Shown here piece by piece: positions 1 through 64,000 of a stretch of DNA of 64,000 nucleotides (within the stretch, counting starts at the first letter, position 1; every line of letters starts with the position of its first letter). Source of the stretch: Streptomyces sp. NBC_00335 (lineage in GTDB: Bacteria > Actinomycetota > Actinomycetes > Streptomycetales > Streptomycetaceae). A model generated the notes under the pieces. That model was not told the DNA's origin, made no database searches, and saw only the letters and a program-made list of their open reading frames with translations. Where the stretch lies: contig NZ_CP108006.1 in NCBI RefSeq assembly GCF_036127095.1, forward strand, positions 7,307,501-7,371,500, written 5' to 3'. The translations under genes and the position numbers were made by a program.

Positions 1-762
1 CCGGTCGGCGAAGGCCGGCACGCGGTTCAGGGTCTCGTGGTATCCGCCCTCGATGTCGGCGCGGTTCGCCTCGAAGTCCCGCATCGGCAGTCCGCAGACC
101 ACCAGCGTCACGTCTTCGTTGGTGGGCCAGGCCGCGAAGGCGCGGTCGCCCCGCATGTACGCCTCGAACCCGCCGTGCATCGGCAGGTTCGCCCAGTACG
201 TGTAGTAGCTGACCTGGAGCTTCGGCTTCTCCGCGTAGCGGGGGGCGTCCACGGCGCGGGCGACCATCGAGTGCGCGCCGTCGGCCCCGATGACGACCCG
301 GCCGTACTCGGTGGTCGCGGCCCCGTCCGGGCCGTGGCCGCGGATGCCGGTCACCGCGTCCCCCTCCGTGACCAGGCCCTCCACGGTGAACTTCTCGCGC
401 ACCTCGGCGCCGGCCTCCACGGCCGCGTCGACGAGGATCTTGTCGAGGACGGTCCGCCGGGGCGCGTACGAGCCCTGGAAGCCCAGTCCCGCCGGCGACC
501 CGGAGATGACGAGGGGTCCCAGGTCGAAGGTGTACGTGGTGATCTCCGGGCAGCCGGTGGCGACGACCCGGTCCAGCAGGCCCCAGCGCCGCAGGGCCGC
601 GAGCCCGGGCGGGTGGATGAGGTGGGTGGAGAGCGTGTCGCTGGGGAAGGCCGCCCGGTCCACCACCAGCACCCGGTGGCCCTGGCGGGCCAGCAGCATC
701 GCCGTACTCGCGCCCGCACAGCGGGCTCCCACGATCACGGCGTCGTAGGTCTCTCCGGTCAT
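1..762 (-). CDS. FAD-dependent oxidoreductase/monooxygenase (C-terminus cut by window edge)
   Basis: The 254 codons read from ATG at 762 to the window edge with no stop. The N-terminus has the dinucleotide-binding strand and loop VIVGARCAGAS, a variant GxGxxG seen in flavoprotein monooxygenases related to p-hydroxybenzoate hydroxylase. It is followed by a VLVVDRA FAD-ribose segment and, near residue 150, by GADGAHSMVARAV, the GD-type FAD motif of class A monooxygenases. The enzyme probably uses FAD and NAD(P)H on an unknown small substrate. No signal peptide is seen, so it should be cytosolic. The substrate end and the true length (family about 400 aa) are outside the window. The next gene diverges, so nothing here suggests an operon partner. 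Confidence 0.85.
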   Translation of the reverse strand, partial: MTGETYDAVIVGARCAGASTAMLLARQGHRVLVVDRAAFPSDTLSTHLIHPPGLAALRRWGLLDRVVATGCPEITTYTFDLGPLVISGSPAGLGFQGSYAPRRTVLDKILVDAAVEAGAEVREKFTVEGLVTEGDAVTGIRGHGPDGAATTEYGRVVIGADGAHSMVARAVDAPRYAEKPKLQVSYYTYWANLPMHGGFEAYMRGDRAFAAWPTNEDVTLVVCGLPMRDFEANRADIEGGYHETLNRVPAFADR

Positions 763-1389
763 GTCGATCGCCTCCCCGAAGGGGTAGGGCTCTTGCTTCC
801 ACGGTAGGCGGCGGGGCTGGTCACCGCCTCGGGAGGATCGCCCGTCGAGGTCCACCGAGGCGGCCGCCGCCGTACGCGCCGCCACGGATTTTTGGTCGAT
901 CGGAGCATTCCTGTATTGGAAATATGCAGTTCAGTGGCCCCGGGAGAAAGAAAGTCGGTCGGCCGGATTCGCGCGTCAAGAGGTTGCGTTCAATGACGCC
1001 TCGGAACTTTCTGATTTTGGAAATTTAGGAGTGAACTGTGAAACCATTGGTTCATGTCATGTTCATGGCGCGACTTGATGTGAGGTCAGGTCGGTGCCGC
1101 CTCTTTGTCAGGCGGAGTGTCGGCGGGGTTGTGAACCCGGTCGGTCGACCGAAAGTTTCGCCTAAAAATCCGAGAAGAGATTCACCGGTGTGTCCACATT
1201 GGGCATAATTCTGCACGCGGTGACGTAGCGTCAGTTGTGGGTGCAAATTCGACCTTAAGGTGATCAACGGTCCATCGATTCGGTGTTGATGGATTCTAAT
1301 GAAATGTTTAGCCTCTGCTGTGTGACGTGCAGAGTCTCGTCGCCTTGGAGGGCCTGGGGAGGCCCTCATCCTTCTTCTGGGGCGGGTAA
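763..1389. other. Divergent intergenic region, AT-richer than surroundings
   Basis: The stretch between the flavoprotein start and the LamG gene holds no credible gene. From about 890 to 1320 the base composition is clearly lower in GC than the flanks, which fits a promoter or leader region or recently acquired DNA. It contains a short inverted repeat TCCATC/GATGGA (1271-1276 and 1288-1293) and a GC hairpin just before the LamG start, listed separately. I could not fix a -10/-35 pair. Confidence 0.5.
1348..1367 (+). promoter_or_regulatory. Leader hairpin upstream of LamG gene (possible attenuator)
   Basis: GAGGGCCT and AGGCCCTC form a perfect 8-bp stem with a 4-nt loop, followed by a pyrimidine-rich ATCCTTCTTCT tract and then the ATG 22 nt downstream. 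The shape is that of an intrinsic terminator placed in a 5' leader, so it could attenuate the LamG-RHS locus. It could equally be a chance GC hairpin. Confidence 0.4.
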
Positions 1390-4300
1390 ATGTCAGTAAG
1401 AGAACGGAGACGGCTTCGCCGTGCTCTGAGTACCGCGATAGGTGTGGCCTTGCTCGTCGGAGCGTCGCCCGCTTATGGGGCTGGTACGCCGCCGGCTGCA
1501 GCGGAAGCGCCGCTTCCTGAGGCGCAGCGGGCATCGAAAGAGGCTGCCAAGAGCGGCCAGCGTGTGGAAGTCGTGGGCGAGCGTTCGGAGTTCACGACCA
1601 CATTTGCGAACCCTGATGGGAAGTCGTTCCGCCTCGTCCAGTCGGTCGTGCCCGTCCGGGCGAAGAGTGCGGATGGTGCCTGGGTAAAGCCTGATGCCAC
1701 GTTGGTGGTTCGGCCGGACGGAACGGTGGGGCCGAAGGCCGCCGTCGTCGGTCTGAGTTTCTCGGGCGGCGGTGCCAAATCAGACCTCGTGAAGATCGAG
1801 CGGGGCGGCCGTACCTTCGGCTTGGGCTGGGGCAAGGCCCTGCCCAAGCCGAAGCTCGAGGGGGCCAGTGCCACCTACGCGGAGGTACTGCCGGGCGTTG
1901 ATCTTCGTATGACGGCCACGGTGGAGGGTTTCCGCGAGGTCCTCGTCGTCAAGACCCCCCAGGCCGCGGCGAGCCCGGCGCTGAAGAAGGTCAAGTTCGC
2001 GCTCAAGGCCAAGGGCCTGGACGTCGCCGGGTCCAAGGAGAACGGACTGACGGCTCGCAACAGCGACGGCCAGACGGTCTTCGAGGCGCCGCCGGCCCGG
2101 ATGTGGGACTCGGCCGGCCCGGAAGCAGCGCCTGCCGGGGCGAAGCCGGGCTCCGTCCTGCTGAACAGCCGCGCCGCGGTGACCGCGGAAGGTACCGGCC
2201 CCGTGGCCGGGTCGGTCAAGGGCGAGGAGTCGCCGTTCGACGGTCCCGGCCTCGGCGATCAGTCGGCGACCATGCCCCTGGCCGTGGACGCCACGAGCCT
2301 CACCGTCGTCCCGGACGCCAAGCTCATGGCGCAGAAGGATCCTGCGGCTTTCCCCCTGTACATCGACCCGTCCGTTAACGCGGACTACAGCGTTCAGCGT
2401 CTTCTGCTGCGCAACGACGGGTACGAGGACTACGCCTGGGAGAACGGCGAGGACAACCTCGGCAAGGGCGTGGGCGAGTGCGGTTCGTGGGCCGGCTACT
2501 ACTGCGGTCCGGGCTACGTACAGCGGCTCTACTTCCAGTTCACGCCGGACAACCTGCGCGGCAAGAGGGTCCTGGACGCGACCTTCACCGTCACGGAGCC
2601 GTGGTCCTTCCAGTGCGACCCGCGCAACGTGTGGCTCGTGCGTACGGCGGGCAGCTTCACCAAGTCGACGACCTGGGGAACCAAGCCGGCCTACGCGGAC
2701 CTGATGGGCGACCGTCTGGTCTCTGCGGGACGGGGATCGTCGTGCGATCCGAACTCTCCGGCTGCGCCGATCGAGTTCAATGACAATCCGGATGAAAAGG
2801 ACGAGAACCTGACGTCCACGGTCGCCGCCTGGGCGACCGGCAACTCTCCGCTGACTCTGGAACTGCGGGCGGAGAACGAGAGCGACACCAGCGCCTGGAA
2901 GCGTTTCCGCAACGACGCCGCGCTCACCGTGGACTACATCAGCAACCCGGCCACTCCGACGGCCCAGACCGTCGACGGAACGCCGTGCGAGACGAGCCTC
3001 GGTGAGGCGACGACCATCGCGGACTCCACGCCCGAGCTGCGCGCCACGACCGAGGTCCAGCCGGGTGGTGAGGCGGAGGCGCGGCTGCGCGTGGCCTTCC
3101 TCATCGAGAAGCAGGACGGGGCGAACTGGGTCAAGGTCAACAGCGGCCCGTTCATCGACAGCCCCAGCAACAGCTACTACGGGGCCAATGCCTCGGTCCG
3201 TGCCGAACCGGAACTGATGCCGACCCTGCAGGACGGCAAGACGTACCGCATGCTCACCTGGACCAGGTCCTTCGCCGCCGACGTGGCGACCGCGGGAAGT
3301 CCCTATGTGACCTGCTACTTCAAGCTGGACTCGTCCGCGCCGAAGCCCCCGAGGATTTCAACCGGCGGCCTCTACGACGAGTGCACCTCGACCAGCTGCA
3401 CGGCGAGCGGCAAGCCGGGACTGCCGGGTAAGTTCATCTTCCGTCCGGCCGTGGGCGAGGACTCCAAGGTCGTCAAGTACAAGTACAAGATCGACGGGGA
3501 CAGCGACTGGGCCGATGCTTCGGTGGCGGCCAGCTCGTCCGTCGAGATCGCCCCGCACCACGCAGGGCTGAACACGGTCTACGTCAAGGGCGTGGACAAC
3601 GTGAACGGCGGGCGCCTGGGAGAGCTGGCGACGTTCCGGTTCGCCGTGAACGAGGATCCTGATCCGGTGGCGCACTGGAACTTCTACGACATGTCCGGTG
3701 ACGATGCCAAGGACACCGCGACCAGGGACGTCTCGCCCGATCCGGCCGATCTGCGCAACGGTGCCACCCGTCCCTCGGACGGTCGCCGCGGCTGGCTCCT
3801 CAGCAGCAATGACGAGGACACGGCTCTGCGGCTCGACGGTGTCGATGACTACGCGGCGACCTCCGGGCCCGTGATCAACACCCAGGAATCCTTCACCATC
3901 GCGGGCTGGGTGCGCCCTGACCGTGTGGACAAGACGTTCTCCATGGCGGGTGTCGCTGGCAAATACATGAGCGCGGTCAACATCACCCACCGCGCGAACG
4001 GAACCTGGTCGGCCGCGCTGCCCACCACGGACGACACCAACTCCAACGGCATCAAGTACGTCGTCAACGCCAAGGCGAAGACCGTTCCCAAGGTGTGGAC
4101 GCACGTCGCCGTCGTGTACGACAAGGCCGCCAGGCGACTGCGGCTCTACGTCAACGGCGACTTCCAGGAAGGCATCGACCTGCCCTCGGACTTCAAGCCC
4201 GTGGCCGCGACAGGTCCCCTGACCATCGGTCGCAACCAGTACCGCGGTGACTGGGTCAACGACTTCCCCGGCCTCATCGACGAGATGACCGTCTGGCAGT

Positions 4301-5055
4301 CCGACCTGAGCGCGGAATCGCTGCGGGCGGACGTGCAGATGCACGACAAGACCACCGGCCGGAACATGGTCGAGCTCTCGGCCCGCTGGAACCCCGACAC
4401 CGTCGCCGGAAGCACCCTGACGGACACCTCCGGCTACGACCGCGACCTCACCCTGTCCTCGGGTGCGACCATCGCAGGCGGCAAGCTGCTCCTCAACGGG
4501 ACCACGGGCGACGGATGGGCAGCAGGACCGATCGTCGACGAAATGGGGTCGTTCACCGCGACCGCCGGAGTCGAACTCGACTCCGAAAAGCTCATCGCCA
4601 AGCCCAACGGGTACATCGCGCAGGTCTTGGGCCAGCGCAACAGCGGCGGGGCGGCATGGGGCCTGTGGTTCAAGAAGACCGCCACCGAAACCACCCACCA
4701 CCCCGACACCGGTGAGCTGGTGACCTCCGTCCTCGGCAACTGGTACTTCGGCCGCCTCAACGCCGATGGCACCGGCACCTGGTCGGTGAGCCCGGCCAGA
4801 GCCGAGCTCGACACTTCCGTGCAGGTCACCGTCGTCCACAACGCCCAGGACAACCGTCTGAAGCTGTACGTCGACGGCAACTACGTCTCCGACCGTGACG
4901 ACTTCTACGCCACCGAGTCGGGCAGCACGACCTTCGCGGTCGGCAAGGGCCTCGTCAACGACGCCTGGGGCAACTACCTCCCCGGCAAGATCAACGACGT
5001 CCGCGTATGGACCGGCGCCATGATCGACGCCGAACAGGTCAAGGACTTCACCTAG
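1390..5055 (+). CDS. Secreted LamG-domain (jellyroll) protein with DNRLRE-like region
   Basis: This 1221-aa exported protein starts with a Sec-type signal: basic MSVRERRRLRR, a hydrophobic AIGVALLVGAS core and an AYGAGT cleavage region near residue 30. Residues about 325-445 look like a DNRLRE-type carbohydrate-binding module, with conserved W/Y and the ST.WGTKP motif. Residues about 560-750 are Ig/Fn-like beta repeats. Two LamG/concanavalin-like jellyrolls follow, one at about 810-973 (LRLDGVDDYAAT, FTIAGWVRPD, LRLYVNGDFQE) and one at about 1010-1221 (ending DVRVWTGAMID). No catalytic motif is evident, so a binding or adhesive surface role is most likely. It lies directly upstream of the RHS protein, a pairing I recall from other actinomycetes. 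It may act as a partner or surface scaffold, but that is inference. Confidence 0.88.
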   Translation: MSVRERRRLRRALSTAIGVALLVGASPAYGAGTPPAAAEAPLPEAQRASKEAAKSGQRVEVVGERSEFTTTFANPDGKSFRLVQSVVPVRAKSADGAWVKPDATLVVRPDGTVGPKAAVVGLSFSGGGAKSDLVKIERGGRTFGLGWGKALPKPKLEGASATYAEVLPGVDLRMTATVEGFREVLVVKTPQAAASPALKKVKFALKAKGLDVAGSKENGLTARNSDGQTVFEAPPARMWDSAGPEAAPAGAKPGSVLLNSRAAVTAEGTGPVAGSVKGEESPFDGPGLGDQSATMPLAVDATSLTVVPDAKLMAQKDPAAFPLYIDPSVNADYSVQRLLLRNDGYEDYAWENGEDNLGKGVGECGSWAGYYCGPGYVQRLYFQFTPDNLRGKRVLDATFTVTEPWSFQCDPRNVWLVRTAGSFTKSTTWGTKPAYADLMGDRLVSAGRGSSCDPNSPAAPIEFNDNPDEKDENLTSTVAAWATGNSPLTLELRAENESDTSAWKRFRNDAALTVDYISNPATPTAQTVDGTPCETSLGEATTIADSTPELRATTEVQPGGEAEARLRVAFLIEKQDGANWVKVNSGPFIDSPSNSYYGANASVRAEPELMPTLQDGKTYRMLTWTRSFAADVATAGSPYVTCYFKLDSSAPKPPRISTGGLYDECTSTSCTASGKPGLPGKFIFRPAVGEDSKVVKYKYKIDGDSDWADASVAASSSVEIAPHHAGLNTVYVKGVDNVNGGRLGELATFRFAVNEDPDPVAHWNFYDMSGDDAKDTATRDVSPDPADLRNGATRPSDGRRGWLLSSNDEDTALRLDGVDDYAATSGPVINTQESFTIAGWVRPDRVDKTFSMAGVAGKYMSAVNITHRANGTWSAALPTTDDTNSNGIKYVVNAKAKTVPKVWTHVAVVYDKAARRLRLYVNGDFQEGIDLPSDFKPVAATGPLTIGRNQYRGDWVNDFPGLIDEMTVWQSDLSAESLRADVQMHDKTTGRNMVELSARWNPDTVAGSTLTDTSGYDRDLTLSSGATIAGGKLLLNGTTGDGWAAGPIVDEMGSFTATAGVELDSEKLIAKPNGYIAQVLGQRNSGGAAWGLWFKKTATETTHHPDTGELVTSVLGNWYFGRLNADGTGTWSVSPARAELDTSVQVTVVHNAQDNRLKLYVDGNYVSDRDDFYATESGSTTFAVGKGLVNDAWGNYLPGKINDVRVWTGAMIDAEQVKDFT

Positions 5056-5058
5056 ACC

Positions 5059-5091
5059 GGCCACGGCTGCCACTTCTTGGCAGCCGTGGCC
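5059..5091. terminator. Perfect hairpin 1 downstream of LamG gene
   Basis: Fourteen-base perfect arms (GGCCACGGCTGCCA and its exact complement) flank a 5-nt CTTCT loop, beginning 3 nt after the LamG TAG stop. This is a strong factor-independent type terminator for a high-GC genome, without a clean U tract. Confidence 0.75.
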
Positions 5092-5097
5092 AGCACT

Positions 5098-5134
5098 GAG
5101 CGGCCGGGGTCTCGTTCTGCGACCCCGGCCGCTC
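5098..5134. terminator. Perfect hairpin 2, tandem to the first
   Basis: GAGCGGCCGGGGTC and its exact 14-base complement enclose a 9-nt loop. It sits only 6 nt after the first hairpin and 77 nt before the RHS start. Two unrelated perfect hairpins in tandem imply tight separation of LamG and RHS transcription, or a processing/attenuation element that sets their ratio. Confidence 0.7.
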
Positions 5135-5211
5135 GGCCCTTGTGCTCCGCGCGCTCATCGCCACTCACTCACACACCTCTACCTTGCGGCTCGTCCGCTC
5201 CAGGAGTTTTT

Positions 5212-8200
5212 GTGTCAAGAAAAAGAAGTCTGTTGGCGAGAACACCGATCATCGGAGTCCTCGCCCTGGCCTTGTCCGTAACCGGCTCGATCACGGCCCC
5301 CCTCGCCAGCGCCGCAGATGCACCCGGCCGACCGTCGAGCCCGCAGCACCGGCCTGCGAAGGTGAACTCGGTGCCGGTCGAGACGATGGCCTCAGCCGAG
5401 CTGATCGCCAAGCTCAAGGCCGAGGACAAGGCCCAAGCCGAACGCGCTAAGGCCAACCCGAAGAACACCTGGCCCAAGGCCACCACCCTCAAGAGCGACT
5501 TGGCCAGTGCCCCGGCCGCCAACTCCCTGGTGGCCGTCGCCCCGCCGGCCAAGACCGCCCGCGCGGGCGCCGCCGCCTCCGGTCAGGCCACGGTGCAGGT
5601 GCTGGACCAGCAGGCGGCCCGCAAGGCGGGCATCACCGGCGTGCTACTCACGGCCACCGCCGCCACACCCGGCACCGCACGGGTCGAGGTGAACTACGAC
5701 TCGTTCGCATCGGCCATCGGCGGCTCTTGGTCGACCCGCCTGGGCCTGGTGACCCTGCCGGGCTGCGCGCTGACCACCCCGGACAAGCCGGAGTGCCGCA
5801 CGACCACACCCGTCGCCTCCAACAACGACATCGCCAGCCATGAACTCTCCGCCAACGTCACCCTGGCCGGCGCCAAGCCGGCCACGACAGGCAGTGTCCT
5901 GCTCCGCGCTCAGGAACTCCCGAGCACGCCCTTGCTGAGTGCCGCTTCGGCTGCACCCACTGTGCTCGCGGTGATGGCCACGAGTGCCGCGTCGACTTCA
6001 GGTGCCGGCGATTACAAGGCCACCCCCCTGGCCAGCTCCTCCACCTGGGAAGCTGGCGGGTCATCGGGATCGTTCACCTGGTCCTATCCGCTCACCGTGC
6101 CGCCCGCAGCAGCGGGTCCTGCGCCCTCGCTGGCCCTGTCGTACGACTCGGGGTTCATCGATGGCCGCACCGCGACCACCAACAACCAGGGGTCCCAGGT
6201 CGGTGAGGGTTTCGACCTGGCCTCGTCCTACATCGAGCGCAAGTACGCCTCGTGCGACGACGACGCCCAGGCGGACAAGCACGACCAGTGCTGGAAGTAC
6301 GACAACGCCTCCCTCGTCCTGAACGGCAAGGCCAGCGAACTGGTCAAGGACCCTTCGGATGCGACGGGCAACACCTGGCGCCTGAAGAACGACGACGCCA
6401 CCAAGGTCATCCGCGGTCGGGGTGCCGTCAGCACCGATGACGGCGACACCACCACCGACCCGAATGACACCGACGGTGAGTTTTGGAAGGTGGTCACCAG
6501 TGACGGAGCCACCTACACCTTCGGCCTGAACAAGCTCCCCGGCGCGCCCGCGGACACCGAAACCAACTCGGTCTGGACCGTTCCCGTCTTCGGCGACGAT
6601 GAAGGCGAGCCCGGCTACAAGAAGAGCAGCAGCTTCTCCGGCCGTTCGGTTCAGCAGGCCTGGCGCTGGAACCTGGACCTGGTCCAGGACCTGCAGGGCA
6701 ACGCCTCCACGTACTGGTACACCAAGGAGGGCAACTACTACGCGAAGAACGGCGACAAGACGACTCTTGGCGCCTACACGCGTGGTGGCTACCTCAAGGA
6801 GATCAAGTACGGGCAGAGGGCGGACGCGCTCTTCACCGGCATCGCCTCCGGCCGCGTCGCATTCACCTACGACGAGCGCTGCGAGTCGGACTGTTCCTCG
6901 CTCACCGAGGACACTGCCGACAACTGGCCCGATGTGCCCTTCGATACCATCTGCGCGAGCACGGCGACAGACTGCAAGTCCACGGGTCCGTCGTTCTTCA
7001 CCCGCAAGCGCCTGACCAACATCACCACGCAGGTCTGGTCCACGGCTGTCTCGCCTGACGCCTTCACCGACGTCGACAGCTACGCCCTCGTCTCCGGATA
7101 CACGGCGCCGGTCAATCTCAACGACCCGAGCGACCGGAGCCTGGTCCTCAAGTCGGTCACCCGCACCGGCAAGAACGGCACCGACCTCAAGCTGGACCCG
7201 GTCGACATCGTCTACGACAACCGGCCCAACCGGGTCGACGTACCGGGCGACGACATCCTGCCGATCAATCGCCCCCGCATCCGCACCATCACCTCGGAGA
7301 CCGGAGCCACGACCACGGTCACCCTCTCCGACCCGCAGTGTGTCAGCGGCACCAAGATGCCCACGGCGGTCGACGACAACGCCGACGACGCACGCCCCTG
7401 CTACCCGGTGAAGTGGAAGGTCAACGGTGGCGATACGCGCCTGGACTGGTTCCACAAGTACCGCGTCACCAACATCACCACCAAGGACGCCGTCACGGCT
7501 GCCACCGTGTCCAACTCGTACGACTACGAGAAGCCCGGCTGGCGCTACAACGACGACCCCATGACGAAGGAGAAGGATCGCACCTGGTCCAGCTGGCGCG
7601 GCTACGGCAGGGTCACCACCTACACGGGCGTCGGCTCCAACCGCTCCAAGACCACCAACGTGTACATGCAGGGCATGTACGGCGACAAGACGGCCGACCC
7701 GAAGGTCACCCGCACCAACAAGGTGCCCGTCATCGACATCGACGGCGCCGGCCCGATCGCGACGTCGGACTCCACCGACTACGACCAGGTGGCAGGCTTC
7801 CTGCGCCAGTCGGTCACCTACAACGGGTCGACCATCATCGCGTCCTCCCTGAACTACCCGGGGTACACGAACACAGCCACGCAGAACGTCTACAAGATGA
7901 CGGATGCGGGGCAGGTTGCGAAGGACAGCGACGGCAAGCCGATCGTCGACAAGACCATCACTGCCTCACAGGTTCGTACGTCGCGGGCGTATCAGTACAC
8001 GTACCTCACCGCCTCCGACACCTTCCGTCGGACCCAGACCGACTACTCGTACGACGACTACGGCATGATCGCGCGTGTCAGCGCCCTGGGCGACCACGCC
8101 AAGAGCGGCGACGAGACCTGCACCAACACCTGGTACGCCCGCAACCCAGCCGCTGGCCTGACCAACCTGGTCTCTCGCACCCGGACCGTGGCCCAGGCCT

Positions 8201-11200
8201 GCGTGGATGCCGACGGCAATGACCTCACCGATGACAAGCTGACCTTGCCCTCCTCGCTGACCACCCGCGGCGATGTCATCTCCGACACCGCGACCGTCTA
8301 CGACGACGCCACGGTCACCGGGTGGAAGGACGGGCGCGTCCCGACCAAGGGACTTGCGACCTGGACCGGCCGGGCCAAGGCCTACCCTGCCGCCAGCGGC
8401 ACCAACCCGCGCACCCCGTCCGAGACGGACGGCTGGCAAAAGCTCTCCAGCGCCACCTACGACATCCTCGGCCGGCCCCTGAGCGCCACCGACGCGGCAG
8501 GCAACACCTCCACCACCGCCTACACCCCGGCGACCGTCGGCCCGCTCACGGCCACCGTGAGCGCCAAGCCCACGCTGGACTCCAACGGGCAGACCCACCG
8601 GACCTACGCCTACTTCGACCCCGCCCGCGGTGCGGTGATCAAGGGCGAGGACGCCAACGCGAAGATCACCACCAGCGCCTACGACGCGCTCGGCCGCGTC
8701 ACCGGCACCTGGCTGAGCAATCGCAGCCAGACTGGCGGTGAGACCCCGAACATCAGGTACGGATACTCCTTCAAGCGCGGATCCTCACCCTGGACCTCGA
8801 TAACCCAGCTCAAGCACGACAACACCACCTACCGGACCCCGGTCTACGCCGTCGCCGACTCCCTGCTGCGTCCGCTGCAGACCCAGACCCTGTCGCCCAA
8901 CGGCGGACGGATCCTCACCGACACCCGCTACGACTCCCGCGGCCTGGCCTACGACACCTATGCCGACGCCTGGGACGACAAGAACACACCGGACGGCGAC
9001 TACGACGCCGTCACCGCCGGAGGGCCCTTCCCGCAGACCAAGACCTCCTTCGACGCCGCAGGCCGCCCGACGACCTCCGAGCTGTGGGTCAACGGCACCA
9101 AGAAGTGGTCCACGGCCACCAGCTACACCGGCGACTCCGTAGCCACCTCTGCACCTGACGGGGGCACGGCCGCTCGTACCATCACCGACACGCTGGGTCG
9201 GACGACGGAAACCCGCACGTACGCGGGCGAGCAGCCGGATGACAGTGCGTACGGCGCCACCCTCGGTACCGCGTACACCAGCGTGAAGTACACGCTCACC
9301 CGAGACGGCAAGCCCGCCGCGGTCACCGGGCCGGACAGCAGTAAGTGGTCATACACCTACGACCTCTACGGCCGTCAGCGCACCGTCACCGATCCGGACA
9401 CCGGGACGACCACCACGCACTACACGTCGCTGGATCAGATCTCCAGCACGGACGACGCACGCGGCACCACGCTCCTGTACTCCTACGACGAGCTCGGCCG
9501 CAAGACCGCCAAGTGGCAGACCTCCCGCACGGACGCCAACAAGCTGGCCGCCTGGACCTACGACACTCTCCTGCGGGGTGCGCCTACTGCCTCCATTCGC
9601 TATGTCGGCGGCACGACGGGGAAGGCCTATACCAAGAAGGTCTCGGAGTACGACTACCTCGGCCGTCCCAGCAAGACCGAGCTGACGCTGCCCGCCGACG
9701 ACGCGCTGGTCACCTCGGGCGCCGTCAATGCGACCACCGCATACGAGACGAACCTCTGGGCAGACGGCACCGTCTCCAGCACCTCCGAGCCCGCGGCCGG
9801 CGGCCTTCCCTCGGAGACCATCAGCACCGACTACAACAGCTACTTCCTGCCGGACGGTCTCTCCGGGACCAGCGGGTACGTCCAGAGCGTCGGCTACTCG
9901 CCTCTCGGCCGGCTCGAGACGATGAAGCTCTCGCGTTCGGGAGCGCTCGGCGTCAAGGACGTAGACATCGCCAACACCTTCGAGGAAGGAACGGGCCGCC
10001 TCAAGGCAACCACCGTCTACGAGCCGACCCACGGCCTCGTCCAGGACAGCACGTACACGCACGACGACGCCGGCAACGTCACGTCGATCTTCGACAAGGC
10101 CACGGTCAGTGGCGCCAGCGCGGCCGACTACCAGTGCTTCACCTACGACGGCCAGCGCCGCGTAACCGAAGCCTGGACCCCGAGCACCGCCGACTGCGCC
10201 AGTGCCGGACGGACCACGGCCAACCTCGGAGGACCCGCCTCCTACTGGAAGTCCTACACCTACAACGCCGGTGGCCAGCGCGCCTCGGAGACCACGCACA
10301 CGAGCTCCAGCACCACCAACCGCACCTACTGCTACGACACCGCCCGCAGGCACGCCCTCGTCTCCAGCACCACCGGGACGGACTGCACGGCGGTCGCGGA
10401 CCAGTACACCTACGACGAGAGCGGGAACTCCACCAAGCGCCTTCGTTCTCCCTCCAGCAGCGACAGCCAAGTGCTGACCTGGAGCGGGGAGAACAAGCTC
10501 AGCAGGCTCGTCGAGGGAACCGACACCACCAGCTACCTGTACGACGCCGACGGCGAGCTCCTCATCCGCCGCAATACCGCAGGCGAAACCGTCCTGTACG
10601 CCGGGTCCACCGAGGTCCACCTCGAAGGCACCAAGAAGTGGGCCAACCGCTACTACACCCTCGGCGGCCAGCGCGTAGCAGTCCGCAGCAACGAGACAGG
10701 CACCTCGAAGGTCTCCTTCCTCTCCAGCGACCACCACGGCACCTCCTCAGTCGCCATCGACAGCGGCGACGAGCAGACGTTCAGCAAGCGCTACATCACC
10801 CCCTTCGGCGCCCCCCGAGGCAACACCGTCGGCACCTGGCCCGACGACAAACGCTTCCTCGGGAAGTCCGCCGACACCAACACCGCACTCACCCACATCG
10901 GCGCCCGCGAATACGACCCCTACACCGGACAATTCATCAGCGTCGACCCGATCCTGAGCCTCGACCAGCACCAGTCCCTCAACGGCTACACCTACGCCAA
11001 CAACAACCCGGTCACCTCCAGCGACCCAACGGGTCTCTGTGTCCCCAATGAACGTGGCGGTTGCGAATCGGGTACTCGCCCAGGCGAAACCCCAGGAGCA
11101 GGCACATCCCCTGGCTGCATTTTCGCCTGCCCCCCCGCCGGCCCCCCCGGAGCTACAGCTGGCGGCACCGGCGGAACCAACGGCGGCGGAACCACCAGAC

Positions 11201-11769
11201 ATACCAATGACTACAGTGACACGGAAGATAGGATCTACGACAAGGAATCACCCGGTAAGAAAGATCGCGAAGTATTCAATCGACTCCAGTACGTCGTAAC
11301 CGGACTTTGGTTCAAGGGATGGTTGAATGGCTGGGCACTGCTGAGTCATTATCTCGATAATACGGGGGACGATTTCATTCTTCATCCGGATCAGATGATC
11401 GAGGAAATTCCGCGATTCAAGCAAAAAGTATCCGAATTCTTCCAGGATGAGGATGGAAGCGATTCCGGATGGAGGCAGACTCGCGCTGACGAGGATGACG
11501 GTCATAGCAGTCTAGACTGGTACTATGCCCTCAATAGTTTCCAGTGGCGCGTTTCCGATATTAAGGTTGACACGTACGGAAAGGTCGCTTCCTACAATTT
11601 GGAAATCAGGAAAAGATACGACTGGGGAGTGCCCAGTGAGAATCGGGATGATCTCGATGGTCCGATGGGGCTTCACTTCACTCAGCCCGAGATTGCTCAC
11701 CTGCACACCGTCGGGCTGGCCCAAGATTTCAACGTGTACGGAAGTTCGCGCATGACGGGGACGCCATAA
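5212..11769 (+). CDS. Secreted RHS/YD-repeat protein with polymorphic toxin-like C-terminus
   Basis: The start is taken as GTG 5212, in phase with AGGAG 5 nt upstream, giving 2185 aa that begin with an export signal (VSRKRSLLARTPIIG, hydrophobic core, ASA/AD cleavage). An ATG further upstream at 5077 would run through the hairpin and spoil the signal. A beta-rich region from about residue 263 (FTWSYPLTVPPAAAGPAPSL) resembles the SpvB/TcdB-like N-part of RHS shells. YD repeats (YDxLGR, YTYDxxG) run from about 1080 to 1830. The RHS core ends with REYDPYTGQFISVDPI and DPTGL at about 1938. The last ~240 residues follow a Cys/Gly/Pro linker and are AT-richer. They contain WYYALNSFQWRV, RKRYDWGVP and LHTVGLAQDFNVYGSS and show no nuclease or deaminase motif I know. 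By analogy with WapA/Rhs, the shell probably delivers this tip as a contact toxin. Confidence 0.9.
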   Translation: MSRKRSLLARTPIIGVLALALSVTGSITAPLASAADAPGRPSSPQHRPAKVNSVPVETMASAELIAKLKAEDKAQAERAKANPKNTWPKATTLKSDLASAPAANSLVAVAPPAKTARAGAAASGQATVQVLDQQAARKAGITGVLLTATAATPGTARVEVNYDSFASAIGGSWSTRLGLVTLPGCALTTPDKPECRTTTPVASNNDIASHELSANVTLAGAKPATTGSVLLRAQELPSTPLLSAASAAPTVLAVMATSAASTSGAGDYKATPLASSSTWEAGGSSGSFTWSYPLTVPPAAAGPAPSLALSYDSGFIDGRTATTNNQGSQVGEGFDLASSYIERKYASCDDDAQADKHDQCWKYDNASLVLNGKASELVKDPSDATGNTWRLKNDDATKVIRGRGAVSTDDGDTTTDPNDTDGEFWKVVTSDGATYTFGLNKLPGAPADTETNSVWTVPVFGDDEGEPGYKKSSSFSGRSVQQAWRWNLDLVQDLQGNASTYWYTKEGNYYAKNGDKTTLGAYTRGGYLKEIKYGQRADALFTGIASGRVAFTYDERCESDCSSLTEDTADNWPDVPFDTICASTATDCKSTGPSFFTRKRLTNITTQVWSTAVSPDAFTDVDSYALVSGYTAPVNLNDPSDRSLVLKSVTRTGKNGTDLKLDPVDIVYDNRPNRVDVPGDDILPINRPRIRTITSETGATTTVTLSDPQCVSGTKMPTAVDDNADDARPCYPVKWKVNGGDTRLDWFHKYRVTNITTKDAVTAATVSNSYDYEKPGWRYNDDPMTKEKDRTWSSWRGYGRVTTYTGVGSNRSKTTNVYMQGMYGDKTADPKVTRTNKVPVIDIDGAGPIATSDSTDYDQVAGFLRQSVTYNGSTIIASSLNYPGYTNTATQNVYKMTDAGQVAKDSDGKPIVDKTITASQVRTSRAYQYTYLTASDTFRRTQTDYSYDDYGMIARVSALGDHAKSGDETCTNTWYARNPAAGLTNLVSRTRTVAQACVDADGNDLTDDKLTLPSSLTTRGDVISDTATVYDDATVTGWKDGRVPTKGLATWTGRAKAYPAASGTNPRTPSETDGWQKLSSATYDILGRPLSATDAAGNTSTTAYTPATVGPLTATVSAKPTLDSNGQTHRTYAYFDPARGAVIKGEDANAKITTSAYDALGRVTGTWLSNRSQTGGETPNIRYGYSFKRGSSPWTSITQLKHDNTTYRTPVYAVADSLLRPLQTQTLSPNGGRILTDTRYDSRGLAYDTYADAWDDKNTPDGDYDAVTAGGPFPQTKTSFDAAGRPTTSELWVNGTKKWSTATSYTGDSVATSAPDGGTAARTITDTLGRTTETRTYAGEQPDDSAYGATLGTAYTSVKYTLTRDGKPAAVTGPDSSKWSYTYDLYGRQRTVTDPDTGTTTTHYTSLDQISSTDDARGTTLLYSYDELGRKTAKWQTSRTDANKLAAWTYDTLLRGAPTASIRYVGGTTGKAYTKKVSEYDYLGRPSKTELTLPADDALVTSGAVNATTAYETNLWADGTVSSTSEPAAGGLPSETISTDYNSYFLPDGLSGTSGYVQSVGYSPLGRLETMKLSRSGALGVKDVDIANTFEEGTGRLKATTVYEPTHGLVQDSTYTHDDAGNVTSIFDKATVSGASAADYQCFTYDGQRRVTEAWTPSTADCASAGRTTANLGGPASYWKSYTYNAGGQRASETTHTSSSTTNRTYCYDTARRHALVSSTTGTDCTAVADQYTYDESGNSTKRLRSPSSSDSQVLTWSGENKLSRLVEGTDTTSYLYDADGELLIRRNTAGETVLYAGSTEVHLEGTKKWANRYYTLGGQRVAVRSNETGTSKVSFLSSDHHGTSSVAIDSGDEQTFSKRYITPFGAPRGNTVGTWPDDKRFLGKSADTNTALTHIGAREYDPYTGQFISVDPILSLDQHQSLNGYTYANNNPVTSSDPTGLCVPNERGGCESGTRPGETPGAGTSPGCIFACPPAGPPGATAGGTGGTNGGGTTRHTNDYSDTEDRIYDKESPGKKDREVFNRLQYVVTGLWFKGWLNGWALLSHYLDNTGDDFILHPDQMIEEIPRFKQKVSEFFQDEDGSDSGWRQTRADEDDGHSSLDWYYALNSFQWRVSDIKVDTYGKVASYNLEIRKRYDWGVPSENRDDLDGPMGLHFTQPEIAHLHTVGLAQDFNVYGSSRMTGTP

Positions 11770-12281
11770 TGGCCTACGCGAAGAGCCTGAAAATTCTCCT
11801 GGCGCTCCTTGCTGGCGCGGCGCTCGCCGGGTGCGGCAGTGCGGTCCAGTCAGCTGCGCCCAGCGGGCGTACTCAGGTGCGGAGTGACCACTACGAGCGA
11901 TTTCAGGGCCGTCCCAGTCCAGAGGACTTGAAACGCTACGGACTCCCGATTCCGGGTGACGTTCAGGCCGTCGAACACTGGAAATACAAGAGTAGTGGTG
12001 CAGGCATGGACCTCTGGGTTCGGTTTGAGGCGACTCAAGCTCAACTGGACCAGTTTCTGAGGAATCTCGGGCAGAGTGAGCTCGATATGCTACCCGGCCA
12101 TTCGCCATTCGACTCCAAGGATGAGGCGAAACTGGGATGGGACATCCAGTCCGGACCTGACGTTTCGGGTTTGGCCATACCAATTCCCGACAGTGACTTG
12201 CATGGCACGTACAGGCAGGTGGCGGTAGATAGACGGGGCGACTCGCTTGTCATGGTTTACGTCTCTTCGGCGACCACCTGA
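11769..12281 (+). CDS. Lipoprotein, candidate immunity protein for the RHS tip
   Basis: The 170-aa product has a type II signal, LALLAGAALAGC, with the lipidated cysteine at residue 22, so it should sit on the outer face of the membrane. Its ATG overlaps the RHS TAA (TAATG), implying translational coupling. Its base composition is as AT-rich as the RHS tip and unlike the rest of the window. The mature part (HWKYKSSGAGMDLWVRFEAT, then GPDVSGLAIPIPDSDLHGTYR) matches no family I recognise. Small genes immediately after RHS or WapA toxins are usually immunity genes. An anchored, outward-facing protein would suit a toxin acting at the envelope. Lipoprotein status is firm; immunity function is inferred from position only. 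Confidence 0.8.
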   Translation: MAYAKSLKILLALLAGAALAGCGSAVQSAAPSGRTQVRSDHYERFQGRPSPEDLKRYGLPIPGDVQAVEHWKYKSSGAGMDLWVRFEATQAQLDQFLRNLGQSELDMLPGHSPFDSKDEAKLGWDIQSGPDVSGLAIPIPDSDLHGTYRQVAVDRRGDSLVMVYVSSATT

Positions 12282-12346
12282 CGCTGAGCCCCTTCTCACC
12301 TGAGGGTGCTGCCGGACTGTTGGTGGTGAAGGGTTGCACGTAACGA

Positions 12347-12403
12347 CGAAGCTCCTGGTGGACGGGTTCTCGACCGAGATCGCCGTGTCCGCCAGGAGCT
12401 TCG
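12347..12403. repeat. Long inverted repeat beside the IS relic
   Basis: Seventeen-base arms (CGAAGCTCCTGGTGGAC at 12347-12363 and its complement at 12387-12403) differ at one position and enclose a 23-nt spacer. It lies between the lipoprotein stop and the transposase relic. It may be a terminator for the RHS-lipoprotein unit or part of the IS end. Confidence 0.5.
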
Positions 12404-12439
12404 CGTGTCTTCCTGGCCTAGTTGGGGTGGCGGCTCCCG

Positions 12440-12800
12440 GTTCAGGGGGCGGCGGGTAGTGCGCCGAGTCGGCGCCGGCACGTGGTGAAGGCGTCGCTCC
12501 AGGGCCAGGTGGCCTCGAGCCGCAGCCATCGGCGGTGTGCGTGTTTCGCGAGGCGGGCGGGCAGGTCGTAAAGGCGAAACGCATGATGTCGGGCTCGCCC
12601 TGGGCGAGGCCTTCGGCATCGTGGAGGGCCGGCCAGCAGCCTCATCCAGGCATCGAGATCGGCGGCGAGGTTCGAGGCCAGCATCGTGAAGCTTGCCGGT
12701 GACGGCCGCCGAGATCGAGGTCCGCAGGAGCCGAGGCCATCGAGGCGTTGAAGCAAGGCCTCGATAGGGCAGGGCTCGCTCCCGCTGCCCCTTTCACGGC
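12440..12800 (-). mobile_element. IS1380-type transposase relic (3' end, frameshifted)
   Basis: Read on the minus strand, fragments in different frames spell the C-terminus of an IS1380-family transposase. They are NLAADLDAWMRLL, then in another frame DAEGLAQGEPDIMRF, then RLYDLPARLAKHAHRRWLRLEATWPWSDAF and a terminal LGALPA. At least two frameshifts (near 12575 and 12620) and loss of the whole N-terminal and catalytic part make it a dead fragment. It sits directly behind the RHS-lipoprotein pair and marks past mobile-element activity at this junction. The family call is from memory of the conserved tail and is fairly specific. Confidence 0.72.
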
Positions 12801-13055
12801 ATCGGTCGTTTGACGTGCTGGCCCCGTGCTTGCCGCTGGAGCCAGGTACGGGCCTTCTTGCCCCGGTGCCGGTGCGTGGGCTGCCGACGCGGGTGACCCT
12901 CCGGCTCGTTCGCTGGCGGCCACCCTGACTGAGGCGTGTGGTGGCTCAGGAGGTGGCATGCGTTAGCGTGGCAGGGGGGCGACTGTGAGTCCTGGGTCGG
13001 TTCGTGCTGGTTTTAGAGGGGTCGTAGGGGTAAACGTGCAGGTCGGGGTCGTTCT
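12801..13055. other. Intergenic DNA between IS relic and sbcD
   Basis: I see no gene, RNA or clear promoter here. Open frames crossing it are low-complexity Ala/Pro/Arg shadows. sbcD has no obvious Shine-Dalgarno sequence close to its ATG. Confidence 0.4.
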
Positions 13056-14228
13056 GTGAAGTTCCTGCATACCTCCGACTGGCATCTGGGGCGGAGCTTT
13101 CATCGGGTGAACCTGCTCGGTGCTCAGGCTGTTTTTATCGATCATCTGGTTGAGGTCGTGCGGGAGCGCGAGGTCGACGCCGTGCTTGTTGCCGGTGATG
13201 TTTATGACCGGGCCGTGCCGCCGTTGCCTGCCGTGGAGCTGTACGACCGGGCACTGCACCGACTTGCCGATCTTGGCGTTCCTACCGTGATGATCTCCGG
13301 TAATCATGACTCCGCCCGCCGTCTTGGGGTCGGGGCCGGGCTGATCGGGCGGGCCGGGATTCACCTCAGGACCGATCCCGCCGGGTGTGCCGACCCCGTG
13401 GTGCTGGGCGACGTACACGGGGACGTGACGTTTTACGGGCTGCCGTATCTGGAGCCTGCGCTGGTCAAGGATGAGTTCGGGGCCTCGAAGGTGAGCCATG
13501 AGGCCGTGCTCGGGGCGGCCATGGGGCGGATTCGGGCCGATCTGGCCGGGCGGGCGCCCGGGACGCGGTCTGTTGTGCTTGCGCATGCCTTTGTGACCGG
13601 CGGGCAGGCCAGTGACAGTGAGCGCGACATCACCGTCGGGGGCGTCGAGGCCGTGCCGGCCTCCGTTTTCGATGGGGTCGACTACGTCGCGCTGGGGCAC
13701 CTGCACGGCTGCCAGGTGATCAATGAACGCGTTCGCTATTCCGGTTCCCCGCTCGCCTACTCCTTCTCCGAGGCCGATCAGCGCAAGAGCATGTGGCTCG
13801 TGGAGATGGGGGAGGGCGGGGAGATCGTGAGTGCCGAGCGGGTCGACACTCCCGTGCCGCGCGGTCTCGCTCGGGTTCGGGGGCCGCTGGAGGAGCTGCT
13901 TTCCGAGGGGGCGTACGCCCGGTACGAGGACTGTTGGGTGGAGGCCACCCTCACCGACGCCGTCCGGCCCGAGGATCCCATGGCCCGGCTCGCCGCGCGG
14001 TTCCCCCATGTTCTGAGCCTGGCCTTCGACCCCGAGGGCCGGAGCGAGGACGCCGGCGGGTCCTATGCGCAGCGGCTGAAGGGGCGCAGCGACCGGGAGA
14101 TCGCCGAGGACTTCGTCGCCCACGTGCGCGGGGGCGGCGGGTTCTCCGACGAGGCCGAGCGGGACGTGCTTCAAGGTGCTTTCGACGAGGTGCGGGCCGA
14201 GGACAGCCGGCAGGAGACCCACCGATGA
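13056..14228 (+). CDS. sbcD: Exonuclease subunit SbcD
   Basis: The 390-aa protein is the Mre11-type nuclease of the SbcCD complex, which opens hairpins and processes DNA ends with Mn2+. All metallophosphoesterase blocks are visible: DWHLGR (about residue 8), GDVYDR (about 49), GNHDS (about 84), the LAHAF segment and GHLHG near 213. The C-terminal capping region is present and the length is normal for SbcD. The stop overlaps the sbcC start as ATGA, so the two subunits are translationally coupled. Confidence 0.95.
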   Translation: MKFLHTSDWHLGRSFHRVNLLGAQAVFIDHLVEVVREREVDAVLVAGDVYDRAVPPLPAVELYDRALHRLADLGVPTVMISGNHDSARRLGVGAGLIGRAGIHLRTDPAGCADPVVLGDVHGDVTFYGLPYLEPALVKDEFGASKVSHEAVLGAAMGRIRADLAGRAPGTRSVVLAHAFVTGGQASDSERDITVGGVEAVPASVFDGVDYVALGHLHGCQVINERVRYSGSPLAYSFSEADQRKSMWLVEMGEGGEIVSAERVDTPVPRGLARVRGPLEELLSEGAYARYEDCWVEATLTDAVRPEDPMARLAARFPHVLSLAFDPEGRSEDAGGSYAQRLKGRSDREIAEDFVAHVRGGGGFSDEAERDVLQGAFDEVRAEDSRQETHR

Positions 14229-17200
14229 GGTTGCACCGGCTGCGCATCACCGCCTTCGGGCCCTTCGCCGAGCCTCAGGAGATCGACTTCGACACGCTCT
14301 CCGGCGCCGGGATCTTCCTGCTGCACGGGCCCACCGGCGCGGGCAAGACCTCCGTCCTGGATGCCGTGTGCTACGCCCTGTACGGGTCCGTGCCCGGTTC
14401 CCGGCAGGCCCCCGGTACCAGTCTGCGCAGTGACCACGCGGCGTCCGATACCCCGACCGAGATCACCCTCGAACTCACCGCGGGCGGGCGGCGCCTGGAG
14501 ATCACCCGGCGCCCCGAACAGGACCGGCCCAAGAAGCGCGGGACCGGGACGACCAAGGACAAGGCGCAGAGTTGGCTGCGTGAGTACGACGGGGACGGCT
14601 GGAGCGCGCTGAGCCGGTCCCATCAGGAGATCGGCGAGGAGATCGAGCAGCTGCTCGGCATGAGCCGCGAGCAGTTCTGCCAGGTCGTGCTGTTGCCGCA
14701 GGGGGAGTTCGCGCGCTTCCTGCGGGCCGACGAGGTGGCGCGCGGGCGGCTGCTGGGCCGGCTCTTCGACACCCGCCGCTTTGCCGCCGTGGAAACCCTG
14801 CTCGGTGAGCGCCGCCGCGCCGCCGAGGCCAAGGTCCGCGCCGGTGACGAGCAGGTGCTGCACACCGCCCAGCGCCTCGCCCAGGCCGCCGGGGACGCCG
14901 CCGACCTGCGCGCCTGGCCGCTGCCCCGGCACCAGCCGGGGGACCCCGGGCTGGCCGGGGCGATCCGTGCCTGGGCCGCCGTCGCGCGCTGCTCCGCCCG
15001 GGAGCGGCTCACCGTCGCCGAGTACGCCCTCGCCGCCGTCGAGGGGCGCTACCACGCCGCCCGGCGGGCCGCCGAGGACGTACGGGAGCTCGACCGGCTG
15101 CAGCGCCGGCACGCCGAGACCACCCGTCGGGCGGCCCTGCTCGCCGAGGCCGGTCCGGAGCGGGAGCGGGTGCGCGCCCTGCTCGACCGGGCCCGGCGCG
15201 GAGCCCTGGTCGCCCCCGCCCTGGAGCTGCGCGGAGCCGCCGCCGGCGCGCACATGGCCGCCGCGCACGCGGAGTCGGTGGCCCGGGCGGAGCTGCCGCC
15301 GCAGCTCGCCGAGGCGGGGACCGAGCAGCTGGCCGCCGTGGAGCAGCGGCTGCGCGAGGATCTGGGAGCACTCGGAGCCGCCCGCCGCGCCGAGCAGCGC
15401 AGCGCCGAGATCGGTCGCGAACGGGCCGACCTGGAACGGGAATCCCGGGCGGCCGAGGAGCAGCAGCAGGAGACCGCCGAGTGGCTGGGCCGCTGGGAAG
15501 CCACCCGGACCGAGCTGGCCGGGCGCGCGGACGCCGCCCAGCAGGCCGCGACCCTGGCCGAGCAGCTCGCCGGCAAGCTGGAGCCCGCGAGGCTGCACCT
15601 GCACGCCGCCCGGCGGCGCGACGCCCTCGACGCGGACGCGGAGCAGGCCTCGGCCGAACTGCTCACCGCCCGCGAGGAGTCGGCCGCCGCCCGGGAACGC
15701 TGGCTCGAGCTCAAGGAGACCCGGCTGCGCGGGATCGCCGCCGAACTCGCAGCCGCCTTGGTGGCGGGGGAGCCCTGCACCGTGTGCGGGGCCGCGGAGC
15801 ATCCCTCCCCGGCCCGGCCCGCCCCCGGTCACGTCGACCGGGCCGCGGAGGAGGCGGCGCACGCCCGCTTCGAGGGGGCCGAGGAGCGCAGGGCCGCGGT
15901 GGAGAGCGATCTGGCAGCCGTCCGACAGACCCGCGCAGAAGCCGCCGCCGTCGCCGGCGACGCCACCACCGCCGAACTCCTCGAACTCACCTCCGCGCTG
16001 AGTTCCCGTCACGCCGAGGCGCACGCCGCGGCCGCCGGGCTGCACACCGCCCGCGAGCGGCTGGCCCGCGCCGAGCGGGAGCACGCGGTGCGCAGCGCCG
16101 AGCGGAGCGAAGCCGAGGCCCGGGCGGCGGCGCGGGCTTCGCGCCGCGAAGCCCTCGACCGGGAACAGGCCTCGCTGGAAGCGGAGCTGGCCCTCGTACG
16201 GGACGGAGCGCCCAGCGTCGCGGCCCGCGCCGGAGTCCTGGAGGACCGGGTCCGCATGGTCACGGCGGCGGCCGTCTCGCTGCGCCGGGCCGAAACCACC
16301 GCCGCCCGGCTGAAGGAGGCCGACGACCAGCTCGCCGACGCCGCCTTCAAGGCCGGCTTCGACACCACCGAGGAGGCGGCCGACGCCGTGCTCCCCGAGT
16401 ACGAACGCAGCGCGCTCCAACGCCGCACGGACACCTGGCAGGCGGAGGAGGCCATGCTGGCCGACCGCCTCGGCGAGAGCGACACCGCCGCGGCGGCGGC
16501 CCTGCCCCCGGCCGCGCCGGAGGAGGCCGAGGCCTATGCGGCGCTGGCCGCCGCGAAGCTTCGTACGGCCGGGTCCGCCGTGGACGCGGCCCGGGTCCGG
16601 TGCAAGGACCTCGACGGGCTCTCCCTCCAGGCGGAGCGGGAGCTGCGCTCCCTGGGACCGCTGCGCGAGGCCTACGAACGGGTGGCCCGGCTCGCCGGAC
16701 TCACCGCGGGCACCTCCGCGGACAACGAGCGCAAGATGCGGCTGGAGGCCTACGTGCTCGCGGCCCGGCTGGAGCAGGTCGCCGCCGCGGCCACGGTACG
16801 GCTGCTGCGCATGTCGGGCGGTCGCTACACCTTGCTGCACTCCGACGCCAAGGCGAGCGGACGCGGGCGTTCCGGGCTCGGGCTGCACGTGGTGGACGCC
16901 TGGACCGGCAGCGAGCGGGACACCGCCACCCTGTCCGGCGGCGAGACCTTCTTCGCTTCGCTCGCGCTCGCGCTGGGCCTCGCCGACGTGGTCACCGACG
17001 AGGCGGGCGGCATGCGGCTCGACACCCTCTTCATCGACGAGGGCTTCGGCAGCCTCGACGACCAGGCGCTGGACGAGGTGCTCGACGTACTGGACTCGCT
17101 GCGCGAGCGCGACCGCAGTGTCGGCATCGTGAGCCATGTCGCCGACCTGCGGACCCGGGTGCAGGCCCAGCTGGAGATCGTCAAGCAGCGCGGGGGTTCG

Positions 17201-17236
17201 GTGGTGCGGCATCGCACGGCGGGCGGAACGGGCTGA
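14225..17236 (+). CDS. sbcC: Exonuclease subunit SbcC (SMC-like ATPase)
   Basis: The start is the ATG overlapping the sbcD stop, giving 1003 aa (MRLHRLRITAFGPF). Walker A GPTGAGKTS lies near residues 35-43. Two long Ala/Glu/Arg-rich coiled-coil arms flank a zinc hook CTVCG at 518-522. The C-terminal lobe carries the ABC signature LSGGE near 903 and Walker B TLFIDEGFGSLD near 935. It is the Rad50-type ATPase that gates SbcD and bridges DNA ends in repair. The length is typical of actinobacterial SbcC. The in-phase open frame extending upstream is a shadow of sbcD. Confidence 0.95.
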   Translation: MRLHRLRITAFGPFAEPQEIDFDTLSGAGIFLLHGPTGAGKTSVLDAVCYALYGSVPGSRQAPGTSLRSDHAASDTPTEITLELTAGGRRLEITRRPEQDRPKKRGTGTTKDKAQSWLREYDGDGWSALSRSHQEIGEEIEQLLGMSREQFCQVVLLPQGEFARFLRADEVARGRLLGRLFDTRRFAAVETLLGERRRAAEAKVRAGDEQVLHTAQRLAQAAGDAADLRAWPLPRHQPGDPGLAGAIRAWAAVARCSARERLTVAEYALAAVEGRYHAARRAAEDVRELDRLQRRHAETTRRAALLAEAGPERERVRALLDRARRGALVAPALELRGAAAGAHMAAAHAESVARAELPPQLAEAGTEQLAAVEQRLREDLGALGAARRAEQRSAEIGRERADLERESRAAEEQQQETAEWLGRWEATRTELAGRADAAQQAATLAEQLAGKLEPARLHLHAARRRDALDADAEQASAELLTAREESAAARERWLELKETRLRGIAAELAAALVAGEPCTVCGAAEHPSPARPAPGHVDRAAEEAAHARFEGAEERRAAVESDLAAVRQTRAEAAAVAGDATTAELLELTSALSSRHAEAHAAAAGLHTARERLARAEREHAVRSAERSEAEARAAARASRREALDREQASLEAELALVRDGAPSVAARAGVLEDRVRMVTAAAVSLRRAETTAARLKEADDQLADAAFKAGFDTTEEAADAVLPEYERSALQRRTDTWQAEEAMLADRLGESDTAAAAALPPAAPEEAEAYAALAAAKLRTAGSAVDAARVRCKDLDGLSLQAERELRSLGPLREAYERVARLAGLTAGTSADNERKMRLEAYVLAARLEQVAAAATVRLLRMSGGRYTLLHSDAKASGRGRSGLGLHVVDAWTGSERDTATLSGGETFFASLALALGLADVVTDEAGGMRLDTLFIDEGFGSLDDQALDEVLDVLDSLRERDRSVGIVSHVADLRTRVQAQLEIVKQRGGSVVRHRTAGGTG

Positions 17237-17357
17237 AACCCCTGGTCAACGGGGTGAAACCGGTCCTCGGGGGATACTCGGGGACCCTCGGGGACATGTC
17301 GGTCTCCGGGGGGAGGCCCTCGCCGAGGAGTGATCAACAAATTGTAGATTTCTCGGT

Positions 17358-17861
17358 ATGACGACCACGAACACGCCCGCTTCCACCAACCCCGTCCTGC
17401 GGGTTCCCCCGGCCGCACCAGCCGCGGCCGCCGCCTACTTCGCGGCGAGCCTGGCCTTCCACGCCGATGTCTCGGACGTCGCCGCCGCCTTCAAGGCCCA
17501 CCGGGAGGACGGCGCCGAGCTCGGCTTCCAGCTGGTCGACTCCCGCTCGACCCCGTCCTGGGACCAGGCCCACGTGCCCGGGGCCGTCCACCTGCCGAAC
17601 GCCCTCGTCGCCGAGCAGGCGGAGCGCCTCCTCGACAAGAGCGTTCCCGTGGTCACCTACTGCTGGGGCCCCGCCTGCAACGGCGGCACCCGCTCGGCGC
17701 TCGCCCTGGCGCAGCTCGGCTTCCAGGTCAAGGAGATGCTCGGCGGCATCGAGTACTGGATCCGCGAGGGCTTCGAGGTCGAGACCTGGCAGGGCCGCGA
17801 ACAGCGCCCCGAGGCCGACCCGCTGACCGCGCCCACGGACTCCGACGACTGCGGCTGCTGA
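17358..17861 (+). CDS. Rhodanese-like domain protein
   Basis: The 167-aa cytosolic protein is a single rhodanese domain: VDSRSTPSWDQAHVPGAVHLPN (CH2A-like block) and an active loop CWGPACNGGTRSA near residues 107-119. The loop is longer than the six-residue sulfurtransferase loop and has two cysteines, so it may act on persulfide, thiol or another oxyanion substrate. The protein ends in DDCGC, an unusual terminal Cys pair. It stands alone between sbcC and a convergent gene. TAGATT lies only a few bases before the ATG and no Shine-Dalgarno sequence is seen, so the mRNA could be leaderless. Confidence 0.85.
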   Translation: MTTTNTPASTNPVLRVPPAAPAAAAAYFAASLAFHADVSDVAAAFKAHREDGAELGFQLVDSRSTPSWDQAHVPGAVHLPNALVAEQAERLLDKSVPVVTYCWGPACNGGTRSALALAQLGFQVKEMLGGIEYWIREGFEVETWQGREQRPEADPLTAPTDSDDCGC

Positions 17862-17945
17862 GGACTGGTTCCTCAGGACTGGCTGCTGAAGACCGGCCGC
17901 CCCCGCAGGTACGGACGGGCGGGCGGACGGGCGGACGGGCGGACC

Positions 17946-17989
17946 GACGGACGGGCCGACTCCGCGAGGGGGGAGCCGGCCCGTCCGTC
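17946..17989. terminator. Bidirectional terminator between rhodanese and DUF885 genes
   Basis: Thirteen-base perfect arms (GACGGACGGGCCG and its complement) surround an 18-nt loop between two convergent genes. Upstream, 17911-17950 is a simple GGGCGGAC-type tandem repeat. Confidence 0.7.
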
Positions 17990-18012
17990 CTACCGTGGTG
18001 CGGTCCCGGTGG

Positions 18013-19725
18013 TCAGAGCTTCGACAGCTCGTCCACCAGGTCGTCCAGGCCCAGCGACCCCTGGGACAGCGCCGCCATGTGCCAGGCCTTCAGGTCGAAG
18101 GAATCGCCGTGCGCCGCGCGCGCGTTGTCACGGCCCTGCAGCCAGGCGCGCTCGCCCAGCTTGTAGCCGATCGCCTGGCCCGGCATCGACAGGTAGCGGG
18201 TCAGCTCGCTCTCGACGAAGTCGCCCGGCCGGCCGCTGTGCAGGCCGAAGAACTCCTGCGCCAGGTCGACCGTCCAGCGCTCGCCCGGGTGGAACGGCGA
18301 ATCCGCCGGGATCTCCAGACCCAGGTGCATGCCGATGTCCACGATGACGCGCGTGGCGCGCATCATCTGGGCGTCCAGGTACCCGAGGCGCTGCTCGGCG
18401 TCCTTGAGGTAGCCCAGCTCGTCCATCAGCCGCTCCGCGTACAGGGCCCAGCCCTCGCAGTTGGCGCTGACGAGACCGATGCTGGCCTGGTAGCGGGAGA
18501 GCTGGTCCGCCACGTGCGCCCACTGCGCCAGCTGGAGGTGGTGGCCCGGAACGCCCTCGTGGTACCAGGTGGAGACCAGGTCGTAGACGGGGAAGCGGGT
18601 CTGGCCCATCGTCGGCAGCCAGGTGCGACCGGGACGGGAGAAGTCCTCCGAGGGACTCGTGTAGTACGGGGCCGCGGCGCCGCCCGGAGGGGCGATCCGC
18701 GACTCCACGCGCTTGACCCGCTCGGCGAGTTCGAAGTGGGTGCCGTCGAGGTTCTCGATGGCCTCGTCCATCAGGCCCTGCAGCCAGGCCTGGACCTCAT
18801 CCACGCCCTCGATGTGGGTGCCGTGCACGTCCAGGTGCGCCAGCGCCTCCCACGGACCCGCGTCCGGGAGGATCTTGGCGGCTTCGGCCTTCATCTCCGC
18901 CAGCAGCCGGTGGTACTCCGACCAGCCGTAGGCGTACGCCTCGTCCAGGTCCAGGTCGGCGCCGTTGAAGTAGCGAGACCAGAGGGCGTAGCGCTCGCGG
19001 CCCACCGGGTCGGGCTTGCCCTCGACCGCGGGGGCGTACACGTCCCGCATCCAGTCGCGCAGTTCCAAGACGGCGGCGGTCGCGCCGGCGGCGGCCGCGT
19101 CGAGCTCGGCGCGCAGGGCCTGGGGGCCGGTGGCGGCGAACTCCGCGAAGTAGCCTTCCTTGCCCTCGCCCTCGGCGCCCTCGCCCGCCCAGGCGGTGAG
19201 CTGCTCGATGAAGGTGGCGGTGGGGCGCGGGCTCCCGAACAGGCCGCGGTCCAGGCCGAGCGCGAGGCACTCGCGGTAGCCCGCGTACGCGACCGGTACG
19301 GCGCGCAGCCGTTCGGCGATCGCCGCCCAGTCCTCGTCGGTCTCGGCCGGGGTCAGGGAGAAGATCTCGCGGACCGAGTGCGCGGGGGAGTGGATGTTGC
19401 TGACCGCGCGCAGATCCTCGTCGGCCTCGTGGACGGCGAGTTCGGCGTTGAGGCGCTCGCGCAGCAGGCGGGCGCAGCGGCGCTCGGCATCGCTGTCGGC
19501 GCCCGGCTGCCGCTCGGCGGCGTCGAGCCGCGCGAGCGTGGTGCGGGTGAGTTCGGCGGCCGCCGCGCGGCCCGCCGGGGAGAGGTCCGGGAGCTTTCCG
19601 GAGCTCGCGGCGACACCGAGATAGGTGCCCGTGATCGGGTCGATGGCGATGAGGTCGTCGACGTAGGCATCGGCGACCTGTCGGGGCAGCCGTGCGGCGC
19701 TGTCACTGGTGATGATGTCTGACAT
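18013..19725 (-). CDS. DUF885 family zinc-metallopeptidase-like protein
   Basis: Starting at ATG 19725 (MSDIITSD) the protein is 570 aa. The internal motif STWYHEGVPGHHLQLAQ holds an HExxxxHH arrangement typical of the DUF885 family, thought to be metallopeptidases or carboxypeptidases. The rest is helical and rich in conserved Trp and Tyr (AYAYGWSEYHRLLAEM, NCEGWALYAERLMDELG). No signal peptide is seen, so it should be cytosolic. A TTG start 42 bases upstream would add 14 residues and is less likely. Substrate is unknown, and the neighbours give no hint. Confidence 0.88.
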   Translation of the reverse strand: MSDIITSDSAARLPRQVADAYVDDLIAIDPITGTYLGVAASSGKLPDLSPAGRAAAAELTRTTLARLDAAERQPGADSDAERRCARLLRERLNAELAVHEADEDLRAVSNIHSPAHSVREIFSLTPAETDEDWAAIAERLRAVPVAYAGYRECLALGLDRGLFGSPRPTATFIEQLTAWAGEGAEGEGKEGYFAEFAATGPQALRAELDAAAAGATAAVLELRDWMRDVYAPAVEGKPDPVGRERYALWSRYFNGADLDLDEAYAYGWSEYHRLLAEMKAEAAKILPDAGPWEALAHLDVHGTHIEGVDEVQAWLQGLMDEAIENLDGTHFELAERVKRVESRIAPPGGAAAPYYTSPSEDFSRPGRTWLPTMGQTRFPVYDLVSTWYHEGVPGHHLQLAQWAHVADQLSRYQASIGLVSANCEGWALYAERLMDELGYLKDAEQRLGYLDAQMMRATRVIVDIGMHLGLEIPADSPFHPGERWTVDLAQEFFGLHSGRPGDFVESELTRYLSMPGQAIGYKLGERAWLQGRDNARAAHGDSFDLKAWHMAALSQGSLGLDDLVDELSKL

Positions 19726-19799
19726 GTGGACATCTTCGTATGCGGGACGGGTCCGCGTCATCACCAAACATCGTCAGCCTGCTGACGCGGGGGGCGGCA

Positions 19800-20425
19800 G
19801 CGGCCCGCGATCCCGCTCCTGGAGGATCAACCTGGCCTCCATCCTGGAGACTTCACGGGCGAGGTGAACTCGTCGAGGACCGGCCGCCGGAGCTCGCCGG
19901 GATCCGAATCGGCCGCGTGGGCGGGGTGGTCGTCCGGGCCCGTCGGAGGGAAGACGGCCCGCGAGGCCGACGCGTTCGGGACGACGGAGCCCGGCCCGGG
20001 GGCCCGCCGGTCCGCTCCCGGCCGGACGATCCGACCACCGCCTGCTTCGGGACGGCCCTGTCCCGGCTCGAAGGCACCGAGAGCGCCGTCGCCTTCGCGA
20101 GCGGGATGGCCGCGTAGTCGGCGTGCCTGCTGGTGCGGGGGATGAAGGAGTCGCGTCACGTGGGCGCCGTACGGCCGTTGTACGGGGGCTGCGCCCACCT
20201 GCTGAGCGGCGGCCTGCTGGGGACCCGGGTGACCTGGGTGGATCCGGACGGCACCCGGCCTCCTTCAGCCACCTCATCGTGGCCGAGGGGGACCGCCACG
20301 CCCCGGGCGTGGGCGACCGCTTGCTGCGCTTGTCGGTCGGGCTGGAGGACGTGGACGATCTGTGGGCCGATCCGGGCCGGGCGCCGGACCGGGCGATGGA
20401 GCCGGTGCCCGGTCAGGAGCGGGCC
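19800..20425 (+). pseudogene. Decayed Cys/Met-metabolism PLP enzyme (cystathionine gamma-lyase type)
   Basis: Pieces of a trans-sulfuration enzyme can be read across frames. RLEGTESAVAFASGMAA (ending at a stop near 20117) is the block before the PLP-binding Tyr region. VRPLYGGCAHLLSGGLLGTRVTWVDPDGT (about 20165-20255) is the next conserved block. DRHAPGVGDRLLRLSVGLEDVDDLWAD (about 20288-20370) matches the C-terminus. The middle part, including the SKxxxGH-type lysine segment, is missing, and there are at least two frameshifts and an in-frame stop. It is therefore a non-functional remnant with an internal deletion. Assignment to cystathionine gamma-lyase/synthase rather than methionine gamma-lyase is uncertain. 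Confidence 0.78.
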
Positions 20426-20441
20426 GGGGAGCCGGTCCGGG

Positions 20442-21887
20442 TCACTGCTGGTTGCGGGGTAGGCCGCGGAGGGATTCGCCCGGGAGCTCGTACGGCAGCC
20501 GGGAGCTGACCGGGGTCGCGTCCAGCCGGGCGGTGATCACCAGGGTGCCCTCCTCGATCTGGTAGTCGAGGGGGAGGCCGAGCCCGCGCATGGCGGCGAC
20601 CATGCCGGTGTTCTGGGCCTGGGTGACGGCGTACACGCTGTCGCATCCGGCCTCGACGGCCATCCCGATCAGCCGGCCCAGCAGCTCGGAGCCGATGCCG
20701 CGGCGCTGCCAGTCGTCCTCGATGAGCAGGGCGACCTCGGTCTCGTCGCCGTCCCAGAGCAGGTGGCCGAGGGCGACGAGCTTGCCGGAGGCGGTGGTCG
20801 CGGCGAGGGTGCGGCCGAAGCGCGGGCTCAGCAGGTGGCCGAGGTAGCGGTCGGCGTCGGCGACGGGGCCGTGGTAGCGCAGGCCGAGGGTGCGCTCCGA
20901 GCAGCGGTCGTGCATGGCACGGGCCGCGGGCAGGTCGGAGCCGTCGGCGCGGCGGACGGTGATCTCGTTGCCCTCGGGAAGGGTCAGTACGTCACGGCTG
21001 CGCGGGACCCGCGGTCCGAGCCGGGCGTCCAGCTCGACGAGCGCGCGGGCGCGGGCGAACTCGGTCGGGGTGAACGGCAGGTAGGGCCGCTCGATGGTGA
21101 TGGCACCGCCGGACGGGTCGCGCAGCCGCATGACCGTGGCCTCCAAGACGCCTTCGACGGGCGCGTCGGCGCCGGCGTTGGGGCGCCCGGAGAGGGTGGT
21201 CGCCGGGATGGAGTGGATGGTGCAGCGGCCGAGCAGCTGGCGCAGGGCGAGCGGCAGTTCGGCGGCGTCCAGGGCGGTGCGGGTGGCCAGCCCCAGGACG
21301 CGGGTCGGGGTGTCGACCAGGTCGTGTGCGTCGGCGCGCTCGATCCAGGTGCTGTGGCCGCCGGCGCCGGAGATGGCCCGGGTGAGGTCGGCGGAGGGCA
21401 GCTGATGCGGGGCGCGCAGCAGGAACTCGTCCACCGTGCCGCCCTCGGGGAGCGGGTGCGTCTGCAGGGTCAGGATGTCGACCCCGCTCCGGGCGAGTGC
21501 GGTGCAGAGCGCGGCGAGGCTGCCGGGCTCGTCGCGCACGGTCGTCCGCATCCGCCAGAGGGCGGAGGCCAGTGCGGCGTCCGTACCGGCCGTCGCCGCG
21601 ACCGCGCCCGTGGCGGTGTCCGTGGGCGCGGCGTCCGAAGGCGCGGTGTCCGTGGGCGGCGGCGCATGGCTGTGGCGGCGTGCCCACCAGGTGTGGAACG
21701 CCGCCGTCACCAGGAGTGCGACGGCCGAGGCCACGAGCAGGACCGGGCCGCGGGGACCGTGCACCACGAGGTTGGCGATGGCGTCGGCGACCGCGACGGC
21801 GCAGAAGAGAGCGGCGAGCTCGACGACGTCGCGGCGCCAGTGGTGGCGGTGGGGACGCTGGGCAGGGGCAGCAATACGCTCAGTCAT
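20442..21887 (-). CDS. Membrane-anchored ACT-GNAT protein (GNAT acetyltransferase)
   Basis: From ATG 21887 (MTERIAAP) the product is 481 aa. Residues about 15-60 form two hydrophobic segments (ELAALFCAVAVADAIANLVV and VLLVASAVALLVTAAF). An Ala/Pro/Asp/Thr linker of repeated PTDTAPSDA type follows. Next is an ACT-like fold (MRTTVRDEPGSLAALCTALARSGVDILTLQTHPLPEG) and a middle region. The C-terminal GNAT domain carries the acetyl-CoA motif DDWQRRGIGSELLGRL. This is an unusual combination: an amino-acid-sensing module may gate an acetyltransferase, as in ACT-regulated enzymes, but ligand and target are unknown. A GTG 36 bases upstream is an alternative start. Confidence 0.8.
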   Translation of the reverse strand: MTERIAAPAQRPHRHHWRRDVVELAALFCAVAVADAIANLVVHGPRGPVLLVASAVALLVTAAFHTWWARRHSHAPPPTDTAPSDAAPTDTATGAVAATAGTDAALASALWRMRTTVRDEPGSLAALCTALARSGVDILTLQTHPLPEGGTVDEFLLRAPHQLPSADLTRAISGAGGHSTWIERADAHDLVDTPTRVLGLATRTALDAAELPLALRQLLGRCTIHSIPATTLSGRPNAGADAPVEGVLEATVMRLRDPSGGAITIERPYLPFTPTEFARARALVELDARLGPRVPRSRDVLTLPEGNEITVRRADGSDLPAARAMHDRCSERTLGLRYHGPVADADRYLGHLLSPRFGRTLAATTASGKLVALGHLLWDGDETEVALLIEDDWQRRGIGSELLGRLIGMAVEAGCDSVYAVTQAQNTGMVAAMRGLGLPLDYQIEEGTLVITARLDATPVSSRLPYELPGESLRGLPRNQQ

Positions 21888-22002
21888 GCAGACCACTGTG
21901 ACGCAGGGGTGTTGCGTGATCACGAACGATCTGTGACCGACTGGTTAAGGATCCATCTGGCCGATTTCGCCCTGTTTTCCGGCCGATTTCAGATGTCGGA
22001 CC

Positions 22003-23601
22003 CTACTGCCCCACCCGTCCGGGCTGCAGGGTCCGGGTGAAGAGTACGCCGCCTCCCTGGCGGCGCAGCCGGACGGTGAGCTCGCCGCCGTCCCCGTCGA
22101 TCTCGACCTCCCCGTAGTACGGGGGATTCTCGGACGGGGACATGTTGGCGAAGGGCGCGGACTGGACGTACGCCGTCTCCGGGCCGAAGGTGGCGTCCAG
22201 TCGGCCGGAGGGGAAGCCGCCCGCGCCGATGGGGCCGGAGACGAACTCCCAGAAGGGTGCGAAGTCGGTGAAGGCGGCCCGCTCGGGCGCGTAGTGGTTC
22301 GCGGCCGTGTAGTGCACGTCGGCGGTGAGCCAGAGGGTCCCGGTGATGCGCTGGTGCTTGATGTGCCGCAGCAGCTCCGCGATCTGCAGTTCGCGCCCGA
22401 GCGGCGCCCCGGGGTCGCCCTGGGCGACGGCCTCGAAGTTCGCGGCCCCGTCGGCCACCACGATGCCCAGCGGCATGTCGGCGGCGATGACCTTCCAGGT
22501 GGCGCGGGAGCGCGAGAGCTCGCGCTTGATCCAGGCCAGCTGTTCGGGGCCGAGGATGCCGATGGGGTCGTCGGTCTGGCGGCCGGGGGAGTTCGCGTCG
22601 CGGTAGGTGCGCATGTCGAGGACGAACACGTCGAGCAGCGGGCCGTAGCGCATCACCCGGTACATCCGGCCCTCGGCGCGGCCGCCGCGCAGGTCGGTGA
22701 CGGGGAAGTACTCGCCGAAGGCCCGGCGGGCCCGGCCGGCGAGGGTGTCGACGTCCTTCACGGTGTAGCGGGGGTCGTCGAGGATCTGGCCGGGGTACCA
22801 GTTGTTGCGCACCTCGTGGTCGTCCCACTGGGCGAGGACCGGCACCTGGGCGTTGAAATCGCGCAGGTTGCCGTCGAGCAGGTTGTAGCGGAAGTTGCCC
22901 CGGTACTCGGCGAGGGTCTCGGCGACCTTCGCCTTCTCCTCGGTGGTCACGTTGTGCCACAGGGTTCCGTCGCGCAGCGGTACGGAGGCCTGGATCGGCC
23001 CGTCGGCGTAGATGGTGTCCCCGCTGAAGAGGAAGAAGTCGGGGTTCCGCAGGCGCATCTCGTCGAAGACGCGGTAGCCGCCGAGCTCCGGGTTGATGCC
23101 CCAGCCCTGGCCGGCGAGGTCACCGGACCACAGGAAGCGCACGTCACGGCGGCGGGAGGCGGGCGCGGTCCGGAAGGTGCCGTGGACCGGCTCGCCGGTG
23201 CGGCGCGGATCGTCGGGGTCGGCGAGGAGCACCCGGTAGTGGATCTGCTGTCCGGGCGGGAGCTCGCGCAGGGTGGTGGTGCCCGTGAAGTCGGAGTCCG
23301 GGCCGAGCAGCGGGCCGCGGTGGCGGCGGACGGCGTAGCGGAACGACTCGCTCGGGGAGGTCTCGACGTACATCCGCGCGGGGCGGTCGGAACGCGTCCA
23401 GACGGTGGCCGAGTGGGCGGTGATCTCGCCGGACTGGACGCCCCAGAAGGCGTTCGGGCGGCCCGAGCGGGCGAAGGCGGGCGCCGCCGCGTGGGCGGGA
23501 ATGGACAGGGCGCCCGTCAGGGCGCCGGACAGGGCGAGGCCCACCGGGACGGCGAGGGAACCGCCGAGCAGGGAGCGTCGGGTGTGCGGCAGAGGTGCCA
23601 T
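22003..23601 (-). CDS. phoD: Tat-exported alkaline phosphatase D
   Basis: The chosen ATG at 23601 gives 532 aa beginning MAPLPHTRRSLLGGS, a twin-arginine signal with an AHAAAP cleavage site. An Fn3-like PhoD N-domain (NAFWGVQSGEITAHSATVWTR) precedes the calcineurin-like catalytic part. That part has FLWSGDLAGQG, FSGDTIYADGP, QWDDHEVRNNW, DMRTYRDANS and LTADVHYTAANHY, the metal-binding residues of PhoD. It hydrolyses phosphodiesters and monoesters outside the cell to release phosphate. A tandem 11-nt direct repeat like a PHO box lies about 85-105 nt upstream, so PhoP control is likely. Confidence 0.93.
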   Translation of the reverse strand: MAPLPHTRRSLLGGSLAVPVGLALSGALTGALSIPAHAAAPAFARSGRPNAFWGVQSGEITAHSATVWTRSDRPARMYVETSPSESFRYAVRRHRGPLLGPDSDFTGTTTLRELPPGQQIHYRVLLADPDDPRRTGEPVHGTFRTAPASRRRDVRFLWSGDLAGQGWGINPELGGYRVFDEMRLRNPDFFLFSGDTIYADGPIQASVPLRDGTLWHNVTTEEKAKVAETLAEYRGNFRYNLLDGNLRDFNAQVPVLAQWDDHEVRNNWYPGQILDDPRYTVKDVDTLAGRARRAFGEYFPVTDLRGGRAEGRMYRVMRYGPLLDVFVLDMRTYRDANSPGRQTDDPIGILGPEQLAWIKRELSRSRATWKVIAADMPLGIVVADGAANFEAVAQGDPGAPLGRELQIAELLRHIKHQRITGTLWLTADVHYTAANHYAPERAAFTDFAPFWEFVSGPIGAGGFPSGRLDATFGPETAYVQSAPFANMSPSENPPYYGEVEIDGDGGELTVRLRRQGGGVLFTRTLQPGRVGQ

Positions 23602-23683
23602 CGGTGCGTCTCCAGAGGCCGGCGGGGACGGGCCGGACCAGTGTGTCGCCGTACACCGGCGGCACACCGGACCGCCCGCGTCG

Positions 23684-23705
23684 TGCACGCGAACCATGCG
23701 TGAAC
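23684..23705 (-). promoter_or_regulatory. PHO-box-like direct repeat upstream of phoD
   Basis: On the minus strand two adjacent 11-nt units read GTTCACGCATG and GTTCGCGTGCA. They match the GTTCACC-type direct-repeat layout bound by PhoP in Streptomyces. Position upstream of a phosphatase supports it; the second unit is imperfect. Confidence 0.55.
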
Positions 23706-23738
23706 ACTGATGCGGTCCCCTGGCGCTCCGTCAACACC

Positions 23739-24578
23739 TCATCGGGCGCGCTCCGTTGTGTCCAGGATGACGCGGGCGACCAGGGCCGGGTCGTCGTTCA
23801 TGGGCACGTGGCCGCATCCGGGGAGACGGACGAGGCGGGCGCCGGGGATGGTGTGCTTCGCGCGGACGCCTTGGCGGCGCAGGAGTAGCCGGTCGCGACT
23901 GCCCCAGGCGATGGTGACGGGCAGGCCCGGCAGATCCGCGGTGAACCGTACGGAGCCGCCCGCGGCCAGGGTCTGCTCGAAGCCGGAGGCCTCGCGCAGG
24001 GCGATGGTCTCGGCGACCACGGAGCCGGGCGAACGCCGTCCCGGGCGCGCGTAGATGCTGCCGGTGAGCGCGGCGCGTCCGGCGGCGCTGCGGGCGAGCC
24101 GTTCCACGGCGGAGCGGGGCAGCGCGCCGGCGCCGGCGCGCATCGCGCGGAGCGCTGTGAAGGCGTAGCGGCGCTCGCCCTCCGACCAGAACCCGGCGGG
24201 GGAGAGGGCGGTGACCGAGCGCGCCAGCCCGACGCGCCCCATCTCCAGGGCGAGCAGTCCGCCGAGGGAGTTGCCCGCGACGTGCGGCCGCTCGATGCCG
24301 AGCGCCGCGCAGAGCGCGTTCAGCGCCGAGGCGACGGTGCCGAGATCGTACGGAACCCCGTGCGGCAGCGGCTCCGAGACGCCGAAGCCGGGCAGGTCGA
24401 CGGCGATCACGTCGTACTCGGCGGCCAGGATGTCGGTCACCGGGTGCCAGGCCTGGAGGTGGTGGCCGATGCCGTGGAGCAGCAGGAGCGGCTCGCCCGC
24501 GCCCTTGCGCTCGTAGGCGGCGGTCGTGGTGCGGGGGCCCAGCGGCGAATCGATCGTGAAGGAGACCGTGGCGGTCAT
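23739..24578 (-). CDS. Alpha/beta hydrolase
   Basis: The start at ATG 24578 is preceded by GAGGAG and gives 279 aa (MTATVSFTIDSPLG). The open frame further upstream is an Arg/Pro-rich artefact of a repeat. The fold is clear: LLLLHGIGHH oxyanion strand, nucleophile elbow GNSLGG (Ser about 130), acid in WGSRDRL and base in GCGHVPMND. Such proteins hydrolyse esters, lactones or C-C bonds; the substrate is unknown. A TTACCG..CGGTA element 74-87 nt upstream resembles the operators found before the acyl-CoA dehydrogenase at 60.3 kb, hinting at shared TetR control and a lipid or acyl role. Confidence 0.88.
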   Translation of the reverse strand: MTATVSFTIDSPLGPRTTTAAYERKGAGEPLLLLHGIGHHLQAWHPVTDILAAEYDVIAVDLPGFGVSEPLPHGVPYDLGTVASALNALCAALGIERPHVAGNSLGGLLALEMGRVGLARSVTALSPAGFWSEGERRYAFTALRAMRAGAGALPRSAVERLARSAAGRAALTGSIYARPGRRSPGSVVAETIALREASGFEQTLAAGGSVRFTADLPGLPVTIAWGSRDRLLLRRQGVRAKHTIPGARLVRLPGCGHVPMNDDPALVARVILDTTERAR

Positions 24579-24651
24579 GCTGCTCCTCGTCGGGGGTCGG
24601 GCGGCTTCGGCGGCCGTGTGAGACGGCTTGTCAGTAGTGTCTCTCGACCGG

Positions 24652-24665
24652 TTACCGCCCGGTAG
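24652..24665. promoter_or_regulatory. TetR-operator-like site upstream of the hydrolase
   Basis: TTACCGCCCGGTAG is an imperfect palindrome sharing both TTACC/GGTA half-sites with the two palindromes at 60244 and 60279. It lies 74 nt upstream of the hydrolase ATG. Confidence 0.4.
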
Positions 24666-24693
24666 CCCCTGGAGGCGGGACTTCGGCTTTCGC

Positions 24694-24777
24694 GGTGACT
24701 TCGGCGGCGCCCTTCGTGGTGCCCTCCGCGGCGCCCGCCGCGGCGCTCTTCGGGGTGTCTTCCGTGACGCCCTCCGC
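24694..24777. repeat. Degenerate 12-nt tandem repeat (7 units)
   Basis: Seven head-to-tail 12-nt units (for example GGCGCCCTTCGT, GGTGCCCTCCGC, GGCGCCCGCCGC, GACGCCCTCCGC) fill the divergent region between the hydrolase and the GntR gene. In one frame they would encode RGALRGA and in the opposite strand RRAP repeats, but no start or ribosome site supports translation. Confidence 0.65.
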
Positions 24778-24855
24778 GTGCTTTCCGCGGTGCTCGCGAA
24801 CATCCCGTGAACAGCTTGATGCATATGCCCGATCTGCCCGACAAAGGGATGAGCA

Positions 24856-24869
24856 TTGGTCTTGACCAA
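24856..24869. promoter_or_regulatory. GntR/DasR-type operator palindrome
   Basis: TTGGTCTTGACCAA is a perfect 6+2+6 palindrome 110 nt before the GntR start. It closely resembles the TGGTC-TA-GACCA core of DasR responsive elements, which HutC-type GntR proteins bind. Autoregulation by the adjacent GntR gene, or control by DasR itself, would fit. Confidence 0.6.
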
Positions 24870-24979
24870 GGGGGTGCGCCGACTTATCGTCGCAGGCATA
24901 GTGCAGGAACCTTTAATAAACAAAGGCGCGGAACTCCCGCTGGAACACGGCGAGTGCGGCGATAGCAGGAGGAGTCAGG

Positions 24980-25741
24980 GTGGGGACCACGCAGCTCGAA
25001 ACGGTGCCGGAGCCGAAGTACTTGCACCTCAAGACCGTCCTCAGTGAGGCGCTCGACCAGGACTTCGCCGTGGGCGAGGTCCTGCCGAACGAGCGCGAGC
25101 TCGCCGCCCGCTTCGGTGTGGCCCGCGCGACCCTGCGCCAGGCATTGGAGCAGCTCGAACTCGAAGGCCGCCTCCAGCGCCGCCGCGGCGTCGGCACCAC
25201 CGTCGCCCCGCCGCGCGTGGGCGTCGACGTCGGCAGTGCGCAGCACAGCTGGCCCGGCGAGAGCGTCGACGGGTGGGAGCCGGTGGACGCGGCGGAGGAG
25301 GCCGTGCTCACCCCGGCCCTCCTGAAGCTCCTCGGGACCACCCCCGGCGAGATGGTGCTCGCGGTGCGCCGCAGCCGCGTCGAGCAGGGCCAGGTCCTCG
25401 CGGCCGAGCTGCTGTACGTGCCGGCCTCCTCGGTGCCGGGCCTCTCCGCCATCGACGCCCCGGCCGGTCCGGCCCGCGCCCGGACCGTCATGCGCGAGCT
25501 GCAGAAGCTGGTCCTCGACGGCCAGGACCGCTCGGTGGAGCTCGGCTCCGCCCGTGCCGAGGACGCGAAGGAACTGGACCGCCTGCCCGGCGCCCCGGTC
25601 CTGCTGGTCACCACCCGCTACTTCACGGCGGCGGGCACGGCGGCCGTCTCGGTGGCCACCTACCGGGCGGACACCTGCCGCCTGACCTTCGGCGACACCG
25701 GTGACGTGCAGATCACCCACGACACGCGGGTCGCGTCCTGA
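24980..25741 (+). CDS. GntR-family (HutC/UTRA) transcriptional regulator
   Basis: GTG 24980 follows a strong AGGAGGAG at 24967-24974. The 253-aa protein begins with a winged helix (PKYLHLKTVLSEALDQ, then LPNERELAARFGVARATLRQALEQLELEGRLQRRRGVGTTVA), typical of the HutC/DasR branch. It ends with a UTRA effector domain (LLGTTPGEMVLAVRRSRVEQGQ, VSVATYRADTCRLTF). UTRA domains of this branch often bind amino-sugar phosphates or related ligands. It is not close enough to my memory of DasR to name it so. A ROK regulator lies next door and a palindrome upstream suggests autoregulation. Confidence 0.92.
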   Translation: MGTTQLETVPEPKYLHLKTVLSEALDQDFAVGEVLPNERELAARFGVARATLRQALEQLELEGRLQRRRGVGTTVAPPRVGVDVGSAQHSWPGESVDGWEPVDAAEEAVLTPALLKLLGTTPGEMVLAVRRSRVEQGQVLAAELLYVPASSVPGLSAIDAPAGPARARTVMRELQKLVLDGQDRSVELGSARAEDAKELDRLPGAPVLLVTTRYFTAAGTAAVSVATYRADTCRLTFGDTGDVQITHDTRVAS

Positions 25742-25754
25742 CCACCTGCTGACC

Positions 25755-25779
25755 GGGGCCGCCGCGAAGTGGCGGCCCC
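25755..25779 (+). terminator. Terminator after GntR gene
   Basis: GGGGCCGCC and its exact complement form a 9-bp stem with a 7-nt loop 14 nt after the stop codon. Confidence 0.75.
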
Positions 25780-25798
25780 GCTCGGCCGTCTTCTGCTT

Positions 25799-25820
25799 CA
25801 GCCCGTCCGGCGTTTGAGGA
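25799..25820 (+). repeat. Streptomyces-type interspersed CGTTTGAGG repeat, copy 1
   Basis: CAGCCCGTCCGGCGTTTGAGG belongs to a short intergenic element common in Streptomyces. A second copy in reverse orientation lies at 59440-59464. Confidence 0.55.
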
Positions 25821-25866
25821 CCGGGGCCGGGCAGGGCAGCCGGGGAGCGGGCGAAGGGCGGGTGGG

Positions 25867-25947
25867 GGATCTTGCCCTCCCGTGGATCTTGCCCTCCCGC
25901 AGGGACCCGCCGACGCCGAACCGCAGGGACCCGCCGACGCCGAACCG
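25867..25947. repeat. Two short tandem duplications in the GntR-ROK gap
   Basis: A 16-nt unit GGATCTTGCCCTCCCG occurs at 25867-25882 and 25884-25899. It is followed immediately by two copies of a 24-nt unit (25900-25923 and 25924-25947, beginning CAGGGACCCGCC). These look like recent slippage duplications in non-coding DNA. The rest of 25742-26059 holds no gene. Confidence 0.75.
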
Positions 25948-26059
25948 CGGCATCGAACGGGCGCCGGCCGGCCCGTGAGTGGCGGCGTGTGTGCGGATCC
26001 GCAGCCCCGGAGGAACCGGCGGCGGCGCGGACCCGCACCCGTACCGGCCCCGGAGGGGG

Positions 26060-27214
26060 TCAGCGGCGGGCGGTGACCGTCTTCTCCACCGCGAACAGTT
26101 CTTCTTCCACGTGGTCCAGCGCCAGCCGCAATGCTCCCGTGGCCACCGCCGCCTCGCCCAGCAGGGACAGCGCCACGCGCGGCGGGCGCAGGCAGTACCG
26201 CTCCAGTTCACGGCGCAGGGGGTCCAGTACCCCGTCGAGTCCGGCCGCCCAGCCGCCGACCACGACCAGCTCCGGGTCCATCGCCAGGACCAGCGCGGCC
26301 ACGTCGTGGACCAGCCGCTGGATGAACCGCTCCACCGCCGCCACCGCGCCCACGTCCCCGCGCTTGGCCATCGCGAAGACCTCCGCCACCGCCCGCTCGT
26401 CCAGCGGGTGCAGCGGTTCACCGGTGGTCGAGAGCAGCTTCTCGGGCGTGACCTCGCGCCCCAGCAGGTGCAGGGCGCCGATCTCCCCGGCCGCCCCGCC
26501 GAACCCGCGGTGCAGCCGGCCCCCGATCAGGGAGCCCGCTCCGGGGCTGAGCCCGGCCATCACGAAGACCATGTCGTCGGTGTCGGTCGCGGCGCCCTTC
26601 CAGTGCTCGGCGACCGCCGCGGCGTTCGCGTCGTTCTCCACCTGCACCGGGCAGCGGAACGAACGCCGGAGCCGCTCCCCGAGCGGCAGCCCGGTCCAGC
26701 CGGGCAGGGCCGTGCCGAGGCGGACGGTGCCGTCGGCCTCCACGATTCCGGGGCTGCCCACGCCGACCGCCCTCAGGGAGTCCCGCGGGATCCCGGCGCG
26801 GCGCAGCAGGTCGGCCACCGCACCGCGGACCCGTTCGAGCCGTTCGTCGGCGGAGGCCGTCTCGGCGACCTCCTTGGTGCCGGCGCCGATCACTCGTCCG
26901 TCCAGCCCGGACAGCAGCACCGCGATCCGGTGCGCGCCGATCTCCACGCCGAGCAGGTGCCCCGCCTCCGCGCGGAAGCGGAACCGTCTGGCCGGGCGTC
27001 CCTGGCGCCGCGCACCCTCCTCCGCGCCCGCCTCGACGACGAGGCCCGTCCTGATGAGCCCTTCGACGACTCCCTCGACGGTCGGCCGCGAGAGGCCGGT
27101 GACCCGGGTGAGGTCAGTGAGCGTCGGCGCCTCGGCCGCGCGCAGGGCCCGCAGCACCACGGCGGAGTTGATCCGCCGCAGCAGAGAGGGGTCCCCGCCG
27201 GTCAGCTGCCCCAA
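26060..27214 (-). CDS. ROK-family transcriptional regulator
   Basis: The 384-aa protein has an N-terminal winged helix-turn-helix (ALRAAEAPTLTDLTRVTGLSRPTVEGVVEGLI). A ROK kinase-like fold follows: LLGVEIGAHRIAVLL, VGVGSPGIV, ENDANAAAVAE, and the conserved GRLHRGFGGAAGEIGAL. The CxCGxxGC zinc cluster normally found just after this point is absent. Many pure ROK repressors need that zinc site, so ligand binding may differ here. Its partner may be the GntR regulator next door, since both families sense sugars. The protein stands alone on its strand; the GTG or ATG start near 27214 is supported by the HTH position. Confidence 0.9.
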   Translation of the reverse strand: MGQLTGGDPSLLRRINSAVVLRALRAAEAPTLTDLTRVTGLSRPTVEGVVEGLIRTGLVVEAGAEEGARRQGRPARRFRFRAEAGHLLGVEIGAHRIAVLLSGLDGRVIGAGTKEVAETASADERLERVRGAVADLLRRAGIPRDSLRAVGVGSPGIVEADGTVRLGTALPGWTGLPLGERLRRSFRCPVQVENDANAAAVAEHWKGAATDTDDMVFVMAGLSPGAGSLIGGRLHRGFGGAAGEIGALHLLGREVTPEKLLSTTGEPLHPLDERAVAEVFAMAKRGDVGAVAAVERFIQRLVHDVAALVLAMDPELVVVGGWAAGLDGVLDPLRRELERYCLRPPRVALSLLGEAAVATGALRLALDHVEEELFAVEKTVTARR

Positions 27215-27326
27215 CGTGTGTCCTCCCAGGTAGCGAGCTTGTCAGCCGGATCGTACTGCGCACCGGGCGCGGCGGCGAGAAGCAGCCCCCCATCGGCCGG
27301 AATCCGGCCTTCCCCTCGTGGGCCGG

Positions 27327-27977
27327 TCACGCGGGAGCGACGAACCCGGACTCGTACGCGGTGATCACTGCCTGGGTCCGGTCCCGCGCCCCCAGCTTCG
27401 CCAGGATCGCGCTGACGTGGGACTTCACCGTCTCCGTGCCGACGATCAGCTCGCGGGAGATCTCGATGTTGGTCAGCCCCTTCGCCATCAGCCGGAGCAC
27501 GGCCTCCTCGCGCTCGGTCAGCGCCGCCCGCTCCAGTACCGTCCGTGCCTGGCGGTTGCCGTACTCGGCGGCCAGCGAGCGGACCGCCGCGGGGAAGAGC
27601 AGCGTCTCGCCCTCCGCCACCAGACGGACCGCGTGCACGATCTCCGACGGGCGGGCCCGCTTCAGCAGGAACCCGTCGGCGCCGGCCCGCAGCGCCTGGT
27701 AGACGTACTCGTCGTTCTCGAAGGTGGTGACCACGAGGATCTTCGGCGGCGAGTCCACGCTCCGCAGGACCGCCCGGGTCGCCTCGATCCCGTCGAGCAG
27801 CGGCATCCGCACGTCCATCGCCACGACGTCGGGGCGCAGTTGCCGCACCAGCGGGACCACCGCGGCGCCGTCGGCGGCCTCGCCGATCACCTCGATGTCG
27901 GGCTGGGCGTCCAGGACGGCGCGCAGACCCGCGCGCACCAGGGGTTCGTCGTCGACGAGCAGTACGGTAACCGGCAT
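27327..27977 (-). CDS. NarL/LuxR-type response regulator
   Basis: The 216-aa protein has a receiver domain: acidic pocket DDE at 9-11, phospho-acceptor Asp in VVAMDVRMP near 55, and Lys in LLKRARP. Its C-terminal GerE helix-turn-helix is LTEREEAVLRLMAKGLTNIEISRELIVGTETVKSHVSAILAKL. It starts 4 nt after the stop of the sensor kinase gene and is its cognate regulator. A perfect palindrome between the kinase and the divergent ABC transporter is the likely binding site, so the pair probably controls the exporter. Confidence 0.94.
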   Translation of the reverse strand: MPVTVLLVDDEPLVRAGLRAVLDAQPDIEVIGEAADGAAVVPLVRQLRPDVVAMDVRMPLLDGIEATRAVLRSVDSPPKILVVTTFENDEYVYQALRAGADGFLLKRARPSEIVHAVRLVAEGETLLFPAAVRSLAAEYGNRQARTVLERAALTEREEAVLRLMAKGLTNIEISRELIVGTETVKSHVSAILAKLGARDRTQAVITAYESGFVAPA

Positions 27978-27981
27978 CCGA

Positions 27982-29175
27982 TCAGCGTATTCGCTCCAGC
28001 GGCAGCCGCGTACGCACCCTCCAACCCCCCTTGTACGGACCGGTCTCGGTCTCCCCGCCGAGCAGCGCGGCCCGCTCCCGCATCCCGCGCAGCCCGGTGC
28101 CGCCGCCGGTCATGACGGAGGGCCGGTCCGGCAGCGGATTGGTCACCTCCAGGTCCAGCCGGTCGGCGACCATGCCGATCCGCACCCGTACCGGTACGGG
28201 ACCGCAGTGCCGCAGCACGTTGGTCAGCGCCTCCTGAAGGATCCGGTACCCCTCCTGGCTCACCGAGTCGGGCAACTGGTCGAGCGGGCCGATCAGTTGC
28301 GCGTCGACGGTGGCGCCGGAGGCGCGCGCCGACTCGAACAGCCGGTCGGCCTCCGCCAGGGTGGGCCGCTGGGACGGCCGCTGACCGGACTCCCGCAGGA
28401 CGCGCAGCACCCGGTCCAGGTCCTCCAGCGCGGCCCGGCCCGTCTCCTCGATCGCGCTCAGCGCACGGTCCGTGAACTCCGGATCGCCCGCCGCCCGCGC
28501 CGCCCCGGCCTGGACGACGGCCACGGTCAGTGCGTGGCCGATGGAGTCGTGCAGCTCCCGCGCGATGCGGGTGCGCTCCAGCAGCTGCTCGGTCCGCACC
28601 TCCAGCGCGGTGAGCCGCTCCGCCGCCGAAGGCCCCAGCAGCCTGCGGGCGATCGCCGTGATCATGTCGCCGAGCAGGACCACGACGACGATCAGGAGGA
28701 CCAGGGGCAGCGGAGCCAGTGCCCAGGCCGCCCAAGCCGGGAGGCCGGCGGGCACCAGCCGGTCGTCGGTGACCGTCCCACCGAGGCCGGTCCTGATCAG
28801 CTGGATCGTCAAGACGGGCAGCCACACCGTGACGAAGATGGAGACCAGCCCGACGACGAGCCGTATCTCCAGCCACAACAGGGTCCGCCACCGGTCGCTC
28901 CACCCCTCGGAGGCAACGGTGCTGAAACTCTGCTCCTCGGCCTCCCGGCCGCCCTGGGAATCGCGCTCGTGAGGAGTGAGGAGGAACTGCGCCTGGAGCC
29001 CCTCGGCCAGCCGCATCCAGGGCAGCAGGCCCATCGGTATCACGAGCAGCATGGGCATCCACGGAGCCTCGGGCGCTATGAACATCCACATGGCCAGCAT
29101 CAGCATGGGCACGCACAGATGCACCCAGCGCGAGTAGGTCACTGGGCGCAGCGCGGCGCGGAACAGTCGGTGCAT
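27982..29175 (-). CDS. Sensor histidine kinase (HisKA_3)
   Basis: Start ATG 29175 (MHRLFRAALRPV) gives 397 aa. Four hydrophobic membrane segments come first (two near 18-55 and two near 105-170). The dimerisation and phospho-acceptor helix RTRIARELHDSIGHALT follows, with a HisKA_3 His. The ATPase has N-box ILQEALTNVLRHC and G-box GGGTGLRGMRERAALLGG. It has no large extracellular sensor loop, so it may sense membrane or envelope state, as kinases that pair with ABC exporters do. It forms an operon with the response regulator. A much longer open frame on this strand extends into the divergent ABC gene and is spurious. Confidence 0.92.
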   Translation of the reverse strand: MHRLFRAALRPVTYSRWVHLCVPMLMLAMWMFIAPEAPWMPMLLVIPMGLLPWMRLAEGLQAQFLLTPHERDSQGGREAEEQSFSTVASEGWSDRWRTLLWLEIRLVVGLVSIFVTVWLPVLTIQLIRTGLGGTVTDDRLVPAGLPAWAAWALAPLPLVLLIVVVVLLGDMITAIARRLLGPSAAERLTALEVRTEQLLERTRIARELHDSIGHALTVAVVQAGAARAAGDPEFTDRALSAIEETGRAALEDLDRVLRVLRESGQRPSQRPTLAEADRLFESARASGATVDAQLIGPLDQLPDSVSQEGYRILQEALTNVLRHCGPVPVRVRIGMVADRLDLEVTNPLPDRPSVMTGGGTGLRGMRERAALLGGETETGPYKGGWRVRTRLPLERIR

Positions 29176-29209
29176 CCCCTCATCGTGGCAGTTCGGGGCG
29201 GTGCGGCTC

Positions 29210-29227
29210 CTCCCCCACGTGGGGGAG
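29210..29227. promoter_or_regulatory. Perfect 18-bp palindrome between kinase and ABC genes
   Basis: CTCCCCCACGTGGGGGAG is a perfect palindrome in the 108-bp divergent region, with a further GGGGGAG half at 29243-29249. It is the likely operator of the neighbouring response regulator. Confidence 0.6.
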
Positions 29228-29283
29228 AAGGAACCCTCGCATGGGGGAGGAAGAGGGGTGGGGACGGCGGCGAACCTTGAGAC

Positions 29284-30195
29284 ATGAACAGCATCGAGAT
29301 CCGAGAACTGACCAAGGAATTCGGCCGGACCCGGGCCGTTGACCACCTCACCTTCGATGTCATGCCCGGCCGAGTCACCGGTTTCCTCGGACCCAACGGG
29401 GCCGGGAAGTCGACCACGATGAGGCTGCTGCTGGGCCTGGACCGGATCACCTCCGGGACGGCCACCATCGGCGGCCGGCGGTTCACCGAACTCCCCGATC
29501 CCCTCCACCGGGTGGGCGCCCTGCTGGACGCGCAGTCGGCGCACGGCGGCCGCACGGCCCGGGACCACCTTCGCTTCCTCGCCGTGGCCAACCGCATCCC
29601 GATGAGCCGGGTGGAGGCGGTCCTGGAACAGTCCGGAATAGCCTCGGCGGCCAAGCGGCGGGTCAAGACCTTCTCCCTGGGCATGCGTCAGCGCCTCGGC
29701 ATAGCGGCGGCGCTGCTCGGAGACCCGGAAGTGCTCCTCCTGGACGAGCCGACCAACGGCCTCGACCCCGAGGGCATCATCTGGATCCGCGAACTCATGC
29801 GCGGCCTGGCCGCCGAGGGGCGCACGGTGCTCGTCTCCAGTCACCTGATGACCGAGACCGCGGCCCTCGCCGACCACCTGATCGTGCTCGGGCGGGGCAG
29901 GCTGCTGGCCGACACCTCCATCGAGGAGTTCATCGACGCCCGCAGCACCCCGAGGGTGCGGCTGCGCACCACGGACCCCGTCCGGCTCCGGGCCACCCTG
30001 GCCCGGGACGACTTCGAACTGGTCACCGCCGAGGGCGGGCGGTGGACCGTGGACGGCATACAGGCCGAACAACTCGGCGTCATCGCAGCCCGCGAGGGCA
30101 TTCCGATGCTGGAACTGATCGACGAGCGGGCCTCCCTGGAGCAGGCCTACCTCGACCTCACCGCCGACAGCGCCCAGTTCGCCGCCACCAGCTGA
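29284..30195 (+). CDS. ABC transporter ATP-binding protein
   Basis: The 303-aa protein has Walker A GPNGAGKST near residue 39, Q-loop region, signature FSLGMRQRLGIA and Walker B VLLLDEPTNGLDP with H-loop SSH. It belongs to the DRA/BcrA-type export ATPases. The C-terminal extension of about 90 residues is typical of this class. It is followed by its permease 26 nt later and is divergent from a two-component system, an arrangement common for drug or lantibiotic-peptide efflux and self-protection. The substrate is unknown. Confidence 0.94.
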   Translation: MNSIEIRELTKEFGRTRAVDHLTFDVMPGRVTGFLGPNGAGKSTTMRLLLGLDRITSGTATIGGRRFTELPDPLHRVGALLDAQSAHGGRTARDHLRFLAVANRIPMSRVEAVLEQSGIASAAKRRVKTFSLGMRQRLGIAAALLGDPEVLLLDEPTNGLDPEGIIWIRELMRGLAAEGRTVLVSSHLMTETAALADHLIVLGRGRLLADTSIEEFIDARSTPRVRLRTTDPVRLRATLARDDFELVTAEGGRWTVDGIQAEQLGVIAAREGIPMLELIDERASLEQAYLDLTADSAQFAATS

Positions 30196-30221
30196 CCCAC
30201 CCCTTCCAAGGAGGCCTCCCC

Positions 30222-30971
30222 ATGAGCACCGCTCTGCCCACCGTCCCCGTCCTGCACTCGGAATGGATCAAGATACGGTCCCTGCGCGGCACCTTCGGGG
30301 CGCTGATGGCCATCTTCGCTGCCACGGTGGGCATCCAGGTGCTGACGGCCTCGCTGATCGGCACGGCGGAGGAGGGCAGCATGGGAGAGGACCCGCTCCT
30401 CGCGGCCTTCTACGGCCTCAACTTCGGCCAGATAGCCGCCTTCGCCTTCGGCGCGACCGCTCTTTCCTCGGAGTTCCACAACAGCGCTCTGCGGACGTCG
30501 TTGACCGCGGTGCCGAACCGTGCGCGGCTCTACCTGTCGAAGATGGCCATGGTGGGAGGACTCGCCTTCCTGGTCGGCCAGCTCAGCGGGGTGGCCGCAT
30601 TCGTCGGAGGGCAGGCCTTCATGGGTGAGTACGCCCTGGAACTGGGCAGCCCGGGCACCTACCGTGCGATCTTCGGCTGCGGTGTGTACCTCGCCCTGAT
30701 GGCCCTGCTGGCGGCCGGACTGACCGCGGTGCTGCGCAGTGCTTCGGCGGTCCTGAGCCTGCTCATACCCTTCGTGCTGATCCTGTCGTTCGTCCTCGGC
30801 CAGGCTTCCGAGGGCGCCGCCGGGTACCTGCCGGACCGTGCCGGTCAGATGATGATGCGGCTGGACACCTCGGTGGGCCTGGCTCCCTGGGCCGGTCTCG
30901 GGGTGCTTGCCCTGTGGACGCTGGTCGCCGTGACGGGCGGATGGCTGTCGGTGCGGCGGCGGGACGCCTGA
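30222..30971 (+). CDS. ABC transporter permease
   Basis: ATG 30222 is preceded by AAGGAGG at the ideal distance. The 249-aa protein begins with LHSEWIKIRSLRGTF, the cytosolic lead of ABC-2 type permeases. It has about six hydrophobic segments and the STxALSSEFHNSALRTSLTAVPNRARLYLSK loop typical of the BcrB-like family. It partners the ATPase upstream as a dimeric exporter in the cytoplasmic membrane. Confidence 0.92.
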   Translation: MSTALPTVPVLHSEWIKIRSLRGTFGALMAIFAATVGIQVLTASLIGTAEEGSMGEDPLLAAFYGLNFGQIAAFAFGATALSSEFHNSALRTSLTAVPNRARLYLSKMAMVGGLAFLVGQLSGVAAFVGGQAFMGEYALELGSPGTYRAIFGCGVYLALMALLAAGLTAVLRSASAVLSLLIPFVLILSFVLGQASEGAAGYLPDRAGQMMMRLDTSVGLAPWAGLGVLALWTLVAVTGGWLSVRRRDA

Positions 30972-31051
30972 CACCCGACCGGTTGGATCGATCGGCTCCG
31001 CGGGGTGGGCGAGCTCCCCGCCGAGCCGGTTCGTTCGGGCAGTCACGCGGG

Positions 31052-31069
31052 CCCCGCCGCCCGGCGGGG
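31052..31069. terminator. Bidirectional terminator between permease and HAD genes
   Basis: CCCCGCC-GCCC-GGCGGGG forms a 7-bp stem with a 4-nt loop between two convergent stop codons. Confidence 0.6.
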
Positions 31070-31076
31070 GCAGCGG

Positions 31077-31733
31077 TCAGTGGCCGGTGAGGAGGCCAGG
31101 GAGCCGGCGCATGTCGTCGAAGACGACGGTTCCGGGGCCTTCGAGCTGCTCGGCGGGGGTCAGCCCGCCGGCGTAACCGAAGGCCCGCATCCCGGCGGCG
31201 CGGGCCGCCTGGACGCCGGGCCGGCTGTCCTCGACCACCGCGCAGGCGGCGGGATCCACGCCCATCCGCTGTGCGGCGTACAGGAAGAGGTCCGGGGCCG
31301 GCTTGCCGCGGGGGACCTCGGTGGCGCTGTGGATGCGCCCCGCGAAACGCTCGTAGAGGCCGGTGCGGCCGAGGGTGTGCCGCATCTTCTCGTGGGAGCC
31401 GCTGGAGGCCACGCACGTCGGCAGTGTGATCGCTTCGAGTGCCTCGGGCAGTCCCTCGACGGGGGAGAGTCCGAGATCCACTGCCTCGCGGTGACGTTCC
31501 TCGAACAGCTCCCACCAGAGGTCGGCCGTCCGCGGGCCCAGTCGTTCGGTGACCTGTTCACGGATGGAGAGGGAGGAGCGCCCGATGAACCGCTCGATGA
31601 CCTCGGCCTCGGTGAGGGGCCAGCCGAGCTCCGCTCCGAGGGAGACCTGCACGCGGGCGGCTATCCGCTCGCTGTCGACGAGAACCCCGTCGCAGTCGAA
31701 TATCACGAGCTCAATCGGCCTGATGATCATCAC
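31077..31733 (-). CDS. HAD-superfamily phosphatase (beta-PGM-like)
   Basis: The 218-aa protein has the HAD nucleophile motif FDCDGVLVDSE at residues 12-22, motif II TCVASSGSHEK, motif III GKPAPDLFLYAA and motif IV VVEDSRPGVQAA. The helical cap after motif I places it among subclass I phosphatases such as phosphoglycolate, 2-deoxyglucose-6-P or beta-phosphoglucomutase-like proteins. The substrate cannot be told. Two adjacent ATGs (31733, 31730) are possible starts. Confidence 0.92.
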   Translation of the reverse strand: MMIIRPIELVIFDCDGVLVDSERIAARVQVSLGAELGWPLTEAEVIERFIGRSSLSIREQVTERLGPRTADLWWELFEERHREAVDLGLSPVEGLPEALEAITLPTCVASSGSHEKMRHTLGRTGLYERFAGRIHSATEVPRGKPAPDLFLYAAQRMGVDPAACAVVEDSRPGVQAARAAGMRAFGYAGGLTPAEQLEGPGTVVFDDMRRLPGLLTGH

Positions 31734-31772
31734 CGGATGATAGACGGCCCTCCGGACCGCCGGGGCGGGGAT

Positions 31773-32285
31773 CTAAGAGCCGGACGCGGCCGGGCCCGGG
31801 TGCTCGGCGGCCGCGCGGAGGCGGCCGTACTCCTGGGCCATGGAGGCTGCGGTCCAGCGGGCGTTGAGGCCGCTGGGGTTGGGGAGGGCCCAGATGCGGG
31901 TGGCGCCGATGGTGCGCTCCTGGGGGCCGATCTGGGCCTTTCGCTCGCCGAAGGCGGTGCGGTAGGCGGTGACGCCGACCACGGCCAGCCACTGGGGGCG
32001 CAGGAGTTCCACCTTGGCCGTCAGGATGCGGCCGCCCTCGCGGAACTCCTCGGCGCTCAGTTCGTCGGCGCGGGCCGTGGCACGGGCCACGACGTTCGTG
32101 ATGCCGAGGCGGTACGTCGGCAGCTCGTCCTGCTCGTCGGGGGACAGGAGGCGCGGGGTGAAGCCCGACAGGTGCAGGACCGGCCAGAAGCGGTTGCCGG
32201 GACGGGCGAAGTGGTGGCCCGTCGCGGCGGAGAGGAGACCCGGGTTGATGCCGCAGAAGAGGACACGAAGACCGCCCGCGACCAC
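31773..32285 (-). CDS. mug: Mismatch-specific G/T(U) DNA glycosylase (Mug/TDG)
   Basis: The product carries the Mug motif LFCGINPGL near residue 10, RPGNRFWPVLHLSGF, ITNVVARATARA, and the second catalytic loop WALPNPSGLNARW. It removes uracil or thymine opposite guanine. The start is uncertain. GTG 32285 gives 170 aa with little sequence before the first strand. The reading frame is open upstream to the purB stop (LTPDELGSARDRVLPD), where only a CTG at 32333 could start. Either way it lies directly behind purB and is likely co-transcribed. Confidence 0.88.
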   Translation of the reverse strand: MVAGGLRVLFCGINPGLLSAATGHHFARPGNRFWPVLHLSGFTPRLLSPDEQDELPTYRLGITNVVARATARADELSAEEFREGGRILTAKVELLRPQWLAVVGVTAYRTAFGERKAQIGPQERTIGATRIWALPNPSGLNARWTAASMAQEYGRLRAAAEHPGPAASGS

Positions 32286-32329
32286 GTCCGGGAGGACGCG
32301 GTCGCGGGCGGAGCCGAGCTCATCGGGGG

Positions 32330-33763
32330 TCAGAGGATCGACCCGGGGGTGTAGCCCGCGGCCTCGGGGTGCTCCTTGGTGATCTCCTCGATGCGGGAGA
32401 GCACCGCGGCGACCTGGTCGCCCGCCGCGCCGGTGAAGGACAGCTTGTCGGCCATCAGGGCGTCCAGCTGCGCCCGGTCCAGCGGCATCCGCTCGTCGGC
32501 GGCGAGCTTGTCCAGCAGCTCGTTGCGCTCGGCACCCTGCTCGCGCATGGCGAGGGCGGAGGCCACCGCGTGCTCCTTGATGACCTCGTGGGCGGACTCA
32601 CGGCCCACCCCGGCCCGCACGGCGCCCATCAGGACCTTGGTGGTGGCGAGGAAGGGGAGGTAGCGGTCCAGCTCGCGGGTCACGACGGCGGGGAAGGCGC
32701 CGAACTCGTCGAGGACCGTCAGGAAGGTCTCCATCAGGCCGTCGAGGGCGAAGAACGCGTCGGGCAGCGCGACCCGGCGGACCACGGAGCAGGAGACGTC
32801 GCCCTCGTTCCACTGGTCGCCGGCCAGCTCGCCGGTCATCGAGGCGTAACCGCGCAGGATGACCATCAGGCCGTTCACGCGCTCGCAGGAGCGGGTGTTC
32901 ATCTTGTGCGGCATCGCGGAGGAGCCGACCTGGCCGGGCTTGAAGCCCTCGGTCACCAGCTCGTGGCCGGCCATCAGGCGGATCGTCTTGGCGATGGAGG
33001 AGGGCGCCGCGGCCAGCTGGACCAGGGCGGTGACCACGTCGTAGTCGAGGGAGCGCGGGTAGACCTGGCCGACCGAGGTGAAGGCCTGGCCGAAGCCGAG
33101 GTGAGCCGCGATCCGCTGCTCCAGGTCGGCCAGCTTCGCGGCGTCGCCGCCCAGCAGGTCGAGCATGTCCTGAGAGGTGCCGACCGGGCCCTTGATGCCG
33201 CGCAGCGGGTAGCGGGTCAGCAGGTCGTCCAGGCGGCCGTAGGCGACCAGCAGCTCGTCGGCGGCGGTGGCGAAGCGCTTGCCCAGGGTGGTCGCCTGAG
33301 CGGCGACGTTGTGGGAGCGGCCGGCCATGACCAGCTCGGCGTGCTCGCCGGCCAGCTTGCCGAGGCGGGCGAGGACGGCGACCGTGCGGTCCCGGACCAG
33401 TTCCAGCGAGAGCCGGATCTGGAGTTGCTCGACGTTCTCGGTGAGGTCGCGGGAGGTCATGCCCTTGTGGACGTGCTCGTGGCCGGCGAGGGCGTTGAAC
33501 TCCTCGATGCGGGCCTTCACGTCGTGCCGGGTGATCTTCTCGCGCTCGGCGATGGAGGCGAGGTCGACGGTCTCCAGGACGCGCTCATAGTCGGCGAGGG
33601 CCGCGTCGGGGACCTCGATGCCGAGGTCCTTCTGGGCGCGGAGCACGGCGAGCCACAGCCGCCGCTCCAGCGTCACCTTGTACTCGGGGGACCACAGGAC
33701 GGCGAGCTCCGCGGAGGCGTAGCGGCCGGCCAGGACATTGGGGATGCGGGGCTTGGCAGTCAC
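32330..33763 (-). CDS. purB: Adenylosuccinate lyase
   Basis: The 477-aa enzyme cleaves SAICAR and adenylosuccinate in purine synthesis. Fumarase-superfamily signature GSSAMPHKMN is present with the flexible Ser loop. The protein also contains HDVKARIEEFN and HKGMTSRDLTENV, typical of the actinobacterial PurB type. The start is taken as GTG 33763 (VTAKPRIPNVLAGRYAS), which matches the usual N-terminus. No Shine-Dalgarno sequence is obvious there. Longer in-frame starts would pull in a Pro/Arg-rich shadow. The mug gene follows at once. Confidence 0.95.
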   Translation of the reverse strand: MTAKPRIPNVLAGRYASAELAVLWSPEYKVTLERRLWLAVLRAQKDLGIEVPDAALADYERVLETVDLASIAEREKITRHDVKARIEEFNALAGHEHVHKGMTSRDLTENVEQLQIRLSLELVRDRTVAVLARLGKLAGEHAELVMAGRSHNVAAQATTLGKRFATAADELLVAYGRLDDLLTRYPLRGIKGPVGTSQDMLDLLGGDAAKLADLEQRIAAHLGFGQAFTSVGQVYPRSLDYDVVTALVQLAAAPSSIAKTIRLMAGHELVTEGFKPGQVGSSAMPHKMNTRSCERVNGLMVILRGYASMTGELAGDQWNEGDVSCSVVRRVALPDAFFALDGLMETFLTVLDEFGAFPAVVTRELDRYLPFLATTKVLMGAVRAGVGRESAHEVIKEHAVASALAMREQGAERNELLDKLAADERMPLDRAQLDALMADKLSFTGAAGDQVAAVLSRIEEITKEHPEAAGYTPGSIL

Positions 33764-33950
33764 GTGGATGGATTCTACTTGGGCCGCGGCTGTGCGTTTA
33801 CGCAGGTAGGGGACCCGGCCGGGATTGTGCCTTGCTACGAGAGCGTGCGGGGGGCGGGCACGGGGTGGGAGAGGGCGGGGAAGGGGTGCCCGCGAGCCCC
33901 GCGGGCTGACCGTACCCGGGTGCCCCGGCGGTGCGGCGAGGCGCGGTCCC

Positions 33951-33989
33951 GGGCGGCGCTGTGCCGGGCGGCGCTGTGCCGGGCGGCGC
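33951..33989. repeat. 15-nt tandem repeat upstream of purB
   Basis: GGGCGGCGCTGTGCC is repeated 2.6 times head to tail in the gap between the SGNH hydrolase stop and purB start. The rest of 33764-34025 shows no gene. Confidence 0.7.
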
Positions 33990-34025
33990 GGGCCGGGCAA
34001 GATCCGAAAGGGACGGCCCAACGGC

Positions 34026-34817
34026 CTAGACGAGCCGGTCTGCCGCCGGAGCCTCGTGCGGCAGCAGGTCCGGGCGCTTGGCGGGCCTGCCGTCGCCGCT
34101 GGAGCGGCCCGTCAGGCGGCGGCCCACCCAGGGGAGCAGGTGCCGGCGGGCGAAGCTGAGGTCCTGCGAGCGGCGCGCGGTCCAGCCCGGAGGGGCGGTG
34201 GCCGGCAGTTCGGCGTTCCAGTCCGCCTCGGGCGGCAGGCCCAGAGCCTGCCAGACCGCCTCCGCGACCCTGCGGTGGCCTTCGGCCGTCAGGTGCAGCC
34301 GGTCCACGTCCCACATCCGCGGATCGCCGAGCGCGGAGGACCCGTACAGGTCGACCACGAGGGCGCCGTGCCGCGCGGCGAGCTCCTCGATGATGACGAA
34401 GAGCTCCTCCATGCGCGGACGGAAACGTTCCATCACGGGGCCGTTGCGGCCCGGGGAGCGCATCAGGACCAGCGTCCCGCAGGTGGGCGCCAGCAGGCCG
34501 ACGGCCTCCTCCAGGTGTCCGCGCACCCGGCCCATGTCCACCTTGGGGCGCAGGGTGTCGTTCAGCCCGCCGACCAGGGTCACCACGTCGGCGCCCATCC
34601 CGGCGGCCGCGGGCGCCTGCTCCCCGGCGATCTGCCCGATCAGCTTGCCGCGGACCGCGAGGTTCGCGTAGCGGAAGCCCGGCTCGCGGGCGGCGAGGCG
34701 GTCGGCGAGCAGATCGGCCCAGCCCCGGTAGGAGCCGTCGGGGAGCAGGTCCGACATGCCCTCGGTGAAGGAGTCGCCGACCGCGACGAAACTGGTGTAC
34801 CGCGCATTCATCTCCAT
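34026..34817 (-). CDS. SGNH/GDSL hydrolase
   Basis: The 263-aa protein has block I VGDSFTEG with the catalytic Ser near residue 16, block II Gly in RGKLIGQ, block III GGLNDTL and block V DVDRLHLTAEGH with the Asp-x-x-His pair. It should be an esterase or lipase of GDSL type. No signal peptide is present, so it acts in the cytosol. The basic C-terminal tail after residue 220 is not part of the catalytic fold. An ATG two codons in is an equal start candidate. Confidence 0.9.
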   Translation of the reverse strand: MEMNARYTSFVAVGDSFTEGMSDLLPDGSYRGWADLLADRLAAREPGFRYANLAVRGKLIGQIAGEQAPAAAGMGADVVTLVGGLNDTLRPKVDMGRVRGHLEEAVGLLAPTCGTLVLMRSPGRNGPVMERFRPRMEELFVIIEELAARHGALVVDLYGSSALGDPRMWDVDRLHLTAEGHRRVAEAVWQALGLPPEADWNAELPATAPPGWTARRSQDLSFARRHLLPWVGRRLTGRSSGDGRPAKRPDLLPHEAPAADRLV

Positions 34818-34890
34818 GGCGGGAGCGATGCTACCGCCCGGTACCCCGGCCCCGCACGCGGGACCGGGGGAGCGGCCGCACCGCGCCGCG

Positions 34891-35910
34891 CTAGGCCGAA
34901 GCAGGCCTGCCGAACAGCTCCCGCAGCACGTCCTCCATCGTGACCAGGCCCGTCATGACCCCGTCCGGCCCGAGCACCGCCGCCAGGTGCGTCCGGCTGC
35001 GCCGCATCGCGGTCAGCACGTCGTCCAGCGGGGTCTCCGCCCGGACCTGCGCGATCGGCCGCAGCGCGCCGACCGGGAAGGGCTCGTCCCGCTCGGCCGC
35101 GTCCAGCGCGTCCTTGACGTGCAGGTACCCCAGGATCCGGCCCTGTGCGTCGATCACCGGGAACCGGGAGTACCCCGACTCGGCCGACAGCCGCTCCAGT
35201 CCGGCCGGTGTGATGCCCTCGCGGGCCGGAACCACCCGGTCCGCCGGCAGCACCACATCGGTCACCGGCCGCCGCCCCAGCTCCAGGGCGTCGTGCAGCC
35301 GCTCGCTCGCGCGGTCGTCGATGAGTCCCGCGTTGCTGGAGTCCTTGACGATCCGGGCCAGCTCGTCGTCCGAGAAGGTCGCCGTGACCTCGTCCTTGAC
35401 CTCCACCCGCAGCAGGCGCAGCAGGGCGTTGGCGAAGGCGTTGATCGCGAAGATCACCGGCTTCAGCCCACGGGTCAGGGCCACCAGCGGCGGCCCCAGC
35501 AGCAGGGCGGTCCGCACCGGCTCGGCCAGCGCCACGTTCTTCGGCAGCATCTCGCCGAAGAGCATGTGCAGGTACGTGGCCAGGGCCAGCGCCACCACGA
35601 AGGAGATCGCGTGGGTCAGCCCGGACGGCACCCCGAAGAAGTCGAACGCCGGGGTCAGCAGGTGGGCGATGGCCGGCTCGGCCACCACGCCCAGCACCAG
35701 GGTGCACAGCGTGATGCCCAGCTGGGCCGCCGCCATGAGCGCCGACACGTGCTCCAGGCCCCACAGGACGGCGCGCGCCCTGCGGTCGCCCTGCTCGGCG
35801 TACGGCTCGATCTGGCTGCGCCGCACGGAGATCATGGCGAACTCCGCACCGACGAAGAAGGCGTTGACGACCAGAGTCGCCAGGCCGATCAGCAACTGGA
35901 CGGCGGTCAT
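34891..35910 (-). CDS. DUF21-CBS membrane protein (hemolysin C/CorC-like, short form)
   Basis: The 339-aa protein has a DUF21 membrane part with about four hydrophobic segments, including FFVGAEFAMISVRRSQIE and LFGEMLPKNVALAEP. A CBS pair follows (VVLPADRVVPAREGI.. and MRRSRTHLAAVLGPDGVMTGLVTMEDVLREL). It ends after the second CBS domain and lacks the C-terminal CorC_HlyC domain of its upstream neighbour. Family members (CNNM/CorB, YfjD-like) take part in Mg2+ or other divalent cation efflux. Its ATG overlaps the stop of the upstream paralogue by 4 nt, so the two are co-translated and may form a heterodimer. Confidence 0.9.
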   Translation of the reverse strand: MTAVQLLIGLATLVVNAFFVGAEFAMISVRRSQIEPYAEQGDRRARAVLWGLEHVSALMAAAQLGITLCTLVLGVVAEPAIAHLLTPAFDFFGVPSGLTHAISFVVALALATYLHMLFGEMLPKNVALAEPVRTALLLGPPLVALTRGLKPVIFAINAFANALLRLLRVEVKDEVTATFSDDELARIVKDSSNAGLIDDRASERLHDALELGRRPVTDVVLPADRVVPAREGITPAGLERLSAESGYSRFPVIDAQGRILGYLHVKDALDAAERDEPFPVGALRPIAQVRAETPLDDVLTAMRRSRTHLAAVLGPDGVMTGLVTMEDVLRELFGRPASA

Positions 35911-37247
35911 CGGGCCTCCTCCACACCACTACCGGGGGTCGGTCCGGCCGGCACGTGCAACAGCACCCGCGCGGCCCGCCGCCCGCTCGCGTCCACCACG
36001 TCCAGCCGCCAGCCGTCGAGCTCCAGGCTGTCGCCGACCAGGGGGATCCGCCCCAGCTCGGTCGCTATGAGGCCGGCCAGCGTCTCGTACGGGCCGTCCG
36101 GCACGCGCAGCCCGATCCGTTCGAGCTGGTCGGTGCGTGCGGAGCCGTCCGCGGAGAACAGGGCGCGCCCGGAGGCGTCCTCCCCGGCCGGGGCCAGGTC
36201 GGGGGTCTCGTGCGGGTCGTGCTCGTCGCGGACCTCGCCGACGACCTCCTCGACGATGTCCTCCAGCGTGGCCACACCGGCCGTACCGCCGTACTCGTCG
36301 ATGACCACGGCCATCGTCTGCCTCCCGGACAGCCGGTCCAGCAGCCGGTCCACGGTCAGTGACTCCGGTACGAGGAGGGGTTCGCGCAGCAGCGAGGACA
36401 CGGGGTGGTTGTGGCGCTCCTCGGCGGGCAGGGCCAGTACGTCCTTGATGTGGACGGTGCCGACGACGCTGTCGAGGTTGCCGCGGTAGACGGGGAAGCG
36501 CGACAGTCCGGTGGCCAGCGTCGCGTTCGCCACGTCCTCGGCGGTGGTCTGCAGCTCCAGGGCGGTGACCTGGACCCGGGGGGTCATGACGTTCTCCGCG
36601 GTCAGGTCGGCGAGGTTCAAGGTCCGCATGAACAGTTCGGCGGTGTCCTTCTCCAGGGCGCCCGCCTTCGCGGAGTGCCGGGCCAGGGCCGCCAGCTCCT
36701 GCGGGGTGCGCGCCGAGGCGAGTTCCTCGGCGGGCTCCATGCCGAACCGGCGGACCATGTGGTTCGCCGTGGTGTTCAGATGGCTGATGAGGGGCCTGAA
36801 GGCGCGGCTGAAGATCCGCTGCGCGGTGGCGACCCGCTTGGCGACGGCCAGCGGAGAGGAGATCGCCCAGTTCTTGGGGACGAGCTCGCCCACGACCATC
36901 AGGACGATGGTCGACAGCACGGTGCCGAGGATCAGGGCGGTGGAGGACGCGGCTCCGGTGGACAGGCCCATGGCCTCGAAGGGGCCCTTGAGGAGGGCGG
37001 CGATCGAGGGCTTGGAGATCATGCCGATGACCAGGCCGGTCACGGTGATGCCGAGCTGGGCGCCGGAGAGCTGGAACGTCAGGCTGCGGACGGCGGCCAG
37101 GGCGCTGTCGGCGCCGCGCTCGCCGCGCTCGACGGCCCGTTCCAGTTCGCTGCGCTCGATGGTGGTCAGCGAGAACTCGGCCGCGACGAAGACTCCGCAG
37201 GCAAGGCAGAGCAGCAGCGCCACGACGAGCAGGAGCACTTCGGTCAT
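35907..37247 (-). CDS. DUF21-CBS-CorC_HlyC membrane protein (hemolysin C/CorB-like)
   Basis: The 446-aa full-length family member begins with the membrane helix MTEVLLLVVALLLCLACGVFVAAEFSL and has the DUF21 motifs SLTTIERSELE, GAQLGITVTGLVIG and VGELVPKNWAIS. The CBS pair (VMTPRVQVTALE, then MAVVIDEYGGTAGVATLEDIVEEVVGEVRDEHD) is followed by a CorC_HlyC domain. Likely role is divalent-cation transport or homeostasis at the membrane, with nucleotide sensing by CBS. It is the first gene of a two-gene unit. Confidence 0.92.
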   Translation of the reverse strand: MTEVLLLVVALLLCLACGVFVAAEFSLTTIERSELERAVERGERGADSALAAVRSLTFQLSGAQLGITVTGLVIGMISKPSIAALLKGPFEAMGLSTGAASSTALILGTVLSTIVLMVVGELVPKNWAISSPLAVAKRVATAQRIFSRAFRPLISHLNTTANHMVRRFGMEPAEELASARTPQELAALARHSAKAGALEKDTAELFMRTLNLADLTAENVMTPRVQVTALELQTTAEDVANATLATGLSRFPVYRGNLDSVVGTVHIKDVLALPAEERHNHPVSSLLREPLLVPESLTVDRLLDRLSGRQTMAVVIDEYGGTAGVATLEDIVEEVVGEVRDEHDPHETPDLAPAGEDASGRALFSADGSARTDQLERIGLRVPDGPYETLAGLIATELGRIPLVGDSLELDGWRLDVVDASGRRAARVLLHVPAGPTPGSGVEEAR

Positions 37248-37565
37248 CGGTCCCTCACCTCCGTCCCATGATCAGCCAGGAGGAGGGGTGTCGCGCGCTG
37301 TCGCGGGCGGGAAGGAAGGGGACTGGGAGGCTCGCCCATGGACGGACGCTCACACCTTTCGTTCGTGGGAAGTGAGGAACAGCTGCCTACAGGGTAAAGG
37401 AAGGGCAAAGCAGGCGGATCATTCCTTCGGTGGGGCCGTATGTGCAAGATCTTCGCATCGAACCCGCGTCGGCGTCCGGGAGACGGGAGCGGGTGCGCGC
37501 ACCGGTGCGTCTCGGTGGGCAGAAGTCGGTGGCGGGCCACCGGCCGGTCGTGCTTGGCTCCGGGC
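37248..37565. other. Divergent intergenic region, no gene seen
   Basis: The 318 bp between the CorB-like gene and the GNAT gene must hold both promoters. Overlapping open frames here are shadows. I found no strong palindrome or RNA structure. Confidence 0.4.
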
Positions 37566-37997
37566 ATGACCGATCTGCACATACGGGCCGCGGTGCCGGC
37601 CGACGCCGAGACCGTGCTCGCCTTCTGGAAGGAAGCGGCGGAGGGCACCTCGATCACGGACGACGCGGACGGCGTGACCCGGCTCGTCACCCGGGATCCC
37701 GAGGCGCTGATCCTCGCGGAATGCGACGGGGTCCTGGTCGGGTCCGTGATCGCCGGCTGGGACGGCTGGCGGGCGTCCCTGTACCGGCTCGCCGTACTGC
37801 CGTCCCGCCGCCGCCAGGGGATCGCCACGGCGCTCCTGGAAGCGGCCGAACGGCGCTTCGTCGCCGTCGGGGGCCGCCGCGGTGACGCGATGGTCCTCGA
37901 AGCGAACGAGCGCGCGCAGCGGGCGTGGGCCGCCGCCGGCTACCACCGCGAGGATCACTGGCGGCGCTGGGTCAAGCCGCTGGGGGAGACGGCGTGA
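37566..37997 (+). CDS. GNAT-family N-acetyltransferase
   Basis: From ATG 37566 the product is 143 aa and a complete GNAT fold. It begins IRAAVPADAETVLAFW, with the core strand LYRLAVLPSRRRQGIATALLEAAERRF, where RRRQGIA is the acetyl-CoA pyrophosphate loop, and ends with NERAQRAWAAAGYHRE. The substrate is unknown. It overlaps the next lipoprotein gene by GTGA, so the two are coupled in translation. Confidence 0.88.
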   Translation: MTDLHIRAAVPADAETVLAFWKEAAEGTSITDDADGVTRLVTRDPEALILAECDGVLVGSVIAGWDGWRASLYRLAVLPSRRRQGIATALLEAAERRFVAVGGRRGDAMVLEANERAQRAWAAAGYHREDHWRRWVKPLGETA

Positions 37998-38626
37998 CGA
38001 CACCCCGCACCGGCCCCCGCGGCGTGGTGGCCTTCCTCCTCGCCGCCTCAGTGCTCGCGCTGACCGGCTGCGGTACGAGGAGCGCCGCCGCCGGGGATCC
38101 GCAGGAGCCGCCGGCGCCGTCCGTGGCCCCCTCCGTGGACTACGCCGCCCGGGCCGCCGCCGCGGCCGCCCGCCACGACGCGCTGTTCCCCGAGATCGCG
38201 GCGCGGTGCGCCGACGTGGGGACGGGCGGCGCGAGCCCCGATGCCACGGTGCGCGAGCTGCCCGCGGATCCCGAGGCACGGAAGTACGCGGAGAACCACG
38301 CCTTCAAACAGCAGGTGGAGCTCACCCCCGGGGCCCGGTGCCGGGGCGATGCGCACGCCGCACGGATCAGGGCGGCGGTCACGGGCGGCAGCGGCGGGAA
38401 GGGCGCCCCGCACACGGCGGAGGAGCTCCGCGCGGTCCTGACCGGGCTGGGGTACGGCTTCGACGCCGGGGGTGTGTACGGATCCGGGGCGGTGAACGTC
38501 TCCTTCGTCCTGTCGGTCCCCGAGAGCGGCCCCTGCGTGACGGGCCGGCTGGGCCCGCCGGTGGTCGTCCAGGCCCACGGGGCGTACGTGGAGGGCGGCT
38601 GCCTGGAGCCCCGCGGAGGCCACTGA
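37994..38626 (+). CDS. Secreted lipoprotein of unknown function
   Basis: GTG 37994 overlaps the acetyltransferase stop. The 210-aa product has a lipoprotein signal ending LALTGC with the lipid-anchored Cys at 26, then an Ala-rich stretch. The mature part (RKYAENHAFKQQVELTPGARCRG, VLTGLGYGFDAGGVYGSGAVNVSFVLS, GPCVTGRLG, GGCLEPRGGH) contains four cysteines that could form disulfides outside the cell. No named family is recognised. Coupling with a GNAT gene may be incidental. Confidence 0.75.
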   Translation: MTTPRTGPRGVVAFLLAASVLALTGCGTRSAAAGDPQEPPAPSVAPSVDYAARAAAAAARHDALFPEIAARCADVGTGGASPDATVRELPADPEARKYAENHAFKQQVELTPGARCRGDAHAARIRAAVTGGSGGKGAPHTAEELRAVLTGLGYGFDAGGVYGSGAVNVSFVLSVPESGPCVTGRLGPPVVVQAHGAYVEGGCLEPRGGH

Positions 38627-38629
38627 CGA

Positions 38630-38645
38630 CCGGCCGTACGGCCGG
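38630..38645. terminator. Palindromic terminator between convergent genes
   Basis: CCGGCCGTACGGCCGG is a perfect 16-nt palindrome in the 29-nt gap between the lipoprotein stop and the transporter stop. Confidence 0.5.
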
Positions 38646-38655
38646 GGCCGCGGTC

Positions 38656-39522
38656 TCACGTCGTGCCGGCTTCGGCCCCGGCGCTGTGTCTGGCCAGGGC
38701 GAGGACCCCGGCGCAGATCAGGGACAGGCCCAGCACCTGTGGCAGCAGCCACCAGTGGGTCCGCAGGTGTTCCTCGTACAGCAGTACTCCCAGCGCGACG
38801 CTGACGCCCGCGTCGCCGAGCGTCAGCGCGGGCTGCGAGGCGACCAGCGGGCCGCCCTGCATGGCGTGTTCGAGGAGCAGGAGCGCGCAGATGCCGGTCG
38901 CGGCGAAGCCGTAGGTCTCCCAGGTGCGCAGGAAGGCGCCGATGCCGCCCTCGTCGAGTACGTGCATGGCCGATTTCATCAGTGCGGCGGTCAGCGCGTA
39001 GCAGACGGCGGTGGCCGCGCCGAGGCATCCGGCCCGTATCCGGCCGGGCGGCCGCCGCAGGCCGGCCACGGAGAGCGCCGCCACCGCCACGGCGCACGCC
39101 GCCAGGGCCACGGCCCACCGGCCGACCGGAACATCCGTACGGTTCCCCGTCGGTGAGGCGGCCACCAGCACGATCCCGAGGCCGGCCACCACCGCTCCCA
39201 CGGCGAGCCACAACGGCCCCGGCATCCGGGTCCGCGTCACCAGCGAGGCGATCAGGAGCGCGAGCGGCAGCTCCAGGACGAACAGGGGCTGTACGAGGGC
39301 CAGCGCGCCCGTGGCCAGCGCCACGGCCTGCCCGGCGCCGGCCGCGATCACGGCCAGGATCCCGCCGATCCAGAGCGGTTGCCGCAGCAGGTCGAGCACC
39401 AGCCCGAAGCGGAACCCGTCGCTCTGCGGCACGATGAGCGCCGCCCGCCGCTGGAGCACGGTCGCGAGCGCGTTGCTGAGCGCCGCGAACAGCGCGAAGA
39501 GGACCGGCACGAGGAAGCCCAC
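38656..39522 (-). CDS. DMT/EamA-type membrane transporter
   Basis: The protein is almost wholly hydrophobic with about nine to ten transmembrane segments (for example LVPVLFALFAALSNALATVLQ at the start, then LALLIASLV and SVALGVLLYEE). The layout resembles NIPA/EamA-like DMT proteins found in Streptomyces; a metal or small-metabolite substrate is possible. GTG 39522 places the start just before the first helix and gives 288 aa. A GTG at 39558 would add twelve residues. The gene converges on the lipoprotein and is upstream of nothing else on its strand. Confidence 0.8.
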   Translation of the reverse strand: MGFLVPVLFALFAALSNALATVLQRRAALIVPQSDGFRFGLVLDLLRQPLWIGGILAVIAAGAGQAVALATGALALVQPLFVLELPLALLIASLVTRTRMPGPLWLAVGAVVAGLGIVLVAASPTGNRTDVPVGRWAVALAACAVAVAALSVAGLRRPPGRIRAGCLGAATAVCYALTAALMKSAMHVLDEGGIGAFLRTWETYGFAATGICALLLLEHAMQGGPLVASQPALTLGDAGVSVALGVLLYEEHLRTHWWLLPQVLGLSLICAGVLALARHSAGAEAGTT

Positions 39523-39611
39523 CCCCCGATACTCGGCCGCCCCGCCGCGACTCCCCACCCCGACACCGCCGGGTGGCCGCGCGGCACCGCCCGTTCCCCC
39601 GTCCGGCCTTA

Positions 39612-39659
39612 CGGACCGGGGCGAGGAGGCGCCGTACGGAGCCTTGCCGCCCCGGTCCG
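39612..39659 (-). terminator. Terminator after the bioBAD operon
   Basis: Twelve-base perfect arms (CGGACCGGGGCG and complement) with a 24-nt loop lie 25 nt beyond the bioD stop on the minus strand. Confidence 0.65.
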
Positions 39660-39684
39660 CCCGCGCGGGCGGGCGGGCGGGGGG

Positions 39685-40386
39685 TCAGACGGCGGGCGCC
39701 GACCAGGTGCCGTGGAGGGGGGCGCCGAGCCAACCGGGCGCCGAGGTACGGAAGGCTGCCGGGGCGAGGGCGCCCGCACCGGCGGGGACCGCGCCCAGGA
39801 GGGGGAGCGCCGAGACCGAGGGCAGGTCGGCCAGGTTGCAGCGGGACGCCAGGTCCGGTTCGGCCGGCCAGCTGCCGATCACCACGCCCGGGGAGGTCAG
39901 GCCGCGGGCCCGGAGGGCTTCGGCCGTCAGGGCGGTGGAGTTGAGGGTGCCGAGCCCCGCCGGAGCCACGATCAGCACCGGAGCGCCGAGCAGCCGGGCC
40001 GCGTCCGCCAGGGTGTGGCCGGCTTCGTCGAAGCGGACCAGGAGGCCGCCCGCGCCCTCGACCAGGACCAGGTCGTGGGAGAGGGCGAGCGCGCGGGCCG
40101 CCTCCGCGATCCGCTCCGGGGAGAGCGTCGGGAGACCCGCGCGCCGGGCCGCCGTGTCCGGGGCCAGCGGCTCCGGGTAGCGGGCCAGCTCCACCGTGGT
40201 GACGGCGGAGCCGGCCAGCCGGCCGACCTCCGCCGCGTCTCCGGGCTCGTCCGGGCCGACGCCCGTCTGGGCCGGCTTCAGTACGGCCACGGAGAGGCCC
40301 GCCGCGAGCGCCGCCGCCGCGACGGCCGAGGTGACGACCGTCTTGCCGATCTCGGTTCCCGTCCCCGAGACCATCAGCACCGCCAT
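39685..40386 (-). CDS. bioD: Dethiobiotin synthetase
   Basis: The 233-aa ATP-dependent carboxylase closes the ureido ring of dethiobiotin from DAPA and CO2. P-loop [15 protein letters not shown] sits at residues 6-20. [20 protein letters not shown] and [17 protein letters not shown] are the usual BioD blocks. It starts one base after the bioA stop, the last gene of bioB-bioA-bioD. Confidence 0.95.
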
Positions 40387-40387
40387 G

Positions 40388-41710
40388 TCAGGCCTCCTTC
40401 GCGGCCGCGACCACGGCCCGGCAGATGCGGGCCACGTCCGCGTCGCCCGTCACGAACGGCGGCATCGTGTAGATCAGGTCCCGGAACGGGCGCAGCCAAA
40501 CGCCCTCCCGGACCGCCGCCGCCGTGGCGCGGGCCATGTCGACCGGGTGGTCGAGCTGGATGACGCCGATCGCGCCCAGGACCCGTACCTCCCGGACGCC
40601 CGGCAGGTCCGCGGCCGGGGCCAGGCCCTCCAGCAGGGCCGCCTCGATGCGCTTGACCTCGCCCTGCCAGTCCTGGCCGAGCAGCAGGTCGATGGAGGCC
40701 AGGGCCACCGAGGTGGCCAGCGGGTTGCCCATGAAGGTTGGCCCGTGGGCCAGGACCGGGACCGCGCCGCGTGAGATCCCGTCCGCGACCCGCTCGGTGC
40801 AGAGCGTCGCGGCCAGGGTGAGGTAACCGCCGGTCAGCGCCTTGCCCAGGCACATCACGTCCGGGGTGATCCCGGCGTGGTCCGCCGCGAACAGCGCGCC
40901 CGTGCGGCCGAAGCCCGTGGCGATCTCGTCCAGGATCAGCAGCACATCGAACTCGTCGCACAGCTCCCGCAGCACCCGCAGGTAGCCCGGGTTGTGGAAC
41001 TGCATGCCGCCCGCGCCCTGGACCACCGGCTCCACGATCACGGCCGCCAGTTCGTCCCGGTGCGCGGAGAACAGGGAGCGCAGGTGGGCGGCGTAGGACT
41101 CCTCCACGGGAGCCGAGAAGCCGCTCGGCGGCGCGTCCGCGAAGAGCTGGCGCGGGAGGATGCCCGACCACAGCTCGTGCATGCCGCCCTCGGGGTCGCA
41201 GACGGCCATCGGCTGCCAGGTGTCCCCGTGGTAGCCGCCGCGCCAGGTGAGGAGGCGGCTCTTCTCGGGGCGCCCGACCGAACGCCAGTACTGGAGGCAC
41301 ATCTTCACCGCGACCTCGACCGAGACCGAGCCCGAGTCGGCGAGGAAGACGTGCTCCAGGCCCGCCGGGGTGAGTTCGACGAGCTTGGCGGCCAGCCGGA
41401 CGGCGGGCTCGTGGGTGAGCCCGCCGAACATCACGTGTGACATCCGGCCGAGCTGGCCGGTGACGGCCTCGTTCAGCGCCGGGTGGTTGTACCCGTGGAT
41501 CGCCGACCACCAGGAGGACATGCCGTCGACCAGCTCGTCGTGTCCCTGCGACGGCTCGGCCAGCCGCAGGCGGACCCCCGAGGCGGAGGCGACGACGAGC
41601 GGCTCCTGGCGCCCGGGCATCGGGCCGTACGGGTGCCAGACGTGCTGCCGGTCCAGCGCGAGCAGTTCGCGGGCCGGCAGCGCGTCGGGCGCGTGGTGCT
41701 GATCAGGCAT
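40388..41710 (-). CDS. bioA: Adenosylmethionine-8-amino-7-oxononanoate aminotransferase
   Basis: From ATG 41710 (MPDQHHAPD) the product is 440 aa. Class III aminotransferase features are clear: [12 protein letters not shown] substrate loop, [31 protein letters not shown] with the PLP-binding Asp, and [11 protein letters not shown] with the Schiff-base Lys. It converts KAPA to DAPA using SAM as amino donor. It overlaps the end of bioB by 8 nt, so the operon is tightly coupled. Confidence 0.95.
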
Positions 41711-42944
41711 TGGGAGCGAGATCCGTTCCCGCACCGCGACGGCGGACCGCCACCAGGCCGGACCGGACCTCGCCCGCTTCCGCCTGGACCGGTACGGGGG
41801 CCTCGTGCCCGGCGTGCCCCGAGCAGCCGCCGCACGCCGAACCGCAGCCGGCCTCGTCCGCCGTGGCGGAGGAGCCGCAGACGGAGGCGCCGGAGCCGGA
41901 GTTCTTCGAGCCGCAGCCGCCGGTGGGTGCCGTGACCTCGGAGCGGTGCGCGGGCAGGGTCGTCGTACCGGCGCCCTCCACCTCGAAACCGGCGTCCGCG
42001 ATCATGTCGAGGTCGGCCTGCCCGGCCTGCCCCTCGCTGGTCAGGTAGTCGCCCAGGAAGATCGAGTTCGCCACGTGCAGCGCGAGGGGCTGCATGGTGC
42101 GCAGGTGCACCTCGCGGCCGCCCGCGATCCGGACCTCGACGTCGGGGCAGACGAAGCGGACCATCGCGAGGATGCGCAGGGCGCGCTGCGGGGTGAGGTT
42201 CCACTCCTTGGCCAGCGGGGTTCCCTCGAAGGGGATCAGGAAGTTGACCGGCACCGAGTCGCTGTCGAGCTCGCGCAGCGCGTAGACGACGTCGACGAGG
42301 TCCTCGTCGCTCTCGCCCATGCCCGCGATCAGGCCCGAGCAGGCCGACAGGCCGGCGGCGTGCGCCTTCTGCACCGTGTCGACCCGGTCCGCGTAGGTGT
42401 GGGTCTTGGTGATCTGGCCGTACGTGGCCTCGGAGGTGTTGAGGTTGTGGTTGTAGGCATCCGCACCCGCGTCCTTCAGGCGCTCGGCCTGGCCGTCCGA
42501 CAGCAGGCCGAGGCAGGCGCACACCTCGACGCCCTCGTTCTGCTCCTTGATGGCCTCGATCGTCTTGCCGACGCGGTCCACGTCACGGTCCGTCGGACCG
42601 CGCCCGCTCGCCACCAGGCACACCCGCTTCGCCCCGCCGGCGACGCCCGCGGCCGCGGCCTGGGAGGCCTCATCGGGCTTCAGCCACGTGTACTTGAGGA
42701 TCTCGGCCTTCGATCCCAGCCGCTGGGAACAGTACGAGCAGTCCTCGGGGCAGAGCCCCGACTTCAGGTTGACCAGGTAGTTCAGCTTGACCCGGCGGCC
42801 GAACCACTGCCGGCGCACCTTGCCGGCCGCGGCCACCACGTCGAGCAGTTCGTCGTCAGAGGTCGCCAGCACGGCGAGTGCCTCTTCGCGGGTCGGCAGC
42901 TCACGCCGCAGCCCCTTGTCCACGAGGGTGTTCAGCAGGTCCAT
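41703..42944 (-). CDS. bioB: Biotin synthase with Cys-rich C-terminal tail
   Basis: The 413-aa radical SAM enzyme inserts sulfur into dethiobiotin. [13 protein letters not shown] holds the CxxxCxxC [4Fe-4S] motif. [18 protein letters not shown] and [11 protein letters not shown] are conserved BioB blocks. After about residue 345 the usual enzyme ends, but here some 65 residues follow that are rich in Cys, Gly and His ([16 protein letters not shown], then [17 protein letters not shown]). Similar tails occur in other Streptomyces BioB as far as I recall. They may hold or donate iron-sulfur components. The start is ATG 42944 and the gene is divergent from bioF. Confidence 0.95.
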
Positions 42945-43009
42945 GCTGTCGATCCTGTCCCACCCGGGTACTCCCGGCCAAGGAGAGATCGAACAACATG
43001 GCCGGAAGA

Positions 43010-43031
43010 AGGTGTGTGTATCGCCACACCT
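43010..43031. promoter_or_regulatory. Inverted repeat in the bioB-bioF divergent promoter
   Basis: AGGTGTG-N8-CACACCT, with perfect 7-nt arms, lies between the two divergent starts and could be the operator for a biotin regulator. No BirA or BioQ site is known to me with this sequence. Confidence 0.5.
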
Positions 43032-43101
43032 GACGCAGGGGTCACGGGCGGTTAGGGTCGGGCAGGTCTGTGGACTGCCGACAAAAACCCGAGGACCGTC
43101 G

Positions 43102-44277
43102 ATGCCGCACCAGCACACCCCCGCCCCCGTGGACGTCTTCTCCTGGATCGACGACGCGGAGCGTGCCAGGGAGCAGGCCGGACTGGTCCGGACGCTGCGT
43201 CCGCGTCCGGCCTCCTCCCCGCTCCTCGATCTCGCGAGCAACGACTACCTCGGGCTGTCCCGGCACCCGGAGACCGTACGGGGCGCGCGCGAGGCCGCCG
43301 AGCGCTGGGGCGCGGGAGCCACCGGATCGCGCCTGGTCACCGGCACCACCGAACTGCACGCCGAGCTGGAGCGGGAGCTGGCCGCCTTCTGCGGGTTCGA
43401 GGCGGCGCTGGTCCTGTCCTCCGGATACGCGGCGAACCTGGCCGCCGTCACCGCGCTCAGCGACCGGGGCACCCTGGTGGTCTCCGACGCCGGCAACCAC
43501 GCCTCGATCGTGGACGGCTGCCGGCTGTCGCGCGCCGAGACCGCCGTGGTCCCGCACTCCGACCCGGACGCGGCCCGCAAGACGCTCGCCGCCCACCGGG
43601 GGCGGGCGCTGCTGGTCACCGACTCGGTGTTCTCGGTCGACGGGGACGCCGCGCCGCTCGCGGCCCACGCCGAGGCCTGCCGGGCCGAGGGCGCGGCCCT
43701 GCTCGTGGACGACGCGCACGGTCTCGGGGTGCTGGGCGAGGGCGGCCGCGGGGCGCTGTACGCCGCCGGACTCGCGGGGGCTCCCGGGGTCGTCGCGACG
43801 CTGACCCTCTCGAAGTCCCTGGGCAGCCAGGGCGGGGCGGTGCTCGGCCCGGCCAAGGTGATCCGGCACCTGGTCAACACGGCCCGGACCTTCATCTTCG
43901 ACACCGGGCTGGCCCCTGCCGCGACGGGCGCCGCACTGGCCGCCCTGCGCCTGCTGGAGCGGGAACCGGAGCGTGCGGACCGTGCCCGCGCGGTGGCCGC
44001 CGAACTGTACGGGCGGCTCACCGCGTCCGGCCTGACCGCGGCCCGGCCGGACGCGGCCGTGGTGTCGGTGCGGGCCCCGTCGGCTTCGGCGGCACTGCGC
44101 TGGGCCGCCGACTGCCGCGAGGCAGGTCTGTCCGTGGGGTGCTTCCGGCCGCCGTCGGTGCCGGACGGCATCTCCCGGCTGCGACTGACCGCGCGGGCGG
44201 ATCTCACGGGGGTGGAGATCGGCCGTGCGGTGGAGACGATCCTGGGGACCGCTCCGGCCGGAGCCACGGACCTCTAG
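43102..44277 (+). CDS. bioF: 8-amino-7-oxononanoate synthase
   Basis: ATG 43102 follows GAGGA by 6 nt and gives 391 aa. PLP alpha-oxoamine synthase motifs are complete: [60 protein letters not shown] and the PLP lysine in [11 protein letters not shown]. It condenses pimeloyl-ACP or pimeloyl-CoA with alanine to form KAPA, the first dedicated biotin step. It diverges from bioB, and both probably share control. Confidence 0.95.
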
Positions 44278-44304
44278 GCGGAGCCGTTACGGGCGCTCCC
44301 GCCT
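44276..44304. terminator. Hairpin after bioF
   Basis: AGGCGGAGC pairs with GCTCCCGCCT apart from a one-base bulge, across the bioF stop. It separates convergent bioF and the DUF397 gene. Confidence 0.45.
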
Positions 44305-44359
44305 TGCCATGCCTTGCCTTGCGATGCCACGCCTTGGCTGAGCCTGGCCTGAGCCGTGC

Positions 44360-44581
44360 CTACGTCTCCAGATCCGCACGAACGGAGACGAGGAAGCCGG
44401 TCCAGGCCGGCCCGGTGAAGAGCACGGCCGGGCCGTCCGTCCGCTTGGAGTCGCGGACGGCGAGCAGGCCGCCGCCGAGGGCGGCCGTTTCCACGCAGTT
44501 GTTCATTCCGGTGCTGCGGCTGCTTCGCCGCCACCGTGCGCTGTTCAGAAGTCCGCCTGTGGATAAGGGGGTTGCGGACAC
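44360..44581 (-). CDS. DUF397 domain protein
   Basis: The 73-aa protein is one DUF397 domain: WRRSSRSTGMNNCVETA, GGLLAVRDSKRTDGPAVLFTGPAWTGFLVSVR. Such small acidic proteins sit next to WhiJ-type XRE regulators in Streptomyces and are thought to bind or inhibit them. It follows the XRE gene by 12 nt in the same operon. Confidence 0.9.
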   Translation of the reverse strand: MSATPLSTGGLLNSARWRRSSRSTGMNNCVETAALGGGLLAVRDSKRTDGPAVLFTGPAWTGFLVSVRADLET

Positions 44582-44593
44582 GGAGGTGCCTCC

Positions 44594-45481
44594 TTACGCG
44601 TCGTCAGCGAGGGCGCTGATGAGATCCGACGAATCGCGGGGCGGGAGGGCGTGCGCCTGGATGGTGCGGAACGCGGCGCTGTACGCCTCAAGGTCTTCCT
44701 TCCGCTCCAGATAGAGGCTACTCGTCAAATGGTCGAGTACCACCACATCCAGATCGGCGATGTTCGGAAATGAGAAGATGACGAACGGTCCGGTGAGGCC
44801 GAGATGTCCCCCCACGCTGAACGGCAGTACCTGAAGCCGCACTTGGGGCAAACGCGCCACCTCCACCAGGTGCCTCAGCTGTTCCTCCATCACCCCCGCC
44901 CCGCCGATCGTGCGCCGCAGCACCGCCTCGTCGAGCACCGCGCTCAGCTCCAGCGGCGGATCGGCCCGCAGTACGGACTGACGTGCCAGCCGTACGTCGA
45001 CCAGCGCGTCCACCTTGGGCTCCGGCAGCCCGCCCAGGGCGGCCCGGGTCACGGCGCGCGCGTACTCCGGGGTCTGGAGCAGTCCCGGCACCACGGACAG
45101 CTCGACGGTGCGGGCCGACCGGGCCCCCGCCTCCAGGCTGATGAAGTCCCGGTACTCCTGTGGCAGCAGTCCCCGGTAGTCGTGCCACCACTGGCGGCCG
45201 CGCCCGGTGTCGTCGTCCGGGGCGGGGCCCGCCGCCGAGGCCGAGAGGGCCTCCAGCAGGGCGCGCTGCTGCACGCTCACGACGTCTTCCCCGTAGACGT
45301 CGAGCAGCAGCCGGATGTCCTCGACCTTGACGCCGCTGCGCCCCGTCTCGATACGACTGATCTTCGACTGGTGCCATCCCGCCAGCCGGGCCGCCTCACC
45401 ACTGGTGAGTCCGGTCCGGTCGCGAAGGGCACGCAGTTCCTCGCCGAGCTTGCGTCGGCGCACCGCGGGACCATGCTGCAC
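44594..45481 (-). CDS. WhiJ-like XRE-family regulator
   Basis: GTG 45481 is preceded by AAGGAGG and gives 295 aa. The N-terminal helix-turn-helix (LRALRDRTGLTSGEAARLAGWHQSKISRIETGRSGV) is followed by the large DUF5753-type domain (WWHDYRGLLPQEYRDFISLEAGARSARTVELSVVPGLLQTPEYARAV, then VMEEQLRHLVEVARLPQVRLQVLPFSVGGH). These proteins regulate development and antibiotic production with DUF397 and ATPase partners. The divergent gene codes for such an ATPase, so this is a complete three-gene set. A palindrome between them is a likely operator. Confidence 0.93.
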   Translation of the reverse strand: MQHGPAVRRRKLGEELRALRDRTGLTSGEAARLAGWHQSKISRIETGRSGVKVEDIRLLLDVYGEDVVSVQQRALLEALSASAAGPAPDDDTGRGRQWWHDYRGLLPQEYRDFISLEAGARSARTVELSVVPGLLQTPEYARAVTRAALGGLPEPKVDALVDVRLARQSVLRADPPLELSAVLDEAVLRRTIGGAGVMEEQLRHLVEVARLPQVRLQVLPFSVGGHLGLTGPFVIFSFPNIADLDVVVLDHLTSSLYLERKEDLEAYSAAFRTIQAHALPPRDSSDLISALADDA

Positions 45482-45570
45482 ACCCGCCTCCTTCCACCGG
45501 CACAGCTCGCACCAGTCTGCCGTCCAAATACGCTCTTCCGTAGCAGAGTTCACCGCATTGAGCGACAGAT

Positions 45571-45580
45571 ATATGCATAT
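45571..45580. promoter_or_regulatory. AT-rich palindrome in the WhiJ-like/ATPase divergent promoter
   Basis: ATATGCATAT is a perfect 10-nt palindrome in an AT-rich patch that stands out against the GC-rich surround, lying about 90 nt from either gene. It may be promoter or operator DNA for the two divergent units. Confidence 0.4.
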
Positions 45581-45678
45581 CTTGAGGGATCTGCGGAAAC
45601 GGCGGGACGATGGGTGGCACTCTGGCGTCCAGCACAGATCCGGGGCGGCTTCGCCCCGGTGGGAAAGGGACCGTCGCC

Positions 45679-46131
45679 ATGGCAGATCATCAGGAAGCAT
45701 CCGTTACTCTGCCGAGCGATCCCGCCTCGGTCGCGGCCGCCCGCCGCTACGTGGCGGAGGTGCTGGGCGAGTGGGGACTGTCCGAGGGGACCGAGGCCGC
45801 CGACAGCATCCGGCTGATCGTCTCGGAACTGGCCACCAACTCCGTGCAGCACACCTTCGGCAAGTCGCCGACCTTCACCGTGGACATCCGCCTGGAGCGC
45901 GAGGAGTGGCTCCGCATCGGCGTCACCGACAGCCACCCGCGCTGGCCCAAGCGGCTCCCGGCCGCCGTCCAGCAGGACAACGGCCGGGGGATGGTCATCA
46001 TCCGCTGGCTCGCCGCGGAAGCGGGCGGCCGGCTCTCGGTCAGCCCGACCGAGGACGGCGGCAAGACCGTGTGGATCGCCCTGCCCTGGGTGGCCGCCGG
46101 AGCGCCGGTGCGGACCGCCACCGGCTGCTGA
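45679..46131 (+). CDS. Anti-sigma-factor-like ATP-binding protein (HATPase_c)
   Basis: The 150-aa protein is a GHKL ATPase of the SpoIIAB/RsbW-like Streptomyces group. N-box is IRLIVSELATNSVQHTFG, then VTDSHPRWPKR and QQDNGRGMVIIRWLAAEAGG. The histidine kinase acceptor domain is absent, so it acts as a protein kinase or anti-sigma factor rather than a sensor. It is divergent from the WhiJ-like gene and belongs with it and the DUF397 protein functionally. Confidence 0.88.
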   Translation: MADHQEASVTLPSDPASVAAARRYVAEVLGEWGLSEGTEAADSIRLIVSELATNSVQHTFGKSPTFTVDIRLEREEWLRIGVTDSHPRWPKRLPAAVQQDNGRGMVIIRWLAAEAGGRLSVSPTEDGGKTVWIALPWVAAGAPVRTATGC

Positions 46132-46150
46132 CCGGCGGGGCGTCACGACG

Positions 46151-46540
46151 TCAGGACCCGGCGCGCTCCGCGGCGCTGCGCTCTATGCAGAGTTCGTTGC
46201 CCTCCGGGTCGGCGAGCACGGCCCAACCGGTCCCGTCCGGCCGGCGCTGGTCGGACACCAGCTTCGCGCCGAGCCCGAGCAGCCGCTCCACGTTCTCGTC
46301 GCGGGTGCCGGTGGTCGGCTGGATGTCCAAGTGGACCCGGTTCTTCCCGGACTTGCCCTCCGGCACCTGGATGAACAGCAGTCCGGTCACCCCCGGCTGC
46401 CCTGGCACCAGCGAGATCTCGGGGTCGTCCGCCAGGTCGTCCGGGTGAATGGGCCAGCCGGTGACCTCGGACCAGAACTGCGCCAGCGCGTACGGCTCCT
46501 GCGCGTCGAAGGTGATGTGGTGGACGGGGTTCGCGAACAT
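46151..46540 (-). CDS. VOC/glyoxalase-like domain protein
   Basis: Start ATG 46540 follows GAGGAG and gives 129 aa. Two beta-alpha-beta-beta-beta modules are seen: MFANPVHHITFDAQEPYALAQFWSEVTGWPI, and RVHLDIQPTTGTRDENVERLLGLGAKLV ending GWAVLADPEGNELCIER. It resembles Streptomyces VOC proteins with conserved His and Glu metal ligands; substrate unknown. It is often called a glyoxalase or bleomycin-resistance-like protein, but neither role is shown. Confidence 0.87.
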   Translation of the reverse strand: MFANPVHHITFDAQEPYALAQFWSEVTGWPIHPDDLADDPEISLVPGQPGVTGLLFIQVPEGKSGKNRVHLDIQPTTGTRDENVERLLGLGAKLVSDQRRPDGTGWAVLADPEGNELCIERSAAERAGS

Positions 46541-46587
46541 GCTGCTCCTCGTGGACGGCTCCGTATACGGAACCGGGCTGTGCGACG

Positions 46588-46604
46588 CCCGGAGTTGAAC
46601 CGGG
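46588..46604 (-). other. tRNA T-arm-like hairpin (possible tRNA relic)
   Basis: On the minus strand CCCGG-TTCAACT-CCGGG has the exact stem and loop lengths of a tRNA T arm, with the TTCAA loop sequence. The next bases CGTCGCA pair 6 of 7 with TGCCGCG at 46641-46647, but the distance is too short and the D and anticodon arms do not fold. I therefore see a tRNA relic or coincidence, not a working tRNA. Confidence 0.3.
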
Positions 46605-46769
46605 TACCTGCACGAAACGTGGGTTAACTCAGCGGAAAAGCGCGGCACCTAGCGTAACGGCCACGTTCCTTCCGCCAATGGTCACCCATGGGCCGGCAAA
46701 GCGGCGGTGGGCGGGACGGAAAGTCTTTCCTTGTGTTGGGCAAGACACGCTTGGCTCGGATATGCGCAG

Positions 46770-46786
46770 GTCAACAAAGTGTTGAC
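46770..46786. promoter_or_regulatory. Inverted repeat in the urease promoter
   Basis: GTCAACA-aag-TGTTGAC has perfect 7-nt arms about 60 nt before ureA and overlaps TTGACG, a plausible -35 hexamer. A repressor or GlnR-like regulator could act here. The consensus for GlnR is different, so the binder is unknown. Confidence 0.55.
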
Positions 46787-46844
46787 GGCCCATAAGGTCG
46801 GCTCGGCGCGATGTTGATCATGTCCCGGAAGCTTGGTGATTGCT

Positions 46845-47147
46845 GTGCAGCTGACCCCCCACGAGCAGGAGAGACTGCTCATCCACGTCGCCGCCGACGT
46901 GGCCGAGAGACGCAAGGCGCGGGGCGTACTCCTCAACCATCCCGAGGCGATCGCCCTGATCACGGCACACCTCCTCGAAGGGGCCCGCGACGGCCGGACG
47001 GTGGCCGAGCTGATGGCCTCCGGGCGGACCGTGCTCTCCCGCGAGGAGGTCATGGAGGGGATACCCGAGATGATCCACGACGTCCAGGTCGAGGCGACCT
47101 TCCCGGACGGCACCAAGCTCGTCACCGTCCACGACCCCATCGTCTGA
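46845..47147 (+). CDS. ureA: Urease gamma subunit
   Basis: GTG 46845 ([16 protein letters not shown]) gives 100 aa, the family length. [47 protein letters not shown] is the usual UreA C-terminal block. It is the first gene of ureABCFGD and forms the urease apoenzyme with beta and alpha, which hydrolyses urea to ammonia and carbamate. Confidence 0.95.
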
Positions 47148-47161
47148 GAGCGAGTGCCCGC

Positions 47162-47473
47162 ATGATCCCCGGCGAAATCGCCTACGGGGACGGCCCGGTG
47201 CGCCTCAACGAAGGCCGGCCCGTCACCCGACTCACCGTGCTCAACGCCGCCGACCGGCCCGTCCAGGTCGGCTCGCACTACCACTTCGCCGAGGCCAACC
47301 CCGGCCTCGACTTCGACCGCCGCGCGGCCCACGGCCTGCGGCTCGACATCGCCGCCGGCACCGCGGTCCGCTTCGAGCCGGGCATCCCGGTTGCCGTGGC
47401 CCTCGTACCGCTGGCCGGGCTGCGCACCGTGCCGGGACTGCGCGGGGAGACCGGAGGGCCGCTCGATGGCTGA
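47162..47473 (+). CDS. ureB: Urease beta subunit
   Basis: The 103-aa protein begins [18 protein letters not shown] and has the conserved [18 protein letters not shown] and GTAVRFEPG blocks. It starts 14 nt after ureA and overlaps the ureC start by 8 nt. It has no catalytic residues but assembles the trimer. Confidence 0.95.
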
Positions 47474-49187
47474 GATATCGCGCCAGGTCTACGCCGACCT
47501 CTTCGGGCCCACCACGGGCGACCGCATCCGCCTCGCCGACACCGACCTCTTCGTCGAGATCGAGCAGGACCTCGGCGGCGGGCCCGGCCTGGCCGGCGAC
47601 GAGGCCGTCTTCGGCGGCGGCAAGGTCATCCGCGAATCCATGGGCCAGGCCCGCACCACCCGCGCCGAGGGCGCCGCCGACACCGTCATCACCGGAGTGG
47701 TGATCCTCGACCACTGGGGCATCGTCAAGGCCGACGTCGGCATCCGCGACGGCCGGATCTGCGGCATCGGCAAGGCCGGCAACCCCGACACCATGGACGG
47801 CGTCGACCGCGCCCTGGTGATCGGCCCCGAGACCGAGATCATCGCGGGCAACGGGAAGATCCTCACCGCGGGCGCCGTCGACGCCCACGTCCACTTCATC
47901 TCCCCGACCGTGATCGACGAGGCCCTCGCCTCCGGCATCACCACCCTCGTCGGCGGCGGCACCGGACCCGCCGAGGGCACCAAGGCCACCACCGTCACCC
48001 CCGGACCCTGGCACCTGGCCCGGATGTTCGCCGCGCTGGAGTCCCACCCCGTCAACATCGGCCTGCTCGGCAAGGGCAACACCATGTCCCGCGAGGGCAT
48101 GTACTCCCAACTGCGCGGCGGAGCACTCGGCTTCAAGCTCCACGAGGACTGGGGATCCACCCCGGCCGTCATCGACGCCTGCCTCACCGTCTGCGAGGAG
48201 ACCGGTGCCCAGGCCGCCATCCACACCGACACCCTCAACGAGGCCGGGTTCGTCGCCGACACCCTCGCCGCCATCGGCGGGCGGACCATCCACTCGTACC
48301 ACACCGAAGGCGCGGGCGGCGGGCACGCACCCGACATCATCACCGTGGTCTCCGAGCCCAACATCCTGCCCAGCTCCACCAACCCGACCCGGCCGCACAC
48401 CGTCAACACCGTCGAGGAACACCTCGACATGCTGATGGTCTGCCACCACCTCAACCCCGCCGTCCCCGAAGACCTGGCCTTCGCCGAGTCCCGGATCCGG
48501 CCCTCCACCATCGCCGCCGAGGACGTCCTGCACGACCTCGGAGCCATCTCGATCATCTCCTCCGACGCCCAGGCCATGGGCCGCGTCGGCGAGGTGATCC
48601 TGCGCACCTGGCAGACGGCCCACGTCATGAAGAAGCGGCGCGGCCCCCTGCCCGGCGACGGGCCCGCCGACAACCACCGGGCCAGGCGCTACATCGCCAA
48701 GTACACGATCAACCCGGCCGTCGCCCAGGGCCTGGCCCGCGAGATCGGCTCCGTCGAGACCGGCAAGCTCGCCGACCTGGTGCTGTGGAAGCCCGCCTTC
48801 TTCGGGGTCAAACCCGAACTGGTCATCAAGGGAGGCCAGATCGCCTACGCGCAGATGGGCGATGCCAACGCCTCCATCCCCACCCCGCAGCCGGTCCTGC
48901 CGCGCCCGATGTTCGGGGCGTACGGGCGGGCCCCCGGGCTCAACTCGGTCAACTTCACTTCCCAGGCGGCCCTCGACGACGGACTGCCCGAACGGCTCGG
49001 GCTCGGCAAGGAGTTCGTCGCCATCGAGAGCACCCGCAAGGTCACCAAGGCGGACATGCGCAACAACGACGCCATGCCGAGGGTGGAAGTCGACGCCGAC
49101 ACCTTCACCGTCACCATCGACGGCGAGGTGGTGGAACCGGCCCCGGCGGCCGAACTCCCCATGGCCCAGCGCTATTTCCTCTTCTGA
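47466..49187 (+). CDS. ureC: Urease alpha (catalytic) subunit
   Basis: The 573-aa subunit holds the dinuclear nickel site. Metal ligands are in VDAHVHF (two His), GFKLHEDWG (carbamylated Lys), HTDTLNEAG and [12 protein letters not shown] (His ligands), and SSDAQAMG (Asp). The flap His lies in MVCHHLNP. All are intact, so it should be active. Its ATG is inside the ureB end, a typical translational overlap. Confidence 0.97.
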
Positions 49188-49205
49188 CGGGAGGGGCCTG
49201 TTCCG

Positions 49206-49880
49206 ATGAGCCTCGCCACCCTCCTCGTCCTCGCCGACGGCCGCTTCCCCGCCGGAGGCCACGCCCACTCCGGCGGGGCCGAGGCCGCCTGCAAGGCGGG
49301 CCGCATCCACGACGCCGCCACCCTGGCGGAGTTCTGCCGGGGCCGGCTGCACACCGCCGGGCTCGTCGCGGCGGGCCTCGCCGCGGCGGCCGCCCTCGGG
49401 ATCGACCCGGCGGCCCTCGACGAAGCCGCCGACGCCCGGACCCCGTCACCCGCGCTGCGCGCCTCCGCGCGACGGCTCGGGCGCCAGCTGATGCGGGCCG
49501 CCCGCGCCACCTGGCCCGGCGCCGAACTGGACGCGATGGCCGCCGCGTTCCCGCGCGGGGCGCACCAGCCCGTGGTGCTCGGCGTCACCGCCCGCTCGGC
49601 GGGGCTCCGACCACTGGACGCCGCGCACGTGGCGGCGTACGAGAGCGTGGGCGGGCCGGCCACCGCCACCGTACGGCTGCTCGGCCTGGACCCCTTCGAG
49701 GCGAGCCGGGTCCTGGCAGGGCTCGCCCCCGAGCTGGACTCCGTGTCCCGGCAGGCGGTGCGGGCCGCGCTGCGGGCCCGCACCGACGGTACGCACACCC
49801 TGCCCGCGGCCTCCTCACCGCTGCTGGACATCGCGGCGCAGGCCCATGCCGACTGGCCGGTACGTCTGTTCGCCTCCTGA
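49206..49880 (+). CDS. ureF: Urease accessory protein UreF
   Basis: The 224-aa all-helical protein starts [30 protein letters not shown], the conserved UreF opening, and continues with [15 protein letters not shown] and [15 protein letters not shown]. It acts as the GTPase-regulating member of the UreDFG complex that loads nickel and CO2 into UreC. Confidence 0.93.
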
Positions 49881-49947
49881 CCCGCCCCCCACCCCGCAGC
49901 CCGCGCGGCGGACCCCGCCCCCCTGCTTCAGCTCAAGGAGACCCCCC

Positions 49948-50648
<701 letters not shown>

Positions 50649-50652
<4 letters not shown>

Positions 50653-51479
50653 GCCCCACGGTCATCCCCGCGGCCGTCCCCACGGCGCCGGGCGCGCCCC
50701 CCGCCGGCCCCCCGGCCCCCGCTCCGGCCGGCCTGCGCGCCACCGCCCGGATCGGCGCCACCACCGACGGGCGGGGCGGCACCGCCCTGCCCCTGCTGGC
50801 CGGGGAGGGGCCGCTCGCCCTGCGCCGCACCCGGGGCGGGCCCGGTGAGGCGGGCGTCATGCTGGTCGGCGCCATGAGCGCCCCCCTCGGCGGTGACCAC
50901 CTCACGGTCGAGGCCGCCGCGGGACCGGGCGCCCGGCTGGTGTTCCGCTCGGCGGCGGCCACCCTGGCACTGCCCGGCCGGCACGGAGAACCCGCGCGGT
51001 ACGACGTACGGCTCCGGCTCGGGGACGGGGCGGCGGTGCGCTGGCTCCCGGAGCCCCTCGTCTCGGTGCGCGGCAGCGACCTGCGGGTCCGTACCCGCGC
51101 CGAACTCGCCCCCACCGCCCGGCTCCTGCTGCGCGAGGAGCAGGTGCTCGGCCGCACCGGAGAGGCTCCCGGCCTGCTGCGCGCCCGGCTCGCCGTGACC
51201 CGGGACGGGCGCCCGCTGCTGGACCAGGAGCTCGCCTGCGGACCGGGCGCACCCGGCGGCTGGGACGGCCCGGCGGGACTCGCGGGCCACCGGGCACTGG
51301 GGCAGCTGCTGGTGGTGGACCCGGAGTTCGCGAAGGCCCCGCCGCAGGCAGGGATGCTGGGGGAGTTCGCCGCGCTCACCCCGCTGGCGGGTCCGGCCGT
51401 CCTGGTCACGGCCCTGGCCCCGGACGCACTGCGGCTGCGCGAACTGCTCGACTCCGCCTGCGCCGCCTACGGTTGGTGA
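50649..51479 (+). CDS. ureD: Urease accessory protein UreD (UreH)
   Basis: GTG 50649 overlaps the ureG stop (GTGA) and gives 276 aa. After an Ala/Pro-rich start come [41 protein letters not shown] and [21 protein letters not shown], the scaffold blocks of UreD. It brings the UreFG complex to the apoenzyme and provides the nickel route. It ends the operon; ureE and a nickel or urea transporter are absent. Confidence 0.93.
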
Positions 51480-51700
51480 ACCCCGGGACCGCCACGGCCG
51501 GCGGCCCACCGAACCCCGGACGAACCAGACACCGCTCAGCGGTACACCCATTTCCGGATATCGGGTTGGCAAAGAACCGCCCCGTGCTCTGTTGCCCGCT
51601 CCTGGTCAGGCGGAAGTATCCCCACCACGTGCCGACGCACATCCACACCGGCACGAACCACGCCGCCCACGGCGGCAGATGACGCAGGGGGAACAACCAC

Positions 51701-53395
51701 GTGATACGCAACGCGGTGCTGGGGAGCGCCGCCACTCTGGTCACCGGCACGCTGGCGGCGAGCCTGTTGCTCGCCCCGTCGGCGTCGGCCTCCTCGGCCT
51801 CGTCGGGCTTCTCCGGCCCTTCCGGCCGTGACAACCCGATCGCCGAGGCGTTCGGCACCCAGATCGCCGCCGCCCGCGCGGCCCGCACCGGGATCGACTG
51901 GAAGGACTGTCCGCCCGACTGGGGCTTCGCGGCGCCCATCCAGTGCGGCTACGTGAAGGTCCCGCTCGACTACAGCAAGCCCTTCGGCAAGACGATCGAC
52001 ATCGCGGTCGACCGCGCCGTCAGCACCGGCACCAAGGAAGAGCGCCAGGGCGCGCTCCTCTACAACCCGGGCGGCCCGGGCGCCTCCGGCATGCGCTTCC
52101 CCCGCCGGATCACCACCAAGAGCCCGCTGTGGGTCAACACCGCGAAGGCGTACGACTTCGTGGGCTTCGACCCGCGCGGCGTCGGCCACTCCGCGCCGAT
52201 CTCCTGCATTGACCCGCAGGAGTACGTCAAGGCCCCCAAGGCCGACCCGGTGCCGGACAGCAAGGCCGACAAGAACGCCCAGCGCAAGCTCGCCGAGGAG
52301 TACGCGGACGGCTGCAAGGAGCGCAGCGGCGAGATGCTGCCGTTCATGACCACGCCGAACATCGCGCGTGACCTGGACGTCATCCGTGCCGCCCTCGGCG
52401 AGAAGAAGCTGAACTTCATCGGCGTCTCCTACGGCACCTACATCGGCGGGGTCTACGCGACCCTGTTCCCGACGCACGTGCGCCGCATGATCGTCGACAG
52501 CGTGGTGGACCCCTCCCGCGACAACATCTGGTACGAGGCCAACCTCGGCCAGGACGTCGCCTTCCAGATGCGCTGGAACGACTGGGAGGACTGGGTCGCC
52601 AAGAACGACGCCTCCTTCCACCTCGGCACCACCCGCGCCGAGGTCGAGGCCAAGTGGCTGAAGCTGCGCGCGAAGGCCAAGGCCAACCCGCTCGGCGGGA
52701 TCGTCGGCCCGGCCGAGCTCATCGGCTTCTTCCAGAGCGCCCCGTACTACGACTCCTCCTGGGTGCCCGTCGCCCAGACCTGGGCCGCGTACGAGGCCGG
52801 CGACGAGCAGGCGCTGATCGACGCCATCGCCCCCGACATGAGCGACATCCAGGGCAACGCCTCGGCGGAGAACGGCAACGCCGTCTACACCGCGGTCGAG
52901 TGCGCCGACGCCAAGTGGCCCACCAGCTGGTCCAAGTGGGACCGGGACAACACCAAGCTGCACGCCCAGTACCCCTTCATGACCTGGGCCAACGCGTGGA
53001 TGAACCTGCCCTGCGCCACCTGGAAGTCCAAGCAGCACCACGCGATCGAGGTCGGTGTCGGCGCCCACCGCGGCCTGCCGCCGGTACTGATCGTGCAGTC
53101 CGAGCGTGACGCCGCCACGCCGTACAAGGGCGGGGTCTCGCTGAACAAGCGGCTCGCCGGCTCGCGTCTGATCACCGAGCAGAACGCCGGCTCGCACGGT
53201 GTCACCAACCTGGTGAACCCCTGCATCAACACCCGGGTGGACACCTACCTGCTCACCGGCCAGGTGGACGCCCAGAACGTGACGTGCGGTCCGCACGCCA
53301 CCCCGGTGGCCCCGGCGCCCGTCGCCGCCAAGCTGCTCGCGCCGGCCCCGGCCGCCGACCAGCGGGCGATCGACGAGCTCCCCGCCATCCGCTAG
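51701..53395 (+). CDS. Secreted tripeptidyl aminopeptidase (S33-like alpha/beta hydrolase)
   Basis: GTG 51701 gives 564 aa with a signal peptide (MIRNAVLGSAATLVTGTLAASLLLAPSASAS). NPGGPGASG is the oxyanion segment, GVSYGTYIGG holds the nucleophile Ser, QSERDAATPYKGG the Asp, and QNAGSHGVTN the His. These are the hallmarks of Streptomyces TAP-like proteases that cut tripeptides from protein N-termini. It is exported and stands alone between ureD and convergent plsC. Confidence 0.93.
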   Translation: MIRNAVLGSAATLVTGTLAASLLLAPSASASSASSGFSGPSGRDNPIAEAFGTQIAAARAARTGIDWKDCPPDWGFAAPIQCGYVKVPLDYSKPFGKTIDIAVDRAVSTGTKEERQGALLYNPGGPGASGMRFPRRITTKSPLWVNTAKAYDFVGFDPRGVGHSAPISCIDPQEYVKAPKADPVPDSKADKNAQRKLAEEYADGCKERSGEMLPFMTTPNIARDLDVIRAALGEKKLNFIGVSYGTYIGGVYATLFPTHVRRMIVDSVVDPSRDNIWYEANLGQDVAFQMRWNDWEDWVAKNDASFHLGTTRAEVEAKWLKLRAKAKANPLGGIVGPAELIGFFQSAPYYDSSWVPVAQTWAAYEAGDEQALIDAIAPDMSDIQGNASAENGNAVYTAVECADAKWPTSWSKWDRDNTKLHAQYPFMTWANAWMNLPCATWKSKQHHAIEVGVGAHRGLPPVLIVQSERDAATPYKGGVSLNKRLAGSRLITEQNAGSHGVTNLVNPCINTRVDTYLLTGQVDAQNVTCGPHATPVAPAPVAAKLLAPAPAADQRAIDELPAIR

Positions 53396-53437
53396 CCGGA
53401 CCGGGCGGGCACCGTTCCGCTCCGCACGGGAGAGGGC

Positions 53438-54148
53438 TCAGCGCGTCCTGCGCCGGGCCTTCTTCCGTGCTTCCTCTTCCTCCGCCTTGACGTCGGCGGC
53501 GTACCGGTCCACGTACTCCTGGCCGGACAGGGCGAGGACCTCGTACATGATCTCGTCGGTGACGGCCCGCAGCACGGCCCGCTCGCCCTCCATCCCCGCG
53601 TACCGGGAGAAGTCCAGCGGCCGGCCGAAGCGGATCGTGACCCGGCGGATCTTGGGGATCTTCTGTCCGGGCGGCTGGATCTCGAAGGTCCCGACCATCG
53701 CGCACGGGACGACGGGCACCGCGGCGCCCAGGGCCATCGCCGCCACTCCGACCTTGCCCTTGTACAGCCGCCCGTCGTGCGAGCGGGTGCCCTCCGGGTA
53801 GATGCCCAGCAGCTCGCCCTTGGACAGCACCCCGAGCCCCTCGCGGAGCGCGGCCTGACCCGCGTCCTTGCCGGAGCGGTCGACCGGGATCTGTCCGGCA
53901 CTGCGGAAGAAGGCGGCGGTGAGCCGTCCCTTCAGGCCCGGTCCGGTGAAGTACTCGGCCTTGGCGAGGAAGGTGATGCGCCGCGTCAGGATCGCGGGCA
54001 TCAGGAAGTGGTCGGAGAACGACAGGTGGTTGCCCGCGATGATCGCGGCCCCGTCCTCCGGGATGTTCTCCAGTCCTTCGATGCGGGGCCGGAACAGGAG
54101 CCGCAGCAGCGGCCCCAGGATCACGTGCTTGAGCAAGTGGTAGAACAC
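53438..54148 (-). CDS. plsC: 1-acyl-sn-glycerol-3-phosphate acyltransferase
   Basis: The 236-aa protein (GTG start; a TTG one codon upstream is also open) has the acyltransferase motif NHLSFSD with the HX4D pair. It is followed by FFRSAGQIPVDRSG and IYPEGTRS, which bind glycerol-3-phosphate and acyl donor. It makes phosphatidic acid at the inner membrane face. The last 25 residues are highly charged (AADVKAEEEEARKKARRRTR). Confidence 0.92.
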   Translation of the reverse strand: MFYHLLKHVILGPLLRLLFRPRIEGLENIPEDGAAIIAGNHLSFSDHFLMPAILTRRITFLAKAEYFTGPGLKGRLTAAFFRSAGQIPVDRSGKDAGQAALREGLGVLSKGELLGIYPEGTRSHDGRLYKGKVGVAAMALGAAVPVVPCAMVGTFEIQPPGQKIPKIRRVTIRFGRPLDFSRYAGMEGERAVLRAVTDEIMYEVLALSGQEYVDRYAADVKAEEEEARKKARRRTR

Positions 54149-54225
54149 CAAGCGGCTCCCGTCGACGTCCCGTGGTCAGGGGACATCCTACGGACGGTCA
54201 GCCATCGATCGCAGGGGGCGGCGGC

Positions 54226-54384
54226 TCAGGCACTGCCCGTGGCCGCCATTCCCGCGGTGAGCAGCCCCAGCACCACCCAGCCGAACCACAGCCAGCCGTT
54301 GCTTCCGAGGGCCACGGAATACGTGGCGATCGCCACCAGAGAGGCGAAGGTCATCACTGCCATCGCCTTCACGGATCCGGTCAT
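54226..54384 (-). CDS. Small membrane protein (52 aa)
   Basis: ATG 54384 starts a 52-residue protein with two hydrophobic stretches (VMTFASLVAIATYSVALG and WFGWVVLGLLTAGMAATG). It sits 32 nt after the CtaG-like gene on the same strand and is likely co-transcribed. The function is unknown; a role with cytochrome oxidase assembly is possible from position only. Confidence 0.68.
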   Translation of the reverse strand: MTGSVKAMAVMTFASLVAIATYSVALGSNGWLWFGWVVLGLLTAGMAATGSA

Positions 54385-54416
54385 GCCCCATGGTGGCGCC
54401 TGAAGGCGGTCCGGCG

Positions 54417-55385
54417 CTACTGGCCACGCGCTTGGAGCGAGGCGAGATACGAGTTGTAGGCCGCCAGCTCCTGATCCCCGTTGCGGTCCTCGGACCGGTC
54501 GGAGCGCTTCGCGGCCCGCTGTTCCGAGTGGTACCACTGGTAGACCAGCGCGATCAGCACCAGCACCGAGGGGATCTCGCTGAAGGCCCAGGCGATTCCG
54601 CCGCCCCACTGCTGGTCGAGCAGGGGGTCGATGCCGAGGGAGGCGGGCGGGTTCGCGTACGTCTTGATCATCGGCTCGCTGGCCATCATCAGCGCGATGC
54701 CGAAGAAGGCGTGGAAGGGCATTCCGGCGAACAGCTCCAGCATCCGCATCACGTAGCCGGGGCGGTGCGGGCCCGGGTCCACGCCCATGATCGGCCAGAA
54801 GAAGACGAGGCCGACGGCGAGGAAGTGCACCATCATCGCGATGTGGCCCGTCTTCGACCCCATCAGGAAGTCGAAGAGCGGGGTGAAGTACAGGCCGTAG
54901 AGGCTGGCGATGAACATCGGGATGGTGAACACCGGATGGGTGATCACCTTCATGTACCGGCTGTGCAGGAGCATCAGGAGCAGCTCGCGCGGCCCCTTGT
55001 GACCTCGGGCCGCCGGCGCCAGCGCGCGCAGGGCCAGCGTCACGGGCGCGCCCAGCAGCAGCAGGATCGGGCTGAGCATGCTGATCACCATGTGCTGGAC
55101 CATGTGCACGCTGAACATGACCATGCCGTAGTCGTTCAGCTTGGTGCACATCACCAGGGCCACGCTCAGCACGCCGATGGTGAAGCCGATCGTCCGCCCG
55201 ACCGGCCAGGCGTCCCCGCGCCGGCGCAGCCGCACCACGCCCCACCCGTACAGCGCGAGGCCGAGGATCGAGCCGATGAGGAAGAAGGCGTCGAAGGAGA
55301 ACTCCAGCCCGCGCCCGAGGGTGAAGGGCGGCAGGTCCATCTTCATGTCCATGCCGTCGTGCGCGAGGTAACTCAATCTCTTCAC
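54417..55385 (-). CDS. Cytochrome c oxidase assembly protein (CtaG-type)
   Basis: The 322-aa integral membrane protein has about eight transmembrane segments and the caa3_CtaG signature. It has conserved His and Met in SVHMVQHMVISMLSPILLLLGAPV, then HPVFTIPMFIASLYGLYFTPLFD and HFLAVGLVFFWPIMGVDP. It supports copper-site assembly of cytochrome oxidase. Start is uncertain: GTG 55385 has a purine-rich AAGGGA directly beside it, while ATG 55352 would drop eleven residues. Confidence 0.88.
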   Translation of the reverse strand: MKRLSYLAHDGMDMKMDLPPFTLGRGLEFSFDAFFLIGSILGLALYGWGVVRLRRRGDAWPVGRTIGFTIGVLSVALVMCTKLNDYGMVMFSVHMVQHMVISMLSPILLLLGAPVTLALRALAPAARGHKGPRELLLMLLHSRYMKVITHPVFTIPMFIASLYGLYFTPLFDFLMGSKTGHIAMMVHFLAVGLVFFWPIMGVDPGPHRPGYVMRMLELFAGMPFHAFFGIALMMASEPMIKTYANPPASLGIDPLLDQQWGGGIAWAFSEIPSVLVLIALVYQWYHSEQRAAKRSDRSEDRNGDQELAAYNSYLASLQARGQ

Positions 55386-55412
55386 TCCCTTGACCCGTGG
55401 TGCCCCACCACA

Positions 55413-55456
55413 GTAATGCCGCCCCCGGACGGGAATCGTCCGGGGGCGGCCATTAC
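55413..55456. terminator. Strong hairpin downstream of pfkA
   Basis: CCGCCCCCGGAC with its exact complement gives a 12-bp stem and 7-nt loop. The arms extend by GTAATG/CATTAC past a single bulge. It lies 29 nt after the pfkA stop on the minus strand and just upstream of the ctaG-like start. Confidence 0.8.
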
Positions 55457-55484
55457 GGGAGTGACGCGCGGAAAGGGGGAAAGA

Positions 55485-56513
55485 TCACAGGACGTTCTGC
55501 GCCTCGTCGTAACGCTCCGACGGAACCGTCTTCAGGGTCTGCACGGCCTCGTCGAGCGGGACCATGACGATGTCCGTGCCGCGCAGGGCCGTCAGCATCC
55601 CGAACTCGCCCCGGTGGGCGGCCTCCACCGCGTGCCAGCCGAAGCGGGTCGCCAGGACGCGGTCGTACGCCGTGGGCGTGCCGCCGCGCTGGACGTGGCC
55701 CAGGATGACCGGCCGGGCCTCCTTGCCGAGGCGCTCCTCCAGCTCGACGGCGAGACGGTTGCCGATGCCGGCGAACCGCTCGTGGCCGTACATGTCGGTG
55801 CCGCCCTCTTCCAGGGCCATCGAGCTGCCCTCGGCGGGCTTGGCGCCCTCGGCGACCACGACGATCGCGAAGCGCTTGCCCTGCTCGAAGCGCTCGCCGA
55901 CGATCGCGGTCAGCTCCTCGATGTCGAAGGGGCGCTCGGGCACGACGATCGCGTGCGCGCCGGCCGCCATGCCCGAGTGCAGGGCGATCCAGCCGGTGTG
56001 GCGGCCCATGACCTCCACGACCATCACGCGCTGGTGGGACTCCGCGGTGGTCTTCAGCCGGTCCAGTGCCTCGGTGGCCACCCCGACGGCGGTGTCGAAG
56101 CCGAAGGTGACGTCGGTGGAGGCGATGTCGTTGTCGATCGTCTTAGGGACGCCGACGATCGGCAGGCCGCCCTGCGAGAGCAGGTTCGCGGCCTTCAGCG
56201 TGCCTTCGCCGCCGATCGGGATGATGGCGTCCAGGCCGAGATCGGCGACGTGGCCGCGGGCCCGCTCCACGCCGTCGCGCAGATGGGCGGGCTGGACCCG
56301 GGAGGAGCCCAGAATCGTTCCGCCACGGGCCAGGATGCCGCTCACGGCGTCCAGGTCGAGCTTGCGGTAGTCGCACTCCAGGAGGCCGCGCCAGCCGTCG
56401 TGGAAACCGATGACCTCGTCCCCGTGGTCGACGACGGCGCGGTGCACGACGGAGCGGATGACGGCGTTGAGCCCGGGGCAGTCGCCTCCGGAAGTGAGCA
56501 CACCTATGCGCAT
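55485..56513 (-). CDS. pfkA: 6-phosphofructokinase (ATP-dependent type)
   Basis: The 342-aa enzyme phosphorylates fructose-6-phosphate. Nucleotide loop TSGGDCPGLNAVIRS at 8-22, PIGGEGTLKAAN in place of the GGDGS motif, catalytic PKTIDNDIA and VEVMGRHTGW are clear. GGEGT is seen in actinobacterial PfkA as I recall and agrees with ATP rather than PPi use. Start ATG 56513 gives the usual length. Confidence 0.94.
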   Translation of the reverse strand: MRIGVLTSGGDCPGLNAVIRSVVHRAVVDHGDEVIGFHDGWRGLLECDYRKLDLDAVSGILARGGTILGSSRVQPAHLRDGVERARGHVADLGLDAIIPIGGEGTLKAANLLSQGGLPIVGVPKTIDNDIASTDVTFGFDTAVGVATEALDRLKTTAESHQRVMVVEVMGRHTGWIALHSGMAAGAHAIVVPERPFDIEELTAIVGERFEQGKRFAIVVVAEGAKPAEGSSMALEEGGTDMYGHERFAGIGNRLAVELEERLGKEARPVILGHVQRGGTPTAYDRVLATRFGWHAVEAAHRGEFGMLTALRGTDIVMVPLDEAVQTLKTVPSERYDEAQNVL

Positions 56514-56652
56514 GGCAGGGGAGGACCTTTGCAACGTGGGCCGACGACCGGACCACGTCGTCCGGTTGGAACTACCCAGCACCCTACAAGCGGATCGAGG
56601 GTGGACTGAACCATCCTCCACATGCTGGTCAGATCAGTCGTACGAAAACACG

Positions 56653-56686
56653 TCGGCCCGGATGCCCCGAGGGGAATCCGGGCCGA
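56653..56686 (-). terminator. Terminator after the murT-gatD unit
   Basis: TCGGCCCGGAT pairs perfectly with ATCCGGGCCGA (11 bp) 35 nt beyond the gatD stop on the minus strand. Confidence 0.75.
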
Positions 56687-56720
56687 ACGCCGGGTATCGG
56701 CGGTGCCGGTGGCGGTGCGG

Positions 56721-57449
56721 CTACGCGGGCTGCGTGGCCGCCGCGATGCGCTCGGCGCGCAGCGCCTCGTACCAGCGGTCGTCGATGGGCGGCAGCGCGT
56801 TCACGTCGAGGGCCAGCTTCAGCAGCAGGTCCGCGATCTGCGGGTTGCGCGCCAGCACGGGACCGTGCATGTACGTGCCGAACACCGTGTCGTTGTACGC
56901 GCCTTCGGTGCCGTCGCCGGTGCCGTTGCCGCGGCCCATCGTGACCCGCGCGAAGGGCCTGGCCGTCGGGCCGAGGTGCGTGACGCCCTGGTGGTTCTCG
57001 AAGCCGGTCAGCTGCGGCAGGCCGAGCCGGGGGTCGATGTCCCCCAGCACGTCGCCGACGCACCGCTCGCCCTCGCCGCGCACGGTCACCACGTCCAGCA
57101 GGCCGAGGCCCTGCTGGCGCTCGCCGACGTCGTTGACGAACTCCTGGCCCAGGATCTGGTAGCCGGCACAGACGGAGAAGACGATCGCCCCGTTCGAAAC
57201 GGCGCGCTCCAGACCGCCGTCGCGCAGCAGGCGCTCCGCGGCCAGCCGCTGCGGCCGGTCCTCACCGCCGCCGATCAGGTAGATGTCGCCCGAGGTGGGG
57301 ATCGGCTGGTCGCTGCGCACGTCCACGCGCTGTACGTCCAGGCCGCGCCGGCGGGCCCGGCGCTCGACGACCAGGGCGTTGCCCTGGTCTCCGTACGTGC
57401 TGAGCAGGTCGGGGTAGATCCACACCAGACGCAGGCTGTTGTCGCTCAT
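56721..57449 (-). CDS. gatD: Lipid II isoglutaminyl synthase glutaminase subunit GatD
   Basis: The 242-aa class I glutamine amidotransferase has Cys in FSVCAGYQILGQEF and His in TYMHGPVLARNP. It lacks the synthetase domain, which is supplied by MurT encoded 19 nt upstream. GatD frees ammonia from glutamine for amidation of the D-Glu of lipid II, essential for cell wall cross-linking in many Gram-positives. The pair arrangement supports the assignment. Confidence 0.92.
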   Translation of the reverse strand: MSDNSLRLVWIYPDLLSTYGDQGNALVVERRARRRGLDVQRVDVRSDQPIPTSGDIYLIGGGEDRPQRLAAERLLRDGGLERAVSNGAIVFSVCAGYQILGQEFVNDVGERQQGLGLLDVVTVRGEGERCVGDVLGDIDPRLGLPQLTGFENHQGVTHLGPTARPFARVTMGRGNGTGDGTEGAYNDTVFGTYMHGPVLARNPQIADLLLKLALDVNALPPIDDRWYEALRAERIAAATQPA

Positions 57450-57468
57450 GCTCTTGTCCTTATGGGTA

Positions 57469-58707
57469 CTAGTTGCCGACGCGGCGGCGCACGTCCTGGA
57501 AGGCGGTGTAGTTGGCGATCAGCTCGATCTGTCCGGGCGGCGCCAGCTGCACGGCCTCGTCGAGGGTCTCGCACACCCGGAAGTCCAGGCCCGCGACCTC
57601 CAGGCGGACCGCGAGGTCCAGCTTGCGGTCGCCGATCACGAAGATCGGGTGGCCGGCCAGGCGCGGGTAGTCCACGTCCCACAGCCAGGAGGTGTCGGTG
57701 CCGTCCGCGCCGCGTGCGTTCACCGACAGGATCACCGGGGTCGGCGGCGGGTCGATCAGGGAGAAGGTCTCCAGCCAGCCGGCCGGGTTCTTCGCGAGCA
57801 GCAGCCGCAGTTCGCGGCCCATGAAGCTCACCACGTCGTAGCGTCCGGCGACGGCCTGCACCTGGTACATCCGCTCCAGTGCCACCTGCGGCGGGACGCC
57901 GAAGACGGCCGCCACCGCGGCCGAGGTGGCCGCGTTCGCCTTGTTGGCGCGGCCCGGGAGCTGGAGGCTGATCGGCCAGGCGCTGCCGTGCGGGTCGAGC
58001 ACGTGGTCACCGGAGAGCACCCAGCTCGGGGTGGGACGCCGGAAACCGCACTCGCCGCAGAACCAGTCGTCGCCCGGACGCTGCATGACGCCACCGCAGG
58101 AGGGGCACGACCAGGCGTCGTCCTTCCACTCCTGACCGGCCGCGACCCACACCACGTTCTGCGAGGAGGAGGCGGACCACACGATCAGCGGGTCGTCGCA
58201 GTTCGCGACGATGACCGCCTTGGAGCCGGAGAGGCCCTCGCGCCACTTCTCCGCGAGCATGCGGGTCTCGGCGGCGCGGTCCAGCTGGTCACGGGAGAGG
58301 TTCAGCAGGGCGATCACCTTGGGGGTGACGTCCCGGGCCACTCCGGCCAGGTACTTCTCGTCCACCTCGATGACGCCGTAGCGGGCGTCCGAGCCGCCCG
58401 CCAGGGCGGAGGTGATGCCCGCGGGCATGTTCGCGCCCAGCGCATTGGAGACGACCGGGCCGCTGGCCCGCAGGGCCTCCGCGATGAGCCGGGTCGTCGT
58501 GGTCTTGCCGTTCGTCGCCGAGACGAGGACGACGTCGAGATGCTGCGCCAGCGCGCCGAGGAGATCGGGGTCGAGCTTGAGCGCGACCTTGCCTCCGATC
58601 ACCGATCCGCTTCCGCGTCCCGCGGCCCGCGACACCGCCGCTGCGGCCTTGCCCGCCGTCACGGCCAGCTTGGCCCGCGGCGAAAGCGGCTCTGTGTTGC
58701 CTGCCAT
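57469..58707 (-). CDS. murT: Lipid II isoglutaminyl synthase ligase subunit MurT
   Basis: The 412-aa Mur ligase-like protein has ATP loop SATNGKTTTTRLIAEA, NLSRDQLDRAAETR and a four-Cys zinc ribbon in the central domain (CPSCGG, then CGECG). The Mur C-terminal DUF1727 domain ends DYPRLAGHPIFVIGDRKLDLAVRLEVAGLD. It activates the D-Glu carboxylate of lipid II and works with GatD downstream. ATG 58707 is the start. Confidence 0.93.
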   Translation of the reverse strand: MAGNTEPLSPRAKLAVTAGKAAAAVSRAAGRGSGSVIGGKVALKLDPDLLGALAQHLDVVLVSATNGKTTTTRLIAEALRASGPVVSNALGANMPAGITSALAGGSDARYGVIEVDEKYLAGVARDVTPKVIALLNLSRDQLDRAAETRMLAEKWREGLSGSKAVIVANCDDPLIVWSASSSQNVVWVAAGQEWKDDAWSCPSCGGVMQRPGDDWFCGECGFRRPTPSWVLSGDHVLDPHGSAWPISLQLPGRANKANAATSAAVAAVFGVPPQVALERMYQVQAVAGRYDVVSFMGRELRLLLAKNPAGWLETFSLIDPPPTPVILSVNARGADGTDTSWLWDVDYPRLAGHPIFVIGDRKLDLAVRLEVAGLDFRVCETLDEAVQLAPPGQIELIANYTAFQDVRRRVGN

Positions 58708-58830
58708 CGTCCCTTGTCCTCCTTGCGTCGGTCGCCCCCAGCCTATCCATGACCTGCCCGCGCCCGGACCGCGGCGCCCCCGGTCTGCCGAAGATCTCCT
58801 CATATAGTCGCCCGTCGTACTCTTACCGCC

Positions 58831-59394
58831 ATGCGACAGCGCCCCCTCCCCGGTACCTCCGGCATCGTCCGCACCATGAGCCTGCTGGGCGACCCGGTGC
58901 TCCATTCCGCTTGCGCGGAGGTCACCGAGTTCGGTCCGGCCCTCGACCGGCTCATCGAGGACATGTTCGCGACGATGTACGCCGCCCAGGGCGTCGGCCT
59001 CGCAGCGAACCAGATCGGCGTGGGGCAGCGGGTGTTCGTATACGACTGCCCCGACGACGAGGACGTCCGCCACGTCGGGCACATCGTCAACCCGCGGTTG
59101 GTGTCCGCGGAGGGGGACGAGTTCGCCGGTCCCGAGGGGTGCCTGTCCCTGCCGGGGCTGGAAGCGTCCACGGTCCGCTTCGACGAGGCCGTCGTCGAGG
59201 GCGTCACCTCGGACGGGGCGCCGGTTCGGGTGGCCGGGACGGGGTTCTTCGCGCGGTGCCTGCAGCACGAGTGCGATCACCTGGCCGGTGCGGTGTACGC
59301 GGAGCGGGTTACGGGGCTGCGGGCGCGCAAGCTGCGCAGGCAGATCCGGAAGACCGACTGGGGTCAGGCCGGGATCCACGCGCTGGGGGAGTGA
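58831..59394 (+). CDS. def: Peptide deformylase
   Basis: The 187-aa enzyme removes the formyl group from new proteins. Motif 1 GVGLAANQIG, motif 2 EGCLSLPG with the metal Cys, and motif 3 QHECDHLAG with two metal His are intact. The start ATG 58831 leaves a short N-terminus RQRPLPGTSGIVRTM. It is divergent from murT. Confidence 0.94.
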   Translation: MRQRPLPGTSGIVRTMSLLGDPVLHSACAEVTEFGPALDRLIEDMFATMYAAQGVGLAANQIGVGQRVFVYDCPDDEDVRHVGHIVNPRLVSAEGDEFAGPEGCLSLPGLEASTVRFDEAVVEGVTSDGAPVRVAGTGFFARCLQHECDHLAGAVYAERVTGLRARKLRRQIRKTDWGQAGIHALGE

Positions 59395-59409
59395 AAGCCC
59401 GGCGGGGCC

Positions 59410-59438
59410 GGGGTTCCCGGGGCTCCGCCCCGGACCCC
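59410..59438. terminator. Bidirectional hairpin between def and TetR gene
   Basis: GGGGT..CCGGGGC-TCC-GCCCCGG-ACCCC is a two-part stem between the convergent def and TetR genes. Confidence 0.6.
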
Positions 59439-59439
59439 G

Positions 59440-59464
59440 CGCCTCAAACGCCGGCGGGGCTGGA
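59440..59464 (-). repeat. Streptomyces-type interspersed CGTTTGAGG repeat, copy 2
   Basis: CGCCTCAAACGCCGGCGGGG reads as CCCCGCCGGCGTTTGAGGCG on the minus strand, the same element as at 25799 in reverse orientation. Confidence 0.6.
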
Positions 59465-59490
59465 TTTGCCCCTGACGGTGCCCGGTGGGG

Positions 59491-60135
59491 CTAGAAGCCC
59501 GGGCCGTCCGCTCGGTTGCCGGCCGTGGCCAGGCGGCCCCACAGGAGATCGGTGAGGGCGCTGACGAGTTCCTTGCGCGCGCAGGGGCGTTCGCCGAGCC
59601 ACCAGTCGCCCGCCGCGTGCATCATGCCGACGATGCCGTGGCCCCAGACCCGGGCCAGGCGTTCGCCGCCGGGGCCCAGGTCCACGCGTTCGCCGATCAC
59701 CTGGGCCAACTCCTCGCCGAGGCGGCGCAGCAGCGGGGCCGAGTGCAGGCCGACGTCGAAGCCGCGCTCGGGGGCCTGGGAGTCCTCGGCCGGGTGCATG
59801 AGAAAGCGGTAGACCTGGGGGCGGGCCTCGATCGCGGCGAGGTAGGTGTCGAGGGTGGCCTCCACTCGGCTGCGCCGTTCGGCGGGTGCGTCCAGTGCCG
59901 CGCGCAGCGAGTCGAGCAGGGCGTCCGTGTGCCGGACGGCCAGGGCCTGGTAGAGGCCCGCCTTGTCGCCGAAGTGGCGGTAGAGGATGGGCTTGGTGAT
60001 GCCCGCCTCCGCGGCGATGGCGTTCATGGACGCCTTGGGGCCGTCCCTGAGGACGACCCGGTCGGCGGCCTCCAGCAGCTCCCGCCGCCGGCGCTCGCCC
60101 GCTCCCGGCTCGCCGGACTGCCGTGTGGTCTCCAT
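59491..60135 (-). CDS. TetR-family transcriptional regulator
   Basis: ATG 60135 (METTRQSGEPG) gives 214 aa. The N-terminal helix-turn-helix is RELLEAADRVVLRDGPKASMNAIAAEAGITKPILYRHFGDKAGLYQAL. The C-terminal ligand domain resembles acyl-ligand regulators. It is divergent from the acyl-CoA dehydrogenase. Two palindromes of the TTACC/GGTAA type lie between, so it likely represses the dehydrogenase and itself in response to an acyl-CoA. Confidence 0.93.
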   Translation of the reverse strand: METTRQSGEPGAGERRRRELLEAADRVVLRDGPKASMNAIAAEAGITKPILYRHFGDKAGLYQALAVRHTDALLDSLRAALDAPAERRSRVEATLDTYLAAIEARPQVYRFLMHPAEDSQAPERGFDVGLHSAPLLRRLGEELAQVIGERVDLGPGGERLARVWGHGIVGMMHAAGDWWLGERPCARKELVSALTDLLWGRLATAGNRADGPGF

Positions 60136-60243
60136 GCCGTCTTCACTCCCCGCCCTTGCGATGTCCTGAGGCCACGCAACGTAACACCCCGCACACCGTG
60201 GCGATCTCATCGGCGGTCCGTCATCGCTGCTGCTTGACAGTGC

Positions 60244-60257
60244 TTACCGGCCGGTAA
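60244..60257. promoter_or_regulatory. TetR operator candidate 1 (TTACCGGCCGGTAA)
   Basis: A perfect 14-bp palindrome directly behind TTGACAG (60234-60240), which could serve as the dehydrogenase -35 hexamer. It shares half-sites with the second site 22 nt away. Confidence 0.7.
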
Positions 60258-60278
60258 CAGACTGGAGTCGGAGTGGGG

Positions 60279-60293
60279 GTTACCGTAGGTAAC
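60279..60293. promoter_or_regulatory. TetR operator candidate 2 (GTTACCGTAGGTAAC)
   Basis: Perfect 6-nt arms around a 3-nt centre, 64 nt before the acyl-CoA dehydrogenase ATG. Same TTACC/GGTAA half-sites as the first site but a different spacing. Confidence 0.65.
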
Positions 60294-60356
60294 TTGCTTG
60301 ATGGACACTGCTCGGCAGCCACCTGTACGGCAGGCGACACGAAAGATGGAGGGGAC

Positions 60357-61586
60357 ATGGCGGAGTTCACCATGGAGCTCAACGACGACCAGAAGCAGGT
60401 GCGGGACTGGATCCACGGCTTCGCCGCCGACGTGATCCGCCCCGCGGCCGCGGAATGGGACGAGCGCGAAGAGACTCCGTGGCCCGTCATCCAGGAGGCC
60501 GCCAAGGTCGGCATCTATTCCCTCGACTTCTACGCCCAGCAGTTCTTCGACCCCACCGGCCTCGGCATCCCGATGGCGATGGAGGAGCTGTTCTGGGGCG
60601 ACGCGGGCATCGCGCTGTCGATCGTCGGCACCGGGCTCGCCGCCATCGGCGTCGTCGCCAACGGCACCGAGGAGCAGATCGGGACCTGGATCCCGCAGAT
60701 GTACGGCACCCCCGAGGACGTGAAGGTCGCCGCCTTCTGCTCCTCCGAGCCCGACGCCGGCTCCGACGTCGGTGCGATGCGCACCCGCGCCGTGTACGAC
60801 CAGGCCAAGGACGAGTGGGTGCTCAACGGCACCAAGACCTGGGCGACCAACGGCGGCATCGCCAACGTCCACATCGTCGTGGCCGTCGTCGACCCGGAGC
60901 TGGGGACGAAGGGGCACGCCTCCTTCATCGTGCCGCCGAACACCGCGGGCCTGTCCCAGGGGCAGAAGTTCAAGAAGCACGGCATCCGCGCCTCGCACAC
61001 CGCCGAGGTGGTGCTGGAGGACGTACGGATCCCCGGTTCCTGCCTGCTCGGCGGGAAGGAGAAGCTGGACGAGCGGCTCGCGCGGGCCCACGAGCGGGCC
61101 AAGGCCGGCGGCGGGGAGCGCGTGAAGAACGCGGCCATGGCCACCTTCGAGGCTTCCCGCCCGGCCGTCGGCGCCATGGCGGTCGGCACGGCGCGCGCCG
61201 CGTACGAGGTGGCGCTGGACTACGCGAAGACCCGTACGCAGTTCGGCCGGCCGATCATCGACAACCAGGGCGTCGCCTTCCAGCTCGCGGACATGCGGAC
61301 CTCCATCGACGCGGCCCGGCTGCTGGTGTGGCGGGCCTCCTGGATGGCGGTCGCGGGCAAGCCCTTCACCTCGGCCGAGGGCTCGATGTCGAAGCTGTTC
61401 GCGAGCGAGACCGCCAAGAAGGTCACCGCCCAGGCGGTCCAGATCCTCGGCGGCAACGGCTTCACCCGCGAGTACCCGGTGGAGCGCATGCACCGCGACA
61501 GCGCGATCTACACCATCTTCGAGGGGACGAGCGAGATCCAGCGGCTGGTGATCGCGCGCACGCTCTCGGGCATGCCGATCCGCTAG
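60357..61586 (+). CDS. Acyl-CoA dehydrogenase
   Basis: ATG 60357 follows a GGAGGGG-like site and gives 409 aa. ACAD features are complete: FCSSEPDAGSDVGAMRTRA (FAD/substrate loop), GTKTWATNGGIA, YAKTRTQFGRPIIDNQGVAFQLADM, QILGGNGFTREYPVERMHRDS and IFEGTSEIQRLVIAR with the catalytic Glu. It oxidises an acyl-CoA and passes electrons to ETF. The chain-length preference cannot be read. It is divergent from a TetR gene that is likely its repressor. Confidence 0.94.
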   Translation: MAEFTMELNDDQKQVRDWIHGFAADVIRPAAAEWDEREETPWPVIQEAAKVGIYSLDFYAQQFFDPTGLGIPMAMEELFWGDAGIALSIVGTGLAAIGVVANGTEEQIGTWIPQMYGTPEDVKVAAFCSSEPDAGSDVGAMRTRAVYDQAKDEWVLNGTKTWATNGGIANVHIVVAVVDPELGTKGHASFIVPPNTAGLSQGQKFKKHGIRASHTAEVVLEDVRIPGSCLLGGKEKLDERLARAHERAKAGGGERVKNAAMATFEASRPAVGAMAVGTARAAYEVALDYAKTRTQFGRPIIDNQGVAFQLADMRTSIDAARLLVWRASWMAVAGKPFTSAEGSMSKLFASETAKKVTAQAVQILGGNGFTREYPVERMHRDSAIYTIFEGTSEIQRLVIARTLSGMPIR

Positions 61587-61607
61587 CGCGTCGGTTCGGG
61601 AGCGGGG

Positions 61608-61649
61608 AAGGGGGCCCGGGGCTGCCGCGAGGCGGTCCCGGGCCCCCTT
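61608..61649 (+). terminator. Terminator after acyl-CoA dehydrogenase gene
   Basis: AAGGGGGCCCGGG and its exact 13-base complement enclose a 16-nt loop, 21 nt after the stop. Confidence 0.75.
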
Positions 61650-61705
61650 CGTGCGCCTGCGCCGGGCCGGCGGCCCCCGGGCGGCCCGGGGGCCGGACGC
61701 CCCGT

Positions 61706-62164
61706 TCAGGGGCGCAGGAGGGCCTTCAAGGCTCGGGAGAAGCACAGGCGCGCCGCCGCCGCGACCAGGGGGTCGAAGGGGCGGCCCAGGCCCCGTACGC
61801 GCAGTTCCTCGCGCCATTCGGCCTCGCAGCCGCCCGCGGGCGAGGGGCGGAGCTCGATCTCCGCCCGGCCCCGCACCACGCGGCCGTGTTTGACGAGCCG
61901 GACCAGTCCCGCGGAGCCGTCCTGCGGGGGCCGCCAGAGGGTGACTTCCATCGGGTCGTCGAAGGTGATGCTCCCCACGCCCGTACGCATGGTGAAACGG
62001 GTTCCGTTGTGCGTCGGAGGCGGTGTTTCGATGATCGCCCGGGTGAGCGGGACGGCGGCGGCGTGGCGTTCCCAGTCCGTCAGCCTCGTCCACGCCTCCC
62101 CGGTGTCGAGAAGTGTGCGGTGAATGATCCGGATAGCGGGCATGAGCGCATCGTAAGCGGGCAT
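61706..62164 (-). CDS. SRPBCC-family protein
   Basis: The 152-aa protein (ATG 62164, MPAYDALMPAIRI) resembles the START/SRPBCC ligand-binding fold: EAWTRLTDWERHAAAVPLT, RFTMRTGVGSITFDDPMEVTLWRP, AEWREELRVRGLG, and a terminal helix with RLCFSRALKALL. Such proteins bind lipids or polyketide intermediates or act as cyclases. ATG 62143 is a shorter alternative. No partner gene is nearby. Confidence 0.8.
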   Translation of the reverse strand: MPAYDALMPAIRIIHRTLLDTGEAWTRLTDWERHAAAVPLTRAIIETPPPTHNGTRFTMRTGVGSITFDDPMEVTLWRPPQDGSAGLVRLVKHGRVVRGRAEIELRPSPAGGCEAEWREELRVRGLGRPFDPLVAAAARLCFSRALKALLRP

Positions 62165-62298
62165 ACACACCCTGAACTGGGCGGCGAATATGGGTTCCGC
62201 CCGGGGGTGGCGATCAGTAATACTCACCGCCACCGTGGATCGCGGATTCGACCGGGTGACCACCGGCCTTCCCGCCCCACTCTGCGAGGAGGTGCGCC

Positions 62299-62484
62299 AT
62301 GTGCTCCCACCAGCCCCCCTGCCCGACCGCCGACAGCGTCGACCACGACGCCGCACGCACCGTGGCCTTCCACCCCGAACAGGGCTGGAACCTGCTGTGC
62401 AACGGTGCCGTGGTCTTCGATGACACAGGTGAACTGCTCCCCGACGGCCGCACGGTGGAACCCCGCCGCCCGGCCCTGGTCTGA
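62299..62484 (+). CDS. DUF5999 family small protein
   Basis: A strong GAGGAGG stands before the ATG. The 61-aa product MCSHQPPCPTADSVDHDAA, then GWNLLCNGAVVFDDTGELLPDGR, matches the DUF5999 family of Streptomyces as far as I recall. It has three Cys but no signal, so it may bind metal. Function is unknown. Confidence 0.87.
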   Translation: MCSHQPPCPTADSVDHDAARTVAFHPEQGWNLLCNGAVVFDDTGELLPDGRTVEPRRPALV

Positions 62485-62497
62485 GCGAGGAGGCAGC

Positions 62498-62590
62498 ATG
62501 CGCCAGCAGCTGATCCGAAAGCCCGTCCCGAAGCCCGCACCCCGAGACCTGGACCTGCGTACACCGTCGGGCAGACCCCTCCCGTACTGA
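62498..62590 (+). CDS. Very small basic protein (30 aa)
   Basis: The ATG lies 13 nt after the DUF5999 stop and is preceded by GAGGAGG. The product MRQQLIRKPVPKPAPRDLDL, then RTPSGRPLPY, is basic and Pro-rich. Position and ribosome site support translation as the second gene of a small unit. I know of no family for it. Confidence 0.6.
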   Translation: MRQQLIRKPVPKPAPRDLDLRTPSGRPLPY

Positions 62591-62657
62591 CGGGAGCCCC
62601 GGAGTTACGCCACGGCGCCACTGGCTGCGTCCACCGGCCCGGCCCACGCACTGGGCT

Positions 62658-64000
62658 TCAGCCGGTGGACGCCGCCGCGCCGCCCAGGAAGGCGTTCTCG
62701 TACGCCTCGTCGCCGATCGCCGCTCTGGCCTGCCGTTCGCCCTGGTCGCGCAGGGCCGTGAGCGAGGGTGAGCCCATCTGCGGCCGGCCCACCGTGCGCC
62801 ACCAGGCGTGCCCCGTACCCAGTAGCCGGGCCGCCAGCTCGCCGTCTCCCATGGCCGCCACGGCCGCGGCCAGCAGGTCGAGGCCGAGTGCGATCCCGAA
62901 GCGGTCGCCCAGCAGCCGTTTGCCCGACAGCATCGCCCGCGCGTGCCGGGCCGCCTCCCCGTGGTGGCCGAGCCCGAAGGCGGCCACGGCCAGGATGTAG
63001 TCCGCGTACGCCCGCAGCCAGCGCTCGCCCAGCTCCGTGCAGGCCTCGCGCAGGCCCTGCGCCTCCTGCTCGGCCTCCTCGAAGCGTCCGAGGTCGCACA
63101 GGGCGTAGCCGGTGGCCAGCCGGCACAGCAGCCAGCCCACGCCGGTGGGTCTCCCGCCGTGGCCCCCGCGCGCCCGGGGTCCGGCGAGCGCCAGGGCCCG
63201 TACGGGATCGCCCGGCATCAGCACCGACACCGCGTGCAGGTACGCGGCGCGCAGCTCCGGCTCCGGGTCGGCCAGGGTGGCCGCCGCGCCGGTGCACGCC
63301 CGGCCGAGCTCCTCGGCCGTGGCCAGGTCGCCCTGGAGCAGGGTGGTGAGCCCGAGGGCCCACAGGGCCTGGACGTACGCGGCTCCGGTACGCGGGCCCC
63401 GGCTCAGGGCCCGTTCCAGGAAGGACCGGCCCTCGTCGACGTGGCCGCAGGAGAACCAGAAGAACCAGAGCGCGCCCGCCGTCTCCAGGGCCGCCGTGGG
63501 GTCCGAGCGGAGCAGGTGCTCCAGGGCGGTACGCAGCTGCGCGTGCTCGGCGGTCATCCTGCGGTACCAGTCCAGCTGGCCCGGGCCCATCCAGCCCGGG
63601 TCGGCGGCCTTCGCGAGCGCCGCGTACCAGTGGGCGTGCCGGTCGGCGATGACCCGTTCCTCGCCGAGTTCCGCCAGCCAGTCCTGGCCGTACTCGCGGA
63701 TGGTGTCCAGGAGCCGGTAGCGGGCGCCCGCGCCCCGTTCCCGGCTGCACCGGACCACCGACTTCGTCACCAGGTCCGCCAGCACCCGCTCGACCCGGGC
63801 GGCGGGCAGGGGGCCGCCCGAGCACACCGCGCGGGCCGCGGCGACGTCGAAGTCCCCGGTGAACACCGAGAGCCGGGCCCACAGCAGCCGCTCGACCGGC
63901 TCGCACAGTTCGTGGCTCCAGCCGATCGCGGTGCGCATCGTCTGGTGCCGGGGGAGCCGGGCGGTGGCGGTGCCGGAGAGCAGGTCGAAGCGGCCTTCGA
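62658..64000 (-). CDS. AfsR/LuxR-type ATPase regulator, C-terminal part (truncated by window edge)
   Basis: About 447 codons are read from the right edge to the stop at 62658. The part seen has RLPRHQTMRTAIGWSHELCEPVERLLWARLSVFTGDFDVAAA and RYRLLDTIREYGQDWLAELGE, which follow the NB-ARC/STAND ATPase in AfsR-like and LAL-type regulators. Helical TPR-like repeats follow (DEGRSFLERALSRGP, RALALAGPRARG, EEAEQEAQGLREA). No DNA-binding domain is seen at this C-terminus, so any such domain lies in the missing N-terminal part. It is likely a cytosolic signal integrator for development or secondary metabolism. Confidence 0.85.
   Translation of the reverse strand, partial: EGRFDLLSGTATARLPRHQTMRTAIGWSHELCEPVERLLWARLSVFTGDFDVAAARAVCSGGPLPAARVERVLADLVTKSVVRCSRERGAGARYRLLDTIREYGQDWLAELGEERVIADRHAHWYAALAKAADPGWMGPGQLDWYRRMTAEHAQLRTALEHLLRSDPTAALETAGALWFFWFSCGHVDEGRSFLERALSRGPRTGAAYVQALWALGLTTLLQGDLATAEELGRACTGAAATLADPEPELRAAYLHAVSVLMPGDPVRALALAGPRARGGHGGRPTGVGWLLCRLATGYALCDLGRFEEAEQEAQGLREACTELGERWLRAYADYILAVAAFGLGHHGEAARHARAMLSGKRLLGDRFGIALGLDLLAAAVAAMGDGELAARLLGTGHAWWRTVGRPQMGSPSLTALRDQGERQARAAIGDEAYENAFLGGAAASTG

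Follow-up and report, generated by a model that had tools for sequence, protein, structure and literature searches.

A swappable, predicted colicin-M-like tip and its candidate immunity lipoprotein at a Streptomyces RHS locus

Described relatives of the tip and its partner

Colicin M acts on lipid II in the periplasm (PMC8469651), and toxins with its fold have been described as proteobacterial bacteriocins (PMC5821083; papers given by PMC number are cited here and below from passages of their text). A colicin M homologue is also found in DUF3289/DUF943, a putative T6SS effector-immunity pair (PMC11148199). Two further types were described in silico: a colicin-M-fold toxin with a cystatin-like N-terminal domain and a BamE-like anchored immunity protein, and fusions between colicin M domains and a "broken-hairpin" domain (PMC12419801). 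In Streptococcus intermedius the T7SS LXG toxin TelC, paired with TipC, cleaves lipid II and does not cross the cell wall when added; Cmi blocks colicin M, and TipC blocks the unrelated TelC (PMC5555719, PMC6193138).

The locus described here lies in a window of 64,000 nucleotides, the whole stretch of Streptomyces sp. NBC_00335 DNA that was analyzed, and comprises an RHS gene and a lipoprotein gene that overlaps its end (Table 1). The RHS protein likely ends in a colicin-M-like toxin domain of 186 residues, with the overlapping gene encoding the immunity lipoprotein for it; that the two form a toxin-immunity cassette of some kind we hold with high confidence. The colicin M bacteriocins (ColM, PaeM, syringacin M, and the pectocins; PF14859) share with the tip the predicted fold, the motif region, and the order of strands and motif; their membrane-associated immunity and extracytoplasmic target have putative counterparts in the window pair. 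They differ in being TonB-dependent, whereas the carrier here is an RHS shell or a WXG protein, and in their motif, DXYDX5HR as against K-x-Y-D-x6-N-R in the window tip; no sequence link was found from the partners described here to known ColM immunity proteins. DUF3289/DUF943 is a further putative case of the colicin M fold being reused, there in an effector of a secretion system whose immunity gene lies next to it, but it is Gram-negative, T6SS-borne, and built from other sequence families. Both in silico types are colicin-M-like polymorphic toxins, and the cystatin-like one has membrane-anchored immunity, as is predicted for the window pair; in the passages of PMC12419801 an RHS or WXG carrier is not stated, and the immunity protein is given as a helix hairpin followed by three strands, whereas the model of the window lipoprotein is β-rich. 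TelC/TipC can be likened to the window pair in that TelC is a lipid-II-cleaving toxin of a Gram-positive bacterium and its immunity protein is anchored so as to face outward, although TelC has a Lipocone fold, a calcium site, and an LXG carrier, unlike the window tip. RHS/WapA polymorphic toxins share the RHS shell, variable tip, small adjacent gene, and signal-like start, and differ in the type of tip and in the lipoprotein partner. In the titles, abstract openings, and passages of the open-access papers listed we recognized no report of colicin-M-like tips on actinobacterial RHS or WXG carriers; the terms "Streptomyces" and "actinobact-" are absent from the text of PMC5821083, as are "Streptomyces" from that of PMC8469651 and "colicin M" from the accessible text of Zhang et al. 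2012.

Table 1. Features of the RHS locus (window positions)
Feature	Position	Strand	Basis
Companion gene, 1221 aa, Laminin_G_3 domain	1390..5055	+	Pfam PF13385, E 5e-33
RHS carrier gene, 2185 aa	5212..11769	+	GTG start; ORF list, PF03534, TIGR03696
Linker after DPTG, Cys/Gly/Pro-rich	11034..11208	+	blastn: first segment without homology to L113
Predicted colicin-M-like tip, 186 aa, RHS residues 2000-2185	11209..11766	+	AF2 model, Foldseek, VIA-align, hhalign
Candidate active-site motif K-R-Y-D-W-G-V-P-S-E-N-R, tip residues 135-146	11611..11646	+	hhalign to ColM DKYDFNASTHR
Predicted immunity lipoprotein, 170 aa	11769..12281	+	lipobox LAGC; homologous lipoproteins downstream of other tips
Lipobox cysteine codon, Cys22	11832..11834	+	sequence reading
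Decayed transposase C-terminus	12442..12756	-	PF13701 DDE_Tnp_1_4, E 5e-4, under cut-off, profile positions 358-433/435

The tip domain and its candidate motif

The RHS protein starts with VSRKRSLLARTPIIGVLALALSVTGSITAPLASAADAP, which reads as a Sec-type signal, and contains an SpvB domain (PF03534) at residues 284-538 and the Rhs-associated core at residues 1863-1942 (TIGR03696, 63.7 bits against a cut-off of 32.5); RHS repeats and this core precede the tip, as in RHS polymorphic toxins. A sequence-only reading had the core close with DPTGL near residue 1938, which is exactly where DPTGL starts, and saw no assignable motif beyond it. Domain searches agree: the tip has no Pfam match at E≤1, and the NCBIfam match reaches only the end of the RHS core. 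A nuclease or other catalogued tip was rejected, there being no Pfam, NCBIfam, or PDB sequence match; the 37-sequence tip profile (A2) gave chance matches against the PDB.

An AF2 model of the tip (pLDDT 91.2, pTM 0.85) adopts the colicin M fold as predicted and, among the matches listed by Foldseek and VIA-align, resembles the colicin M family almost exclusively. The expectation of an envelope target rather than a nuclease, voiced in the sequence-only reading, is thus matched at the level of the model by a family of envelope-acting enzymes. TelC is absent among the matches listed, an absence that does not exclude a TelC fold, and a search of a viral structure library gave no convincing match. 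Pfam PF14859 (Colicin_M) matched none of the window proteins or 37 relatives; it was above its cut-off in 0/198 genomes of the phylum and also in 0/14 controls, so that this search had no positive control. Alignment of a profile of seven colicin M proteins (A6) with A2 by hhalign gave a score of 30.5 (E 0.0012, probability 19.6%, 101 columns) and placed KRYDWGVPSENR of the tip on DKYDFNASTHR of ColM. None of 200 column-shuffled versions of A6 reached that score (best, 26.6), and reversed A6 scored 16.6; with a smaller tip profile (A1) the same region was aligned, though not significantly (E 0.19). That the tip is homologous to colicin M appears highly probable.

The colicin M motif is DXYDX5HR, with degenerate forms known (PMC5821083), and the essential residues are D226, Y228, D229, H235, and R236 (PMC8469651). 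The tip does not carry the full motif, reading KXYDX6NR: Y137, D138, and R146 match essential residues, whereas K135 and N145 stand in place of D226 and H235, so that two of the five are changed in the window copy. Because neither the full motif nor the Pfam family was found, we class the tip as colicin-M-like and keep it apart from the bacteriocin family itself. In the 18 rows of A2 that hold RHS and RYDW-type (main) WXG tips, Y, D, and R are invariant, K135 occurs in all, and H145 occurs in 12. The four DRYNW-type tips in A2 have D135 but N138; N138 is found also in the three RYNW-type tips (L012, L013, and L027), and in the 12 stand-alone proteins in A2 W-N replaces Y-D and R146 is missing.

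Given the drift of the catalytic motif, a toxin-immunity pair of colicin M fold might act by another chemistry or on another substrate, such as membrane lipids or the lipid carriers of teichoic acid or polysaccharide. The replacement of D226 by K and of H235 by N speaks for this, and so does the existence of one sister group with D-x-Y-N and another with K-x-Y-N in which the partner gene is still present; against it, Y, D, and R are held constant across those 18 rows, and motifs as degenerate as DXFKX5R occur within putative ColM bacteriocins (PMC5821083). We regard this alternative as unlikely. The colicin-M-like tip probably works like colicin M, and a substrate of the lipid II type is moderately favored.

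Cassette boundary, carriers, and partner genes

The tip was described as AT-rich in the sequence-only reading, and its GC content is indeed 0.509, against 0.669 in shell plus linker and 0.595 in the lipoprotein gene; GC3 falls from 0.90 in the shell to 0.59 in the tip. The genome holds a second LamG and RHS gene pair (L113) near 8.62 Mb (G000:C1:8613500-8628000), which is 86.7% identical in DNA to window positions 1283-11033 over 9772 aligned columns (9.77 kb; blastn). This identity breaks off abruptly at 11033, the DPTG codon: across 1968 columns of protein alignment the two shells share 87% identity, and the tips are unrelated. L113 continues into an uncharacterized tip and a DUF7945 gene, a neighbor different from that in the window, and these two are possibly a second toxin-immunity pair. 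Another RHS paralogue (L112, G000:C1:7267500-7282000), with a shell 53% identical, ends in a CdiA_C-type tip (PF18451, E 3e-7). The window tip itself was found on ten database RHS proteins whose tips are 48-57% identical and whose shells are 22-36% alike, by best single alignments of varying coverage. Tips thus vary on a constant shell, as had been anticipated, and the tip is no fixed part of all homologues, being present on these distant shells and on WXG-type carriers; it is a swappable cassette. The end of a decayed DDE transposase directly downstream is a possible trace of its movement.

A profile search of proteins gave at least 55 tip matches (7996 candidates scored). Three proteins of ~370 aa (P0013-P0015) join a WXG100-like N-terminal part to the tip, and most of the remainder are stand-alone proteins of 200-240 aa; carriers of ~500 aa were also seen in whole-genome searches. 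Tip matches occur in 57/295 Streptomyces genomes, orphans included, and a wider profile matched 15/345 genomes of the class, in 11/126 genera, some of these matches being weak. PF06013 (WXG100) was detected in four of the eight carriers scanned (P0013, L010, L014, and L043; E 0.001-0.018, with 0.001 for P0013), all under the cut-off, but not in L012, L041, L044, or L046; L044 is PPE-like (E 0.001). A small upstream gene with a weak WXG100 or EspC match was present in 2/5 regions inspected. The same tip is carried both by diverged RHS shells and by candidate WXG100-like (type VII) proteins.

The one-base overlap noted earlier (TAATG, joining the RHS stop TAA to the next ATG) and the description of the downstream product as a lipoprotein of no known family both stand: its sole cysteine is Cys22 of the lipobox LAGC, and no Pfam family was above cut-off. 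A look-up among 5.8 billion proteins returned only the protein itself (655 candidates sharing exact words), and relatives were obtained by reading the DNA downstream of other tips. Within a set of ten such partners, BLASTP matched the window lipoprotein to those of L008, L016, L009, L012, and L027 (E 5e-26 to 7e-5) and weakly to that of L013, with no match to the DRYNW-type partners L042-L044. Only weak matches came from a fold search (PA1624, Tsi3 of the Tse3-Tsi3 pair, TiME, DcrB, and LpqN), and we therefore assign it no fold; neither TelC nor Cmi is among the matches listed.

Partner genes were surveyed at 63 tip-hit loci, five further loci that repeat the window having been left out beforehand. 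Four duplicates (L106, L107, L115, and L116), 14 stand-alone loci, and three weak or fragmentary matches (L104, L105, and L110) were dropped; one of the remaining 42 (L099) ends at the tip, leaving 41 assessable loci. In 35 of these, the next gene, starting -40 to +130 nt from the tip stop, encodes a predicted lipoprotein or single-TM protein, a raw count read from hydropathy and cysteine. The start lies at -4 in 26/35, the script having chosen the start nearest -4. A strict lipobox pattern is missing in the partners of L013, L098, and L102, of which that of L102 also scores low in hydropathy; at L014 two candidates overlap. No anchored partner was found at six of the 41 loci: L017, where the tip sits in a second frame, L100, L101, L108, L109, and L111. 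All five clear RHS carriers (the window, L008, L009, L016, and L027) have a lipoprotein partner, L016 being assigned to RHS by its linker; a sixth candidate, L103, combines a weak tip match (33 bits) with a lipoprotein-like frame. The L016 tip (Kitasatospora sp. A2-31, 8072-8586) is broken across two reading frames, and the partner lipoprotein gene is still open. At thirteen WXG loci (L019-L026, L028, L031, L091, L010, and L011, with L025 and L031 counted as WXG-type though their frames are short) the partner is a single-TM protein of 54-104 aa with a two-cysteine tail such as GFSGWQCDAGRDCGS. It is not evidently related to the window lipoprotein and recalls the PmiB/BmiB-type colicin M immunity proteins, which have two conserved cysteines (PMC5821083). 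The lipobox here and the anchored partners in 35/41 loci predict a membrane-associated partner with a putative role in immunity.

The lipoprotein might instead have no part in immunity, serving the RHS gene for instance as a chaperone or as an accessory for secretion. It tracks the tip and not the shell, however: none was seen within 1.5 kb of the 87%-identical L113 shell, it has as its only other match in its own genome a core relative, and it is present beside WXG carriers of the same tip (L012 and L013), which makes this reading very unlikely. Very unlikely too is an inactive tip that binds wall or membrane for adhesion or for packing of the RHS shell: motif-less versions do exist, the 12 stand-alone relatives being such, but a related shell bears a CdiA_C-type tip in its place, partner genes are linked to tips, and RHS and WXG carriers exchange the tip.

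Proposed action and relatives away from the tip

For the toxin-immunity reading, in which the earlier proposal of a contact toxin and its immunity protein is upheld and, as far as sequence and model allow, sharpened to a colicin-M-like tip that acts on the envelope and a partner anchored to face outward, we infer the following course. The RHS protein would be exported via Sec and retained at the wall; contact with a neighboring cell would release or expose the tip, which might then reach the outer face of the neighbor's membrane and there hydrolyze lipid II, on which colicin M acts in the periplasm, or a sibling wall precursor linked to polyprenyl pyrophosphate. Acting on the outer face, the tip would need no passage into the cytoplasm. 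The producer's own outer face would be equally exposed, so that immunity would have to face outward, hence a lipoprotein; this would block the tip at the producer's surface by analogy with Cmi for colicin M and TipC for TelC. An active tip would mean that actinobacteria employ the colicin M fold on both RHS and type-VII-like carriers, paired with anchored partners of more than one type; if the tip works on the outer membrane face, partner topology would tell the target. Such an enzyme and immunity pair is open to direct test, and its genus is known for antibiotics, several of which likewise target lipid II.

The seven tip-linked lipoproteins yield a profile (A4) that matches 294/295 Streptomyces genomes. 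At least one neighbor among ROK kinase, metallo-hydrolase, and exonuclease genes was present at 27 of the 28 relatives inspected (L050-L077), and the protein at these other loci, including the copy in the same genome (L007, G000:C1:1560985), is mostly TM-anchored. These two counts indicate that one member of the partner superfamily is core and not linked to a tip. The sequence-only reading had staked the pairing on the lipoprotein not being widespread without an RHS partner: at the superfamily level it is widespread, but matches above 101 bits occur at just two places, both tip-linked and both included in A4, and none lies away from a tip in the 295 genomes. Two or more A4 matches were found in 33/295 genomes; the 22 of these that were inspected, all except G066 without a tip match, hold 46 places, 24 at ≥60 bits and 22 partial (≤~32 bits), many of the latter covering the signal-peptide region. 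The partial match at G066:C1:3611109 directly follows a tip match. There are two full-length extras: L136, for which neither a tip nor a ROK neighbor was found, and L134, which lies after a frame with weak terminal similarity to the end of the tip (E 0.006).

A superoxide dismutase gene adjoins 12/14 stand-alone tip loci. The stand-alone colicin-M-like proteins beside it (L003, at G000:C1:5655034, L029, L030, L033-L040, and L093) have no anchored partner gene in view, and the catalytic motif is lost in the aligned proteins of this type, found beside sodF. It is conceivable, though doubtful, that the motif-less tip beside superoxide dismutase and the ROK-linked TM relative are domesticated descendants and the source of mobile immunity genes; they might serve as a permanent outward-facing defense against colicin-M-like attackers or as a physiological regulator of lipid II. 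Tandem colicin-M-type genes were also seen on an IMG/VR contig (L086, 934-1737 and 1845-2657).

The LamG companion protein has a signal-like start and has been duplicated along with the RHS gene; its copies upstream of the RHS paralogues are 79% identical in amino acids at L113 and 42% at L112 (tblastn), and it may work together with the RHS shell.
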